This document shows, piece by piece, positions 1 through 55,646 of a DNA stretch of 55,646 nt. How positions within the stretch are numbered: position 1 is the first letter of the stretch; each line of letters begins with the position of its first letter. Source of the DNA: Syntrophales bacterium (GTDB lineage Bacteria > Desulfobacterota > Syntrophia > Syntrophales > CG2-30-49-12); contig JASEGZ010000007.1 of NCBI GenBank assembly GCA_030018935.1, forward strand, positions 1-55,646, read 5' to 3'. The translations under genes were made by a program, and so were the position numbers. The notes beneath the pieces were generated by a model, which did not search any database, had not been told where the DNA came from, and saw nothing but the letters and a program-made list of their open reading frames with translations.

Positions 1-16
1 AAAATCCTAAGTACCT

Positions 17-66
17 CATCGTAAGTCGTAAGTCGTAAGTCGTAAGTCATAAGTCATAAGTCGTAA
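17..66. repeat. 7-bp tandem repeat array (GTCRTAA family)
   Basis: About seven contiguous copies of a heptamer reading GTCGTAA or GTCATAA on the plus strand lie upstream of the ABC exporter genes. The same heptamer family recurs at six other gene boundaries in the window. It is followed by a 20-bp segment (84-103) that recurs almost exactly beside another array at 25541-25560. No coding function is apparent here. Confidence 0.85.
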
Positions 67-148
67 ATAATATCAAATGACCAAAACACAAAATCCAAAA
101 CAACGCAGATAGGATAAATTGGTTAGGGTCGGGGTTGGTAGAATCGAG

Positions 149-916
149 ATGATCGCATTGAAGGATCTGACAAAACGTTATGGCAACCTGCTTGCCGTCA
201 ACCGGATCAATCTGTCCGTCTCGAGGGGTGAGATATTTGGATTCATAGGACCGAATGGGGCGGGAAAGACTACGACGATCAGGATGATGGGGGGAATACT
301 GGCACCGACGGAAGGTTCTATCGTGATTGACGGTATCAGTATGGCCGAAGAACCTGAAAAGGCGAAGCAGAGGATCGGTTTCATCCCCGACCGGCCCTTT
401 CTCTATGAAAAGCTGACAGGCATGGAATTCATGCGGTTTTCGGCAGATATGTATGGCGTGGATGAAAAAACATTTTCGGAGAAGTCTGCGTATCTTTTAA
501 AGATGTTTTCCCTTGGCGACTGGGCCGGTGAGCTGATCGAGGCATACTCCCACGGCATGAAACAGCGTCTCATTATCTCAGCGGCTCTCCTTCATGATCC
601 TACGGTAATCATTGTGGATGAACCGATAGTGGGACTGGATCCGGCGGGAATAAAAATGGTCAAAGAGATACTTCGGGATCTGGCCAGAAAGGGAACGACC
701 ATCTTTATGTCCACCCATACCCTGGAGGTTGCTGAGGAACTCTGCGACCGTATCGGCATCATTCACCGGGGTTCCCTTATCGCCACAGGGACCATCCCTG
801 ACTTGAGACAGGCTGCACGGGTTCAGGAAGGGGACCTCCTGGAGGTGTTTCTCAGACTGACAGAGGAAGTAGGGGAGGAACGCGTTCCGCCCCTACTTGC
901 GACTTATGACTTATGA
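149..916 (+). CDS. ABC transporter ATP-binding protein
   Basis: This is the ATPase subunit of an ABC-2 type exporter. Walker A (GPNGAGKT, residues about 34-41), a signature variant (SHGMKQR in place of LSGGQ), Walker B (VIIVDEP) and the H-loop (STHTLEVAEEL) are all visible. The ATG at 149 gives the family's usual N-terminus (MIALKDLTKRYG); an in-frame TTG at 119 would add ten atypical residues. The next gene, a polytopic membrane protein, begins 17 bp after the stop and is its likely partner. The last residues (ATYDL) and the stop codon come from a heptamer repeat, so the native C-terminus may have been altered. The substrate cannot be inferred. Confidence 0.9.
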   Translation: MIALKDLTKRYGNLLAVNRINLSVSRGEIFGFIGPNGAGKTTTIRMMGGILAPTEGSIVIDGISMAEEPEKAKQRIGFIPDRPFLYEKLTGMEFMRFSADMYGVDEKTFSEKSAYLLKMFSLGDWAGELIEAYSHGMKQRLIISAALLHDPTVIIVDEPIVGLDPAGIKMVKEILRDLARKGTTIFMSTHTLEVAEELCDRIGIIHRGSLIATGTIPDLRQAARVQEGDLLEVFLRLTEEVGEERVPPLLATYDL

Positions 917-938
917 CTTATGACTTATGACTTATGAC
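901..938. repeat. CTTATGA heptamer array bridging two genes
   Basis: Five near-perfect copies of CTTATGA join the ABC ATPase to its permease. Each copy contains an overlapping ATG and TGA, so the array ends the upstream frame (TGA at 914-916) and supplies the ATG at 934 for the permease. With a 7-bp period, start and stop triplets occur in all three frames. Confidence 0.85.
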
Positions 939-2637
939 AAGAGAAGTTCTTACTCTGTTGAAACCCCGTTTCTGGTCCTTTAAAAACGGCCGTACCTCCC
1001 GGAGCGTAAGAAACCGCAGGAGATTAAGATTCTTTCTCTTTGGTATGGTTGGCCTTGCCTTCTGGTGCGGTATCTTTACCATCTTTTACCGGGTCCTCAT
1101 CTATTTTCAGGGGGTTGAGGGTTTTGGTGATATCCTCGCCGATAAACTCCTCTCCATGGTCCTGATAACCTTCTTTGCCCTGCTTATCTTCAGCAGTATC
1201 ATCACCCATCTATCCAAGCTCTACCTCGCCAGGGATCTGATCCTTGTTCATTCCCTGCCCGTATCGAGGGGAAAGCTCTTTCTTGCCCGGTGGATCGAAA
1301 GCACCAGCGATAGTTCATGGATGGTGATTGTCTATAGCCTTCCGGTATTTCTCTCTTACGGCATTGTTTACAGGGCGGGCATTTTCTTCTATGCTACAGT
1401 GGGTATGGCGATCCTGCCCCTCTGTTTGATCGCCTCAGGCATCAGCGCCATTGCTGTGGTTCTGGCTGCCCTGTTACTGCCGGCAGGACGTATCAGGACT
1501 TTATTTGTCTTTTTCGGTTTAATCCTCTTTTTGCTTCTTCTGATCGTCTTTCGCTTGATGAGACCGGAACAACTTGTTGACCCTGACACCTTTGCGTCCG
1601 TTGCGCTCTATTTCAGGTCGCTCATGACACCGGCTTCTCCTCTCCTGCCGACTACATGGATATTCGATAGTATACATGCCGCTTTGATGGGGTTAAGAAG
1701 AAGTACCCTTTTTCATCTTGCGCTGTCCTGGAGCTTTGCCGCTACACTGATCTTTGTGATGACCTGGATTTCAGGAGCCGCTTATTTTGTTGGTTTTTCA
1801 AAGGCACAGACCACGACGTCCCGGTTGTTTCCTGCCCACAGTAACCGGAGCAGGTGGACATATCTGTTAGGTTTTCTGTCTGGGCCGGTAAGGGCAGTTG
1901 CTCTCAAGGAGATCAAGACGTTTTTTCGGGATCAGACCCAGTGGCCTCAGGTCTTTCTCATGGTAGCCTTGATCGGTGTCTATCTCTATAACTTCTCCGT
2001 ACTCCCTCTCGAAAATGCACCCATTAAAACCATATACCTCCAGAATCTCATCTCTTTTCTGAATATGGGACTGGCTGCCTTTGTCCTCACTGCCGTCGCG
2101 GCGCGCTTTGCATTCCCCGCCGTCAGCATGGAGGGAAACACCTTCTGGATCATCAGATCGGCGCCTGTTTCCCTAAGAAACTTCCTCTGGATCAAGTTTT
2201 TCGTTTACTATCTCCCCCTTCTCCTTCTTGCGGAGGTACTCATCGTTGCCACCAATTGCCTCCTCCATGTAACCCCGTTCATGATGGTTCTCTCCTCCAT
2301 CACCATTTTTTTTATGGCACCCGGGATCGTCTCTATGGGTATTGGTCTCGGTGCCGTCTATCCCGATTTTTCGTCGGAAAACCCGGCCCAGGCCGCGACG
2401 AGTTTTGGGGGTCTCCTCTTTATGATCTTCTCTGCCGGCTTCATCGGGGCGGTTATTGTCCTCGAAGCGGGACCTGTCTACTCTGTCTTTATGGCAGGGA
2501 TCCGGGGGGAAAGCCTTTCCCTCATCCACTGGATATGGCTTATTGGTTCATTTTCTCTGGTCCTTATCCTCTGCATCCTTGCCGTTGTGGTACCCATGCG
2601 TTCAGGGGAACGTCATCTGAGCAGAACGGCCTCTTAG
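934..2637 (+). CDS. ABC exporter membrane subunit (putative)
   Basis: A 567-residue polytopic membrane protein with roughly a dozen hydrophobic segments, lying directly behind an ABC ATPase and so probably the permease of the same exporter. It resembles the large ABC-2-type permeases annotated as putative exporters: an N-terminal cytoplasmic segment rich in Arg/Lys (residues 10-30), two halves of membrane spans, and a soluble linker near residues 285-330. Its ATG is the last copy of the upstream heptamer array, with no clear Shine-Dalgarno, so translation may depend on coupling to the ATPase. It converges tail-to-tail with the receiver gene on the other strand. Substrate unknown. Confidence 0.75.
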   Translation: MTREVLTLLKPRFWSFKNGRTSRSVRNRRRLRFFLFGMVGLAFWCGIFTIFYRVLIYFQGVEGFGDILADKLLSMVLITFFALLIFSSIITHLSKLYLARDLILVHSLPVSRGKLFLARWIESTSDSSWMVIVYSLPVFLSYGIVYRAGIFFYATVGMAILPLCLIASGISAIAVVLAALLLPAGRIRTLFVFFGLILFLLLLIVFRLMRPEQLVDPDTFASVALYFRSLMTPASPLLPTTWIFDSIHAALMGLRRSTLFHLALSWSFAATLIFVMTWISGAAYFVGFSKAQTTTSRLFPAHSNRSRWTYLLGFLSGPVRAVALKEIKTFFRDQTQWPQVFLMVALIGVYLYNFSVLPLENAPIKTIYLQNLISFLNMGLAAFVLTAVAARFAFPAVSMEGNTFWIIRSAPVSLRNFLWIKFFVYYLPLLLLAEVLIVATNCLLHVTPFMMVLSSITIFFMAPGIVSMGIGLGAVYPDFSSENPAQAATSFGGLLFMIFSAGFIGAVIVLEAGPVYSVFMAGIRGESLSLIHWIWLIGSFSLVLILCILAVVVPMRSGERHLSRTAS

Positions 2638-2652
2638 GGGATCGTTTCCTCC

Positions 2653-3099
2653 TTAGGGAGTTGGGGGTAGTGAGTTGGTAATGGTCCAGTAAAGCTTTAT
2701 CTCTTTAATCTTTTTTACAAATTCTTCAAAGTTCACCGGTTTGGTCACAAAGCTATTGGCACCGCCGGCATAGCTTCTCGCCATCTCTTCTTCTCTCGCT
2801 GAGGTGGTCAGCACAATAACGGGGATGGCCTTCAGTTCAGGGTCTTTTTTTAATGTCTCTAACACTTCCAATCCACTTATCTTGGGAAGGCTGATATCGA
2901 GAAGTATCAGTCCCGGCAGGGGGAACTCTCCAACATCCGCGTATTTTCCCCGATGGTAAAGAAAATCGAGAGCCTCCTCACCATCTTTCACAACGTAAAC
3001 TTCATTTATCAGGTTGTTATTCCTCAATGCCCTCAAGGTGAGCTCCACATGATCTTCATTATCCTCCACCAACAGGATATTAACCGGTTTTACATTCAT
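2653..3099 (-). CDS. Stand-alone receiver (CheY/Rcp1-like) response regulator
   Basis: A single receiver domain of 148 residues with no output domain. Visible are the acidic pair (VEDNED, residues 11-16), the phosphoacceptor Asp68 (LLDISLP), Thr98/Thr99 and Lys120 (VTKP). The long loop before the phosphoacceptor (FLYHRGKYADVGEFPLPG) is typical of Rcp1-type regulators that partner phytochrome or hybrid histidine kinases. It starts 3 bp after the stop of the diguanylate cyclase gene, so the two are co-transcribed and may share a kinase. No kinase gene is nearby. Confidence 0.9.
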   Translation of the reverse strand: MNVKPVNILLVEDNEDHVELTLRALRNNNLINEVYVVKDGEEALDFLYHRGKYADVGEFPLPGLILLDISLPKISGLEVLETLKKDPELKAIPVIVLTTSAREEEMARSYAGGANSFVTKPVNFEEFVKKIKEIKLYWTITNSLPPTP

Positions 3100-3102
3100 T
3101 AG

Positions 3103-3984
3103 TCAGTTTTTTTCTCCTTTCTTAATTTTTTTTGCCCTATATAGTGCCTCATCGGCAGATTTGATGAAATTTTCAGTGTCAATTTCATAGTCAAATTCTG
3201 CAATACCCGCACTGACGTCAAGATTACTTAGTTTTCCCCCCCGGATCGCCTCACGGATACGTTCAGCCACGGTATAGGCACGGTCTTTTCCCGTCCCCGG
3301 TAGGATGATGGCGAACTCGTCTCCCCCGTAACGGCAGCCGGAGTCAATCTTATCCCTGATAGAGCGCATAATAACGTTACCAACCTCCTTAAGAGCCTTA
3401 TCACCTTCAAAATGGCCGAGGGTATCATTGTAATCCTTAAAATGGTCAAGATCCAACAGGAGCAGTACCAACTTACCCTTTTGCCGGTTTGTCCTCGTCA
3501 TCTCTTCCTCCAGTTTTCGATAGAAGTACCGGCGATTGAACAACCCTGTCAGGTCATCAATGATGGTTAGTTTCTCCAGCTCGCACTCTAACCTTGCCTT
3601 TTCCTTTATTATCTCATGTTGTTTTATGGTGTTAAGTACAAAAGAAGGCAGGGTCACAAGATAGTTTCCCTCCTTAATCATATAATCGTATGCCCCTCTT
3701 TTCATTGCCTCGACGGCAACTCTCTCGTCTCCTCTACCGGTTACCATGATTACCGGTATATCGTATTTCTCTTTCCTGATACGTTCCAGTAGAGACAGTC
3801 CATCAGTTACCGGCAGTGAATAGTCCAGCAGAATTACCGCCGGGTAATCATCCGGAGTAAGCGCTTCCAGATATTGCCAGCCTTTTTCTCCCGATTCTAC
3901 CCAATCAACCTCAAATTGGGGTTCAAGCGCCAGCCTGGCAAGCTCTGCATGATCCGGGTTGTCTTCTATGATGAGAATTTTCAT
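3103..3984 (-). CDS. Response regulator with GGDEF diguanylate cyclase domain
   Basis: An N-terminal receiver (acidic EDN at 7-9, phosphoacceptor Asp54, Thr82, Lys104) is joined by a helical linker (about 112-138) to a GGDEF domain. The active-site motif GGDEF is intact at residues 220-224, so it should make cyclic di-GMP from two GTP when phosphorylated. The RxxD inhibitory site normally just before GGDEF is not evident (the residues there are RDKIDSGCRY), suggesting no product inhibition at that site. It is the first gene of a two-gene unit with the receiver that follows, and lies downstream of two tRNA genes on the same strand. Confidence 0.93.
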   Translation of the reverse strand: MKILIIEDNPDHAELARLALEPQFEVDWVESGEKGWQYLEALTPDDYPAVILLDYSLPVTDGLSLLERIRKEKYDIPVIMVTGRGDERVAVEAMKRGAYDYMIKEGNYLVTLPSFVLNTIKQHEIIKEKARLECELEKLTIIDDLTGLFNRRYFYRKLEEEMTRTNRQKGKLVLLLLDLDHFKDYNDTLGHFEGDKALKEVGNVIMRSIRDKIDSGCRYGGDEFAIILPGTGKDRAYTVAERIREAIRGGKLSNLDVSAGIAEFDYEIDTENFIKSADEALYRAKKIKKGEKN

Positions 3985-4038
3985 TGTTCTTTGCTATACC
4001 CATGATTTTAAAAGGAGAAATACCCCTGAAATTTTCAT

Positions 4039-4110
4039 TAGTCCCAAGGGGAGTTGAACCCCTGTTTCCGGCGTGAGAGGCCAGCGTCCTAACCACTAGA
4101 CGATGGGACC
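4039..4110 (-). tRNA. tRNA-Glu (anticodon CTC)
   Basis: The reverse strand folds as a cloverleaf: acceptor GGTCCCA/TGGGACT with a terminal G-U pair, D-arm containing the conserved A14 and GG, anticodon loop CTCTCAC with CTC at the anticodon, and T-arm AGGGGTTCAACTCCCCT. The discriminator is A and CCA is not encoded. It lies 1 bp after the tRNA-Gln gene, so the two are surely processed from one transcript. Confidence 0.93.
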
Positions 4111-4111
4111 T

Positions 4112-4185
4112 TGGCTGGGGGACCAGGATTCGAACCTGGGTAGTAGGATTCAGAGTCCTAAGTCCTACCGCTAGACGATCCCCCA
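4112..4185 (-). tRNA. tRNA-Gln (anticodon CTG)
   Basis: The acceptor stem TGGGGGA pairs with TCCCCCA, followed by discriminator G73 and an encoded CCA (4114-4112). The anticodon loop ACTCTGAAT gives CTG (reads CAG), and the T-arm CCAGGTTCGAATCCTGG is intact. It is immediately upstream of tRNA-Glu and 22 bp downstream of a truncated universal stress gene. Confidence 0.93.
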
Positions 4186-4206
4186 TTTCCGCAGTGAGAA
4201 GGCAGG

Positions 4207-4398
4207 TCAGTCGGTTTCTCTTTTCCCGGGGAATGACCGAACAAGCAGGACCGCTAAGTGAGAGCCGCGCAGCACTACTTTGAGCAATGTCACTTCTGCC
4301 AGACTGAGTCTTGCCAGGGCAATCGTATCTGTCAGGGCTACTTCGGCCAGTTCGGAGCCGTCAAGAGGTACGAGGATATGTTTGTATTGTTTTTCCAT
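4207..4398 (-). pseudogene. Truncated universal stress protein (UspA-family) remnant
   Basis: Residues 1-41 match the start of the UspA fold: strand one with HILVPLDGS, helix one, and strand two ending TLLKVV. Family members run about 140-150 residues, but after residue 41 the resemblance stops and the frame ends at residue 63 in unrelated sequence. The ATP-binding G-x2-G-x9-G(S/T) region that should lie near the C-terminus is absent. The lost 3' part adjoins tRNA-Gln, a usual hotspot for recombination, so this is probably a gene fragment left by a rearrangement. A frameshift within 300 bp was not found. Confidence 0.7.
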
Positions 4399-4706
4399 GG
4401 CAACACACCTTTTCCAACAACAATATCGTCAGTCCCAGGATCTTAATAGAAAATTCAGAAGATAGAATTCAGAGGACAAACGGAATAATTTCTGACCTCT
4501 GACTTCCGCATTAAAATACGGTAAACGCATTCCTAATGTCAATGAAAAATTTGCCAGAAGATTATAAAAAAACCGCCCCTTTGAGAAATGGTGAAGCCCT
4601 TCACATTTGTTTTGACTTTCTCAACCATACCTGACATATTTTACCAACGATAGAAACATATTCCTGAAAAACTGATCTCCTCAAAACAGATCGGAAAAAT
4701 CAAAGA
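4399..4706 (+). promoter_or_regulatory. Intergenic region with candidate radC promoter
   Basis: No gene is visible here. A candidate sigma-70 promoter has TTGACT at 4612-4617, a 17-bp spacer and CATATT at 4635-4640. A short hairpin (GTGAAG/CTTCAC, 4591-4604) lies just upstream. At 4453-4498, degenerate 7-mers (AATTCAG, AGGACAA, TCTGACC) face each other as a loose inverted repeat, like those at other gene boundaries in the window. Confidence 0.35.
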
Positions 4707-5654
4707 ATGGATAATTCTGCTATTCCCTATCCGAAATCTGAAATTGAAAACGGGGAGCTATTTGATTTCCTCGTGACAAATGCTATTTATCCAATGTACA
4801 GCAAGAAAGGGAAGATTTTTTTCCGATGTTCAAGGAGAGACCTGCTGACTGCGGACAAAAGGGAAGAAATAATCGTACGGCTGAATATCAAAACAGCCGA
4901 AGACTGCGGAAGAATCAGGGATAAAGTTAAGAAAGCTGTGGGTGCGGGGAGGGAAAATCGCCCGATCAAGGAATGGATAAGGGAAGAAAGACCGAGGGAA
5001 ATGCTGATAAAATACGGTCCGGAGACCCTATCCCTGTCAAAACTTCTGGCGATAATTTTGAGGACGGGAAAAGAAGGTACCAATGCCGAAGAATTGGCAA
5101 AGAGGTTGCTAAATAAGTTTGGGACATTAAGGGCAATAGATTCCGCTCCCCTTTCGGAAATTTACAAAATCAACGGTATAGGGCCTGCTAAGGCGGCACA
5201 AATCAAATCGGCGCTGGAACTCGGTAAGAGACTTTACAAGGAAAAGGCAGAAAAAGGCCAGAGGATAAAAAAAGCTGAGGACGTGATGGGATACGTTGCC
5301 GAGTATTATGGTCCATATCTGAGGGACGCAAGGAAGGAGTTTTTTAGTGTTATCCTCTTAGACATAAAAAATAAACCTATTCATAACGTGGAAATCAGCA
5401 AAGGCAGCATAAATGCGAGTATAGTTGATCCAAAAGAGATTATAAAAGAGACCACCCTGAGGTCTGCTTCGTCAATTATCCTTGTTCACAATCATCCGTC
5501 AGGGGAGGCGGAACCATCATCTGAAGATATCGAAATAACAAACCGCATCATTCAAGCCTGCAACCTTGTTGGGATAAGAGTCTTGGACCATATCATCATT
5601 GGGAAAAACGAAGAGGATTATTTCAGTTTCGCAAAGGCAGGACTGGTAAAATGA
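4707..5654 (+). CDS. radC: RadC-family JAB domain protein with N-terminal extension
   Basis: Residues from about 86 on match RadC: the IKEW-ERPRE-L start, a helix-hairpin-helix (NGIGPAKAAQIKSALELGKR) and a C-terminal JAB/MPN metalloprotease-like domain with HNHPSG near residue 260 followed by S-x2-D. These would bind zinc. The first 85 residues are not part of the normal family (about 225 residues) and hold a short basic, possibly DNA-binding segment (FFRCSRRDLLTADKREE). RadC's cellular role remains unsettled. The upstream region has a possible promoter; the next gene starts 121 bp later and is unrelated. Confidence 0.88.
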   Translation: MDNSAIPYPKSEIENGELFDFLVTNAIYPMYSKKGKIFFRCSRRDLLTADKREEIIVRLNIKTAEDCGRIRDKVKKAVGAGRENRPIKEWIREERPREMLIKYGPETLSLSKLLAIILRTGKEGTNAEELAKRLLNKFGTLRAIDSAPLSEIYKINGIGPAKAAQIKSALELGKRLYKEKAEKGQRIKKAEDVMGYVAEYYGPYLRDARKEFFSVILLDIKNKPIHNVEISKGSINASIVDPKEIIKETTLRSASSIILVHNHPSGEAEPSSEDIEITNRIIQACNLVGIRVLDHIIIGKNEEDYFSFAKAGLVK

Positions 5655-5775
5655 ACGCTTACAAATGAAAGGTGTAATGATAAAAAAATCTTCAATCCAG
5701 CTCCGCTGATTCTGCGAATTCGCCCTTTCTGAGGCCAATTTTCAGTATCGCAAAACTCTCATAAATTGTGAAAGT

Positions 5776-6492
5776 ATGATGGAAAGCCTTCTCGACAACC
5801 TGTCTGTCTATCTGCAGGGGTCATTTATCCTGGCATTCTTGACAGTCTACCTGGGTGGCGTACTCGTCAGCTTTACCCCCTGTGTTTATCCGGTGGTACC
5901 CATTACGATTGCCTATATCGGGGCGCATGGAAGCGGATCAAGGCTGAAGGGGTTTGTGCTTTCCCTTGCCTACGTCCTCGGCATGGCTTTGACGTATGCC
6001 ATCTTAGGTGGTATCGCTGCTCTGTCGGGCAGATTATTCGGCCAGATCCAGACAAACCCCTGGACCTATTTCATCATTGCCAATATATGCATCCTCATGG
6101 GATTATCGTTGTTTGACGTCTTTGTGCTGCCGCTGCGGACTCCAACATTTCTAACAAATACACAACCAGCAGAAAAGATAAAAGGTATCCCGGGCAGCTT
6201 TTTTGTTGGTGTTGCCTCGGGGCTCATCATAGGACCATGCACAACGCCGGTGCTCGCGGTACTGCTGAGTTATATCGCTACAAAACAGAATATTGTTCTC
6301 GGAATGAGTCTTCTGTTTGTCTTTGCCTTTGGTATGGGGACATTACTCATCATCCTCGGGACATTCGCCGGTCTTTTAGTCAGCATTCCCAGATCAGGGA
6401 TATGGATGGTAAGGGTCAGCCACATATCTGGCTGGATATTACTGGCTATGGGAGAATATTTCTTAATCAGGGCAGGGACCCTGTGGCTTTAA
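5776..6492 (+). CDS. CcdA/DsbD-type transmembrane thiol-disulfide reductase
   Basis: A 238-residue protein with six predicted membrane spans. The two conserved cysteines of the DsbD membrane domain are both present: Cys36 in FTPCVYPVVP and Cys155 in GPCTTPVLA. These carry electrons from cytoplasmic thioredoxin across the membrane. It lies 12 bp before a periplasmic TlpA-like thioredoxin, its likely electron acceptor, so the pair may act in cytochrome c maturation or general periplasmic disulfide reduction. It lacks the soluble alpha and gamma domains of full DsbD. Confidence 0.92.
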   Translation: MMESLLDNLSVYLQGSFILAFLTVYLGGVLVSFTPCVYPVVPITIAYIGAHGSGSRLKGFVLSLAYVLGMALTYAILGGIAALSGRLFGQIQTNPWTYFIIANICILMGLSLFDVFVLPLRTPTFLTNTQPAEKIKGIPGSFFVGVASGLIIGPCTTPVLAVLLSYIATKQNIVLGMSLLFVFAFGMGTLLIILGTFAGLLVSIPRSGIWMVRVSHISGWILLAMGEYFLIRAGTLWL

Positions 6493-6504
6493 AAAGGAGA
6501 TGAT

Positions 6505-7020
6505 ATGACTAAAAGACATAGAGTTTTATTATATGCCACATGGGGATTCATCTTTCTGCTATCTTCTCTGCTGTTGTGTGCCGATAGTAAATCGTGGAAT
6601 TTCTTTAGAGAAGGCATCGAGGCAAAGGCACCGGATTTTGTTCTGAAAGATTTAAAGGGCCAGCAATTTAAACTGAGTGACCACAAAGGGATCCCGGTTC
6701 TTTTAATTTTCACCACCACCTGGTGTTCATATTGCCGCGCTGAAATCCCTCACTTTAAAGATATCTATGCAACTTATGGAAAACGGGGTCTTGTCATAGT
6801 CAATATTGATATTCAGGAATCTCAGGAAAGGGTTTCCCTGTTTGCGGCCAAGTACCGCCTCCCTTACAGGACACTCCTCGATAAGACCGGAGATGTCGCA
6901 AATGTCTATGATGTCAGAGGTGTCCCCACCATGATCCTGATCAACAGAGAGGGAAACGTCGTATGCTGGCAGTGTCGCTCGGTGGATACCCTCTTAAAGA
7001 CGCTTTTGGGGACAAAGTGA
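6505..7020 (+). CDS. TlpA/ResA-like membrane-anchored thioredoxin
   Basis: After an N-terminal signal or anchor segment (residues 5-25) comes a thioredoxin fold of the TlpA/AhpC type. The active site is Cys74-Ser-Tyr-Cys77 (TTWCSYCRAEIP), and the cis-proline loop is GVPTMILI. A second CxxC (Cys154-Trp-Gln-Cys157) lies near the C-terminus, which is not usual for the family. A good Shine-Dalgarno (AAGGAGATGAT) precedes the ATG. It would be reduced by the CcdA-like partner upstream and pass electrons to apocytochrome c or other substrates. Confidence 0.9.
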   Translation: MTKRHRVLLYATWGFIFLLSSLLLCADSKSWNFFREGIEAKAPDFVLKDLKGQQFKLSDHKGIPVLLIFTTTWCSYCRAEIPHFKDIYATYGKRGLVIVNIDIQESQERVSLFAAKYRLPYRTLLDKTGDVANVYDVRGVPTMILINREGNVVCWQCRSVDTLLKTLLGTK

Positions 7021-7029
7021 TACTCCCCT

Positions 7030-7062
7030 ACCCCCGTCCTGCCCGCAAAGGAGGACGGGGGT
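7030..7062. terminator. Strong hairpin between convergent genes
   Basis: A perfect 11-bp inverted repeat (ACCCCCGTCCT at 7030-7040 and its complement at 7052-7062) with an 11-nt loop starts 10 bp after the TlpA stop. There is no U-tract, so it may be a bidirectional or factor-assisted terminator, or an mRNA 3'-end stabiliser. Confidence 0.55.
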
Positions 7063-7104
7063 TACGTTCCGGTACAAGGGATGGGTATTTATTCTGTCCC
7101 CTTT

Positions 7105-7132
7105 GACGTAAGACATAAGACGTAAGACATAA
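7105..7132. repeat. Heptamer array (GACRTAA x4)
   Basis: Four alternating copies of GACGTAA and GACATAA lie 5 bp beyond the stop of era. It is a variant of the window-wide 7-bp repeat family, with GAC in place of GTC. Confidence 0.8.
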
Positions 7133-7137
7133 ACGGT

Positions 7138-8031
7138 TCATGGTTTGTTCGTATAGCCAAATTCCCGGAGCATCCTTTCGTTATGGGTCCAGTCCCTTTT
7201 CACCCGGACAAACAGTTCGAGGTAAATCCTGGCGGCAAAAAATTTTTCCATGTCCTTTCTTGCCTGCGTGCCTATCTCCTTCAGCATGGCCCCCTTTTTA
7301 CCTATGAGGATCCCCTTCTGTGAGTCTTTTTCGCAATTGATCGTTGCCTGAATACGGATCAGATTCCTCTCTTCATCTTCTCTGAAGGTATCCACGCAAA
7401 CGGCCGTGGCGTAGGGTATCTCCTGATGGGTTAAAAAGGTGATCTTTTCCCTGATGATCTCTGCGGCGATAAATCTTTCCGAACAATCCGTCACCATATC
7501 TTCCGGGAAATACCGTGGCCCCTCGGGAAGGAGCTTCCAGATCTCACCGAGGAGGATCTGTACCCCATCACCGGTTAAGGCAGCAAGGGGTATAATCTCA
7601 CTGAACGGGAAAAGGTGCCGGGACTGATCAATGATGGGCAGGAGCTTATGCTTCTTTATGAGGTCAATCTTGTTGATCACAAGGATAACGGGTAATCTTA
7701 CATCTTTCAGGGATTCTATAATAAATAGGTCCCGCTGATGAACACCAGCATTGGCTTCGACAAGCAGGAGAAGCAGATCAGCGCTTCTAAAGGTAGCCGT
7801 GGCGGCGCCGACCATATACTGATTCAGCAGTGTTGATGTCTTGTGGATACCCGGTGTATCGAGGAAGATAAATTGTCCATCCTCAAGGTTCTTGATCCCC
7901 ATAATCCTATTTCTCGTTGTCTGGGGCTTCGGCGTGACGATGGCAATCTTTTCACCCATGATACTATTGAGAAGTGTGGACTTCCCCACATTGGGCCTGC
8001 CAATGATGCCGATGAAGCCGGATTTAAACAC
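7138..8031 (-). CDS. era: GTPase Era
   Basis: Era binds the 3' end of 16S rRNA and acts in 30S assembly. Visible are the G1 motif GRPNVGKS (residues 11-18), G3 DTPGIHK, G4 NKIDL, and a C-terminal KH domain (GILIGKKGAMLKEIG). I chose the GTG at 8031 because AAGGAGA lies six bases ahead of it; a further in-frame ATG at 8052 has no such site. The start overlaps the upstream radical SAM gene by 8 bp, implying translational coupling. Its stop is followed at once by a heptamer array. Confidence 0.96.
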   Translation of the reverse strand: MFKSGFIGIIGRPNVGKSTLLNSIMGEKIAIVTPKPQTTRNRIMGIKNLEDGQFIFLDTPGIHKTSTLLNQYMVGAATATFRSADLLLLLVEANAGVHQRDLFIIESLKDVRLPVILVINKIDLIKKHKLLPIIDQSRHLFPFSEIIPLAALTGDGVQILLGEIWKLLPEGPRYFPEDMVTDCSERFIAAEIIREKITFLTHQEIPYATAVCVDTFREDEERNLIRIQATINCEKDSQKGILIGKKGAMLKEIGTQARKDMEKFFAARIYLELFVRVKRDWTHNERMLREFGYTNKP

Positions 8032-9094
8032 CTGCCATCTCCTTAACGTCATGAAAGCCGTTTATCCAGGATTTCTTGCCATTTACAGTCATGGCGAGAG
8101 AACCCCTTTTCTGGGCATGATCTACAGACATCAGGATACCGGCCAGTCCAAAGAAGTCTTTGAGCCTCTGTATGTTTCTATTTTTCTGGCCGCGAAAACT
8201 GGAGACATCCTTTGGTGACAGGGAAAAGGTGACTTCTCCGTTTTTTGCCAGACCGGAGGAGAGCATGGACGAGGCCATATCAAAAAAAATGGCTTCTTCA
8301 ACGAGGGACCTGAAAGCCGGATGGAAGGGGCCGGCAATGATGCTGCCTTCCGTAACCATCTCAGGTGTCACCTGTAGGCCAAGCCTGATGACCGGGATAC
8401 GGGCGCCGGCAAATCTTCTCAGGGCAAATTTACAGGCAGCAATGGCATCGGACATGCTCAGGGGAACATAGCTTCCCTCCTGAAAAGCTTTCGCCAGGGC
8501 TGTACCCTGAAAAACTAAAGTGGGATGAATCCTTACCATATCGGGGCGAAGGGCGATGGTCTTATCAACGGTATAGGCGAATCTTTCCCGGCTGTCCCCC
8601 GGCAGTCCAACCATCAGATGTATCCCCGTTTCAAAACCCCGTTTTTTCAGCATTTTCACGGCACCCCCCACATCAGCCGATGAATGGCCTCTGCGGGAAA
8701 TATTCAGTACTTCATCGTCCATTGACTGGGCGCCGATTTCAACCGTTGTGACCCCCAATCTTTCGAGCATATCCAGATTTCTTTCGGCGATGTAATCAGG
8801 CCTCGTTGAGATCCTGACGGTATCTACCATTCCCCGTCTGATAAACGAATGGGCAAATCCGAGAAGCTCAAGCTGATAGTCTTCCTCCATACCGGTGAAA
8901 TTACCGCCATAAAAGGCAATCTGGATACGATCTGCCTTTCGCTTTGTGTTGTGAAGATACGCAAGCACTGTTTCCTCAAACACCTCTCTGGTAATTCTCT
9001 CTGGATATTGTCCGGCGGTCTTTTCCTGGTCGCAAAAGATGCAGCGATGGGGACAGCCCTGATACGTAGCAAAAACAGGAATGATCAGTTGCAT
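8024..9094 (-). CDS. Elp3-like radical SAM protein lacking the acetyltransferase domain
   Basis: A radical SAM enzyme with the cluster motif Cys14-x3-Cys18-x2-Cys21 (CPHRCIFC) and a following GGNFTGM motif that fits the SAM-binding glycine region. The sequence type matches the Elp3-like group found next to rnc in many bacteria; at 356 residues it lacks the GNAT acetyltransferase domain of true Elp3. The substrate is unknown; the operon context (tRNA methylthiolase, RNase III, Era) favours RNA modification. No clear ribosome site precedes the ATG, and a heptamer array lies 13 bp upstream. Confidence 0.85.
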   Translation of the reverse strand: MQLIIPVFATYQGCPHRCIFCDQEKTAGQYPERITREVFEETVLAYLHNTKRKADRIQIAFYGGNFTGMEEDYQLELLGFAHSFIRRGMVDTVRISTRPDYIAERNLDMLERLGVTTVEIGAQSMDDEVLNISRRGHSSADVGGAVKMLKKRGFETGIHLMVGLPGDSRERFAYTVDKTIALRPDMVRIHPTLVFQGTALAKAFQEGSYVPLSMSDAIAACKFALRRFAGARIPVIRLGLQVTPEMVTEGSIIAGPFHPAFRSLVEEAIFFDMASSMLSSGLAKNGEVTFSLSPKDVSSFRGQKNRNIQRLKDFFGLAGILMSVDHAQKRGSLAMTVNGKKSWINGFHDVKEMAGV

Positions 9095-9107
9095 GCAATA
9101 ACCAATT

Positions 9108-9189
9108 ACGTCTTATGACTTATGACTTATGACTTATGACTTATGACTTATGACTTATGACTTATGACTTACGACTTATGACTTACGAC
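9108..9189. repeat. Long heptamer array entering the rnc 3' end
   Basis: About twelve copies of the 7-bp unit (TTATGAC on the plus strand, GTCATAA on the minus strand) separate rnc from the radical SAM gene. The first three copies, read on the minus strand, are translated as the last six residues of RNase III (VVSHKS) plus its TAA stop. Confidence 0.9.
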
Positions 9190-9987
9190 GGTTTTTTGCA
9201 GCTCTTCATAGGCTTTCTTTGCTGCCTGCTGTTCTGCTTCCTTTTTGTTCTTTCCCGTACCGCAAGCGGTGATTACATGGGCGATAGACAGCCTGACCTC
9301 GAAGACCTTGTCGTGGTCAGGTCCGTATTCACCGAGCAAGATATATCTGGGTATCTCTTTAAAACGGGTCTGACTGATCTCCTGGACCGCTGTTTTATAG
9401 TCCCTATAAACAAGAATTCTCTCCCCTCTTTCAATCAGGGAGTCAATGAGATTCTTGATCAATTCCTCTGTCTTCTCCAGGCCACAATCAAGATATACGG
9501 CGGCGATGACGGCTTCGAAGGTATTGGCAAGAATAGAGTTTTTCACCCTGCCGCCGGAGCTTTCCTCCCCCTTACCGAGGAGGAGGTAATCTCCAATCTT
9601 AAACCTCCGGGCCAGATCTGCCAGCGGCTGTTCGTTCACGAGGGATGACCTGCGTTTTGATAGTTGACCCTCTGTATAGTCGGGAAACATCTTCATCAAA
9701 AGGTCACTGATGCATAGCTCAAGGACAGCATCTCCTAAGAATTCAAGCCTCTCATTGTCCTTGCAGTCGAGTGTTGGATTTTCATGGACAAAGGACCGAT
9801 GTGTAAGGGCATTATCCAGGAGGCTGATATCCCCGAAGTGGTAGGAAAATATCTGTTCAAAATTCCTGAGGGCTTCTATCCTTTCCTCTGAAAGCCCCTT
9901 TGTCTCCTGTTCATCTCCGGCAGGGAGAAGGGAATTACTGCTGTCCGTTGCGCTGTTGGGTCTCATTTGTGTTTCTTCTTCAGTCAC
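9169..9987 (-). CDS. rnc: Ribonuclease III
   Basis: Double-strand-specific endonuclease for rRNA and mRNA processing. The signature NERLEFLGDAVLEL is at 78-91, and a C-terminal dsRNA-binding domain runs from about 195 to 264 (TAVQEISQ...KKEAEQQAAKKAYEEL). The first 35 residues are a polar extension. The second catalytic cluster reads ANTFEA, with Asn155 where E. coli has metal-binding Asp114; Glu158 (Glu117) is kept. The GTG start overlaps the mtaB stop by 4 bp. The C-terminal VVSHKS and the stop are encoded by a heptamer repeat. Confidence 0.95.
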   Translation of the reverse strand: MTEEETQMRPNSATDSSNSLLPAGDEQETKGLSEERIEALRNFEQIFSYHFGDISLLDNALTHRSFVHENPTLDCKDNERLEFLGDAVLELCISDLLMKMFPDYTEGQLSKRRSSLVNEQPLADLARRFKIGDYLLLGKGEESSGGRVKNSILANTFEAVIAAVYLDCGLEKTEELIKNLIDSLIERGERILVYRDYKTAVQEISQTRFKEIPRYILLGEYGPDHDKVFEVRLSIAHVITACGTGKNKKEAEQQAAKKAYEELQKTVVSHKS

Positions 9988-11306
9988 TGACGATACTCCT
10001 TCCTTCCATATAACTTTCCGAATAACTTTCCATCTTGAACATGATCTGGGATCACATAAACAATTTGATTGGCAAGAGAAGAATTGCCACCGGTGATCAC
10101 CACGGGGATATAATTGTCAGAAAATCCTCTCATGAAACCGGTACTGTCTTTCTCAGTTTCGATGAGGACAGGCAGTTTTTTTTCTTTAAATCTCTCAGCA
10201 AAGGTGTCTCTCTTCTGTTTCCCAAGCTCCTTCAATATCTCCACCCGCCTTTTTTTTTCGGCTTGGCCGACCCGTCCCGGCAGTCTTGCGGCGCGCGTAC
10301 CGGGTCGTTCGGAGTAGGGGAAGACATGGAGATAGGCAAGGGGAAGTTCTTCGAGCAAGCGAACTGTATTCTTGAATTCATTCTCTCCCTCCCCGGGATG
10401 GCCAACCATCACATCTGTGCCTATGGCTATATCAGGGATGGCATGCCAGATTTTTTCCAGGAGCCTTCTGAAGGATGCGGTATCATAACTCCTTCCCATA
10501 AGGGATAGAATCTTATCATCCCCGCTCTGGAGGGGGATATGGAGATGCCGGCAGATGATTTCCGCATCTTTCATCAACGAAATCATTTCGTCCGTGATCT
10601 CTGTCGGCTCTAAGGAACTGAGGCGTAGCCTTTCCACGATCCTCTGTTCCTCCACGTTCCTTAAGATATGGAGAAGGTTTGCCGGGGGATTCAGATCCTG
10701 ACCATAGGCGCCCAGATGGATTCCTGTCAGGACAACTTCCCTGTGGCCGGACCGGCTTAGCATGGCAATCCGGTCCATGACCTCGCCTTCGGGGAGGCTC
10801 CTGCTACGGCCCCTTGCAAAGGGGACGATACAGAAGCTGCAAAAAGAGTTGCACCCATCCTGAATCTTCAGGAACGCCCTCGTATGGCCGGAAAATCTTG
10901 TCACGGGAAGCCGGGAAACTTCCCTGACCTGACGAATATTGCCGACAAGGGTCCGTTTTTTGCCATTTACCATTTCCCGAAGGATGGCCGGTATCTTTTC
11001 CTTTTCCGCATTACCGGCGACAACGGTCACCCCCGGTAGACAGGCAATCTCATGAGGGGCGACCTGGGCATAACACCCCGTAACAATGATGGAGGCTTCA
11101 GGGTTTCTCCGGCTGGCTCTCCTGATGAGTTGCCTTGACTGGTAATCCGCTCGGCCGGTGACGGTACAGGTATTGATGATATAGCAGTCGGCCTCTGCGG
11201 TAAACGGGACGATGGAAAATTCCTCTTTAAGAAGTGCCTCGAGAATACCCGCTGACTCATACTGATTGACCTTGCAACCGAGTGTTGCTACTGCCACTTT
11301 AATCAA
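9984..11306 (-). CDS. mtaB: tRNA t6A37 methylthiotransferase MtaB
   Basis: This radical SAM methylthiotransferase converts t6A37 to ms2t6A37 in tRNAs. The N-terminal UPF0004 domain has Cys11 (TLGCKVNQYE), Cys47 (NTCTVTG) and Cys78 (GCYAQ); the radical SAM cluster is Cys152-x3-Cys156-x2-Cys159 (CNSFCSFC); a TRAM-like tail follows. TLGCKVNQYESA is characteristic of MtaB rather than MiaB. It uses a TTG start (11306), with a GTG three codons later as alternative. It heads the mtaB-rnc-radical SAM-era unit and overlaps rnc by 4 bp. Confidence 0.94.
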   Translation of the reverse strand: MIKVAVATLGCKVNQYESAGILEALLKEEFSIVPFTAEADCYIINTCTVTGRADYQSRQLIRRASRRNPEASIIVTGCYAQVAPHEIACLPGVTVVAGNAEKEKIPAILREMVNGKKRTLVGNIRQVREVSRLPVTRFSGHTRAFLKIQDGCNSFCSFCIVPFARGRSRSLPEGEVMDRIAMLSRSGHREVVLTGIHLGAYGQDLNPPANLLHILRNVEEQRIVERLRLSSLEPTEITDEMISLMKDAEIICRHLHIPLQSGDDKILSLMGRSYDTASFRRLLEKIWHAIPDIAIGTDVMVGHPGEGENEFKNTVRLLEELPLAYLHVFPYSERPGTRAARLPGRVGQAEKKRRVEILKELGKQKRDTFAERFKEKKLPVLIETEKDSTGFMRGFSDNYIPVVITGGNSSLANQIVYVIPDHVQDGKLFGKLYGRKEYRQ

Positions 11307-11450
11307 TTTTAATACCTATTCAATTCGTTCCGGCAAGCCCCCTCCCCCATTCTCTGCAGGAAAGCACCCAATCCGGCGCGCTTTGAGAAAAGTCAAATAT
11401 TATTGGAGAATTTAAACACCAGACGAGCATTTGTCAAGATGAAACAAGTG

Positions 11451-11583
11451 TTCAGGAGCCAGAATTCAGGAGCCAGCTCTAAGGGATCAACTTGAAGAAG
11501 TCAATAGTTTGCGGGAGGCATAGAGTGCTTCTATTCTGGATTCTGGATTCTGGATTCTGGATCCTGGCTTCTGACTTCTGAAA
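11451..11583. repeat. Inverted 7-mer repeats in a 340-bp intergenic region
   Basis: The space between mtaB and the next gene holds no gene. It contains two face-to-face arrays: CAGGAGCCAGAATTCAGGAG-type 7-mers at 11451-11476, and at 11533-11583 four copies of ATTCTGG followed by diverged copies (ATCCTGG, CTTCTGA). The first is complementary to parts of the second, so a long imperfect stem is possible. The repeat sequence differs from the GTCRTAA family, but the 7-bp period is the same. Confidence 0.75.
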
Positions 11584-11646
11584 TTGATAGATTTTACCTG
11601 AGATTTACGGTACAATTTTTGTCTGAAATCAAGAGGAGGTTTAACA

Positions 11647-11994
11647 ATGGACAAATTGGCACATTACCTCTCCACCCATACGTTAGCCGTCATGGCGGTT
11701 ACGTTTTTGGTGTTTTTCATCGCCTATTTTCTTTTTAAGAAACTCATAAAACTGGCGCTGCTGTTTCTCCTTGTTCTCCTTGCCATTGGTGGATATTTTT
11801 ACTTTAAATATCCCGAGAAGAAGGTGTTCGAAAATATGTCACAGATTGTACAAAAGGCCAGGAGTCAAACAGGCACGATGGTTGAAAAGGGTAAAAACGC
11901 ATACCAGAAGGGCAAGGATATATACGAAAAAGGCAAGAAACTGACCAGAGACCTGTTCCCGGAAAAGGGAGAGGAAACCGACCGTCAAGAGTAA
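11647..11994 (+). CDS. Small membrane protein with basic amphipathic tail
   Basis: I do not recognise this 115-residue protein. It has two close hydrophobic stretches (about 12-30 and 33-52), then a charged tail with a repeated K-G-K pattern (EKGKNAYQKGKDIYEKGKKLTRD) resembling the YtxH-type or 11-mer amphipathic repeats of small stress proteins. A strong Shine-Dalgarno (AGAGGAGG) lies eight bases before the ATG. It is a single-gene unit facing the cob operon tail-to-tail, 10 bp from the cobS stop. Confidence 0.7.
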   Translation: MDKLAHYLSTHTLAVMAVTFLVFFIAYFLFKKLIKLALLFLLVLLAIGGYFYFKYPEKKVFENMSQIVQKARSQTGTMVEKGKNAYQKGKDIYEKGKKLTRDLFPEKGEETDRQE

Positions 11995-12004
11995 CAGGAG
12001 GCAC

Positions 12005-12775
12005 CTAAAAGTACAGTCTCCAAAAATCTGGATTACGGGTGGAAATCACGCCAATCATCAGAAGTGTAGCAACTTCGTTTATCTCACAGGCGGCACCTAT
12101 GATATCCCCTGTCACTCCGCCGAGACGCCTCTGGAAGAAGAGACCGAAGAGGAGTGTTAAAACGGCAATGACCAGCAATATTAGCAACCCCTTGAGCTGA
12201 AATAAGCCCAGTGAAATGACGGCAGTGATGAGCGTGGCGATGACATATTCCCTTTTTCCCGCAAACCGGGTGAAGGCCAGGCCGGTTCCCGGGCCGGATC
12301 GGGCATAAGTAAAGCCAAATGCCAGTTGGACCGTTGACCACCTTCCCAGGACGGGCATGAGCAGAAGGATCCTGTTTTTAATCTCTGGAGGCGCCTCCAG
12401 CAGGGCAAATATCTTCAACATCAGAAACAATACCAGACCGGCTACGGCGAAGGAGCCGATCCGGCTGTCCCTCATGATTGCAAGGGTCTTTTCCCGGTCC
12501 TTTCCTCCTGTTAGACCATCAACCGTATCGGCAAAACCATCGAGATGAAGGGCGCCCGTAATTATGACCAGGACCGCGATAACAAGTATATCCACAATGG
12601 AGGCGGGAAGGATATAACCGAAGGCATATCTCACCGCCACGAGTATCAGGCCGAGCAATAGACCGACCAGGGGGAAGCAGGCCATTGATCCACCCAACTT
12701 CTCCTCTGTAATGTCAAGTTTTCTTGTTATCCTGATAATGGTGAGAAACTGTAATGCGGTAAGAAACTTGATCAC
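12005..12775 (-). CDS. cobS: Adenosylcobinamide-GDP ribazoletransferase (cobalamin synthase)
   Basis: Integral membrane enzyme joining AdoCbi-GDP and alpha-ribazole(-phosphate), the last step of the nucleotide loop. It has about six to seven membrane spans, and the family signature ALHLDGFADTVDG (near residues 79-91) carries the metal-binding aspartates. Length (256) is normal. It uses a GTG start whose G is the last base of the cobT stop (1-bp overlap). It is the last gene of the corrinoid operon. Confidence 0.95.
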   Translation of the reverse strand: MIKFLTALQFLTIIRITRKLDITEEKLGGSMACFPLVGLLLGLILVAVRYAFGYILPASIVDILVIAVLVIITGALHLDGFADTVDGLTGGKDREKTLAIMRDSRIGSFAVAGLVLFLMLKIFALLEAPPEIKNRILLLMPVLGRWSTVQLAFGFTYARSGPGTGLAFTRFAGKREYVIATLITAVISLGLFQLKGLLILLVIAVLTLLFGLFFQRRLGGVTGDIIGAACEINEVATLLMIGVISTRNPDFWRLYF

Positions 12776-13836
12776 TACATACCCTCATCCACCCCTGCTG
12801 AGGTAAAGGTTGCCATCTCATTCATGATCCTGGTCGCCGCCTCGATCACAGACATGGCCAGGGCGGCGCCGGTTCCCTCCCCCAATCTCATGTCCAGATC
12901 AAGGATCGGCTTTTGCCCCAGTCTCTCAAGCATCTTGATATGCCCTGCTTCAGAAGAGAGATGGGAGTAAAATAGATACTCATCTATCGTTCTCAAAAAC
13001 GCCACGGCAATCAAGGCCCCTGCCGTGGAGATGAAACCGTCCACTACCACCGGTGTCCGGTGAAAGGCACACCCGATGATCAGACCGGCTATGCCTCCAA
13101 TCTCGAAACCGCCCACCTTGGCGAGGACATCCACAGGGTCCTGAGGATCTGGCCGATTTAACTGGATCCCCCTTTCGATGACATCCACCTTCTTCTGGAG
13201 TGTCCTGTCATCAATGCCGGTACCCCTGCCCGTTACCTCCCTTGCCGGCAGACCGGTCAATACGGAAAGGATCGCGCTGGAGGGGGTGGTGTTGCCTATC
13301 CCCATCTCTCCCGTGCCGATGATATCCACCTCTTTTTTTGCGTACTCATCGGCCAGGTCCATACCGACTCTTATTGACTGTAGGGCCTCATCGTATGTCA
13401 TGGCAGGGCCCTGCGTGAAATTCTTCGTCCCGTAGCCTACTTTAGCGATCACAAGTCCCTCGGCAGGTGCAAAATCGTAATCCACACCGATGTCCACAAT
13501 CACCGTTTCTGCCCCTGCATGTCTGGCAAGGACATTCACGGCAGCCCCCCCGGCAAGCATATTCATGACCATCTGGATGGTAACCCCCTTGGGGAAGGCA
13601 CTCACACCCTCCTCCACAACACCATGATCACCGGCAAAGGTAAAGATCACCTTTTTGTTGACGGATGGGTTCAGGTCCTCTTTAATAGCCGCGTACCTCT
13701 GAGCGATGACTTCAAGTACGCCGAGGCTTTCTCGCGGCTTTGTAAGAGAGTCCAACTTGAGTTTTGCCCGCTCCAGATAATCTTTGCTCACCGGGCGGAT
13801 ACTGTCTAATATTTGTTGTAGTTGTAGATCTTTCAT
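12775..13836 (-). CDS. cobT: Nicotinate-nucleotide-dimethylbenzimidazole phosphoribosyltransferase
   Basis: It activates the lower-ligand base as its alpha-riboside phosphate for CobS. The conserved GEMGIGNTTPSSA loop and the catalytic glutamate region RLGEGTGAALAM near the C-terminus are both present; length (353) is normal. No bluB, bza or other lower-ligand synthesis gene is seen in the window, so the base is likely imported or made elsewhere. A 58-bp gap containing a palindromic element separates it from cobU. Confidence 0.95.
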   Translation of the reverse strand: MKDLQLQQILDSIRPVSKDYLERAKLKLDSLTKPRESLGVLEVIAQRYAAIKEDLNPSVNKKVIFTFAGDHGVVEEGVSAFPKGVTIQMVMNMLAGGAAVNVLARHAGAETVIVDIGVDYDFAPAEGLVIAKVGYGTKNFTQGPAMTYDEALQSIRVGMDLADEYAKKEVDIIGTGEMGIGNTTPSSAILSVLTGLPAREVTGRGTGIDDRTLQKKVDVIERGIQLNRPDPQDPVDVLAKVGGFEIGGIAGLIIGCAFHRTPVVVDGFISTAGALIAVAFLRTIDEYLFYSHLSSEAGHIKMLERLGQKPILDLDMRLGEGTGAALAMSVIEAATRIMNEMATFTSAGVDEGM

Positions 13837-13861
13837 CTGTAAATCACCCCAACCTCTCTTT

Positions 13862-13930
13862 AAAATCCCCCCCTTTTTCCAAAAATCCTCCCCCTCACCT
13901 CCCTTTTGTAAAGGGGAGCAGGGGGGATTT
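13862..13930. repeat. Palindromic C-rich/G-rich element at the cobU 3' end
   Basis: Arms AAATCCCCCCC (from 13863) and GGGGGGATTT (to 13930) face each other. An inner pair (CTCCC-TTT/AAA-GGGGAG, 13899-13918) and a second AAATCCTCCCCC copy (13884) allow alternative stems. This composition matches palindromes widely scattered in deltaproteobacterial genomes, often translated as PLLPFTKG-like peptides. Here it contributes the last ten or so codons and the stop of cobU. Confidence 0.7.
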
Positions 13931-14449
13931 CCTGCCTTTCACCTCCACGGGGATGCCGGAGAAGAGGACATAAACCTTTTCTGCCCTCTCGGCCATCCTC
14001 TGGTTGAGAAGACCGACCTGGTCTCTATATATTCTCGCCAGTTTATTATCCGGAACTATCCCCATCCCGACTTCATTGGAGATCACGATCACCGTGCCCT
14101 CAAACTCACTGAGACACGAAAAGAAATCATCTATTATTTCCACTACTTTTTCATCCTGATCCGGGTATTTACCGAGGAGATTGGACATCCAGAGGGTCAG
14201 GCAATCAACGAGGATCGTCTTGTACAAACCCAGCACCGGCCTTAGCGCCTTTCCGAGATAGATAGGCTCTTCCAGGGTATCCCACCGGTTGCCCCTTTGC
14301 TTGCGATGTCTCTGAATTCTCTGCCCCATTTCTTCGTCAAGGGCCTCGGCAGTGGCTAAAAACAGCCTCTTTCCCTCTAATTTTTCCGCCAGTTTTAGGG
14401 CAAAATTGCTCTTGCCGCTCCTGGCCCCGCCTGTCACCAAAACCATCAT
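13895..14449 (-). CDS. cobU: Adenosylcobinamide kinase / guanylyltransferase
   Basis: Bifunctional enzyme that phosphorylates adenosylcobinamide and attaches GMP. Walker A is GGARSGKS (residues 6-13), the guanylylated-histidine region is QRIQRHRKQRG, and the Walker B-like segment is ILVDCLTLWMSN. The start is the ATG at 14449, which overlaps the cobD stop by 4 bp (ATGA). The C-terminal SPLLPFTKGR is encoded by a dispersed palindromic repeat and is unlikely to be native enzyme sequence. Confidence 0.94.
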   Translation of the reverse strand: MMVLVTGGARSGKSNFALKLAEKLEGKRLFLATAEALDEEMGQRIQRHRKQRGNRWDTLEEPIYLGKALRPVLGLYKTILVDCLTLWMSNLLGKYPDQDEKVVEIIDDFFSCLSEFEGTVIVISNEVGMGIVPDNKLARIYRDQVGLLNQRMAERAEKVYVLFSGIPVEVKGRKSPLLPFTKGR

Positions 14450-15525
14450 CCTATAATCTCTCTTAACTTTTCGATCAAGACGATATTCTCTTCGTGTCTC
14501 TTTACAGCTACCCGGAAGTAACGGGTCCCAAGGCCCTGGAAGGTACTGCAATCCCTTACCAGTACGCCCTCTTGAACCAGTCGGTCTCTAAGCTCTGTGG
14601 AGTTTAAGCCGATCCGCTTGGCCATGTGGACGAGGATAAAGTTGGCTGCGCTCTCACAGGTTTTCAAACCGGGGATTTCGTCCAATGCATCTCTCAAAAA
14701 TCCCCTTTCCGTTGTTATATATTCCCTTGTATCCTTTATATAATCCCCATCGAGAATGGCCTTTGCCGCTGCCCTCTGTCCCAGGGAGCTAACCGTCCAT
14801 GGCGGTTTATTCTCCCTGATTTTTGCGATACACGACGCTCCGGCCATCATATAACCGATCCGAAGCCCCGGAATGCCAAAAAACTTGGTCATTGACCTCA
14901 TGACTATCAGGTTGGGAAACCTGAGGATCTCTCTCTTGACAGATTCCTCCTCTACAAAATCTATAAAGGCCTCATCGGCTAAGAACAACGTCCCCACGTC
15001 GCTCGCGCATGCTACGACCTGACAGAGTTCATCCTTAGGAGTGAGAAGACCGGTGGGGTTTGCCGGATTGCAGAAATAGACTATGTCAAAACCATCTCTC
15101 AACAACCGGGAGCAAAGATCGGCAATTGCCACAGAAAAACCTTCCCTCGCCTCTGTGGGGAAGTACGCTACCTCCGCACCGACCATCTTGAGGGCCTTTT
15201 CATACTCACTGAAGGCAGGAGTAACGATTAAGGCCTTTCTGGGTTTGAATACGATGGGTATCCAGTAGATAAATTCCGTCGAACCGTTCCCCACCAAGAT
15301 GTTGTCACGACCGACACCATGGTATTCCGACAATCCTGAGACGAGATCAAAGGAATCGTCATCGGGATAGTTCAAAAGGGAATCGGTTTCTCTTACTATC
15401 GTTTCCCGCACTGCGGGCGGATAGCCCAGTGGATTTATGTTGGCGCTGAAATCAATGATCTTGCCCTCATCGATCCCATATCTTCTGGAAATTTCACTGA
15501 CATTGCCGCCATGCGCGTTCTTCAT
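14446..15525 (-). CDS. cobD: Threonine-phosphate decarboxylase (aminotransferase fold)
   Basis: A PLP enzyme of the histidinol-phosphate aminotransferase family, placed by context as CobD, which makes (R)-1-amino-2-propanol phosphate for CbiB. It opens with the family's HGGNVSEISRRYG and IDFSANINPLG; the PLP lysine is in RSMTKFFGIPGLRIGY, preceded by the CNPANPTG motif. I chose the ATG at 15525, which overlaps the cbiB stop by 4 bp; an upstream in-frame start would add 24 residues read from within cbiB. Confidence 0.92.
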   Translation of the reverse strand: MKNAHGGNVSEISRRYGIDEGKIIDFSANINPLGYPPAVRETIVRETDSLLNYPDDDSFDLVSGLSEYHGVGRDNILVGNGSTEFIYWIPIVFKPRKALIVTPAFSEYEKALKMVGAEVAYFPTEAREGFSVAIADLCSRLLRDGFDIVYFCNPANPTGLLTPKDELCQVVACASDVGTLFLADEAFIDFVEEESVKREILRFPNLIVMRSMTKFFGIPGLRIGYMMAGASCIAKIRENKPPWTVSSLGQRAAAKAILDGDYIKDTREYITTERGFLRDALDEIPGLKTCESAANFILVHMAKRIGLNSTELRDRLVQEGVLVRDCSTFQGLGTRYFRVAVKRHEENIVLIEKLREIIG

Positions 15526-16472
15526 CTTTGTATTACCCACAGGATCACCGTGCAGAGAACGGCCATCAAGAGGGACGAGGTAAACATGATGGCCCATGCG
15601 TTCTTTACATCTTTTTTATCCATTTCCTTCCGTCTGTCACCAATAGTGGGCTTGTAGGTAATCTTTCCGAAGTAACTGATTTTGCCGCCTAACTGTATGC
15701 CAAGAGCCCCGGCCACTGCCGCTTCCGGTATGTCGCTGTTGGGGCTTGTGTGGTTCCTGCCGTCCCTCCGCATAATCCTCCAGGAACTGTGCCAGTCGAA
15801 CCTCAAGATAAGAGAGGCTATTACTATAATAAATCCGGTAATCCTTGCCGGTATCCAATTAAGAACATCGTCCATCTTTGCGGAAAAACAGCCAATGTCC
15901 ATGTACTTAGCGTCTTTATATCCTACCATGGAGTCGAGGGTATTGACTGCCTTATAGGTCATGGCGAGGGGAACCCCGCCGAGAGCCAGGTAGAACATGG
16001 GAGCCACAATACCGTCCGAGAGGTTTTCTGACACCGTCTCAATAACAGCCCGCAAAATCCCAGCCTCATCGAGATTGGCGGTATCCCTACCCACAATCAT
16101 GGAGATGTCCTTTCTTGCCGCTTCCATATCCCCACTTGTCAGGGCGTCTATAACAACCCTGCTTTCCTCATAGAGAGACCTTGTTGCGAGTGTCAGGGAG
16201 GCGAGTAAAGCTATTATAATCATACCGAACAAATGGCCTATGGAGAAAGACACTTCCGTTATCCCATAGGCAATGAGGAAAGTGGGGATAACGACGGAAA
16301 ACCATAGAACTATCCCCCCTTTCTTTTCTGAGGCACGGGTGGCGCGAGCACGGATCTTCCCCTCGACGAACCTCGTCCACCTCCCGATAATGGCCACAGG
16401 ATGAGGGAACCAGCGAGGATCGCCGACGATGATGTCAATGATGTAAGCGCCAATAAAGACTTCTGCTGTCAT
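15522..16472 (-). CDS. cbiB: Adenosylcobinamide-phosphate synthase
   Basis: Membrane enzyme that amidates adenosylcobyric acid with aminopropanol (phosphate). The family start (AYIIDIIVGDPRWFPHPVAIIGRW), several membrane spans and the NLSDGIVAPMFYLALGGVPLAMTYKAVNTLDSM-type core are clear, cited here only by its landmarks at about residues 150-185. Length 316 is normal. It follows cobO by 19 bp and overlaps cobD by 4 bp. Confidence 0.95.
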   Translation of the reverse strand: MTAEVFIGAYIIDIIVGDPRWFPHPVAIIGRWTRFVEGKIRARATRASEKKGGIVLWFSVVIPTFLIAYGITEVSFSIGHLFGMIIIALLASLTLATRSLYEESRVVIDALTSGDMEAARKDISMIVGRDTANLDEAGILRAVIETVSENLSDGIVAPMFYLALGGVPLAMTYKAVNTLDSMVGYKDAKYMDIGCFSAKMDDVLNWIPARITGFIIVIASLILRFDWHSSWRIMRRDGRNHTSPNSDIPEAAVAGALGIQLGGKISYFGKITYKPTIGDRRKEMDKKDVKNAWAIMFTSSLLMAVLCTVILWVIQR

Positions 16473-16491
16473 CGTTTAGCAGCAACCTTTA

Positions 16492-17007
16492 CTACTTCTC
16501 GATCCCCTCCCTTGCCTGGACGCCCTTCTGATAGTAATGCTTGATCTCCCTCATCTCCGTCACCAGATCGGCCTCGGCGATAATCCGTGGATCGGCCCTC
16601 CTGCCGGTAATGACCAGTTCTACATCTTCCGGTTTACCATGGATCAGGTCCAGAAGATCGTCCACGGAAAACAGATTGAAGTGGGTGGCAATATTGGTCT
16701 CGTCGAGGATGATCATCTGGTACTGACCGCTGCACATCACATCCCAGACATCTTTGAGCCCCTCCCGGGCAAGCTTTCTATCTTCTTCGACCGGCGCCCT
16801 GCAGATAAAGCAATCCCGACCGTATTGTCTTACCACAATAGAATCGGAGAGATTTTTCAGAGCCTTCAATTCGCTATACTCCATTCCCTTGACAAATTGA
16901 GCGATATATACCTTGAGGCCAGCGCCGGCGGCACGGAGCGCCAGACCCAGCGCCGCTGTCGTCTTTCCTTTCCCATCCCCTGTGTACACCTGGACATACC
17001 CTTTCAT
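16492..17007 (-). CDS. cobO: Cob(I)alamin/corrinoid adenosyltransferase (CobA/CobO type)
   Basis: It attaches the 5'-deoxyadenosyl ligand to reduced corrinoids. The N-terminal P-loop is GDGKGKTT (residues 10-17), and the family motifs IAQFVKG and MIILDETNIATHFNL follow. At 171 residues it is the normal size. Its place between the DUF71 gene and cbiB fits adenosylation of imported cobinamide or cobyric acid before loop assembly. Confidence 0.94.
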   Translation of the reverse strand: MKGYVQVYTGDGKGKTTAALGLALRAAGAGLKVYIAQFVKGMEYSELKALKNLSDSIVVRQYGRDCFICRAPVEEDRKLAREGLKDVWDVMCSGQYQMIILDETNIATHFNLFSVDDLLDLIHGKPEDVELVITGRRADPRIIAEADLVTEMREIKHYYQKGVQAREGIEK

Positions 17008-17028
17008 CTTCCTACCCCTTTCGCTTTC

Positions 17029-17745
17029 TCATGTCTTGTCAAAAATCTTTTTCTCACCGGTTACTATTTCTGCCAATTCACATGCCGATATATCAAGAAA
17101 ACAATGCTCCTCCCGCGTAATCTTTTCAGACTTCAGGATCTTTAATCTTTTCTTGAATATGGGGCCCGATACCACGAAGGTATGGTATTCTCCGTTCTCG
17201 CCAGAGATATCAACGCCCCTGATCTTTGAGATCTCTCTGACAAAATCATGATCAATCCTGCGTCCAAGCCATTCCTGCCCCAGCAGATCCTTTCTGGTAG
17301 CTACAATAATGGTTTCAAACCCGGTTTCTATCAATTCCTGTATCAGATTCTCCCTTTTCTTTTCACCCCACAGGGGTAAGACAGCGCTTATCCCTGATTC
17401 CTTACTGACCCTTTCCACCCATTCTCTATGCTCTTCGAGGTCAATGTCTCCAAAAATACCCACCTCAACCCCTTTCTCTTTCAAAGAGGAGATGGTCTTC
17501 TTAAATTCTGTCTCATAGCTTTCCCATGAACTCCTCACCTGAACAACAGGAAGACCTATCGCCTCCCCCTGGAGCTGCAAGATTCTTGTTCTGATGCCGT
17601 GAGATCGGGAAACCTCGCCATCTTCAGCTATCATATTCAAGAGGTGGGTAATCTGGAAATTCTTCATTGCCCTGTAGTAAGAAAGGGCCCCATCCTTACC
17701 ACCGCTCCAGGAAACAAAAGCCTTTAATTTTACAACCTTCTCCAT
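17029..17745 (-). CDS. DUF71/COG2102 ATP-pyrophosphatase (Dph6-like)
   Basis: An N-type ATP pyrophosphatase with SWSGGKDGALS (residues 12-22) and the family motifs GIFGDIDLEEHREWVE and GRRIDHDFV. Eukaryotic Dph6 amidates diphthine, but bacteria lack diphthamide, and comparative genomics has linked bacterial DUF71 proteins to B12 salvage. Its position here between an asparagine-synthetase-like gene and cobO supports such a role. I chose the ATG at 17745; it overlaps the upstream gene by 16 bp. The reaction is unknown; amide formation or an adenylation step on a corrinoid side chain is inference. Confidence 0.85.
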   Translation of the reverse strand: MEKVVKLKAFVSWSGGKDGALSYYRAMKNFQITHLLNMIAEDGEVSRSHGIRTRILQLQGEAIGLPVVQVRSSWESYETEFKKTISSLKEKGVEVGIFGDIDLEEHREWVERVSKESGISAVLPLWGEKKRENLIQELIETGFETIIVATRKDLLGQEWLGRRIDHDFVREISKIRGVDISGENGEYHTFVVSGPIFKKRLKILKSEKITREEHCFLDISACELAEIVTGEKKIFDKT

Positions 17746-18722
17746 TCTGTTACATCTCCACACACATGGCAGTGAAATGCCCTCTGATCCATTCCTGTAC
17801 CGCAACAGCCGCATATTTTTTCCCCTTTTTGGGGGGCGGGAATTTCCCCTACCACTTCACGGTATATGCGGTAGTAATAGAAATGTTCCTTATTCCAAAA
17901 TCTTATGGGGAATCTCCTCTTCCCCTCTTCAAACTCTTCATCCGACACCCTTGATTCCACAACCTTTCTCATCTCCGCCATGCCGGAGCCGTATTCCAGA
18001 GGCCTTTTACTCTGCCAGAGTATTTCTTCCGGCAGGACGCCTGCAAAGGCCCTCCTGAGTATCCACTTTCCCCATGTCTGTCCTTTATCTCTTTTGATCT
18101 TAAAATCCAGACCTATCCCCTGGCTGAATTTCATAAACTCTTTATCCAGAAAGGGTTGTCTGATGTCAATAGCAAAGGTGTCTCCAATTTTATTCGCACT
18201 GAATTGCATGGCAGAATGCATTCGGGACATATATTGTTCCAGGTTTTTCATCTCCCGCATGAAATCATAACCCACAAAAATTTCATCACTCCCGTCACCT
18301 GTCATCATGCTCCTGATTCCTAATTCTCTCGCTAACTTCAGGCCGAGGTAGACAGGCACGTCGTTTGGAATAGCAGGATCAAAGCTTTTGAGTATTCCTA
18401 TAACCTCTGGAATTGTGGCGATCGCCTCCTCAATCTTTACAGTTTTGTGATAATGTTCAAGTTTGAGAAACTTCGCTACAGTATCGGCATAATATCCATC
18501 TTCCCCGTACGACTCAAGACCGACCGAGATGGCCCGGCAATCCTTTGCCTGGGCGGCCACAAGGGCAGAATCCAGCCCCCCGGAAAAGAGCAGACCTTCA
18601 GCCCTTCTCCTGTTCACTGCCTCTGCAAACCTCTTTTTCAACTCAGAAAAAAGAAGACTTTCATCCCTGAAACACATACCACTTCTCGATCTCCTTCTCC
18701 TTACCCTCACATTCTTCCTCAT
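17730..18722 (-). CDS. Asparagine-synthetase-like ATP-pyrophosphatase with C-terminal zinc ribbon
   Basis: Residues about 44-270 match the synthetase half of AsnB: the PP-loop FSGGLDSALVA (46-56), TGDGSDEIFVGYD, and RQPFLDKEFM. The N-terminal glutaminase domain is absent, so it would need free ammonia or a partner. The last 30 residues hold two CxxC pairs (CGCCG and CHVCG), a probable zinc ribbon. The first 20 residues are very basic; an alternative ATG lies at 18677. Overlap with the DUF71 gene implies joint expression. Context points to corrinoid amidation or remodelling; a plain amino-acid role is not excluded. Confidence 0.8.
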   Translation of the reverse strand: MRKNVRVRRRRSRSGMCFRDESLLFSELKKRFAEAVNRRRAEGLLFSGGLDSALVAAQAKDCRAISVGLESYGEDGYYADTVAKFLKLEHYHKTVKIEEAIATIPEVIGILKSFDPAIPNDVPVYLGLKLARELGIRSMMTGDGSDEIFVGYDFMREMKNLEQYMSRMHSAMQFSANKIGDTFAIDIRQPFLDKEFMKFSQGIGLDFKIKRDKGQTWGKWILRRAFAGVLPEEILWQSKRPLEYGSGMAEMRKVVESRVSDEEFEEGKRRFPIRFWNKEHFYYYRIYREVVGEIPAPQKGEKICGCCGTGMDQRAFHCHVCGDVTEWRRL

Positions 18723-18809
18723 AGTAATGCTTTATTTTCTCCATAGTACTATCCACCGCAAAGAGGGAGGGGGGGAATTAACCTCCCTCCCATATAGCGG
18801 CCTGCCGGC

Positions 18810-20699
18810 CTAAAAAGTAACCTTGAGCCCGCCATAGACACCGATGCCGGGTTCGCCGTATTGATATATTGATTGATACTTTTTGTCAGTTAGATTATCC
18901 ACCTTTCCGAAAACCTGGAACCGGTTGGCCACATCATAGGCAACGGCAAGGTTGACCAGTGTGTAGGCGGGCATTTCTTCGGTGTTGCCGGTATTCCGGT
19001 ATCTTTTGCCCACATACTGAGCGTTAATGTTTATGTTAAACCTTTCCCATGGTTTGATGTTGAGGGAAGCTGCCCCTGTGTGCCTTGGCCGGTATATTAA
19101 ATACTTGCCTTCGTTTGTACTTCCTTCTGCCTCATCTTTTGCCTCGGTATAAGTGTAGCTGGCATCAAAGCTCAACCAATCCAGAGGCTTGAAGGAAAAA
19201 ACCGTCTCCCATCCCTTCGTCTTGACCTTACCGACATTGTAGTACCTGTAGGTAGCCAAGTTGAAGGCGATCAGGTCATCAATGCTGGTTTGAAAGTAAG
19301 TCACAGACACCACCATCTTCTTGGCGAACAGTTCCTGGTCTATACCCACATCGTACCCCTTACTCTCCTCAGGTTTCAGGTTCGGATCACCGTAAGACGA
19401 GTAGAGTTGAAAGAGAGAGGGGGCGTGAAACCCGGTGCCATAGCTTCCCCTTATCTTGGTTCCGGTAGGCTCAAACAGATAGGCCAGCGCTCCTTTATAG
19501 GTGTCCTCACCACCAGCGGTTTGATGGTCGTCATGACGGGCGCCGAGGGTAAGAAAAAGGCTTTTAAGCAGAGTCGCCTTGTTCTGGATAAAGAAGCTCT
19601 TTGTCTCAACCTTCTTCTCAGGGATATTCCCCCACGGATTTTGGACATCCCCCTTCTCTTCCTGGTAATCGAAGCCGGCGGTGATGGTATCCATGTCTTT
19701 GATGAAGAAATTATGTTGCCAGGAGGCCAATCTTATCGTTCCTTTGTATGTCCCGTTAAAGGCGCCATTTTGGGTGTATTCTCTCTTTGTCTCCGTGGTG
19801 CCCAGCTTAATGATATGTTGCCACCAGTCAAAGATATCCTGGTCGAAATTTGTGGAGACACTGGTGATGTCTGTATCCTGAACCTCATCTGCGTCACCAA
19901 ATTTGTAGGTAACATAGTCATAGCCATCTAAATCTTTAGATGATTCGGAATGGCGCACGGAAAAGCCTACCCTTACCGTTTCGCTTATTCTGGCATCGAG
20001 CCGGGCGGAAATATTTGTATCGTGGTAGTAATCTTCTTCCGTATTTCCCAGATCTTCATCCGCCATGGAAATGCCCTTAGTATCCAGACGGAATATAGAG
20101 GCGGAATAGCTAACTTTATCGTTTGCCCCACTGACTCCCAAGCTTTCCCTGAAGGTTTCAAATGAACCACCTTCGGTAGAAAAAGAAAATTCAGGCTTTC
20201 CCTTTCCTTTCCGGGTGATGATATTGATCACACCCCCGATGGCGTCCGATCCATACAACACGCTCTGTGCCCCGCGGATGATCTCGATTCTCTCGATGTT
20301 ATCCGTGGAGAGGTCAGAGATGCTCATCTTTCCATCGGTAGCCATTGGATCACCTACCCTCACTCCGTCAATCATAATCAAGGTATGGGCATTGTTCGTG
20401 CCGCGGAGGTAAATAGATGCCCCTCCACCAAATTGACCATACTGGGCAATGGAAACCCCCGGCACATCTCTTAAGACATCAATAACCGTTTTTTTACCTT
20501 TTTTTTGCATCTCCTCCCGTGTCACTACTGTGACCGAATCAGGGGAGTATCTCAACGGTTCCTCTAACCTGCTTGCCGTGACCACAACCTCTTCCATAAC
20601 TTTTCCTTCTCCTTTTCCCACCTCCTGTCCAAAAATAGGAAGAGGTAAAGACATGCCTGCAAACAGGGCAATTACCACGCAAGTTAACAACTTCTTCAT
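18810..20699 (-). CDS. btuB: TonB-dependent outer membrane corrinoid receptor (BtuB-like)
   Basis: It has a signal peptide (residues 1-24), a TonB box region (EEVVVTAS), a plug domain (DVLRDVPGVSI, IYLRGTNNAHTLIMIDGVRVGDP) and a beta-barrel ending in an aromatic residue (GGLKVTF). The cobalamin riboswitch in its leader and the downstream cob genes identify the cargo as corrinoid. TonB, ExbB and ExbD are not in the window. A good ribosome site (AAGGAGG) precedes the ATG. Confidence 0.92.
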   Translation of the reverse strand: MKKLLTCVVIALFAGMSLPLPIFGQEVGKGEGKVMEEVVVTASRLEEPLRYSPDSVTVVTREEMQKKGKKTVIDVLRDVPGVSIAQYGQFGGGASIYLRGTNNAHTLIMIDGVRVGDPMATDGKMSISDLSTDNIERIEIIRGAQSVLYGSDAIGGVINIITRKGKGKPEFSFSTEGGSFETFRESLGVSGANDKVSYSASIFRLDTKGISMADEDLGNTEEDYYHDTNISARLDARISETVRVGFSVRHSESSKDLDGYDYVTYKFGDADEVQDTDITSVSTNFDQDIFDWWQHIIKLGTTETKREYTQNGAFNGTYKGTIRLASWQHNFFIKDMDTITAGFDYQEEKGDVQNPWGNIPEKKVETKSFFIQNKATLLKSLFLTLGARHDDHQTAGGEDTYKGALAYLFEPTGTKIRGSYGTGFHAPSLFQLYSSYGDPNLKPEESKGYDVGIDQELFAKKMVVSVTYFQTSIDDLIAFNLATYRYYNVGKVKTKGWETVFSFKPLDWLSFDASYTYTEAKDEAEGSTNEGKYLIYRPRHTGAASLNIKPWERFNININAQYVGKRYRNTGNTEEMPAYTLVNLAVAYDVANRFQVFGKVDNLTDKKYQSIYQYGEPGIGVYGGLKVTF

Positions 20700-20763
20700 T
20701 GTTCTATTCCTCCTTATGAGTTTTAGCTCTGCAAAGCATCTTCTGTTCTATTACCCTTATAAA

Positions 20764-20805
20764 TTACCCCCATAAGGATGGCGTTTTCTTCTTGCCTTTT
20801 CTCAT
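20764..20805 (-). CDS. 13-codon leader ORF below the btuB riboswitch
   Basis: Directly after the riboswitch the sequence AAAGGAGG, five bases, then ATG starts a 13-residue basic frame (MRKGKKKTPSLWG) ending in TAA. The ribosome site is better than that of many real genes here. It may be a leader peptide, or the site may be an expression platform for the riboswitch. No family is known to me; the size makes it uncertain. Confidence 0.4.
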   Translation of the reverse strand: MRKGKKKTPSLWG

Positions 20806-20844
20806 CTTAACCTCCTTTCCCCGTCGGTCGGGAATGTTATTTGC

Positions 20845-20996
20845 CCTGTCAGATGAGTCTCCTGGCTTACGGCTATGCCTCCTTCCCACGCCTTCCCAGT
20901 TCCCTTTTCAGGAAATCAGTGGCATCATGTGGGTCTTGTTCCGCTTACAGTTGCGGGGCAGCGCCGGCTTTTGACCGGCTTCCTCGGTCTGACAGA
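20845..20996 (-). promoter_or_regulatory. Cobalamin riboswitch upstream of btuB
   Basis: On the minus strand the conserved core CCGGCGCTGCCCCGCAAC-TGTAAGCGG, the GCCACTG segment and the B12 box AGCCAGGAGAC occur in order. The closing stem is CTGTCAGA (20995-20988) with TCTGACAG (20853-20846), eight perfect pairs. Adenosylcobalamin binding should repress btuB and the genes beyond. The 5' third of the aptamer lies within the btuD coding region. Confidence 0.95.
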
Positions 20997-21775
20997 TTTG
21001 CTGCAACGAGTGTTACTCTCGGCAATCCGACTTGCGGATTCCTGTCCACTATTACCTCAGTTCCATAAACCTCCCTGATATTTGATTTCCTGATCACCTC
21101 GCCGGGAGTTCCCATACAGTGGATACTCCCCCTGTCGAGAAGGATGATTCGATCACAGTAGAGTGACGCTAAATTTATATCGTGGGTGACAGAGATAACG
21201 GTCAGCCCCTCCTCCCTGTTTAAGGTCTTTACCAAATTGAAGAAATTCACCTGGTGTTTAATGTCGAGAAAGGCCGTAGGCTCATCGAGAAGTATGATCT
21301 GTGGTTCCTGGGCCAGCGCCCGGGCGATCAAAACCCTCTGCCGTTCACCGCCGCTTAACTCACCGATGCTTCTGTGGGCAAAGGAGAGGGTATCTGTCAT
21401 CTCCATTGACCTGCGGGCTATTTCGTGATCTTTCTTTCCCTCAAACCTCAATTTTCCCAGATGGGGCGCCCTCCCCATTAAAACTATCTCCTCGACACAG
21501 AAAGGAAATATCAGGGGCGCCTCCTGCGGGACGACGGCGACGAGCCTGGCCAGGGCATCTCTTTTCATTTCCCTGATATTAACGCCTTTGATCCATACAC
21601 TCCCCTCTTGAGGAACCAGTACCCGGTCAATAATCTTGAGGAGTGTCGTCTTACCGGAGGCGTTCGGTCCGATTATCCCCCAGAACTCCCCTTTGCCGAT
21701 GACGAAAGAGATATCCTTGAGGACCCATTCTCCCGTGTATCTGAAGCCGATCTCTCTTGCCTGCACAATCGTCAT
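20945..21775 (-). CDS. btuD: Corrinoid ABC transporter ATP-binding protein
   Basis: ATPase of the BtuCD/FecE family: Walker A GPNASGKTT, signature LSGGERQRV, Walker B IILLDEPTAFLD, H-loop THDINLA. It starts 3 bp after btuC. The usual C-terminal domain end (VDRNPQVGLPRVTLV) is followed by about 17 residues (ending GAAPQL) encoded by the 5' part of the next riboswitch, so the stop codon lies inside the aptamer core. Confidence 0.94.
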   Translation of the reverse strand: MTIVQAREIGFRYTGEWVLKDISFVIGKGEFWGIIGPNASGKTTLLKIIDRVLVPQEGSVWIKGVNIREMKRDALARLVAVVPQEAPLIFPFCVEEIVLMGRAPHLGKLRFEGKKDHEIARRSMEMTDTLSFAHRSIGELSGGERQRVLIARALAQEPQIILLDEPTAFLDIKHQVNFFNLVKTLNREEGLTVISVTHDINLASLYCDRIILLDRGSIHCMGTPGEVIRKSNIREVYGTEVIVDRNPQVGLPRVTLVAANLSDRGSRSKAGAAPQL

Positions 21776-21778
21776 GGC

Positions 21779-22786
21779 TCAATCAGTCCTCCTGCGGAGG
21801 AGGTAAATAAAATACGGGGCGCCACACATAGCGGTAATAACCCCCACCGGCAATTCTGTATGGGGGATCACCGTTCTGGCAATGGTATCGGCTACGATCA
21901 GGAAGGATGCCCCGAAGAGAAGAGAGGCGGGCAGCAACAGCCTGTGATCGGAACCAACGAGCATCCTCATAATGTGCGGGATAATAAGCCCTACGAAGCC
22001 TATAATTCCACTGAAGGAGACGGCTAACCCGGTTATCAGGGAAGCGGCAAGAAAGAGCCATATTTTTGTCCTTTCCACATTTACCCCCAACTGCATGGCC
22101 GTTTCCTCGCCGGTGACAATCAAGTTCAGGGGCCCTGCCTCAAGATAGATAATGGCAAACCCGATGATCAGAAAGATGCCTGTCAGAATAATCTCGCCGG
22201 CAGTTGCGAGACTCAAATCCCCCATTAACCAGAACGTTATATTATGCAACTCAGCGCTGGTGCTCATGGAAATGAGAAACATGATGATCGCCGAAAAGAA
22301 GGCATTGACGATAACGCCTGCAAGGAGAAGGGTATTTGGATTCGTTCTTCCGATGGCAAAAACGAGGACAACGGTAAGGACGGCACCCAGAAGGGCCAAC
22401 GCCGGGATACTGAATGGAAGAAAACCTACGCCGATAACAATACCAATAATGGCTCCCACAGCCGAACCTCCGGATATCCCGAGAATGTAAGGGTCCGCCA
22501 GAGGATTGCGCAGGAGGGCTTGAAAGACAACACCGGCAGTGGAAAGGGCAGCGCCAACGATACCGGCAAAGATGATCCTGGGCAAACGAATCGAAAAGAT
22601 GATAGTCTTTTCTGCGGGCGTCAATCCGGTAAAACCTTCATGCCATCCATACAGGAGTCCCTTGAGGCTCCCGATAACCTCGATCTTAGCTGTTCCAACA
22701 AGCAAAGATACAAGAACAACAGCAAGAAAAACCGCAGCCAGCAAAAGGTTAATCTTAATTATCCGGGATAGAATTGATTTTCTCAT
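21779..22786 (-). CDS. btuC: Corrinoid ABC transporter permease
   Basis: FecCD-family permease of 335 residues with about ten membrane spans. Family motifs include RLPRIIFAGIVGAALSTAGVVFQ and NPLADPYILGISGGSAVGA, plus the coupling-helix region GLIIPHIMRMLVGSDHR. Its ATG overlaps the stop of a 47-codon gene by 4 bp, so it is translationally coupled to that gene and lies under the riboswitch at 22953-23094. It pairs with btuD and btuF. Confidence 0.95.
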   Translation of the reverse strand: MRKSILSRIIKINLLLAAVFLAVVLVSLLVGTAKIEVIGSLKGLLYGWHEGFTGLTPAEKTIIFSIRLPRIIFAGIVGAALSTAGVVFQALLRNPLADPYILGISGGSAVGAIIGIVIGVGFLPFSIPALALLGAVLTVVLVFAIGRTNPNTLLLAGVIVNAFFSAIIMFLISMSTSAELHNITFWLMGDLSLATAGEIILTGIFLIIGFAIIYLEAGPLNLIVTGEETAMQLGVNVERTKIWLFLAASLITGLAVSFSGIIGFVGLIIPHIMRMLVGSDHRLLLPASLLFGASFLIVADTIARTVIPHTELPVGVITAMCGAPYFIYLLRRRTD

Positions 22787-22926
22787 CGCTCAGAATCCCA
22801 CGGAATCTGAAATAGCGGGAGAAGTTTGCCTTTGGCAAAAAAATATCTGACACCTTGAACCAGGATTGATTTACAAGCTTCCCGGAAACGGATAAGGTAG
22901 GTAGGTAGATTCAGAAAATTCTTCAT
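22783..22926 (-). CDS. 47-residue protein between cobalamin riboswitch and btuC
   Basis: A complete small frame: GGGAGG seven bases before the ATG at 22926, 47 sense codons, and a TGA that overlaps the btuC start as ATGA. This coupling is like that of the operon's accepted genes. The product starts MKNFLNLPTYLIRFREACKS, is basic and hydrophobic (LVQGVRYFFAKGKLLPLFQI) and ends WDSER. It has no clear transmembrane helix, but may be an amphipathic membrane-surface peptide. I recognise no family. It could be a small subunit or regulator of BtuCD, or merely a coupling leader. Confidence 0.6.
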   Translation of the reverse strand: MKNFLNLPTYLIRFREACKSILVQGVRYFFAKGKLLPLFQIPWDSER

Positions 22927-22952
22927 GGCATACCTCCCGCGAGGAATCTCGG

Positions 22953-23094
22953 ATGGACAGGTCTTCCGGCTCAGGGCTATCTACTTGCCCGCCTTCCCAC
23001 CATGGTATTACCCATGACAGTGGCTCATCGGGCTTTCGCTCCCTTCACGGCTGCGGGGCAGCGGGGGCCTTACACCCCTCTTCCTCACGTCCAT
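22953..23094 (-). promoter_or_regulatory. Cobalamin riboswitch upstream of the btuC operon
   Basis: The minus strand carries the core GCTGCCCCGCAGCCGTGAAG, the GAGCCACTG segment and a textbook B12 box (GAGCCGGAAGACCTGTCC). The closing stem is ATGGAC (23094-23089) with GTCCAT (22958-22953). It lies between btuF and the 47-codon gene whose ribosome site begins 20 bp downstream, suggesting translational or transcriptional control of btuC, btuD and the rest. Confidence 0.95.
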
Positions 23095-23177
23095 TCGGGT
23101 ATGATTTAACGGTGTAACGATAAGGCAAGAATCGTTGGATGTCAAGGAAAAAAAGCACCGCGCGGTTTTCCCTTATT

Positions 23178-24170
23178 TCAATGTTGATGACCTTGGAAAA
23201 GTTCCGGATGGATTATCTTCACCAGTTCTTCCAATCCGTTAATAATTCTCGGCGAGGAACGGGTTATCAGATCGGTATCTATCGTATAGATCCGGTCATT
23301 TCTGACTGCTGGTATGTTTTTCCATTTCTTCCATTTATCTCTAAGGGAGGCAAAGTTTTCCTCTCTTTTCATCGAGGTTATGATGATGACATCCGGTTGT
23401 TTTACCATTACCTCCTCTATACTGTAGCGGGGATACTTTATTGTATCTCCTCCGGCGACATTTACTCCCCCAGCCAGTGTTATCAGCTTATCATGAAGGG
23501 TATCCCTACCTACGGTAATCATCGGATCGGTACCCAGGAGGAGAAATACCCGTGGTTTCTTCATCTGCCTGGTTTTCAAAACAACAGACTCAACCCTTCT
23601 TCGCAGGTTGAAAATCAGTTTTTTTGCCGTATCTTCTTTCCCCGTAATTCTGCCGATATCTAACACCATCTTTAATATATCTTCGAGACTAACCGGATTG
23701 ACTATGTAAACGGGAAGACCGATTCTCTCGAACTGTTCAACGGTCTCCCTTCTATTCCCGTCGGAGGTACCTATAATCAGATTGGGACTGAGAGAAACAA
23801 CCCTCTCGAGAGAGATGTTGATAAAACCACCAACCTTTGGTTTCGACCTGACAGCGGGAGGGTAATTACAGAACATGGTTACCCCCACAATCTCCTTATC
23901 CAGACCGAGGGCGAAGAGCGTTTCCGTTATACTGGGGGCAAGGGATATGATTCTTTTCGGATAGGGGGTGATATTTACTTTTCTCCCCACTTCATCAATG
24001 TACACCCGGGCATGAACTGGGGAGGGGAACAAAAGGAAGAGCGAAAAGATCAAGAAAAACAGGAGAAATCCAGCATTAATTTTGTCACGAGATGTTACCA
24101 TCTGATAAAACACTGTCCACTTTGTCATCCTCATCCCTACTCCCCTTACCCTTTCATTGATAAGGGACAT
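23178..24170 (-). CDS. btuF: Periplasmic corrinoid-binding protein
   Basis: Class III substrate-binding protein. A basic N-region and hydrophobic stretch (about residues 33-53, ending PVHA) form a signal peptide, followed by two lobes with the family start PKRIISLAPSITETLFALGL. The exact start is uncertain: in-frame ATGs at 24134, 24128 and 24101 give a more normal signal peptide. It precedes the riboswitch rather than lying under it, and no second aptamer is visible upstream, so its control may differ from that of btuC and btuD. Confidence 0.88.
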   Translation of the reverse strand: MSLINERVRGVGMRMTKWTVFYQMVTSRDKINAGFLLFFLIFSLFLLFPSPVHARVYIDEVGRKVNITPYPKRIISLAPSITETLFALGLDKEIVGVTMFCNYPPAVRSKPKVGGFINISLERVVSLSPNLIIGTSDGNRRETVEQFERIGLPVYIVNPVSLEDILKMVLDIGRITGKEDTAKKLIFNLRRRVESVVLKTRQMKKPRVFLLLGTDPMITVGRDTLHDKLITLAGGVNVAGGDTIKYPRYSIEEVMVKQPDVIIITSMKREENFASLRDKWKKWKNIPAVRNDRIYTIDTDLITRSSPRIINGLEELVKIIHPELFQGHQH

Positions 24171-24227
24171 CCATGTTTATATCTTACAGAGGTCTCCTAC
24201 TGCAATTCAGACACTGGACTTCAGACT

Positions 24228-24362
24228 TTAGACGCCAGACTTTTCTATATAGGAAATTAACCCTTGCAGTGTTCTCAAACCTTCTTGAACTTTTGCCCAT
24301 AATTCTTTATGTCTATTGGTGTCTAAAAGCCCGTTTAAAGAGATTATTTTGACTCCGTGCAT
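24228..24362 (-). CDS. Possible 44-residue ORF or gene remnant after rodA
   Basis: In the 261-bp gap after rodA, one frame stays open for about 67 codons from the rodA TAG to a TAA at 24228. The ATG at 24362 gives 44 residues with protein-like composition (LLDTNRHKELWAKVQEGL near the middle). No ribosome site is clear. It might be a short gene, a gene remnant or chance. Degenerate 7-mers (TTCAGAC, TTTAGAC, GCCAGAC) overlap its 3' end at 24210-24240. Confidence 0.25.
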   Translation of the reverse strand: MHGVKIISLNGLLDTNRHKELWAKVQEGLRTLQGLISYIEKSGV

Positions 24363-24431
24363 ACTTTCCCGATACCCTTTCGGGGCTATTTTTTCAGGTT
24401 TATCGTGACGACGCGGCAGCCTTAAAAAAGT

Positions 24432-25541
24432 CTAGGGCCGGAGAATAAATCTCCTCATACTGATACTCATCAGCAGTCCAATGCCTGTCAGCAGCACAAC
24501 CATGGAAGAGCCTCCATAACTCAAAAAAGGCAGGGGAATACCCACAACGGGAAGTATACCCAGAACCATCCCGATATTGATAAATACCTCCCAGAAGATA
24601 AGCATTGTAATGCCGAAGGATATCAGGGTACCCACCAGATCCCTTGAATGGAGACCGATCTTCAAACACCACAATATCAATATTAAAAACACAATTAGCA
24701 AAATTAGTCCTCCAAGAAAGCCCCACTCCTCTGCAAAAACGGAAAAAACAAAATCCGTCTGCTGTACCGGCAGAAATTTCAGTTGAGTCTGCGTCCCCTT
24801 TAAGAACCCCTTTCCCAGGATACCTCCCGAACCGACAGCGATTATTGATTGAATGATGTGATACCCGGCACCGAGGGGGTCTCTCTCCGGACTGAAAAAG
24901 GTAACAATCCGCTCCTTCTGATAATCCTTCAGAAAATGCCAGCCCACGGGAATCAGCACAACACAGCCAGTGACAGCGAAAACAAGGGACTTCCAATCTA
25001 TACCAACAAATAAGACAATTGATAAGAAAAGGATGACCAGGATCAATGCCGTACCAAGATCAGGCTGTTTCAAGATGAATAAAAACGGAATCACTACGAT
25101 CAGAAAAGGAACGAAGAGTTCTCTCAAGCTGTAGCTTTTATCTGTCTTGTGGTCATCAAAGTATCTTGCCAGCGCCAGTATCATCGTTAATTTTACTAAT
25201 TCTGAAGGTTGAAAGGAAAATCCTCCTATGACAATCCACCTCTGAGAACCATGGGCTGCATTTCCGTACAAAAATACACCTACGAGAAGAAGGAGGGAAA
25301 ACGTATAAATAATATAGGCGTAGCCACTGATAAGGCGATAGTCAATACAGAGGGCTACTCCCATACATGCAAGACCTATAAGAATCCATTGAACCTGCTT
25401 GATATAAAGGGGTGACTGCTTGAAATCGGCTATACTGTAACCGGTACTGTAAATGTTTAAAAGGCCGATAAAGCTAATGAGCAGGACCAGAATGAGAAGT
25501 GTCCAATCAAAATGGAAAAACAATCGGCGATCAAATTTCAT
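24432..25541 (-). CDS. rodA: Rod shape-determining protein RodA (SEDS glycosyltransferase)
   Basis: SEDS-family peptidoglycan polymerase with about ten membrane spans. Family motifs visible are HGSQRWI, PSELVKL, KQPDLGTALI and the late FLSYGGSSMVV loop. It is the last gene of the mreBCD-mrdA-rodA operon and works with PBP2 in lateral wall synthesis. Its ATG abuts a 20-bp repeat and a heptamer array and has no clear ribosome site. Confidence 0.96.
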   Translation of the reverse strand: MKFDRRLFFHFDWTLLILVLLISFIGLLNIYSTGYSIADFKQSPLYIKQVQWILIGLACMGVALCIDYRLISGYAYIIYTFSLLLLVGVFLYGNAAHGSQRWIVIGGFSFQPSELVKLTMILALARYFDDHKTDKSYSLRELFVPFLIVVIPFLFILKQPDLGTALILVILFLSIVLFVGIDWKSLVFAVTGCVVLIPVGWHFLKDYQKERIVTFFSPERDPLGAGYHIIQSIIAVGSGGILGKGFLKGTQTQLKFLPVQQTDFVFSVFAEEWGFLGGLILLIVFLILILWCLKIGLHSRDLVGTLISFGITMLIFWEVFINIGMVLGILPVVGIPLPFLSYGGSSMVVLLTGIGLLMSISMRRFILRP

Positions 25542-25588
25542 TGTTTTGAATTTTGTGTTTATGACTTACGACTTGGGACTTACGACTG
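25541..25588. repeat. Heptamer array plus 20-bp companion repeat between mrdA and rodA
   Basis: Four degenerate 7-mers (TTACGAC, TTGGGAC type) at 25561-25588 adjoin TTGTTTTGAATTTTGTGTTT (25541-25560). The complement of the latter matches positions 84-103 at 19 of 20 bases. The array supplies the last six residues (VVSPKS) and stop of PBP2. Confidence 0.8.
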
Positions 25589-27431
25589 TAGTTACTGGGT
25601 ATTTACGTTTAAAGTATGCATCTATAATCTTTCTGGCAATCGGGGCAGCAACGGTTCCTCCGTGACCGGCATGCTCTACAATAACCGCCACCGCTATTTC
25701 CGAATTTTTATACGGTGCAAAACAAACGAAGAGGGCGTGATCTCTGAATCTCAAGGGAATGATCTTTTCTCTACGTGCTTTTCTATCCTCCGGCATACCG
25801 ATAACCTGAGCGGTACCGGTCTTTCCACAAACATCCGCTTCCGTTCTTCTTGCGGCATATCCAGTCCCACCCCTTTCATTAACCACACCCCATAGTGCAT
25901 AATTCAGGAGATCAATGTTTTTTCGACTGATGGGAAGGGAGGATTTTTTCTCAGGATTGAATGTCTTGAAAGGCCGACCATCTCCTGTTTCTATCCGTTT
26001 TATGATCCTGGGACGCCAGAGTGTTCCACCATTTGCCACGGCGCAGTAAGCATTTAAGAGTTGGATCGTAGTGACAGAGTTAAATCCCTGACCGATGGAA
26101 AGGGAAATAGTTTCACCCATCTGCCATGGTTCGCCAAACTTGGCAAGTTTCCATTCTTTTGTGGGGATTAAACCGCTCTTCTCTCGAGAGAGATCGATCC
26201 CCGTAACCGCACCAAAACCAAAGCCACGGGCATACCGGGCTAATTTATCAACACCGATCAACTTTCCCAAATTATAAAAATAGACGTCGCAGGATTCTAC
26301 AATAGCACGGTGCAGGTCAACCCAGCCATGGCCTTTTTTTTGCCAACACCGGTAAGTCCTGTTACCCAGATCGAATGATCCGGGACAGAAAAATTTTGTC
26401 TCCGGGGTGATCAATCCTTCCTCAAGAGCGGCGGCGGCGACAATCAACTTATAAGTAGAACCGGGAGGATACTGACCCGAAATTGCCCTGTTTTCCATAG
26501 GGTGCCGGAGATCAGACGATAACTCTTCCCAATCTGCAAAAGAAATCCCTCCGCTGAAGAGATTCGGATCAAAGGATGGTGCACTTACCATAGCCAGTAC
26601 GGAACCATCACGTGGGTCCATGACAACCACTGAACCTGCTCTGTCTTTCATGGCATCCCAGGCAATTTTTTGCAGAAATGAATCAATGGTCAGCACTATA
26701 CTGTAACCGGAAACAGGCTCAACCTTTCCGAGGACTTTAACTTCTTGACCAAAGACATTGACTTCCACCTGTTTTGCACCCATTTTACCTCTGAGATACC
26801 GATCAAAATACCTTTCTATGCCGTATTTGCCCACCGTATCACCGATGCTATATTCACCTGAGGTGTCTTTTTCCAGTTCCTCTTGACAGGTCTCACCCGT
26901 ATAACCGAGAACATGAGTCATCATCTCTCCGGGAAGGTATTGCCTGATGGGATCCACTTCAACAACTACACCTGGCAAATCCATGGCATGCGTCTCAACG
27001 ATGGCCAGTTTCTCTCTGTTGATATTTTTTTCCAGTTTGATCGGTACAAAGGGCTTAACCTTTCCCGCCGGGAGCAACTCGGTCGAAAACATCGTGGCTT
27101 TTTCCGCATACAGATAATTCAGTTTTCTTATCACATCGTGGATATCTGTGGTACGATTGGGCACAAACAAAATATCAAAAGAGGGACGACTGTCTACCAG
27201 AACCTGCCCGTTGTTATCCATAATCAAACCCCTTAATGGTTCGATTTTATGAAGTCGAATGCTGTTATTTTCTGATCTCTGCCTTAAATCATCTCCCCCG
27301 ATGATCTGTAGATACCATATTCTGAAGATCAAAATGGACAGGGCAACAGTCACAATGACAAACAATATCTTGAATCTTTGCCGGAATTCATGAGGTTCAT
27401 GTCCTTTTAATAGCTTTTGCATCTTTTCCAT
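25566..27431 (-). CDS. mrdA: Penicillin-binding protein 2
   Basis: Transpeptidase of the elongasome. It has an N-terminal anchor (about residues 23-43), a pedestal domain, and a transpeptidase domain with the active-site STYK (PPGSTYK), SCD and KTGT (CGKTGTAQV) motifs. The start overlaps mreD by 35 bp; an ATG three codons later is possible. The C-terminal VVSPKS is repeat-derived and nearly identical to that of RNase III in this window. Confidence 0.95.
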   Translation of the reverse strand: MEKMQKLLKGHEPHEFRQRFKILFVIVTVALSILIFRIWYLQIIGGDDLRQRSENNSIRLHKIEPLRGLIMDNNGQVLVDSRPSFDILFVPNRTTDIHDVIRKLNYLYAEKATMFSTELLPAGKVKPFVPIKLEKNINREKLAIVETHAMDLPGVVVEVDPIRQYLPGEMMTHVLGYTGETCQEELEKDTSGEYSIGDTVGKYGIERYFDRYLRGKMGAKQVEVNVFGQEVKVLGKVEPVSGYSIVLTIDSFLQKIAWDAMKDRAGSVVVMDPRDGSVLAMVSAPSFDPNLFSGGISFADWEELSSDLRHPMENRAISGQYPPGSTYKLIVAAAALEEGLITPETKFFCPGSFDLGNRTYRCWQKKGHGWVDLHRAIVESCDVYFYNLGKLIGVDKLARYARGFGFGAVTGIDLSREKSGLIPTKEWKLAKFGEPWQMGETISLSIGQGFNSVTTIQLLNAYCAVANGGTLWRPRIIKRIETGDGRPFKTFNPEKKSSLPISRKNIDLLNYALWGVVNERGGTGYAARRTEADVCGKTGTAQVIGMPEDRKARREKIIPLRFRDHALFVCFAPYKNSEIAVAVIVEHAGHGGTVAAPIARKIIDAYFKRKYPVTTVVSPKS

Positions 27432-27909
27432 TTAACAACACCTCAAGCCGGGAGAACATATTAAAAAAAGCTGGGCTGAGTATACTGACTAACAGTGCCT
27501 GGGGTAGAAAAACCCTTAATACATGGTGAAACAAATCAATCCCATACATCAGCCTGTTAAATAAAATGATTAACATTTGCTCTAAGAGTGCACATAGGAA
27601 GGTAAAAATCATGATGAACGATGCCCTTTCTGGATAGAACTTCAAAGAAACGAGCGTGGAAATAAAAAATAACAAGGTATACAGGAAGGTGAAAAGGCCG
27701 GATTGCGAACCCATGATACAGTCAAGAAAAAAACCGAGGATAAAGCTCAAAATGAACCCTTTTATTACCTTCAGGTAAAATCCGGCATAAACTACCAGTA
27801 AAAGGGATATTTCCACGCCAACCTCACCGAAAAACAGAGTATCCGTGACAGTTGCCTGAAATACAACTAATAACAATAAGAACAATGGCAGGAAAATGAG
27901 ATAAATCAC
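27397..27909 (-). CDS. mreD: Rod shape-determining protein MreD
   Basis: A 170-residue hydrophobic protein with about five to six membrane spans. Family resemblance is modest, as usual for MreD, but the position between mreC and mrdA is diagnostic. Its start overlaps the mreC stop by 4 bp. Confidence 0.9.
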   Translation of the reverse strand: MIYLIFLPLFLLLLVVFQATVTDTLFFGEVGVEISLLLVVYAGFYLKVIKGFILSFILGFFLDCIMGSQSGLFTFLYTLLFFISTLVSLKFYPERASFIMIFTFLCALLEQMLIILFNRLMYGIDLFHHVLRVFLPQALLVSILSPAFFNMFSRLEVLLNGKDAKAIKRT

Positions 27910-28742
27910 TTTTTATCACCCTTATTATCCAGTAAAATTACGAGAACCTCCTCGGTCCTGGCAACATCAACGGACGGAGTTACCTCAATCTTCTGAAATA
28001 AGGCGACATCTTTCTTATCCACCCTCGTAACAAAACCGAGCAGCAATCCCTTAGGGAAGACACCTCCCACACCTGAGGAGATAACGGCATCTCCCACCCT
28101 GACATCATCAGTCTTAAGAACATATTTCAGGTGAGATATAAAACCCGAACCCTGTAGGATACCCGGGGCCCTTGTTCGCTGAACCAAGGCGTCAATTTTG
28201 CTACTTTCATCGGTGAGAAGGAGAATTTTCGATACATGCCATGATGCCTCGATGATCCTACCTACAACTCCCTGATCACTCACAACCGGTAGCCCGACCC
28301 TTAAATTATGAACGCTCCCCTCATTGATTAATACCGTCTGAAATACCGACAACCTGTTCCTGTTTATAACTCTGGCAGCAACGGTAGGGTAATTAAGATT
28401 TTCTTTGAGTCCCAGAAGTTTTTGTAACCGTATTCCCTCCAGATACCCTTCCTGATACTGAATCAATTGTTTTGTCAACAGGGAATTTTTTTCTTTGAGA
28501 CGTCTGTTTTCTTTCTCCAGTCCCACCAGAAAGATATATCGTTTCCATACGTTTGTCAGTTCTTTAAAAGGTGTGTTTATCACGTCCAGCAAAGGTGCCG
28601 CCATTTCTAACACCAATTTTTCAAAAATACCGGTCTCAGACGAACGCTTCACACTGTGGGAGATCAGGGAAAGAAGGACTATAATGAGAGTAAATATTAT
28701 TATAATTAACTGATATTTTTTAGGAATAGCATTTTTGCCCAT
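27906..28742 (-). CDS. mreC: Rod shape-determining protein MreC
   Basis: Bitopic membrane protein with one N-terminal span (about residues 12-30), a coiled-coil (ENRRLKEKNSLLTKQL) and the beta-barrel domain beginning AARVINRNRLSVFQTVLINEG. The start is uncertain: ATG 28742, a TTG at 28754 with a G-rich site ahead, or GTG 28775. It scaffolds the MreB-RodA-PBP2 complex. Confidence 0.93.
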   Translation of the reverse strand: MGKNAIPKKYQLIIIIFTLIIVLLSLISHSVKRSSETGIFEKLVLEMAAPLLDVINTPFKELTNVWKRYIFLVGLEKENRRLKEKNSLLTKQLIQYQEGYLEGIRLQKLLGLKENLNYPTVAARVINRNRLSVFQTVLINEGSVHNLRVGLPVVSDQGVVGRIIEASWHVSKILLLTDESSKIDALVQRTRAPGILQGSGFISHLKYVLKTDDVRVGDAVISSGVGGVFPKGLLLGFVTRVDKKDVALFQKIEVTPSVDVARTEEVLVILLDNKGDKK

Positions 28743-28893
28743 ACGGATAAACAAGAAAAAACACCCCCTTACCACTGCGGAAAACGGGCCGGAGGCACGC
28801 CATAATTTTTTCGAGTGCCGTTGTATAGCAGTGAGTAAGCAACAGATATCTATTGCTATAGCCTGTACTATAACCTACACAAGCCTCTACTTT

Positions 28894-29949
<1,056 letters not shown>

Positions 29950-29969
29950 TTATGGGATATTAGCTTAGT

Positions 29970-30004
29970 GATCAGTAACTAGAAATTATTTCTAACTATT
30001 GATC
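29970..30004. promoter_or_regulatory. 35-bp imperfect palindrome in the divergent mreB/ppiD-like region
   Basis: GATCAGTAACTAGAAAT (29970-29986) and its mirror ATTTCTAACTATTGATC (29988-30004) match at 14 of 17 pairs, around one central T. It lies in the 246-bp divergent intergenic region, so it may be an operator or a transcript-end hairpin. The mismatches are G/A and C/T differences, mostly compatible with G-U pairing in RNA. Confidence 0.5.
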
Positions 30005-30177
30005 ATAGACGATTTTTTTATATCGTATTTCATTCCCCTAATCAATGTATTTTTCTAAAAAATTTTCAGGGGGGGCAGGAGTTGGAACTGCTGAATAGTT
30101 ACAAAAATTATTGCATTTCACAGGTTACTATAATAACTATTACCAGATCATTCATACATGAGGGGAGGGGCATTACC

Positions 30178-31779
30178 ATGCTTGAATTGATGAGAAAGCA
30201 CGCCAGGAACTGGCTCATGAAGATTATACTGGGGGTTATCGTTATCGTCTTCATCTTTTATTTCGGTACGACAGGCGGACGACAAAAAGCTGAAACCATT
30301 GCCACCATTGATGGCAAGGCCATAGCCATTGTAGATTTCCAGAGAGAATATGAAAATTTGATTGACTTCTATCGCCAGCGCTATGGTGACAGACTGACGG
30401 ATGATCTCCTGAAGGAATTGAACCTTAAACAGCAGGCCCTCGACAACCTGATTTATCAGGCCATCATCCTTCATCAGGCCAACGAACTCAAACTGGAGGT
30501 TACCGCTGAAGAGGTCAAAGCCTCCATCCTCTCTCTTCCTGCTTTCCAGAGAAACGGCGCTTTTGACGACCGAATCTATCGGCAAATGCTGCGTTCTAAT
30601 AAGATGACCCCCGAAAAGTTCGAGGACGGACAGAAAAAGGTATTAACCATAGCAAAGGTGGAAAATCTCATTCTGGATGCCGTCAAGGTCTCAGATCAAG
30701 AGGTGTATGATCTGTATAGATTTCAAAATGAGAAAACTAACATAAACTTACTTCAGCTCTCCACAAAAGATTTTAGAGGAAAAGTCACACCTTCACGGAA
30801 AGATTTAGAAGCATACCTGAAGGTGCACGGTAATGATTTCCGCAAACCGGAACAGATTCAGATTAAATATATTTCATTTTCAGGCCAGGGTTTCGCCCCT
30901 TCTATGGAGGTAGCCGATACTGATGTGATAGATTACTACGAGCATCACAAGGATGAGTTTTTAAAAACAGGGGACAAGGCTGCACCCCTATCGGAGGTTA
31001 AAGATAAGATTGTCGCTGAATTAAAAAAGATAAAGGGAATGCTTATCGCTGTAGAAGAGGCAAAAAAGGCTCATGATACCATTTATCAGGAGGAAAATTT
31101 TGACGCATACGCAACCCGGAAAAAACTGAAGATTAACACCACCAGATTTTTCTCCTTGAACAATCCCCCACCGGAATTCAGCCAGCTTCCCGCATTTGCC
31201 AGAACCGCCTTTAACCTGCAAAGGAATGAGATCAGTAAGGTTCTGTCAGACGATAGAGGATACTACATCCTCAAGCTCACGGCCAGAAAACCTTCTTACA
31301 TACCATCTTTGAATGAAATCGAAAGGGAGGTTGAAAGACATTATATTGAGGAAGAATCTAGACGTTTGTGTAAACAGGCCTCTGAAGCCATCCTCAACCG
31401 CCTGAAAAAAGGAGAAGATCTTAAAAATATATCCCAGCAAAAGGGACTGAAGGTAACTGAAACAGGATTCTTTTTGCCTGGCTCTGAGGTACCTGAGCTT
31501 GGCTTTTCGCAGGAACTGAACGAAGCCCTCTTTCAAATCTCTGAGAAGAAACCCTATCCAGACAAGGTGTTTAATATTGATGGAAACTTTGTGATCATCC
31601 AATTCAAGGAAAGAGGGGGGATTGACAACTATGACTTTGAAGCAAAAAAGGAACGCCTGAAAAATATCCTCTTAGAAATCAAGAAGAATGAATATCTCCA
31701 ATCATGGATAGAAGGTAACAAGGTGTCTATGCTCAAAGAGGGTAAGTTAAAGTTCACGAGAGATATCAAAGACCTTTAG
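30178..31779 (+). CDS. PpiD/SurA-like periplasmic folding chaperone
   Basis: A single N-terminal span (about residues 10-30, WLMKIILGVIVIVFIFYFG) is followed by a SurA/PpiD N-terminal chaperone domain (TIDGKAIAIVDFQREYENLIDFYRQR region) and long helical segments. A normal parvulin domain with its GGDLGW-type motif is not evident, so it is likely a chaperone without prolyl isomerase activity, as with E. coli PpiD. I chose the ATG at 30178, which has GAGGGGAGGGG ahead of it. The stop is 26 bp from dusB. Confidence 0.82.
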   Translation: MLELMRKHARNWLMKIILGVIVIVFIFYFGTTGGRQKAETIATIDGKAIAIVDFQREYENLIDFYRQRYGDRLTDDLLKELNLKQQALDNLIYQAIILHQANELKLEVTAEEVKASILSLPAFQRNGAFDDRIYRQMLRSNKMTPEKFEDGQKKVLTIAKVENLILDAVKVSDQEVYDLYRFQNEKTNINLLQLSTKDFRGKVTPSRKDLEAYLKVHGNDFRKPEQIQIKYISFSGQGFAPSMEVADTDVIDYYEHHKDEFLKTGDKAAPLSEVKDKIVAELKKIKGMLIAVEEAKKAHDTIYQEENFDAYATRKKLKINTTRFFSLNNPPPEFSQLPAFARTAFNLQRNEISKVLSDDRGYYILKLTARKPSYIPSLNEIEREVERHYIEEESRRLCKQASEAILNRLKKGEDLKNISQQKGLKVTETGFFLPGSEVPELGFSQELNEALFQISEKKPYPDKVFNIDGNFVIIQFKERGGIDNYDFEAKKERLKNILLEIKKNEYLQSWIEGNKVSMLKEGKLKFTRDIKDL

Positions 31780-31805
31780 ACAGTCAATATAGGATTTTCA
31801 GTCAG

Positions 31806-32765
31806 GTGAAAATAGGTAAATTATCATTAAAAAGTAACGTATTTCTGGCTCCCATGGCAGGTATTACGAACTTGCCGTTTAGAACCCTTGTGAGAGAATT
31901 CGGGTGCGCCCTCGCTTTTACCGAGATGATCAGTGCTGCTGGTCTGGTTAGGAATACGGGGAAAAGTTACCGGTATCTTGACAGCTCACCAGACGATAGG
32001 CCTCTCGGTATGCAGATATTCGGATCTGATCCAGATGTCCTTGCCGAAGCAGCACAGATCGTTACAGACCGAGGTGCTGATCTTCTAAACATTAATATGG
32101 GTTGTCCTGCCAGAAAGGTTGTCCAAACAGGTGCGGGGTCTGCCCTGATGAAGGATCCTGCACAGGTGGCCCTTATCCTACGGACAGTCAGGAAGGCTAC
32201 CCTTCTGCCTTTGACAGTTAAAATCCGTTCAGGGTGGCATCATCATGATAGGAAGGCTCTCGAGATCGCTCGTATCGCCGAGGATTGTGGGGCCAATGCG
32301 GTAATTCTCCATCCCCGGTCAGCGGAACAAGGATTTAGCGGCTCGGCAGACTGGAATATTATTGAAACGGTAAAGAAGAATTTGCATATCCCTGTGATAG
32401 GAAATGGAGATATAAGAAGCGCTGAAGATGCACTCAGAATGATAAATATGACTGGATGTGATGGTGTGATGGTAGGAAGGGGTGTACTGGGAAATCCCTG
32501 GATTTTCAGAGATATCGCGCTTAGCCTTGGAGGTCAACATGTTTTCCCCTCCCCTTCTCTGTCTGAGAGAAAAACGGTCATTAAACGCCACCTGAACATG
32601 GAAATCGTTTACGCCGGGGAGAGTTTCGGGATCAGAAGTTTCCGTAAACACCTCCTGTGGTATACAAAGGGTTTGAGGGGCGGTTCTCAGTTCAGACAGA
32701 TGGCAAATTCACTCCCTAAAGAGGAACTGATATTAAATGAACTTCACCGTTTTTGGGCCTCTTAG
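31806..32765 (+). CDS. dusB: tRNA-dihydrouridine synthase
   Basis: FMN enzyme that reduces uridines in the tRNA D-loop. It has the Dus start (LAPMAGITNLPFRTL), the catalytic cysteine motif NMGCPARKV with AGSALM, and the FMN-phosphate-binding GCDGVMVGRGVLGNPW. It uses a GTG start (31806). It is likely co-transcribed with the PpiD-like gene. Confidence 0.94.
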   Translation: MKIGKLSLKSNVFLAPMAGITNLPFRTLVREFGCALAFTEMISAAGLVRNTGKSYRYLDSSPDDRPLGMQIFGSDPDVLAEAAQIVTDRGADLLNINMGCPARKVVQTGAGSALMKDPAQVALILRTVRKATLLPLTVKIRSGWHHHDRKALEIARIAEDCGANAVILHPRSAEQGFSGSADWNIIETVKKNLHIPVIGNGDIRSAEDALRMINMTGCDGVMVGRGVLGNPWIFRDIALSLGGQHVFPSPSLSERKTVIKRHLNMEIVYAGESFGIRSFRKHLLWYTKGLRGGSQFRQMANSLPKEELILNELHRFWAS

Positions 32766-32784
32766 AGAAAAGGTTAAAAAGGTC

Positions 32785-32813
32785 TTGACTTTTACAAGTT
32801 GAGCTGATATTTA
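32785..32813 (+). promoter_or_regulatory. Candidate sigma-70 promoter for the zapB-like/zapA genes
   Basis: TTGACT at 32785-32790, a 17-bp spacer and TATTTA at 32808-32813 lie in the 115-bp gap between dusB and the coiled-coil gene. Confidence 0.5.
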
Positions 32814-32880
32814 TAAACAACATATTAAGTATTAAAGTCATGGCGATAGAAGTAACCGTGGACGAGGAAAGTGGTGAATT

Positions 32881-33108
32881 GTGGAATTCGGGAAATTTGA
32901 AGAACTGGAAGAAAAGATAAAAAACCTTATCCACGAACATTCGCTACTAAAAAAAAGGGATCAGGAGTTAGAGGAACTTCTAAGAAATAAAGAGCTGGAG
33001 TTGGGGGAGACAAGCATTAAGATAGGAAAATTAAACGAGGAAAGGGACGCTGTACGCACAAAGGTGGACTCACTTCTTGATTTGCTTCAGGATATAGATG
33101 TGTTGTAA
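32881..33108 (+). CDS. Small coiled-coil protein (ZapB-like)
   Basis: A 75-residue protein that is almost wholly heptad-like coiled coil (FEELEEKIKNLIHEHSLLKK onward). It starts at GTG 32881 with GAGGAAAG ahead. Position just before zapA suggests a division-ring accessory factor like ZapB, but the sequence is too simple to prove homology. Confidence 0.7.
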   Translation: MEFGKFEELEEKIKNLIHEHSLLKKRDQELEELLRNKELELGETSIKIGKLNEERDAVRTKVDSLLDLLQDIDVL

Positions 33109-33128
33109 TAAATTTTGAGGTAGCGTAT

Positions 33129-33407
33129 TTGAAAAAGCGCTTTAATATCAAAATACTGGGGCAGGAGCTTTCAGTTGTAAGTGATTCGGGGGATGAACAT
33201 GTGGCAAATGTTGTACGGTATGTTAATAACAAGGTGGAGGAAATAGGAAAAGCATCAAGCAATATCAACACCTTGAATGTTGCCATCATGGTGGCTTTAA
33301 ACATTGCCGATGAGCACTTCAAATTTGAGGAAGTAAATAGAGGTATTTACAGTCAACTGGAAAGCAGATCTGAAGAGTTAATCAATCTTATAGATGAAAT
33401 AAATTAA
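33129..33407 (+). CDS. zapA: Cell division protein ZapA
   Basis: FtsZ-bundling protein of 92 residues. The start FNIKILGQELSVVSD and the segment VVRYVNNKVEEI followed by ALNIADEHFK fit ZapA. It uses a TTG start (33129) preceded by GAGGTAG. 6S RNA follows at once, the order zapA-ssrS seen in many proteobacteria. Confidence 0.9.
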   Translation: MKKRFNIKILGQELSVVSDSGDEHVANVVRYVNNKVEEIGKASSNINTLNVAIMVALNIADEHFKFEEVNRGIYSQLESRSEELINLIDEIN

Positions 33408-33408
33408 T

Positions 33409-33596
33409 CCCCTGCGATGTGCGTGCTTAACGTTCATTTTTTGAGCCAACACCTTGAAACGGGAAACCTTTCCTTGTTCGCTGTGTGCATGTCTGCCTAT
33501 ATCTCCTGAGAGGGGGAGGTGGAAAGCCTGAAGCAACAACAGGGTACCCACCTTGTTGAGAGGTTCAAAAAGGTGGTTAACACGGCATCAGTGGGG
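33409..33596 (+). ncRNA. ssrS: 6S RNA (ssrS)
   Basis: A roughly 188-nt segment after zapA whose ends pair (CCCCTGCGATG at 33409 with CATCAGTGGGG ending near 33596; GTGCTTAAC with GTTAACAC inside), leaving a large central bubble, as in 6S RNA. A T-rich run follows (GTTTTTATTTTTT). 6S RNA binds sigma-70 RNA polymerase. The conserved place beside zapA supports the call; ends are approximate. Confidence 0.85.
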
Positions 33597-33718
33597 GGTT
33601 TTTATTTTTTCTCCGTGATTGATTCCTGTAACCCATTTTTCCTTCTTGTTCCTTTCCCTATTTTTGTCCCCCTTAACGCAAAAAATATCATTTAATTGAT
33701 AGTTTGGTTTTTCCTTTC

Positions 33719-33749
33719 GTCGTTTGTTAGTGCTCTGCCCTCAAACGAC
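33719..33749 (+). promoter_or_regulatory. Hairpin in the rny leader
   Basis: GTCGTTTG (33719-33726) pairs perfectly with CAAACGAC (33742-33749), 31 bp before the chosen rny start. It could be an attenuator or a processing site. The rest of the 33597-33779 leader holds nothing else recognisable. Confidence 0.4.
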
Positions 33750-33779
33750 AAAACAGGAGCTGAAGGAGGTGAAAAGACT

Positions 33780-35345
33780 TTGCTATACAGCAGCATGATC
33801 ATATTGACGATATTAGGTTCAATTGCCATTGGTCTAGTGTTAGGATATATACTGAGACAGAGACTTTCCAGGAAAAGACTGGAATCTTCAGAGAAACTTG
33901 CGGAAAGAATTATTGGTGAGGCAAAAAAGGAAGCGGAAACCATCAAGAAGGAGGCTGTCCTTCAGGTTAAAGAAAATCTCCTCAAATTAAAAACTGAATT
34001 TGAAAAAGATACGGAGGGCAGAAAGCTTGAACTTGACAACTTAGAAAGGAGGTTTCGCTCTAAAGAGGAAAACCTTGATAAAAGGATAGATACACTGTCA
34101 CAGAAGGAGGCGAATATAGAGAACAGGGAAAAAAACCTGATACAAAAGGAATCCCTCCTCGGTGAAAAATACGACAGGTTAAATCGCATGATTGAAGAGC
34201 AGAGAGAAAGGCTGGAAAAGATTGCGGGAATTTCCTCCGAAGAGGCAAAGAACTATCTTGCCCAGTCCATGGAGGCTGCAGCAAAACGTGATGTGGCTAT
34301 CACTATAAGAAAAATTGAAGAAGAAACAAAAAGGGAGGCTGACAGGAAGTCTCGGGAGATCATTGCCTATGCTATTCAACGGTATGCCGGCGAATTTGTC
34401 GCTGAGAATACTGTATCGGTGGTCAACTTGCCGAGCGATGAGATGAAGGGAAGGATTATCGGCAGAGAGGGAAGAAATATAAGGGCCATAGAGGCTGTCA
34501 CTGGTATTGACCTGATTGTTGATGATACTCCTGAAGCGGTTGTCCTGTCAAGTTTTGATCCTATAAGGCGTGAAGTGGCAAGAATATCGCTGGAAAGGCT
34601 GATCACAGATGGTAGAATTCACCCGGGAAGGATCGAAGATATTGTCAAGAAGGTGCAGATGGAGGTTAATACTATTATTCGGGAAACAGGTGAACGGGCA
34701 TCATTTGATGTAGGAGTTCATGATCTTCATCCGGAGATCATCAATCTCCTCGGAAGTCTCAAATTTCGCACCAGCTTTTCCCAGAATGTCCTCCAGCATT
34801 CTATAGATGTGGCATACCTTACAGGGATGATGGCCGCGGAGTTGAAGATGAATGTCAAGGAGGCAAAAAGGGCAGGGTTGCTTCATGATATCGGAAAGGG
34901 AGTTGATCATAAGGTCGAAGGAACGCATGCGGCTATCGGGGCCGATTATGCCAGGCGATTTGGTGAATCGTCAAATATTGTTCAGGCCATTGCCACCCAT
35001 CATGATGATGGCCGAACAAACACTCTGTTAGGAGTCCTTGTTCAGGCGGCTGATACCCTTTCAGCGTCGAGGCCCGGTGCTCGCCGGGAGACGCTGGAAA
35101 CCTACGTCAAGCGTCTGGAGGAACTGGAGAGTATTGCCAATTCTTTCCGGGGCGTTGATAAATGTTATGCAATCCAGGCCGGGAGAGAGATCCGCATCCT
35201 TGTGGAAAATGAAAAAATATCAGATAATGACGCCGTCATGCTCTGCAGGGATATTATCAAAAAAATTGAGGCAGAATTAACGTACCCCGGTCAGATCAAG
35301 GTAACTGTCATCAGGGAGACAAGGGTCTCAGATTTTGCCAGATAG
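33780..35345 (+). CDS. rny: Ribonuclease Y
   Basis: Membrane-anchored endoribonuclease starting mRNA decay. Order: N-terminal span (about residues 6-25), coiled coil (30-180), KH domain ([19 protein letters not shown]) and HD domain ([19 protein letters not shown]). I chose the TTG at 33780 because AAGGAGG lies nine bases ahead; this gives 521 residues, the family norm, whereas a start at 33696 adds an atypical tail. Confidence 0.95.
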
Positions 35346-35354
35346 GAATGTAAT

Positions 35355-36161
35355 GTGAAAATATTATTCATTGGTGACATTGTTGGCAAGCCGGGCAGGA
35401 AAGCTGTTCAGGAAGTTCTTCCTCAAATCATTTCCCAGTATCAAATAGGTTTTGTGATTGCAAATTGCGAGAATGCGGCCGGGGGGTTCGGCGTGACCCG
35501 AGATATTATCGAGGAACTTTACCAGAGCCGCATTGATGTGTTGACCTCAGGAAACCATATATGGGATAAAAAAGAAATTACAGGATTCGTTGAAGACTAT
35601 GAAACACTTCTCAGACCTGCCAACTATCCTGAGGGTTCACCGGGCCGTGGAAGTGTGGTTATGCCCGACTCCTCTGGAGGCCATGTGGGTGTCCTTAATC
35701 TGGCAGGGAGAATTTTTATGCAACCCCTCGATTGTCCCTTTAGAACGGCGGAAAGAGAGATCGGGAAGCTTAGGAAGAAGGCAAAAATTATTATTGTTGA
35801 CATCCATGGAGAGGCTACTTCAGAGAAAAAGGCCCTCGGCTGGTTTCTTGATGGCAGGGTCAGCGCTGTCTTGGGTACCCATACCCATGTGCAGACCGCC
35901 GATGAAAAGATCCTGCCAGGCGGTACCGCCTATATAACCGATGTAGGTATGACCGGTCCTTTCGATTCTATCATCGGGTTGAAGAAAGATGATGTCCTCC
36001 AGAGATTTTTAACCCAGATTCCCAACAAGTTTAATGTGGCCAAGGATGACGTGTGGCTTCAGGGGGTCGTGGTAGACGTTGATGGGAATAACGGTAAGAG
36101 TGTGGGAATTGAAAGGTTGAGTGTAAAGATAAAGGACTTAAGGGAAGACAGGAGTTTTTGA
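35355..36161 (+). CDS. YmdB-family metallophosphoesterase
   Basis: Calcineurin-like phosphodiesterase with GDIVGKPGR, ANCENAAGGFGVT, SGNHIWDKKE and GTHTHVQTADE, the family's metal-binding blocks in order. B. subtilis YmdB hydrolyses 2',3'-cAMP and is, as here, encoded next to rny. GTG start, 9 bp after rny. Confidence 0.93.
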   Translation: MKILFIGDIVGKPGRKAVQEVLPQIISQYQIGFVIANCENAAGGFGVTRDIIEELYQSRIDVLTSGNHIWDKKEITGFVEDYETLLRPANYPEGSPGRGSVVMPDSSGGHVGVLNLAGRIFMQPLDCPFRTAEREIGKLRKKAKIIIVDIHGEATSEKKALGWFLDGRVSAVLGTHTHVQTADEKILPGGTAYITDVGMTGPFDSIIGLKKDDVLQRFLTQIPNKFNVAKDDVWLQGVVVDVDGNNGKSVGIERLSVKIKDLREDRSF

Positions 36162-36162
36162 T

Positions 36163-37446
36163 TTGAAGAGTGTATACGATGTCTTTCTTGAAAGGGGATT
36201 TATTGAGCAGATTACGGATGAAGCGCTGATTCAGGATCTCCTTCATAATAATCGTATTACCTGCTATGCGGGCTTCGATCCAACTGCGGCAAGCCTGCAT
36301 CTAGGAAGCCTTGTTCCCATCATGGCCCTGGCCCACATGCAGAGGCAGGGACACAGACCAATTGTCCTGGTCGGCGGAGGAACAGGTCTCATCGGTGACC
36401 CGAGTGGCAAATCCGAGATGCGTCAGATTCTCAAACCCGACCAAATCGCCCATAATACACAATGTTTGCAGAAACAGCTCTCCAGATACATTGATTTTAA
36501 TGAAGGTAAGGGCATTTTGTTAAATAATGCAGATTGGCTGACAGACCTCAAATATATTGATTTTTTAAGGGATATTGGACGACATTTCAGTGTGAACAGG
36601 ATGCTGGCCGCAGAGAGTTACAGGACGCGCCTTGAAAAAGGACTTAACTTTATAGAATTTAGTTATATGCTTCTGCAGGCGTATGATTTTTTATATCTCT
36701 TCCAGCATTACGATTGTGTTCTCCAGATGGGGGGAAACGATCAGTGGGGGAATATGCTGGCGGGGGCCGAGCTGATCAGGAGGGTTGAGGGGAAAACAGT
36801 GCATTGTATAACGTTTCCCTTGATCATAACTTCCCCGGGACATAAGATGGGCAAAACAGAAACGGGGGCTGTATGGCTTGATCCGGAGCTGACATCACCT
36901 TACGAATATTACCAATACTGGATCAATACCGATGATGCCGATGTGGAAAGATTTCTGGCTCTTTTCACCTTTTTACCGATGGAAGAGATCAGGCAGACAA
37001 AAGGGCTGGCCAATTCTCAGTTAAATATGGCAAAAGCAGTGCTGGCCTTTGAGGCAACGAAAATTACCCACGGAGAAGGAGCGGCAGTAGCTGCCTGGAA
37101 AGCATCGTCAGAGGCCTTCAAGACAAGGCCAGTTGATCACGTGCTGTTTCCGTCAAGCAAGATCCCGCGGGGCGATGTTGCCGGAGATATTTCGGCAATA
37201 CCTTCGATTACGAAAACCAGAAAAGACCTGGAAGCGGGCATTCCTGCCTTTAAACTCTTTCATGACGCTGGTCTGTGCGGCACCAGCGGAGAGGCCAGAA
37301 GGGTAATCGCTCAAGGAGGCGGATATGTCAACGAACGGCAGATCACGTCTTTCGATGAGAGAATCGGCCTGAATCACATAAACGATCAGGGTGAAATCCG
37401 TCTAAGGAAAGGTAAAAAAAAGTATTTCCTTATCACAGTAACATAA
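36163..37446 (+). CDS. tyrS: Tyrosyl-tRNA synthetase
   Basis: Class I synthetase with HLGS (residues 46-49), the tyrosine pocket YAGFDPTAASLHLG and DQWGN, and a KMGKT variant of KMSKS near residue 230. A C-terminal S4 RNA-binding domain follows (SGEARRVIAQGGGYVNERQI). It starts at TTG 36163, 1 bp after the phosphoesterase stop. It is the last gene of the rny unit. Confidence 0.96.
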   Translation: MKSVYDVFLERGFIEQITDEALIQDLLHNNRITCYAGFDPTAASLHLGSLVPIMALAHMQRQGHRPIVLVGGGTGLIGDPSGKSEMRQILKPDQIAHNTQCLQKQLSRYIDFNEGKGILLNNADWLTDLKYIDFLRDIGRHFSVNRMLAAESYRTRLEKGLNFIEFSYMLLQAYDFLYLFQHYDCVLQMGGNDQWGNMLAGAELIRRVEGKTVHCITFPLIITSPGHKMGKTETGAVWLDPELTSPYEYYQYWINTDDADVERFLALFTFLPMEEIRQTKGLANSQLNMAKAVLAFEATKITHGEGAAVAAWKASSEAFKTRPVDHVLFPSSKIPRGDVAGDISAIPSITKTRKDLEAGIPAFKLFHDAGLCGTSGEARRVIAQGGGYVNERQITSFDERIGLNHINDQGEIRLRKGKKKYFLITVT

Positions 37447-37556
37447 AATCGCTAAAATCCTCCGTTAATTGCTTTATCACCCATTTTAATATCTTTTCAC
37501 GAAAATTGGGTAGTATCCCTTACGCGGAGGTTTGTCTATCTAAGAGAGGAAAAGGA

Positions 37557-38219
37557 ATGGAAGAAATAAGCGAGCCTTTTGAATTTAAACAATGCATAAG
37601 CATTTTAAAATCCACAGGTAAAAAGGCCAAAAATCTCCGAGAACTAAGAGATGCAATAGCCACAGTAAGTGATGAGTGCATATTTCATCATACCTACCAG
37701 TATTTTTTAAAAGGACACATTCTTGAATACACCAGTGACTTTGCACATTGGGCAGGAGAGAGCCTTGAGGAAAGGGCATTGGCGGAGCAACTTTCAAATA
37801 TAGACCCATATGACTTTAAAGATATTAGTGATTTGAGAAAAGAACTATTGGGTGTAATAGATGACTATCTAAAAAGATTTCCGGCGCCGAGGGAGGCAAT
37901 GCCGAGCAATGAATTTTTCTTCAATGAGACAGCAATACTCATATTTCCTGTCGGAATAAGAGCCAAGAACCTTGCAGAGTTTCTTATGGCTATAAAATAT
38001 GTTGATTCGGGCTCTATATACTATCATTTCTATGAGGCAAGGATACGTCTGGGAGGTGGAATAGATGACTTTTCAAGATGGATTGAGGATGCCGGTAAAA
38101 AGGAACTTACTGAGAGGATAAAGGCCATAGACCCATTTATGCACAACATAGAAGGGATAAGGGAACATATAGTTGAGGCGGTTGAAGAAGAGGTGAGGAA
38201 AGATATGGAGGTTATATAG
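37557..38219 (+). CDS. DUF5752-family protein
   Basis: A 220-residue soluble protein with two similar halves, each with a F-xx-C/V-I-xx-xG-xxAKNLxEL element and an HxxYxY/YYHFYEAR element (start of each near residues 6 and 122). It resembles DUF5752 proteins, which are found beside trehalose synthase genes; function unknown. The ATG at 37557 has AGAGGAAAAGG ahead. It is AT-richer than the tyrS side, and begins the trehalose block. Confidence 0.75.
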   Translation: MEEISEPFEFKQCISILKSTGKKAKNLRELRDAIATVSDECIFHHTYQYFLKGHILEYTSDFAHWAGESLEERALAEQLSNIDPYDFKDISDLRKELLGVIDDYLKRFPAPREAMPSNEFFFNETAILIFPVGIRAKNLAEFLMAIKYVDSGSIYYHFYEARIRLGGGIDDFSRWIEDAGKKELTERIKAIDPFMHNIEGIREHIVEAVEEEVRKDMEVI

Positions 38220-38223
38220 ACCA

Positions 38224-39435
38224 GTGTTTAATCAGTATTCAGGCATATCGCCCAAAGGTGATTTATTACTTTTGCAGATGCTGGGTGCAAAACTGTATAA
38301 TAGGTCTTTCCTACATATCAATTCTACCCGTGCAGGTGGTGGGGTGGCCGAGATACTGCAGAGGATGATACCTATAATCGTCGAACTTGGCATTAATGCG
38401 AGATGGGAAGTTATAGAAGGAGATTCAAGATTCTTTGACATAACAAAGAAGATACATAATGCCCTTCAAGGTAGGCTTGAAAAAATTACCGATGATATGT
38501 GGCAGTATCACTATGAGGTCAACAGGAGAAATATTGAAAGACTTAATCTTGAGGCAGATGCAGTCTTAATACACGACCCCCAACCGGCGCCTCTCATTGA
38601 ATTCAGGAAAGGTGGGCGATGGATATGGCGATGTCATATAGACGTATCAAATCCTCAGCAAGAGGTTAGCGACTATCTTTCTAAGTATTGCGAAAAGTAT
38701 GACGCTGCTATTTTCTCTGTGGCAAAATTTGCAAGGGCAATGGCTATGGATGAATTCATTATTCCGCCATCCATAGACCCTATCAGTGAGAAAAACAGGG
38801 AGTTAACAGGTGAAGAAATAGATGAAACATTGAATAAGTTCCAGATACCGACAGACAGACCAGTGATACTTCAGGTTTCTCGATTTGACAGATTTAAAGA
38901 CCCCATCGGTGTGATTAAAGCTTATAGGATTGTTAAGAAATATAATGATTGTATCCTCATCCTCGCAGGGAGCCCCGCAATAGATGATCCAGAAGGAGAA
39001 ACAGTCTTAAATGAAGTCAGAGAATATGCAGCCAATGATACTGATATATATATCCTTTTATTACCTCCCTTCAGTGATAGGGATATAAATGCCTTACAGA
39101 GGATAGCAACTGTAGTTTTACAAAAGTCTTTGAAGGAAGGGTTTGGTCTTACAGTGTCCGAGGCAATGTGGAAAGGAAAACCTGTCATGGGTGGCGCTGT
39201 GGGAGGTATTCCGCTACAGATAGTACATGGTGTTACAGGCTTTCTTATTCATTCAGTAGAAGGCGCTGCATTCAGAATAAGGCAATTCCTTAATAATCCT
39301 GAGATGTTAAAGAGAATGGGTGAACATGCCAGAGAATATGTAAGAAAGAATTTTCTTATTACAAGACAGATAAGGGATTATCTATCAGTGTGGTATTCAA
39401 TTGAGAATAAAGGAAAGAGCATTCTTGAGTTATGA
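38224..39435 (+). CDS. treT: Trehalose synthase (TreT-type GT4 glycosyltransferase)
   Basis: It probably joins NDP-glucose and glucose to form trehalose. The start HINSTRAGGGVAEILQRM, HDPQPAPLIE, WRCHIDVS and the C-terminal sugar-nucleotide site (QKSLKEGFGLTVSEAMWKG) fit TreT. It starts at GTG 38224 and overlaps the next gene by 4 bp. Confidence 0.9.
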   Translation: MFNQYSGISPKGDLLLLQMLGAKLYNRSFLHINSTRAGGGVAEILQRMIPIIVELGINARWEVIEGDSRFFDITKKIHNALQGRLEKITDDMWQYHYEVNRRNIERLNLEADAVLIHDPQPAPLIEFRKGGRWIWRCHIDVSNPQQEVSDYLSKYCEKYDAAIFSVAKFARAMAMDEFIIPPSIDPISEKNRELTGEEIDETLNKFQIPTDRPVILQVSRFDRFKDPIGVIKAYRIVKKYNDCILILAGSPAIDDPEGETVLNEVREYAANDTDIYILLLPPFSDRDINALQRIATVVLQKSLKEGFGLTVSEAMWKGKPVMGGAVGGIPLQIVHGVTGFLIHSVEGAAFRIRQFLNNPEMLKRMGEHAREYVRKNFLITRQIRDYLSVWYSIENKGKSILEL

Positions 39436-41711
39436 ATTCTGAGAGGTTAAAGGCTTTTATAGAAGAACGTTTCTCTAAAGGGGCGCTGATAGTAGTGTCT
39501 AATAGGGAACCTTACATACATAAAAAAACAGAACTGAGCATTAAGATAGAGAGGCCAGCAGGTGGCCTTGTATCAGCAATAGATGATGTTTTGAAGGCGA
39601 CTGGTGGAATATGGGTAGCATGGGGAAGTGGAAGCGGAGATAGAGATGTTGTTGATGATAGAAATTCCGTAATGGTACCTCCAGAAAATCCTTACTATAC
39701 CCTAAAAAGGGTATGGCTCAGTCCGGGCGAAGTAGATAACTATTATGATGGGTATTCCAACCAGGTCCTATGGCCTCTTTGCCATATAACCCTTGACAGG
39801 GTATATTTCAGAAAGAAGTTCTGGCGGGACTATAAAAAGGTGAACCAATCTTTTGCCAATGCTGTTCTTGAAGAGGCTGAAGAAGATTCAATAATATGGA
39901 TTCATGATTACCACCTCTGTCTTGTGCCAGAGATGCTCAGGGAAAAAGAGACAAAATTGACAGTAGCACATTTCTGGCATATTCCCTGGCCTGACTGGGG
40001 TGTCTTCAGGGTTTGCCCTCAATCAAAGGAAATACTTGAAGGATTGTTAGGGAATGACCTTATAGGTTTTCAAATTCCCCTCTTTGTGAAAAACTTTTTA
40101 GACTGTGTGAGAGAATGTCTCCATGCGGATGTGGATTATCAAAATTCAACAGTTACCTATAAGGGACGTACTACAAGATTAGAGACATTTCCCATAAGTA
40201 TAGATTACGATAAATTCGATTCGATGGCGTCTTCTCAGCGGACAATAAAGATGATGAAGAATATAAAAAAGAAATATGAACTCATGCAGGGCTATATCGG
40301 TATCGGCGTTGACAGGCTTGAATATACAAAGGCTCTAATCAAGAGACTCCAGGCCATTAACCTGTTTTTTGAAAAATCTGAAAGATTCAGGAGAAAATTC
40401 ACATTTATTCAGATTGCCGTCCCAACAAGGATAAAGGAACCATATCTTAGTTATAAAAAGACTGTTGAGGAACTTATCGCAAAAGTTAATGAAAAATATT
40501 CAGTGGGATGCTGGAGGCCGATAATTTACATTGATACAAAGGTTGAACATAAAGACCTTGTTGCCTATTACAGAATGGCTGATGTCGCCATAATAAGCTC
40601 TGTTTATGATGGAATGAATCTTGTGGCAAAGGAATATATAGCATCACAGGTTGACGAGAAGGGTGGGCTGATTCTAAGCGAACTTGCAGGAGCGGCAGAC
40701 GAACTGGATGGGGCAATTCTTGTAAATCCTTACGATATTGAAGAATTCTCTGACAGTATAAAAGGGTCATTGATAATGTCACAGAGAGAAAAGGCAAGTA
40801 GAATGACAACCTTAAGGAGACAGGTTAAGGGAAACGATATTTATAAATGGGTTTATGATATTCTTCGTGAAATAGTAACAATCTCAAATACAAAAAATAA
40901 AAAAATATTTTATCTCTTCGACCACATCAGTGAATTAGAGGGAAAAATATCACCTAACATCTTTCTATTCCTTGACTACGATGGAACGCTGACTCCTATT
41001 GTTGAGTTACCGGATAAGGCGTTTATTCCTGACGATATACGTTCTCTTATAATTAGATTAAAGGAGTATATCCCTATTGCTGTAGTAAGTGGCAGGAGCC
41101 TTCAGGACATAAAAGAAAAAGTGGGGATTGAAGACATAGTTTATGTTGGAAACCACGGGGCAGAGATATGGGATGGCAAAAAGGCAATCATAAGTCAAGG
41201 CTCAAAAGTCGAGACTCGCATATTAAAAGAACTCTTAGCTCGGTTAAAAGAGGCGTTGTTACATATACAGGGGGTGATAATTGAGGACAAAGGTTCTACT
41301 ACAAGCATACATTTTAGAATGGTAAAAGTTAAGTATTTAGGGGAGCTTTTTGACAAATTCTGGAGTATTGCAAAGGATGTCGAAAACACTTTCAGAATTA
41401 CTTCCGGCAAAAAGGTTTTTGAAATGAGACCGCTAAATGCCCGGGATAAGGGTGATGCAGTATCATGGATAATCGAAAACATGGGTAACGGGAGAATTCC
41501 GATTTACATAGGCGATGATACAACGGATGAGGATGCCTTTCGTGTATTGAAAGGCATTGGTATATCTATTTCTATAGGTGTTTGCTCTGAATCTGATTAT
41601 TATTTGAAAAATCAGAAAGAAATAAAAGAATTTCTACAGGAACTTTTAAAGCTCGAAGAAAATTTAAGCGATGGACATTATAGACCAGATAGCTGCCATC
41701 CCGTTGTTTGA
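39432..41711 (+). CDS. Fused trehalose-6-phosphate synthase/phosphatase
   Basis: Residues 1 to about 485 are a GT20 OtsA domain (VSNREPYIHK, WIHDYHLCLVPEMLR, AHFWHIPWPDWGVFRVCPQ). From about 495 on is a HAD-type OtsB phosphatase with DYDGTLTP near residue 515, VVSGRS, and GDDTTDEDAF. One polypeptide thus makes trehalose from UDP-glucose and glucose-6-phosphate. The last 14 residues are read in another frame from the start of the regulator gene, so the native end may be lost. Confidence 0.93.
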   Translation: MNSERLKAFIEERFSKGALIVVSNREPYIHKKTELSIKIERPAGGLVSAIDDVLKATGGIWVAWGSGSGDRDVVDDRNSVMVPPENPYYTLKRVWLSPGEVDNYYDGYSNQVLWPLCHITLDRVYFRKKFWRDYKKVNQSFANAVLEEAEEDSIIWIHDYHLCLVPEMLREKETKLTVAHFWHIPWPDWGVFRVCPQSKEILEGLLGNDLIGFQIPLFVKNFLDCVRECLHADVDYQNSTVTYKGRTTRLETFPISIDYDKFDSMASSQRTIKMMKNIKKKYELMQGYIGIGVDRLEYTKALIKRLQAINLFFEKSERFRRKFTFIQIAVPTRIKEPYLSYKKTVEELIAKVNEKYSVGCWRPIIYIDTKVEHKDLVAYYRMADVAIISSVYDGMNLVAKEYIASQVDEKGGLILSELAGAADELDGAILVNPYDIEEFSDSIKGSLIMSQREKASRMTTLRRQVKGNDIYKWVYDILREIVTISNTKNKKIFYLFDHISELEGKISPNIFLFLDYDGTLTPIVELPDKAFIPDDIRSLIIRLKEYIPIAVVSGRSLQDIKEKVGIEDIVYVGNHGAEIWDGKKAIISQGSKVETRILKELLARLKEALLHIQGVIIEDKGSTTSIHFRMVKVKYLGELFDKFWSIAKDVENTFRITSGKKVFEMRPLNARDKGDAVSWIIENMGNGRIPIYIGDDTTDEDAFRVLKGIGISISIGVCSESDYYLKNQKEIKEFLQELLKLEENLSDGHYRPDSCHPVV

Positions 41712-42360
41712 AGGTCTTCCCGGGGACCAACATGAGAATTTGGCCGCCATAGTGATAAAGCAGAAATTCAGTCGGGGGCAGATCATCTTTTCTGAGGGAG
41801 AGGAAGGCAACGGCTTTTATGTTGTTGTGTCGGGCAGGGTCAAGATCTTCAAGCTATCACCGGAGGGGAAGGAACAGATTCTCCACATCTTTGGTCCCGG
41901 GGAACCTTTTGGTGAGGTGCCGGCCTTTGCCGGCCAACACTTTCCTGCCTATGCGGAAGCTATAGAAGATAGCAGGACATTATTCTTCCCTAGAGACTCA
42001 TTTGTTGACCTGATCAAAAAGAACCCCTCTCTTGCCTTGAATATGCTGGCCGTCTTATCCCTACGTCTCCGAAGATTCACCATGCTGGTTGAAGAACTCT
42101 CCCTCAAAGAGGTGCCTGGAAGGCTTGCCACATACCTTCTCTACCTCGGCGAGCGGGGAGATGAAGATGGTGAGTTGGTATTGGATATCTCTAAATCCCA
42201 GCTGGCCAGCCTTCTGGGCACTATTCCCGAGACCCTTTCCCGCATCTTAGCCAGAATGATAAGGGCGGGGCTCATTCACTCGGACGGGTCCCGCCGTATC
42301 CAGGTATTAGACAGAGAAGCTCTGGAAGAGTTAGCCTGTGGAGAGAGACGTCTATCTTAG
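41671..42360 (+). CDS. Crp/Fnr-family transcriptional regulator
   Basis: An N-terminal cyclic-nucleotide-type beta-barrel (GQIIFSEGEEGNGFYVVVSGRVKI core, GEPFGEVPAF) and a C-terminal winged helix (SKSQLASLLGTIPETLSRILARM). The four cysteines of Fnr are absent, so it is not an Fe-S sensor; it may sense haem/NO (DNR-like) or a small ligand. The start overlaps the trehalose gene by 41 bp and has a weak ribosome site. Target genes unknown. Confidence 0.9.
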   Translation: MDIIDQIAAIPLFEGLPGDQHENLAAIVIKQKFSRGQIIFSEGEEGNGFYVVVSGRVKIFKLSPEGKEQILHIFGPGEPFGEVPAFAGQHFPAYAEAIEDSRTLFFPRDSFVDLIKKNPSLALNMLAVLSLRLRRFTMLVEELSLKEVPGRLATYLLYLGERGDEDGELVLDISKSQLASLLGTIPETLSRILARMIRAGLIHSDGSRRIQVLDREALEELACGERRLS

Positions 42361-42443
42361 TAAGCGTTCAGCCGTCAGCAATCAGTAACCCCTGTTGTCT
42401 TTTTGTTTTTGCTGAAAACTGAAGGCTGATAGCTGAACGCTTA
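42361..42443. terminator. Long hairpin built of 7-mers after the Crp/Fnr gene
   Basis: It begins at the base after the stop codon. TAAGCGTTCAGC (42361-42372) pairs perfectly with GCTGAACGCTTA (42432-42443). The inner parts repeat in 7-bp steps (GTCAGCA, ATCAGTA / ACTGAAG, GCTGATA) and pair partly. A T-rich loop lies at 42396-42411. Probably a transcript end. Confidence 0.6.
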
Positions 42444-42466
42444 CCTGAATCTTAAAGGGGGTAAGT

Positions 42467-43168
42467 ATGTCTGTGAAGATACTGGTCGTTGACGATGAGG
42501 AAGACATCGTTGATTTGATTTCTTACAATCTTGAAAAAGAGGGATTTGCCGTCATCAAGGCCTATGACGGGGAGAAGGCCCTAGAACTGCTTAAAACCCA
42601 GAAACCTAAGCTGGTTATTCTTGATCTGATGCTTCCGGGTATCAACGGGTTGGAAATATGTAGATTAATGAGAAAAAATCCGGAAACGGAATCTCTGCCG
42701 ATTATCATGTTGACGGCAAAGGGTGATGAGGTGGACAGGATACTGGGTTTAGAGATGGGGGCCGATGATTACATCACCAAACCCTTCCATGTTAGAGAAC
42801 TCATTGCCCGGATACGGGCAGTTCTGCGAAGGTCCGAAGAACGACCGGAAACTGACAAAGCGGGAACCTTTACCTTTAAGGGGCTCCATATAGACTACAA
42901 TACCTATGAAGTCACCGTTGATGGGAAAAATGTTGAGCTTGGCCCTACGGAAATCAAGCTGCTGAGATTTCTCACCCGGCACCCCGGCAGGGTTTACAGC
43001 CGGGATCAACTTTTAGACTACGTTTGGGGAGATGAGACCTTTGTGGAACCTCGAACGGTAGATGTCCATATCAGCCGGCTGAGAGCGGAAATTGAAAAGG
43101 ATAAAAACAAACCGCAGTATGTTCTTACTATCAGAGGGATCGGCTATAAGTTCGCCGACATAAGATAA
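42467..43168 (+). CDS. OmpR/PhoB-family response regulator
   Basis: Receiver domain with Asp10, phosphoacceptor Asp53, Thr83 and Lys105, followed by a winged-helix DNA-binding domain (GPTEIKLLRFLTRHPGRVYS, RTVDVHISRLRAEIE, RGIGYKF). It resembles PhoB closely. No histidine kinase is adjacent, which is unusual; the next gene downstream is atpH. GGGGG ribosome site before the ATG. Confidence 0.92.
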   Translation: MSVKILVVDDEEDIVDLISYNLEKEGFAVIKAYDGEKALELLKTQKPKLVILDLMLPGINGLEICRLMRKNPETESLPIIMLTAKGDEVDRILGLEMGADDYITKPFHVRELIARIRAVLRRSEERPETDKAGTFTFKGLHIDYNTYEVTVDGKNVELGPTEIKLLRFLTRHPGRVYSRDQLLDYVWGDETFVEPRTVDVHISRLRAEIEKDKNKPQYVLTIRGIGYKFADIR

Positions 43169-43355
43169 GCTGAACAAACTTCTGTTATTCCAACACGGGA
43201 ATGCCACCTCTCCCTTTTCATGGGGCATCTCCTCCCTTCGGAAATGGCGACGCTTTCTCTTTAACTTGTCTCTGAGAGGGGCGACATAATACATACAGAT
43301 TAACCAAAAATTACTTGACAATAATTGAGGGCTATGATTAGTACGGCACGTTTTT

Positions 43356-43382
43356 TTGACATTCAAATGTCATCAGTATTTT
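43356..43382 (+). promoter_or_regulatory. Candidate atp operon promoter with operator-like palindrome
   Basis: The 306-bp region before atpH holds no gene. TTGACA (43356-43361) and TATTTT (43377-43382) are spaced 15 bp apart, and between them lies the palindrome TGACATTCAAATGTCA (43357-43372). Another TTGACA at 43315 lacks a good -10. Either could drive the atp operon. Confidence 0.35.
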
Positions 43383-43474
43383 AGTACTTTTCCGGTGGGC
43401 GAAGATCAAAGAAGATATTGGAGGGCATTCTCTACAAACCAATCTTAGAAACCATTAGGTAAGAGGTGGTGACA

Positions 43475-44017
43475 TTGATCGCAAGCGGTATTGCAAAACG
43501 TTATGCCCGGGCATTTTTCGAGATAGCTAAGGAAGATAATCAGTTTGAGAAGTACTATGATGAACTTAAAATTTTTGCCTCCCTACTTGAGGAAAACAAA
43601 AACCTGAAGGAATTCTTGTCGAATCCCATTTTTGATCGGGCTGATAAAAAGGCCGTTATAGAAGCAGCGTTACAGAGGATTAGTATCTCCAGCATGACTG
43701 TCAATTTTTTAAAGCTGCTGACTGATAAACAAAGGATGGGCATCTTCTCCGATATAGTAAGTTGTTACCGGGAATTTATGGACCATGCCCTCAGAAAGGT
43801 AAGGGTTGACGTTAAAACGGCCTTTCCCTTATCTGCTGAATTGATGAAGAACCTTCAGAAGGGTTTGGAAGAGCTGACCGGTAAGAAGGTGGAAATGACG
43901 GTAGGAGAAGATGCGTCATTGGTAGGCGGTATTGTGGTGAGGGTTGGGGATACGCTTTACGACGGAAGTGTTAAGACGCAGTTAGACAATATAAGGAATC
44001 TCTTGACAGCTTCATAA
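43475..44017 (+). CDS. atpH: ATP synthase delta subunit
   Basis: Stator subunit of F1. It starts IASGIAKRYARAFFEIA and ends with the typical VGGIVVRVGDTLYDGSVKTQL block. I chose the TTG at 43475 because AGAGGTGG lies just ahead; a GTG at 43466 would sit on that site. It heads the atpHAGDC operon; no atpF precedes it. Confidence 0.95.
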   Translation: MIASGIAKRYARAFFEIAKEDNQFEKYYDELKIFASLLEENKNLKEFLSNPIFDRADKKAVIEAALQRISISSMTVNFLKLLTDKQRMGIFSDIVSCYREFMDHALRKVRVDVKTAFPLSAELMKNLQKGLEELTGKKVEMTVGEDASLVGGIVVRVGDTLYDGSVKTQLDNIRNLLTAS

Positions 44018-44042
44018 CCCGCATAAAGCGGAAAAGTGACTA

Positions 44043-44115
44043 AAGTGTGAAGTGACTAAAGTTTTTGATTTTTCTGTAACTTTAGGCATTTTAGCTCACT
44101 CCAAACTTCACACTT
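44043..44115. repeat. Hairpin of 7-mers between atpH and atpA
   Basis: AAGTGTGAAGT (44043-44053) pairs with ACTTCACACTT (44105-44115), and CTAAAGTT (44056-44063) with AACTTTAG (44078-44085). The left arm is partly a 7-bp repeat (AGTGACT-AAAGTGT-GAAGTGA). It may tune or process the message between delta and alpha. Confidence 0.65.
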
Positions 44116-44141
44116 AGGTGCCTGAAGGGGAGGGGTAGTGT

Positions 44142-45647
44142 ATGGAGAGAATCAGGGCAGAGGAAATAAGTGAGATAATTTCCAAGCAGATTAAAGATTA
44201 CGAAAAGAAACTGGACATCAGTGAAACAGGAACGGTACTGTCCGTGGGAGATGGCATCGCCAGGGTCTACGGTGTGGAAAACGCAATGGCCATGGAATTA
44301 CTTGAATTTCCCGGTGGGATACTGGGTATGGTTCTGAACCTCGAAACCGATAATGTAGGGGTTGCCGTCCTGGGAGAGGTCACACATATCAAAGAGGGAG
44401 ATATCGTAAAAAGGACGGGCAGGATTGCCCAGGTTCCCATAGGAGAAGCTGTACTAGGTCGTGTTATTGATGCAACTGGCGCGCCACTCGACGGGAAAGG
44501 TCCCATAGAGGCGACTGAGTTCAGAAGAATAGAGATGATTGCCCCCGGTGTTGTTCAGCGCCAACCGGTTAACGAACCGATGTACACCGGTCTGAAGGCT
44601 ATTGATGCCATGACACCTATTGGAAGAGGACAGAGAGAACTTATCATCGGCGACAGACAGACAGGGAAAACGGCAATCTGTATAGATGCTATCATCAGAC
44701 AGAAGGATACAGGTGTTAAATGTATTTACGTTGCCATCGGTCAGAAGAAATCAACGGTAGCCCAGGTGGTGGAAAACTTGAGAAAGTATGATGCCATGCC
44801 TTATACCTGTGTTGTCGCTGCCTGTGCCAGCGATCCGGCGACCCTGCAGTATATTGCGGCATATTCAGGATGCAGCATTGGTGAATATTTCCGGGATAAG
44901 GGGGAAAATGCTCTGATTATTTATGATGACCTTTCCAAACAGGCTGTCGCTTACCGGCAGATATCACTTCTTCTGAGAAGACCACCGGGACGTGAGGCTT
45001 ACCCCGGAGATATTTTTTATAACCATTCGAGGTTATTAGAACGGGCAGCCCGGTTGAGTGACGAGCTCGGAGGTGGATCTCTGACGGCGCTTCCCATTAT
45101 TGAAACCCAGGCAGGTGACGTTTCTGCCTATATTCCCACCAATGTTATTTCGATCACCGATGGCCAGGTCTACCTCGAACCAAGTCTGTTCTTCTCCGGT
45201 ATTAGGCCGGCGATCAATGTTGGTTTGTCGGTTTCAAGGGTAGGCGGTGCCGCTCAAGTGAAGGCCATGAAACAGGTAGCAGGAACACTGAAACTTGATC
45301 TTGCCCAGTACAGAGAATTGGCCGTTTTTGCCCAGTTTGGCAGCGACCTGGATAAGGCAACTCAGTTTCAGCTGGCAAGAGGTATCCGTCTGGTGGAAAT
45401 CTTGAAACAGCCTCAATTCCAACCCATGTCTCTTTCAAAGCAGGTTGTTATCCTCTTTGCCGGTACGAGAGGTTACCTCGATAAATATGAGGTTGAAAAA
45501 TTGAAAGATTATGAGCCTCAGCTTCTTTCCTTTGTAGAGAGTAAGCACCCTGAGATCATGCGAGAAATTGAAGAGCAAAAGGTTATTAGCCCTGAAATTG
45601 AAAAGAAGATGAAAGATGTACTGACGGAGTTCGATTCTGTCTTTTAA
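44142..45647 (+). CDS. atpA: ATP synthase alpha subunit
   Basis: Non-catalytic nucleotide-binding F1 subunit with the P-loop GDRQTGKT (about 169-176) and the [10 protein letters not shown] and [22 protein letters not shown] landmarks. 501 residues, the normal length. The stop TAA is the first part of a large heptamer array. Confidence 0.98.
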
Positions 45648-45782
45648 GTCGTATGTCATAAAACATCAGTCATAAGTCGTATGTCATAAGTCATAAGTCA
45701 TAAAACATCAGTCATAAGTCGTATGTCATAAGTCGTAAGTCATAAAACATCAGTCATAAGTCGTATGTCATAAGTCGTATGT
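45646..45782. repeat. Higher-order heptamer array between atpA and atpG
   Basis: About 19 heptamers. They are organised in a 42-bp (6 x 7) super-unit headed by AAACATC, then AGTCATA, AGTCGTA, TGTCATA and two further AGTCRTA units, repeated nearly three times. The array starts at the atpA stop and ends 18 bp before the atpG start. Confidence 0.9.
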
Positions 45783-45799
45783 TGAGGGAGCAAGCTTAA

Positions 45800-46675
45800 A
45801 TGGCTGCATTGAGGGACATCAAGAGAAAGGTTACCGCAGTTCAGAAAACCAGGCAGATCACCAGAGCCATGAATATGGTGGCTGCGGCAAAATTTAAATC
45901 TTCTCAGTCGAGAATGGTAAATTTTAGACCCTATGCGAGTAAATTCATGGATGTCTTAAGTAGCCTGGCTCTCCGCGTGGAACCAGACGCTCACCCGCTT
46001 CTTGCCGTAAGGGAACCGAAAAAGCTCAGAGTGATCAGCATGACGTCCGACAGGGGGCTCTGTGGAGGTTTTAATGCAAATGTGATCAAGGCTACAGAGC
46101 GATTCATAAGAGAAAGGGTGCGTGAAGGTAAAGAAATAATACTGATTCCTATCGGGAGAAAAGGGAGAGATTACTTCCGAAAGAGGACAAATATTACAAA
46201 CGAGCGAGTGGATGTATTCGGACGATTCGACATGACCTTGGCTGTGGAAATCTCGGAAAGTATTATACCTCCCTTTGAAAAGGAGGAGTATGATGAATTA
46301 TACCTCATTTACAACGAGTTTTATAATGTAGCTATCCAGAGGCCGGCGGTGGTAAGGATGCTTCCCCCTCTTTCCTTAGATCAGAATTTAGAGATTGCCT
46401 CTGGCAGTAGGCTTGATTATATTTATGAACCAGGCGCCGACGCTTTGCTGGAAAAGCTTCTCCCTCTGTACGTTCACAACATGATCTACAGGGCGCTCGT
46501 AGAAACATCTGCCGGTGAAAATGGTGCCAGAATGGTCGCTATGGACAATGCAACCAAAAACTGTGATGATTTGATCAACAACCTGACTTTGAAATATAAT
46601 AAAGCGAGACAGGCATCTATCACCGCAGAGCTGATGGATATTGTAGGTGGCACGGAGGCGCTGGCCAAGGGATAA
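45800..46675 (+). CDS. atpG: ATP synthase gamma subunit
   Basis: Central stalk subunit. It starts MAALRDIKRKVTAVQKTRQI with ITRAMNMVAAAKF, contains TSDRGLCGGFNANV, and ends with the family helix (NLTLKYNKARQASITAELMDI). Flanked on both sides by heptamer repeats; GAGGGAG precedes the ATG. Confidence 0.97.
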   Translation: MAALRDIKRKVTAVQKTRQITRAMNMVAAAKFKSSQSRMVNFRPYASKFMDVLSSLALRVEPDAHPLLAVREPKKLRVISMTSDRGLCGGFNANVIKATERFIRERVREGKEIILIPIGRKGRDYFRKRTNITNERVDVFGRFDMTLAVEISESIIPPFEKEEYDELYLIYNEFYNVAIQRPAVVRMLPPLSLDQNLEIASGSRLDYIYEPGADALLEKLLPLYVHNMIYRALVETSAGENGARMVAMDNATKNCDDLINNLTLKYNKARQASITAELMDIVGGTEALAKG

Positions 46676-46677
46676 AA

Positions 46678-48172
<1,495 letters not shown>

Positions 48173-48188
48173 ACCCGGAGGATTTTAA

Positions 48189-48602
48189 ATGACTGACGAG
48201 CCTGTTGTAATCCTCGAAATTGTTACCCCTGAAAAGATGGCCTTCAGTGGGAAGGTGGAACAGGTGACAATACCGGGAAGTGAAGGCCAGTTTGGTGTAC
48301 TCAAGGGACATGCACCCCTTCTCAGTTCCGTTGATATCGGCGAGTTGAACTTCACCCAGGATGGTAAAAAAACTTACTATGCCGTAAGTACCGGTTATGC
48401 AGAAGTTGCATCCGACAGGATAACCGTTCTGGTAGAGACAGCCGAGAGGTCCGATATGATAGACAGGGAAAGGGCAAGAAGGGCTAAGGAGGTGGCAGAA
48501 GTCAAACTACCCAAAATGTCCGGAGAAGACGCGGATTATGAGAGGGTAAGGGCAGCCCTGATGAGGGCTCTAATGAGGCTTAGTGTCTCAGAGAAGCCAT
48601 AG
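48189..48602 (+). CDS. atpC: ATP synthase epsilon subunit
   Basis: Rotor subunit: N-terminal beta-sandwich ([34 protein letters not shown]) and a C-terminal helical pair ([15 protein letters not shown]). Last gene of the operon, 16 bp after atpD with a GGAGG site. Confidence 0.96.
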
Positions 48603-48651
48603 CCGAGAATTTGACTTAATATTTCTTTATTTCTCCCTTCCCTGAGAGCTT

Positions 48652-48823
48652 TGAAAATTGGATTCATCCGCGCTCAAAAATCTTTTGACGATCATGCACG
48701 TCTCGCTTCGCTGCAAAGGCAAAACTCGCGCTTGAGCGCTCAAACATTGCCTTTGCGGACGCTTCGCTGCGACGGCATGGTGCCCGAAAAACATTTGATT
48801 CGCTCTCCTGAATCCAATTTTCA
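48652..48823. repeat. 172-bp near-palindromic element
   Basis: TGAAAATTGGATTCA (48652-48666) and its exact complement (48809-48823) flank the element. Its centre is the perfect palindrome TTGAGCGCTCAA (48732-48743), on the same axis. Between them are partly mirrored segments (GCAAAGGCAA, GCTTCGC/GCGAAGC). Both strands have open frames that begin MKIGF and contain ESNF because of the symmetry; they are not genes. Looks like a MITE-like or REP-type mobile repeat. Confidence 0.85.
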
Positions 48824-48876
48824 TTATTTTTCAAAGGTCCCATAATATTCTGTCGGTTTTCCGGGTCAGACCACAC

Positions 48877-48960
48877 TCACTGCAACGCCTTTGCCCCGTT
48901 GATAACTTCCCTCCAGAATGCGGCAAGCGTGGCTTCTTTAATGCTTACCACCCAGTGCAT
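48877..48960 (-). other. Possible 27-codon ORF or gene remnant after cstA
   Basis: The 48824-49059 stretch has no clear gene. One minus-strand frame stays open for more than 50 codons from near the cstA stop; its only ATG (48960) gives 27 protein-like residues (MHWVVSIKEATLAAFWREV). It could be the tail of a lost gene. It is not the YbdD/YjiX partner often found with cstA. Confidence 0.2.
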
Positions 48961-49059
48961 GGTGGCCCGGAAAAACCTAAAGAGAAGCCTGCTCCCGCTA
49001 TGCCTCCCGGAGGAGGATACCGCCGCATGGATATGTAAGGCGTGTTACCCTTTTTTGTC

Positions 49060-50838
49060 TTAGTCTGTCATCAGAGGATCAACTACAGGCAATTTAGCAC
49101 CTTTTCTATAACCGGAAAAGGTGTTCCAGGCAAGAACAGCAACCCCTGATGCCAGGATTACGAGCACAATATCAACACCGATTAATGTCATATTGCCGGA
49201 GGGAATGTACTCTGCCTTCAGGAGGTATAAAAGAGAAGCAACTGTTGTAACCATCATAAAGATGGAAGGCAAGATTGTAAACCAGTTGGGTCTGCCCCTG
49301 CCCGTCAGCCAGACGGAGATGACAATTAATGTAAGCGCTGCCAGAAGCTGGTTTGCAGAACCGAAGATGGGCCAGATAGCAAGAAAAGCTTGCTTATAGG
49401 CAAGGAGAAACATGATAACAACAACAAGACCGGCATTGAAATTAAAGGATTTTAAAATTGCATGAGGGTGGTCAAATATCATCTTCCATAATTCCTCCAG
49501 AAGGTATCTTCCTACTCTCACTGCTGTATCCAGAGTTGTGGCTAAAAATCCCTCAACCATCACCATGCCAAAAATAGTTCCCAGATAAACGGGAAGGGAT
49601 AGACCCTTGTTCAATATAAGCCCCATTCCCAGGGAAAAGGCAAGGAGGGGATTTGATTTTTCTCCTGCAATTTCTGGAAAAACTATATTAGTATATTCTG
49701 AAAAGGGTAGTCCAGAGGCTACGGTAATGAGAACCATAACAGCTAAAGCTGATTCAGCAAGCATTCCCCCAAAAGCTATCCTTTTGGCAGCAGATTCAGT
49801 TGCTACCTGTTTTGATGTCGTTCCCCCGGCAATCAGTGCGTGAAACCCCGATATGGCCCCACAGGCAACGGTTATAAACATGATGGGCCAGAAAAGACCG
49901 AGTTTTGCTTCTCCACCGGTAATATTCACAGCAGGAGCGTTTATCCCTATCCCCTGGACTCCACCGGCGATAATGGCAAGAAGCAAGGCCCCCATCCCGC
50001 CGTAAAGGATAAAAGCGTTGATAAAATCTCTGGGCTGAAGTAATACCCATACAGGCGCTCCTGCGGCAAAGAAGCAATAAACGGAAAGAATGAGCATCCA
50101 TTTTTCCGGTGAAAGTGTTACGGGGATTTGCATGCCTACCTGGATCGAACCGAAGGCAATAAAAACCGCAATGATTGAGGCAACGACAATCTTCGTTCCT
50201 CTCCTGTAGAGCAGGTAGCCAAGAAATGGCGCAGCCATAGTAATGACAATGGCAGATGTCGAAGCAATACCCCCGATGAGACCCTTGATTTCACCCGTCC
50301 TGACATCCACAACTGTACGAAGAAGGGTTTGATCGGGAGGAAGCTGAAGGGTTCTTAACTTAACCAGTGAGGCAAGTGCTGTAGCTGTTAATCCCAGAAA
50401 AGCCCCGCAAACAAGGATAACCAAAAAAAGTGTGAAGAGAATGAAGAGGATAAATCCCCCATTCCCCATAGTTGTGCGGGCAACTTCAGCCATAGATTTC
50501 CCCCTTTCTCTCATGCTTATAAAGAGGGCTGTATAATCATGGACGGCGCCGAGGAATATCCCTCCCAGGACAATCCACATCCATGAGGGGTAAAAGCCGT
50601 AAAGGAGGGCCACAGTCGGGCCTATAATAGGACCTCCACCGGCAATGGCAGCAAAGTGATGAGAGAATACCACAGGGGTTTTTCCTGCTACATAGTCTCT
50701 TCCGTCTGCCATAGAGTTTGCGGGTGTTTGGTGCGAATCTTTTGCATTAAAGGTTTTTTCAATGTAGGCTGCATAAACCTTATACGCCATAAAAAAACAG
50801 GCAATGGAAACCAGAAGCAATACTAAAATGTTCATCAA
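49060..50838 (-). CDS. cstA: CstA-family carbon starvation / pyruvate-peptide transporter
   Basis: A 592-residue membrane protein with about 16 spans. Family landmarks: DGRDYVAGKTPVVFSHHFAA, AGGGPIIGPTVALLYG, GAVHDYTALFISMRERGKS, and the later FHALIAGGTTSKQV and GSANQLLAAL. The family takes up pyruvate or peptides. Monocistronic as far as seen; the LytS/LytT-type regulators seen in some hosts are not nearby. Confidence 0.94.
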   Translation of the reverse strand: MMNILVLLLVSIACFFMAYKVYAAYIEKTFNAKDSHQTPANSMADGRDYVAGKTPVVFSHHFAAIAGGGPIIGPTVALLYGFYPSWMWIVLGGIFLGAVHDYTALFISMRERGKSMAEVARTTMGNGGFILFILFTLFLVILVCGAFLGLTATALASLVKLRTLQLPPDQTLLRTVVDVRTGEIKGLIGGIASTSAIVITMAAPFLGYLLYRRGTKIVVASIIAVFIAFGSIQVGMQIPVTLSPEKWMLILSVYCFFAAGAPVWVLLQPRDFINAFILYGGMGALLLAIIAGGVQGIGINAPAVNITGGEAKLGLFWPIMFITVACGAISGFHALIAGGTTSKQVATESAAKRIAFGGMLAESALAVMVLITVASGLPFSEYTNIVFPEIAGEKSNPLLAFSLGMGLILNKGLSLPVYLGTIFGMVMVEGFLATTLDTAVRVGRYLLEELWKMIFDHPHAILKSFNFNAGLVVVIMFLLAYKQAFLAIWPIFGSANQLLAALTLIVISVWLTGRGRPNWFTILPSIFMMVTTVASLLYLLKAEYIPSGNMTLIGVDIVLVILASGVAVLAWNTFSGYRKGAKLPVVDPLMTD

Positions 50839-50910
50839 TTCCCTCTTATAAAATTTAACTTATTTTTCATCTCCTGTCGGCTTGTTTTGAGTATCTGCCT
50901 TTAAAATAAA

Positions 50911-50929
50911 CGCACCCTACGAGGGTGCG
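50911..50929. terminator. Short hairpin in the cstA/phasin-like divergent region
   Basis: CGCACCCT, loop ACG, AGGGTGCG: eight perfect pairs. It lies upstream of both flanking genes, in their 313-bp intergenic region, so it is more likely a dispersed palindrome than a terminator of either. Confidence 0.4.
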
Positions 50930-50996
50930 GCTACTTTCCATGTGTTACATTCTGTAATCGCAGGCTACAAAGAGTTTGTCCACAGGCCGGCACAAG

Positions 50997-51023
50997 TTGA
51001 CATTTTGTGAGGGAAATTATAGA
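50997..51023 (+). promoter_or_regulatory. Candidate promoter for the phasin-like/ubiB genes
   Basis: TTGACA (50997-51002) and TATAGA (51018-51023) with a 15-bp spacer, about 130 bp before the phasin-like start. Spacing is short of the ideal. Confidence 0.35.
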
Positions 51024-51151
51024 AGTTTTCAGATACAATTACAAGAGATGACCTGCCTGGAACGGTCACCAGTGAAATGGTTAAACCTTTTGGTGATCGC
51101 TGGCATATCGGTATGGACAGGAAAAATAAATGCAAAGGAGGAAAAATAGCA

Positions 51152-51454
51152 ATGCCGGATTTTATTAAAAAAGCGATGTTGGCTGGCGCAGGGTTGGCCT
51201 TCATGACAACAGAAAAAATTCAGGAGTTCGTTGACGAGCTTGTCAAAAAAGGGGAGGTTACAGAAAAGGAGGCCAGAGAAACGGTCGCGGACCTAAGGGA
51301 AAAATCGAAACAGTTTAAAAAAGAGATGGAGGAAAGGACAGAAAAAATTGTGACCGGTATCTTGAGGCACCTGAACGTGCCCACGAAAGTTGAGTTGGAA
51401 GAGATCAAAGAGAGACTTGAGAGGTTGGAGAAGTCAGGCGAGCATAAGGAATAA
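51152..51454 (+). CDS. Phasin-superfamily (PhaI/COG3937-like) helical protein
   Basis: A 100-residue protein with a short N-terminal hydrophobic segment (KKAMLAGAGLAFMTTEKI) and a long charged helix with a coiled-coil end (VELEEIKERLERLEKSG). It resembles short phasin-like proteins often placed before ABC1 kinases. AAAGGAGG precedes the ATG at 51152. It ends 3 bp before the kinase gene. Confidence 0.8.
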   Translation: MPDFIKKAMLAGAGLAFMTTEKIQEFVDELVKKGEVTEKEARETVADLREKSKQFKKEMEERTEKIVTGILRHLNVPTKVELEEIKERLERLEKSGEHKE

Positions 51455-51457
51455 ACG

Positions 51458-53152
51458 ATGCGCATCCGTAAGATCAGCATCCTCTCGCATACTTACCGGA
51501 ATATCCATCGTTACCGCCAGATACTTGCCATTTTGTTTAAATACGGTTTTGATGATCTGATTGGCAGCCTCTACCTGGGGCCGTATCTCAGGATGGGCAT
51601 GCGGATGATTTCCGGCAAGCGTCGCGAGAAGGTGGAAAACCTGAGCACGTATGAGCGGCTGCGCATGGCACTTGAGGAACTGGGACCTATTTTCATTAAG
51701 ATGGGGCAGGTACTTTCTACCCGTCCCGACCTGATCCCTGTCGCACTCATCCGGGAATTGACAAAACTGCAGGATAAAGTTCCGCCGTTTCCCTTTTCTC
51801 AGGTGAAAGAAATCGTGGAGCAGGAAATTAAGGCCCCTCTCGATGAGATTTTTCTTCAATTTCAGGAAAGTTCCATTGCAGCGGCATCTATCGGTCAGGT
51901 CCACCGGGCACAACTGAGAACCGGGGGACAGGTCATTGTTAAGGTCCAGCGTCCCGGTATCCGCCGGATAATTGAAGCGGACCTGGAGATTCTCTTTCAC
52001 TTAGCCACCCTGATAGAAAAATATGTGGAGGAAGGGGAAATATATCGTCCTACGAGGATAGTTGATGAGATTGCCCGCACCCTGAAAAGAGAAATCAACT
52101 ATAACGTTGAGGCCTCTCACACGGAACGCTTTGCCCGGCAGTTTATCGGCAATGAATCAATTTATGTACCCCGAATATTCAGACAGGCAACAACGGAACG
52201 TGTTCTCACAATGGAATATGTGGATGGTATCAAGGCCTCCGAGATTGCCCTCCTGGACGAGAAAGGTTTTGACCGGAAGATCATTGCCTCCCGGCTAAAC
52301 GATCTAATCCTCGAACAGATATTCAAGCACAGGTTTTTCCATGCCAACCCCCACCCGGGAAACGTGTTCATCCTGCCCGGCAATGTGATCTGCTATCTCG
52401 ATTTCGGCATGATGGGGCGTGTTGACCGGCAATCCAAGGAGCACTTTGCCGACTTCGTTCTGGGCTACATCCGTCACGATGAATCGAGAATAGCGGATGC
52501 CATTTTGAGGATTGTAGAATGGGATGAGGAACCTGACCGCCGGGCACTGGAGAACGACATTTCCAACTTCATAGAGTTGTATCTGTATCGTCCCATTAAG
52601 GAATTGCGCATGGAGAATATGTTTCATGAACTCCTCGATCTGATTGCCCGTCACAAACTGAGGCTGCCACAGGACATCTTTCTCATAGGTAAGGCGTTAA
52701 CAGAAGTCGAAGGGCTCGGGCTGGTGTTGTACCCTGATTTCGACACGACCAGAGAGGCGGCCCCCTTTATCAGAAACCTTATGCGGGAGCGGCTGCACCC
52801 CAAACGACTGGTGGGAGAATTCGTGACCGTAGGCGGGAGGCTCATTCATCTCCTGAAAGATATTCCCCAGGAGCTCCATGAGGTACTTAAACAGCTTAAA
52901 CAGGGGAAAACGCGAATCGGTTTCCAACACGAGGGGCTTGAACATTTTATCTCCGAAATGGACAGATCATCAAACCGGATTGCCTTTTCTCTTATCATCT
53001 CCTCCCTGATCATCGGATCGTCTCTCATTGTTACCTCCGCTTCAGGTCCACATCTATTTGGCTTTCCCCTCCTGGGATTTTTAGGATACTCCATGGCCGG
53101 TATTTTAGGCCTCTGGTTGCTGATATCCATCCTCCGTTCAGGAAGCCTGTAA
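51458..53152 (+). CDS. ubiB: UbiB/ABC1-family atypical kinase
   Basis: KxGQ motif (FIKMGQVLSTRPDLIP), alanine-rich loop (AAASIGQVHRA), the invariant lysine (VIVKVQRPG), a catalytic NPHPGNVF block and the metal-binding DFGMMGR. Two C-terminal hydrophobic segments anchor it (about 505-525 and 530-555). UbiB proteins are ATPases needed for quinone or isoprenoid lipid metabolism; here the role may be menaquinone or lipid handling. Confidence 0.92.
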   Translation: MRIRKISILSHTYRNIHRYRQILAILFKYGFDDLIGSLYLGPYLRMGMRMISGKRREKVENLSTYERLRMALEELGPIFIKMGQVLSTRPDLIPVALIRELTKLQDKVPPFPFSQVKEIVEQEIKAPLDEIFLQFQESSIAAASIGQVHRAQLRTGGQVIVKVQRPGIRRIIEADLEILFHLATLIEKYVEEGEIYRPTRIVDEIARTLKREINYNVEASHTERFARQFIGNESIYVPRIFRQATTERVLTMEYVDGIKASEIALLDEKGFDRKIIASRLNDLILEQIFKHRFFHANPHPGNVFILPGNVICYLDFGMMGRVDRQSKEHFADFVLGYIRHDESRIADAILRIVEWDEEPDRRALENDISNFIELYLYRPIKELRMENMFHELLDLIARHKLRLPQDIFLIGKALTEVEGLGLVLYPDFDTTREAAPFIRNLMRERLHPKRLVGEFVTVGGRLIHLLKDIPQELHEVLKQLKQGKTRIGFQHEGLEHFISEMDRSSNRIAFSLIISSLIIGSSLIVTSASGPHLFGFPLLGFLGYSMAGILGLWLLISILRSGSL

Positions 53153-53170
53153 GGAGTTCTAATCGCCTTT

Positions 53171-53302
53171 TCACTTCTGTTGATGAGGGGAATGGTTTGA
53201 GCAGGGGCACTCTGCCATCAGCTCGACATAGAGCCCTTTGAACCATTCCGGGACCAGTTCTTTTCTTATCACGGAAAAAGATAAACCCATAACGGCAGTC
53301 AT
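53171..53302 (-). CDS. Possible 43-residue ORF directly after the AbiEii gene
   Basis: The ATG follows the abiEii TAG without a gap (TAGATG). The product is 43 residues with protein-like content (ELVPEWFKGLYVELMAECPC in the middle) and a possible zinc or disulfide CPC. No separate ribosome site; reinitiation would be needed. No family recognised. Confidence 0.4.
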   Translation of the reverse strand: MTAVMGLSFSVIRKELVPEWFKGLYVELMAECPCSNHSPHQQK

Positions 53303-54220
53303 CTATACTCCCAGGTAATCCTCCAGTTTGTGAACTGCCTTTTTGTGTTTTGATGGGCTCATACGACCGATATTCAAGAGCTTCCACTTGACGGCGGGCA
53401 GGTTCTCGACCCCTTCAATGCCTATCAACTCCCACCGAGGCGTCCCTTCTTTGATGGAGACAATGAATTGTTTTTCCTGGACAGTCAGTTCTCTTGCGAT
53501 CATGGAAACCAGTTCTTCTCTGGTCTTTTCCAGGTCCTCGCATGTAACCTCTTCCAAAGTCATGCCTTGAAATTCAGTTTCAAAGACAGGCTGGATATCA
53601 ACAAATCCCGGATTGAGAACCTCGACCATGGACCGGTCATGGCTGATCAGGTAAACGACAAACGCCTTTCGCACGGCGGTGCTAAAGTTGCCATATTTGA
53701 GAAGCATCATGATATCGAAGAGGTCCCGCGGATGCTGGCGATCCAAGGCGGCGCAGATTTTCCCGGCATATAGTTCATTTTCCGATAGGATTTGACTCTC
53801 CACAGAAATCTCAAAAAGATCAACGGCATTCGGAGAGATGACTCTTCTTGCAGGCGGATATACAGAACCTCGTATGACCAGATTCGGTTCGATCTTGACG
53901 ATCGTATCCTGTTTCTTTACAAGCAATCCGCTCAGTAAATCGGACCCTCTGGTTTTCCTGGGAGTAACCTTCGTTTCTGGAATCCTGCTCTCGATGTCCT
54001 GAGATATCCTTACAAGAGCAAAGCTTATCTCCCGGAGGGACACATCCCTTTCACCAATGGGAAGATATACGAGGTCAATATCTATGGAGATACGGGGAAG
54101 ATTTCTGACGAAAAAATTGATAGCCGTCCCACCTTTCAGGGCGAAGACGGCTTCTCTGTCGATTAACGGAAGTATCCGCAGGAGCAACTCGGCTCGTTTG
54201 AAGTAAACGTTATCGATCAT
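53303..54220 (-). CDS. AbiEii-family nucleotidyltransferase toxin
   Basis: A 305-residue nucleotidyltransferase of the DUF1814/AbiEii family. Motif I is FALKGGTAINFFVRNLPRIS with the following IDIDL metal-binding pair (about residues 25-50); a later QLSENELYAGKICAALDR-like region (about 140-160) holds the conserved lysine and DLFDI aspartate. Toxins of this family nucleotidylate tRNA or bind GTP, giving bacteriostasis and phage defence. Start overlaps the antitoxin stop by 4 bp. Confidence 0.92.
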   Translation of the reverse strand: MIDNVYFKRAELLLRILPLIDREAVFALKGGTAINFFVRNLPRISIDIDLVYLPIGERDVSLREISFALVRISQDIESRIPETKVTPRKTRGSDLLSGLLVKKQDTIVKIEPNLVIRGSVYPPARRVISPNAVDLFEISVESQILSENELYAGKICAALDRQHPRDLFDIMMLLKYGNFSTAVRKAFVVYLISHDRSMVEVLNPGFVDIQPVFETEFQGMTLEEVTCEDLEKTREELVSMIARELTVQEKQFIVSIKEGTPRWELIGIEGVENLPAVKWKLLNIGRMSPSKHKKAVHKLEDYLGV

Positions 54221-54996
54221 GAAGGCGTCCCTTCACGATCTACGGGAACGGTTATCCGATATTTCGCGTCAAACTGGCCATGCGGCACGATCATCCGCTT
54301 CCCTTTCCCGAGATCGACTTTCGATAAATCCAGCTTCGACAACCAAGTATGTTCCTTTTTTTCTGCCATATAAAGAAAAAGTCTTTTCACCTTTACGGAT
54401 CGGCATGCCTCCAGCAGCCACTGGACAAGATCGGTACGAAGGGCAACGAGGTTTTCCATGATCAATTGGGTCTCGTCGAATCCGACTTCTTTTGGCACCA
54501 GATGAAGCATCTCCATGGCCGCCCTTTCCGGCGCCGCTATCCTGACCGAAAAATCACGTTCCCTAAAATCAGTAAATCCCTCCCGGCAATCCGCGGGGAA
54601 GAGATTCGTCCGCGTCACAACAAACTTAACGCCGAAACGATCTTCCTTGAACCAGGTTGGCAATATCAGTCCCCGAGGACCGTACAGAAAAACTTTATTC
54701 TGTCTCGCCGGCAGGTAATGGGCATATCCTTTCAATTGTAGGGCTGTTTTTCCTCCCACATGGACAGGAAGAGAGAGCTGATTCTGAAGGGTATAAAGAG
54801 CGCCTGGCCAATCCACCTTATTCCCAGCGCGTATGTAAGCCCCTCGGCCAAATGATTCCAGCCAGCCGCTGTTCTTATATTTTACGAGCAGATCCCGACT
54901 GAAACCGGAAGCAGTAAGATAGGAAGTGGCGCTGGGAGTGCCGACCGTCCACTGATTTATTAAACGGTTTATTTTTGTTTTGCTTTCGGTACCCAT
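54217..54996 (-). CDS. AbiEi-family antitoxin
   Basis: N-terminal winged helix (SATSYLTASGFSRDLLVKYKN) with the family's GRGAYIRAG wing, followed by the AbiEi C-terminal domain (SLPVHVGGKTALQLKGYAHYL, APERAAMEMLHLVP). As an AbiE antitoxin it represses its own promoter. I chose ATG 54996; an in-frame TTG three codons before is possible. No clear ribosome site, so possibly leaderless. The 55006-55300 gap shows no other gene. Confidence 0.9.
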   Translation of the reverse strand: MGTESKTKINRLINQWTVGTPSATSYLTASGFSRDLLVKYKNSGWLESFGRGAYIRAGNKVDWPGALYTLQNQLSLPVHVGGKTALQLKGYAHYLPARQNKVFLYGPRGLILPTWFKEDRFGVKFVVTRTNLFPADCREGFTDFRERDFSVRIAAPERAAMEMLHLVPKEVGFDETQLIMENLVALRTDLVQWLLEACRSVKVKRLFLYMAEKKEHTWLSKLDLSKVDLGKGKRMIVPHGQFDAKYRITVPVDREGTPS

Positions 54997-55300
54997 AGTC
55001 GTCAAAAAACCACAAACTTAAACCAATGTCAAGGCATAGTTTGAATATGGGTGTTTTTGTAGACCTCCTGTCGTCTAATATGAACATTATTAAACTGCTG
55101 AAGTGGAAGGAATGTTAAATTCGCATTTGCGGATTGAGTTGACGTTTTGAAGCGATATGGGTAGTCATTTTACCTGTCCAAGCGCGAAATGCCAACAATT
55201 TGGATTTCCACTTGGCTTCAGTGTCACCGCTTCGTCATTACCTCGTTATATGGATATTATTCCCCTGCATTTGTCAACATTTGCTGGTATATCTATCATC

Positions 55301-55480
55301 TCACTGCCCAACCCCCATCAGATTCAGCATCCCCAACTTCTCCCGGCATCCGGGACAAAAATCATCGTCGCTTGCGGTTCTGGTATTTTTCAAAAAGATG
55401 TCCCCCAATTCCCTTGCCGGGTCATAGTCCATTTCATGTTGGACATCATATGGTTTCAAGCAGTTACGGCAAATTTTCAC
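55301..55480 (-). CDS. Small CxxC/CxxC (zinc ribbon) protein, 59 residues
   Basis: GTG start at 55480, TGA at 55301. The N-terminal MKICRNCLKPYD and C-terminal DDDFCPGCREKLG each hold one CxxC, spaced 35 residues apart (Cys4, Cys7, Cys42, Cys45), a treble-clef or zinc-ribbon pattern. Between them is an acidic segment (HEMDYDPARELGDIF). The ribosome site is weak. It follows another small frame by 9 bp and precedes AbiE on the same strand. No family recognised. Confidence 0.55.
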   Translation of the reverse strand: MKICRNCLKPYDVQHEMDYDPARELGDIFLKNTRTASDDDFCPGCREKLGMLNLMGVGQ

Positions 55481-55489
55481 AGTTATTTC

Positions 55490-55624
55490 TCAATGAATTA
55501 AATGGCTGTATCGCTTACTATACGGATCGGTCATGAATAGATGGCACTGACCCAGTTTGTCATCCCATCGATTTTGTGAAGCTTCTTTGATTTTATCACC
55601 GATTTTCGCGGAACAATTTGACAT
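55490..55624 (-). CDS. Possible 44-residue ORF at the window edge
   Basis: ATG at 55624, TGA at 55490, with an in-frame TAA just upstream (55645), so the frame is complete. Composition is protein-like and hydrophilic (DKIKEASQNRWDDKLGQCHL), with a C-terminal TDPYSKRYSHLIH. It may form a unit with the zinc-ribbon frame 9 bp downstream. No family recognised. Confidence 0.4.
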   Translation of the reverse strand: MSNCSAKIGDKIKEASQNRWDDKLGQCHLFMTDPYSKRYSHLIH

Positions 55625-55646
55625 AAGATTTTCGTCGGCTCTTTAT

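Follow-up and report, generated by a model that had tools for sequence, protein, structure and literature searches.

A short open reading frame between a cobalamin riboswitch and btuC in a Syntrophales genome: a probable leader translationally coupled to the permease gene

Introduction

The enteric btuB and cob leaders carry B12 riboswitches that act on translation, an L5-L13 kissing loop hiding the ribosome site of the regulated gene itself. In the window (the whole 55,646-nucleotide stretch of Syntrophales DNA analysed here), a 47-codon open reading frame (ORF) lies between a cobalamin riboswitch and a btuC-type gene. What is this frame for? A sequence-only reading had suggested that it encodes a small partner of BtuCD or, alternatively, serves as a translational gate to btuC. 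A search of the accessible literature found no paper linking Syntrophales to cobalamin riboswitches.

Organization of the btuC locus

The locus is read from the minus strand in the order btuF, riboswitch, leader ORF, btuC, btuD, second riboswitch and btuB-like receptor gene. Its main features are as follows.

23178-24170 (-): btuF-type periplasmic binding protein gene, upstream of the riboswitch (PF01497; best NCBIfam match BtuF)
22939-23109 (-): cobalamin (B12) riboswitch aptamer, preceding the leader ORF (RF00174 in Rfam; 69.7 bits, E 3.5e-15; gathering cut-off 31.5 bits)
22933-22944 (-): P13-type hairpin CCTCGCGGGAGG, containing the Shine-Dalgarno (SD) sequence of the leader ORF
22783-22926 (-): leader ORF, ATG start, 47 codons and a TGA stop, MKNFLNLPTYLIRFREACKSILVQGVRYFFAKGKLLPLFQIPWDSER
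22783-22786 (-): ATGA, overlap of the leader stop and the btuC start
22780-22823 (-): predicted hairpin TTCTC-CGC-TCAGA-TCC / GGA-TCTGA-GCG-GAGAA, burying the btuC start codon
21779-22786 (-): btuC-type permease gene, FecCD family (PF01032, E 1e-92; best NCBIfam matches BtuC, under the equivalog cut-off)
20945-21775 (-): btuD-type ATPase gene, starting 3 nt past the btuC stop (Pfam and NCBIfam profiles)

Inspection of the sequence confirmed the frame as first described, from its ATG through 47 codons to the TGA, as well as the good ribosome site (GGGAGG, 6 nt from the ATG) and the ATGA shared with btuC. The spacing of 27 bp given for the distance to the aptamer depends on the boundary chosen: about 27 nt separate the ATG from the last aptamer helix, 12 nt from the end of the Rfam model. 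The other genes of the locus had been thought to be joined in the same manner; in fact, a 3-nt gap separates btuC from btuD, and btuF and btuB are unjoined.

The leader SD sits in the P13-type hairpin, whose CGGG loop is complementary to CCCG in L5 (CTGCCCCGCAG). This complementarity suggests an L5-L13 kissing-loop arrangement. A similar element, CCTCGnGGGAGG, occupies the same place, together with an SD, in nearly all of about 50 btuC loci (see below). The SD of the leader ORF is strong (duplex energy -11.6 kcal/mol) whereas that of btuC is weak (-4.0 kcal/mol). The btuC start codon lies in the predicted hairpin at 22780-22823, the 5' arm of which is formed by the final codons of the leader. 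This hairpin has a folding energy of -18.8 kcal/mol and a z-score of -2.5 over 60 nt, falling to just -1.3 over 101 nt. Mean unpaired probability around the btuC start (0.18) is the lowest among the 24 loci compared. Thus, by prediction, btuC is without an efficient ribosome site of its own.

The presence of the frame is in itself statistically unremarkable, since 14.5% of dinucleotide shuffles of the spacer stay open to btuC, and once a shuffled spacer is open in the leader frame the ATGA overlap follows automatically. Codon usage has a mild coding bias that is specific to this frame: the leader frame scores +0.07 bit per codon and the two other frames -0.09 and -0.12. The leader score is equalled by 1.8% of open shuffles and falls at the 17th percentile among pieces of real coding sequences. 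In the btuC frame, a TGA lies two codons ahead of the btuC ATG, so no in-frame extension of btuC is possible in the window, nor can a single upstream frameshift error explain the split between the two frames.

Two further observations concern RNA elements of the window. Over about 100 nt (20945-21045, minus strand), the second riboswitch aptamer is shared with the 3' end of the btuD-type gene, and coding and aptamer constraints therefore coincide. Elsewhere, a match to 6S RNA was found at 33406-33601 on the plus strand (RF00013, 89.3 bits).

Comparison with related loci

Genome G001, the sole same-genus genome compared, differs from the window at 5 of 215 nt in the riboswitch region (98% identity). 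It keeps CCTCGCGGGAGGTGTGCC, followed by ATGAAGAATTTTCTGAATCTACCT, identical at 24 of 24 nt, and continues from there directly into btuC without a change of frame (MKNFLNLPAFLSRIIKINL...); the contig ends after about 50 btuC codons. The part of the leader retained is the following.

22903-22926 (-): first 8 leader codons, the only part of the leader kept in G001 (24/24 nt identical), where they form the start of btuC itself

G001 lacks approximately 125 nt of the window, and with them 39 of the 47 leader codons; the adjoining btuC segment is 87% identical (109/125 nt). Since the SD and start are kept with the riboswitch while 39 codons are lost, these elements, as opposed to the peptide, make up the conserved unit. 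A repeat or mobile insertion was considered as the source of the additional 125 nt and rejected, the stretch being single-copy in its genome. An imperfect 11-nt direct repeat found at this stretch, with copies 92 nt apart, is within chance expectation. No btuB was detectable in G001.

The comparison was extended to about 50 distinct loci of the order (probably Syntrophales) in which a cobalamin riboswitch directly precedes btuC. Across these loci, the start codon that follows the SD hairpin mostly belongs either to btuC, with a variable N-terminal extension, or to a leader of 19-55 codons that shows little conservation. In the fused class, btuC starts 4-11 nt past the SD and carries about 10-37 additional residues, which in some genera are hydrophobic. 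The classes comprise:

Fused to btuC: L010, L013-L016, L024, L025, L029, L089, most of L153-L176, G001
Leader running up to or into the btuC start: the window, L008, L069 and L074 (ATGA); L062 (TGATG); L007, L072, L011, L012 and L151 (overlaps of 19-34 nt); L009 (3-nt gap)
Leader of 19-55 codons with its stop 47-130 nt short of btuC: L003-L006, L017, L020, L022, L026, L086

Coupling by overlap is not universal, as the leaders of the nine relatives in the last class show. Of 18 leader lineages, eight end on the btuC start or within -8 to +35 nt of it, against 3.8 expected (P 0.009), a result that is just suggestive because the classes rest on the btuC start and the start codon chosen and the selection was post hoc. 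In genera of group f2 (L008, L062, L074, L069, L011, L012, L091, L094), an ACG or GCG has taken the place of the ATG that follows the riboswitch SD. Leaders of g2 and g31 are opened by a GTG 5 nt further on, and no start is left in g22; altogether, the start codon is absent from the expected place in four loci, belonging to g22 and g44. A MITE-like inverted-repeat sequence has apparently inserted into the leader-btuC spacer of L004 and L005, and in L268 (G027) the P13 SD of a cobalamin riboswitch is immediately followed by a 6-codon ORF, MKKIPY.

A BtuC tree placed all of the fused loci included, together with outgroups from outside Syntrophales, on one side of a supported branch (98/89), with the split loci forming a grade on the opposite side. 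Because the fused loci group with the outgroups across this branch, the fused state is probably ancestral and the split state derived, and G001 was probably re-fused by deletion. G001 itself was too short to enter the tree, whose root is uncertain and several of whose forks are weak.

The leader peptide

The peptide was searched for among 149 related genomes of the same order, and no homologue was found; comparison with Pfam, NCBIfam, the PDB and plasmid sequences gave no match. Its maximal 19-residue hydropathy (0.99) is under that of a typical membrane helix. Pairs of related leaders differ at all codon positions and have pN/pS ratios of 0.5-1.0, suggesting that leader peptides evolve without strong protein-level selection; for fused extensions, the ratio is 0.18-0.20 in two close pairs and 0.47-0.63 in the others. 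A frame kept in relatives with an excess of synonymous changes, the mark of a conserved small-protein gene, was not observed. The C-termini of the btuC leaders share no conserved motif near the stop, and a leader acting by ribosome stalling or peptide sensing was rejected on this ground.

A model for coupling and its alternatives

The locus has one strong SD, set in the riboswitch hairpin, a leader stop that overlaps the btuC start, and a btuC gene with a weak SD and a start codon within a hairpin. This anatomy suggests that the leader ORF is a riboswitch-gated leader translationally coupled to btuC, which we consider its probable role. The cobalamin riboswitch would control the sole strong ribosome site, the one in the P13 hairpin. 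When B12 is scarce, ribosomes would start at position 22926, read the 47 codons and, in doing so, open the hairpin covering the btuC start. Having terminated at the TGA of the ATGA, they would reinitiate at its ATG and synthesize BtuC. When B12 is bound, P13 and the L5-L13 kissing loop would hide the SD, leaving the leader unread and btuC shut. The leader peptide would be a dispensable by-product; its sequence would be immaterial as long as ribosomes read the frame and it terminates at btuC. Retention of the riboswitch, SD, ATG and first 8 codons in G001, the use of the hairpin SD for btuC or a leader in most of the about 50 loci, the count of leaders ending near the btuC start and the mild coding bias also favour this model. 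The chance of about 0.15 that the frame stays open to btuC, which pertains to this ORF alone, and the less marked z-score of the hairpin when more context is included weigh against coupling, as do the nine leaders that stop short of btuC and the four loci lacking a start codon at the expected place.

The same chance openness (0.145) lends some credit to the notion that the ORF is incidental, the spacer being open by accident and serving no function. Gene btuC would then use its own weak site, or its start would be the leftover of a lost N-terminal extension. Neither peptide nor leader length is conserved, the fused extensions of relatives vary greatly too, and four loci are missing the start codon. 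If the leader were untranslated, however, the riboswitch SD would control nothing and the usual translational route from B12 to btuC would be lacking. Together with the weakness of the btuC SD, the hairpin over its start and the frame-specific codon usage of the leader, this makes an accidental frame unlikely, though still a serious contender.

Less probable still, we think, is a relay at the level of transcription, whereby translation of the leader would shield the mRNA from Rho; blocking of the leader by B12 would cause termination before btuC and the overlap would be unneeded. Such a mechanism would account for the relatives in which the leader stops 47-130 nt ahead of btuC, some of which (L003, L005, L026) have a better btuC SD. 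It also has a parallel in the Mbox of Mycobacterium tuberculosis, which reportedly acts on a small upstream ORF (uORF) partly through Rho (PMC12810186). The leader, however, is just mildly C-rich (32 C and 27 G in 141 nt), and Rho was judged not to explain the effect of uPPE2 in M. tuberculosis (PMC11260477).

The proposal that the leader encodes a genuine small protein, such as a BtuCD partner, drew on the good SD, the basic composition of the peptide and its genomic position. The same reading had named disruption of the frame in a close relative, with btuC and the riboswitch conserved, as evidence to the contrary, and G001, which retains both while 39 of the 47 codons are absent, provides just that. 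With no homologue in the 149 genomes of the order, no family match, hydropathy under the level of a membrane helix and leader pairs at pN/pS of 0.5-1, we regard this proposal as very improbable. An assembly or sequencing error that would have detached the true BtuC N-terminus may be dismissed as scarcely credible: fusion of this ATG to btuC in G001 and fusion in many relatives invite the idea, but the error would have to fall within the 6 nt between the TGA and the btuC ATG, and the 125 nt absent from G001 are single-copy in the genome of the window.

Relation to known systems

Like the enteric btuB and cob leaders, the window would place an L5-L13 kissing loop over a ribosome site. In the enteric systems, as in the fused Syntrophales loci, the regulated gene's own site is the one hidden; in the window, it would be that of the leader ORF.

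A closer counterpart to coupling through the leader exists in M. tuberculosis, where the B12 riboswitch of ppe2 controls uPPE2 and an AUGA overlap relays this control to PPE2. Mutagenesis showed that the relay occurs mainly by termination-reinitiation; PPE2 expression is severely reduced when the SD or start of the uORF is removed and is also reduced when the stop is moved (PMC11260477). The two systems share a B12 riboswitch, a strong uORF SD within the expression platform, in a hairpin that bears the L5 partner, an out-of-frame AUGA, a downstream gene without a good SD (by prediction for btuC) and a uORF that is at most partly conserved (PMC11260477). Thus, the experimental system with the same layout joins the anatomy of the locus in supporting the suggestion of a translational gate. 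The window differs in phylum and riboswitch subtype, in regulating a transport permease gene, btuC, in place of ppe2, in the predicted hairpin over the btuC start, and in that relatives often use the same start codon as the gene's own; its case is made at the level of sequence.

Two other riboswitches offer further parallels. The Mbox of M. tuberculosis reportedly also governs whether a small uORF is translated, but its ligand is Mg2+, its uORF is conserved and Rho-dependent termination is involved (PMC12810186). The metA SAM-II riboswitch of Sinorhizobium meliloti reportedly controls translation at a distance; it resembles the window in having a riboswitch-controlled first start codon with a further start downstream, and differs in ligand and class (PMC9373788).

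The leader is most likely a further case of this recently recognised arrangement and not a new small protein gene. If so, relay through a uORF would be a recurring wiring of translational riboswitches and not a mycobacterial oddity, and the presence of a riboswitch-hidden ribosome site more than 100 nt away from the regulated gene would be explained. For annotation, leaders of this type should then not be called small proteins, nor should the btuC start be set mechanically at the first ATG past the riboswitch.

Leaders at btuB

The second cobalamin riboswitch of the window is directly followed by another short frame.

20764-20805 (-): 13-codon ORF MRKGKKKTPSLWG, with a strong SD (GGAGG)

The stop of this ORF lies 64 nt short of the btuB-like receptor gene; the latter has an SD of its own. 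Leaders after the btuB riboswitch were also found in relatives (MKRGEKKIPPL, MKQTVNKNPP, MKKAVNKNPP and MNCTESNIPP, each up to its stop), while in most Syntrophales loci examined btuB starts directly at the leader position. Leaders thus follow the riboswitches of both transport genes under B12 control, and the lineages concerned partly coincide. It is conceivable, and we put it forward tentatively, that B12 riboswitches of one order repeatedly act through a fast-evolving leader ORF at btuC and btuB, the controlled start alternating between gene start and leader start, and that the sole selected property of such leaders is to be translated up to the gene.

The N-terminus of MKRGEKKIPPL resembles that of MRKGKKKTPSLWG. 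Several btuB leaders (L003, L006, L020, L244) have a Pro-Pro pair at or near the stop, which could slow termination.
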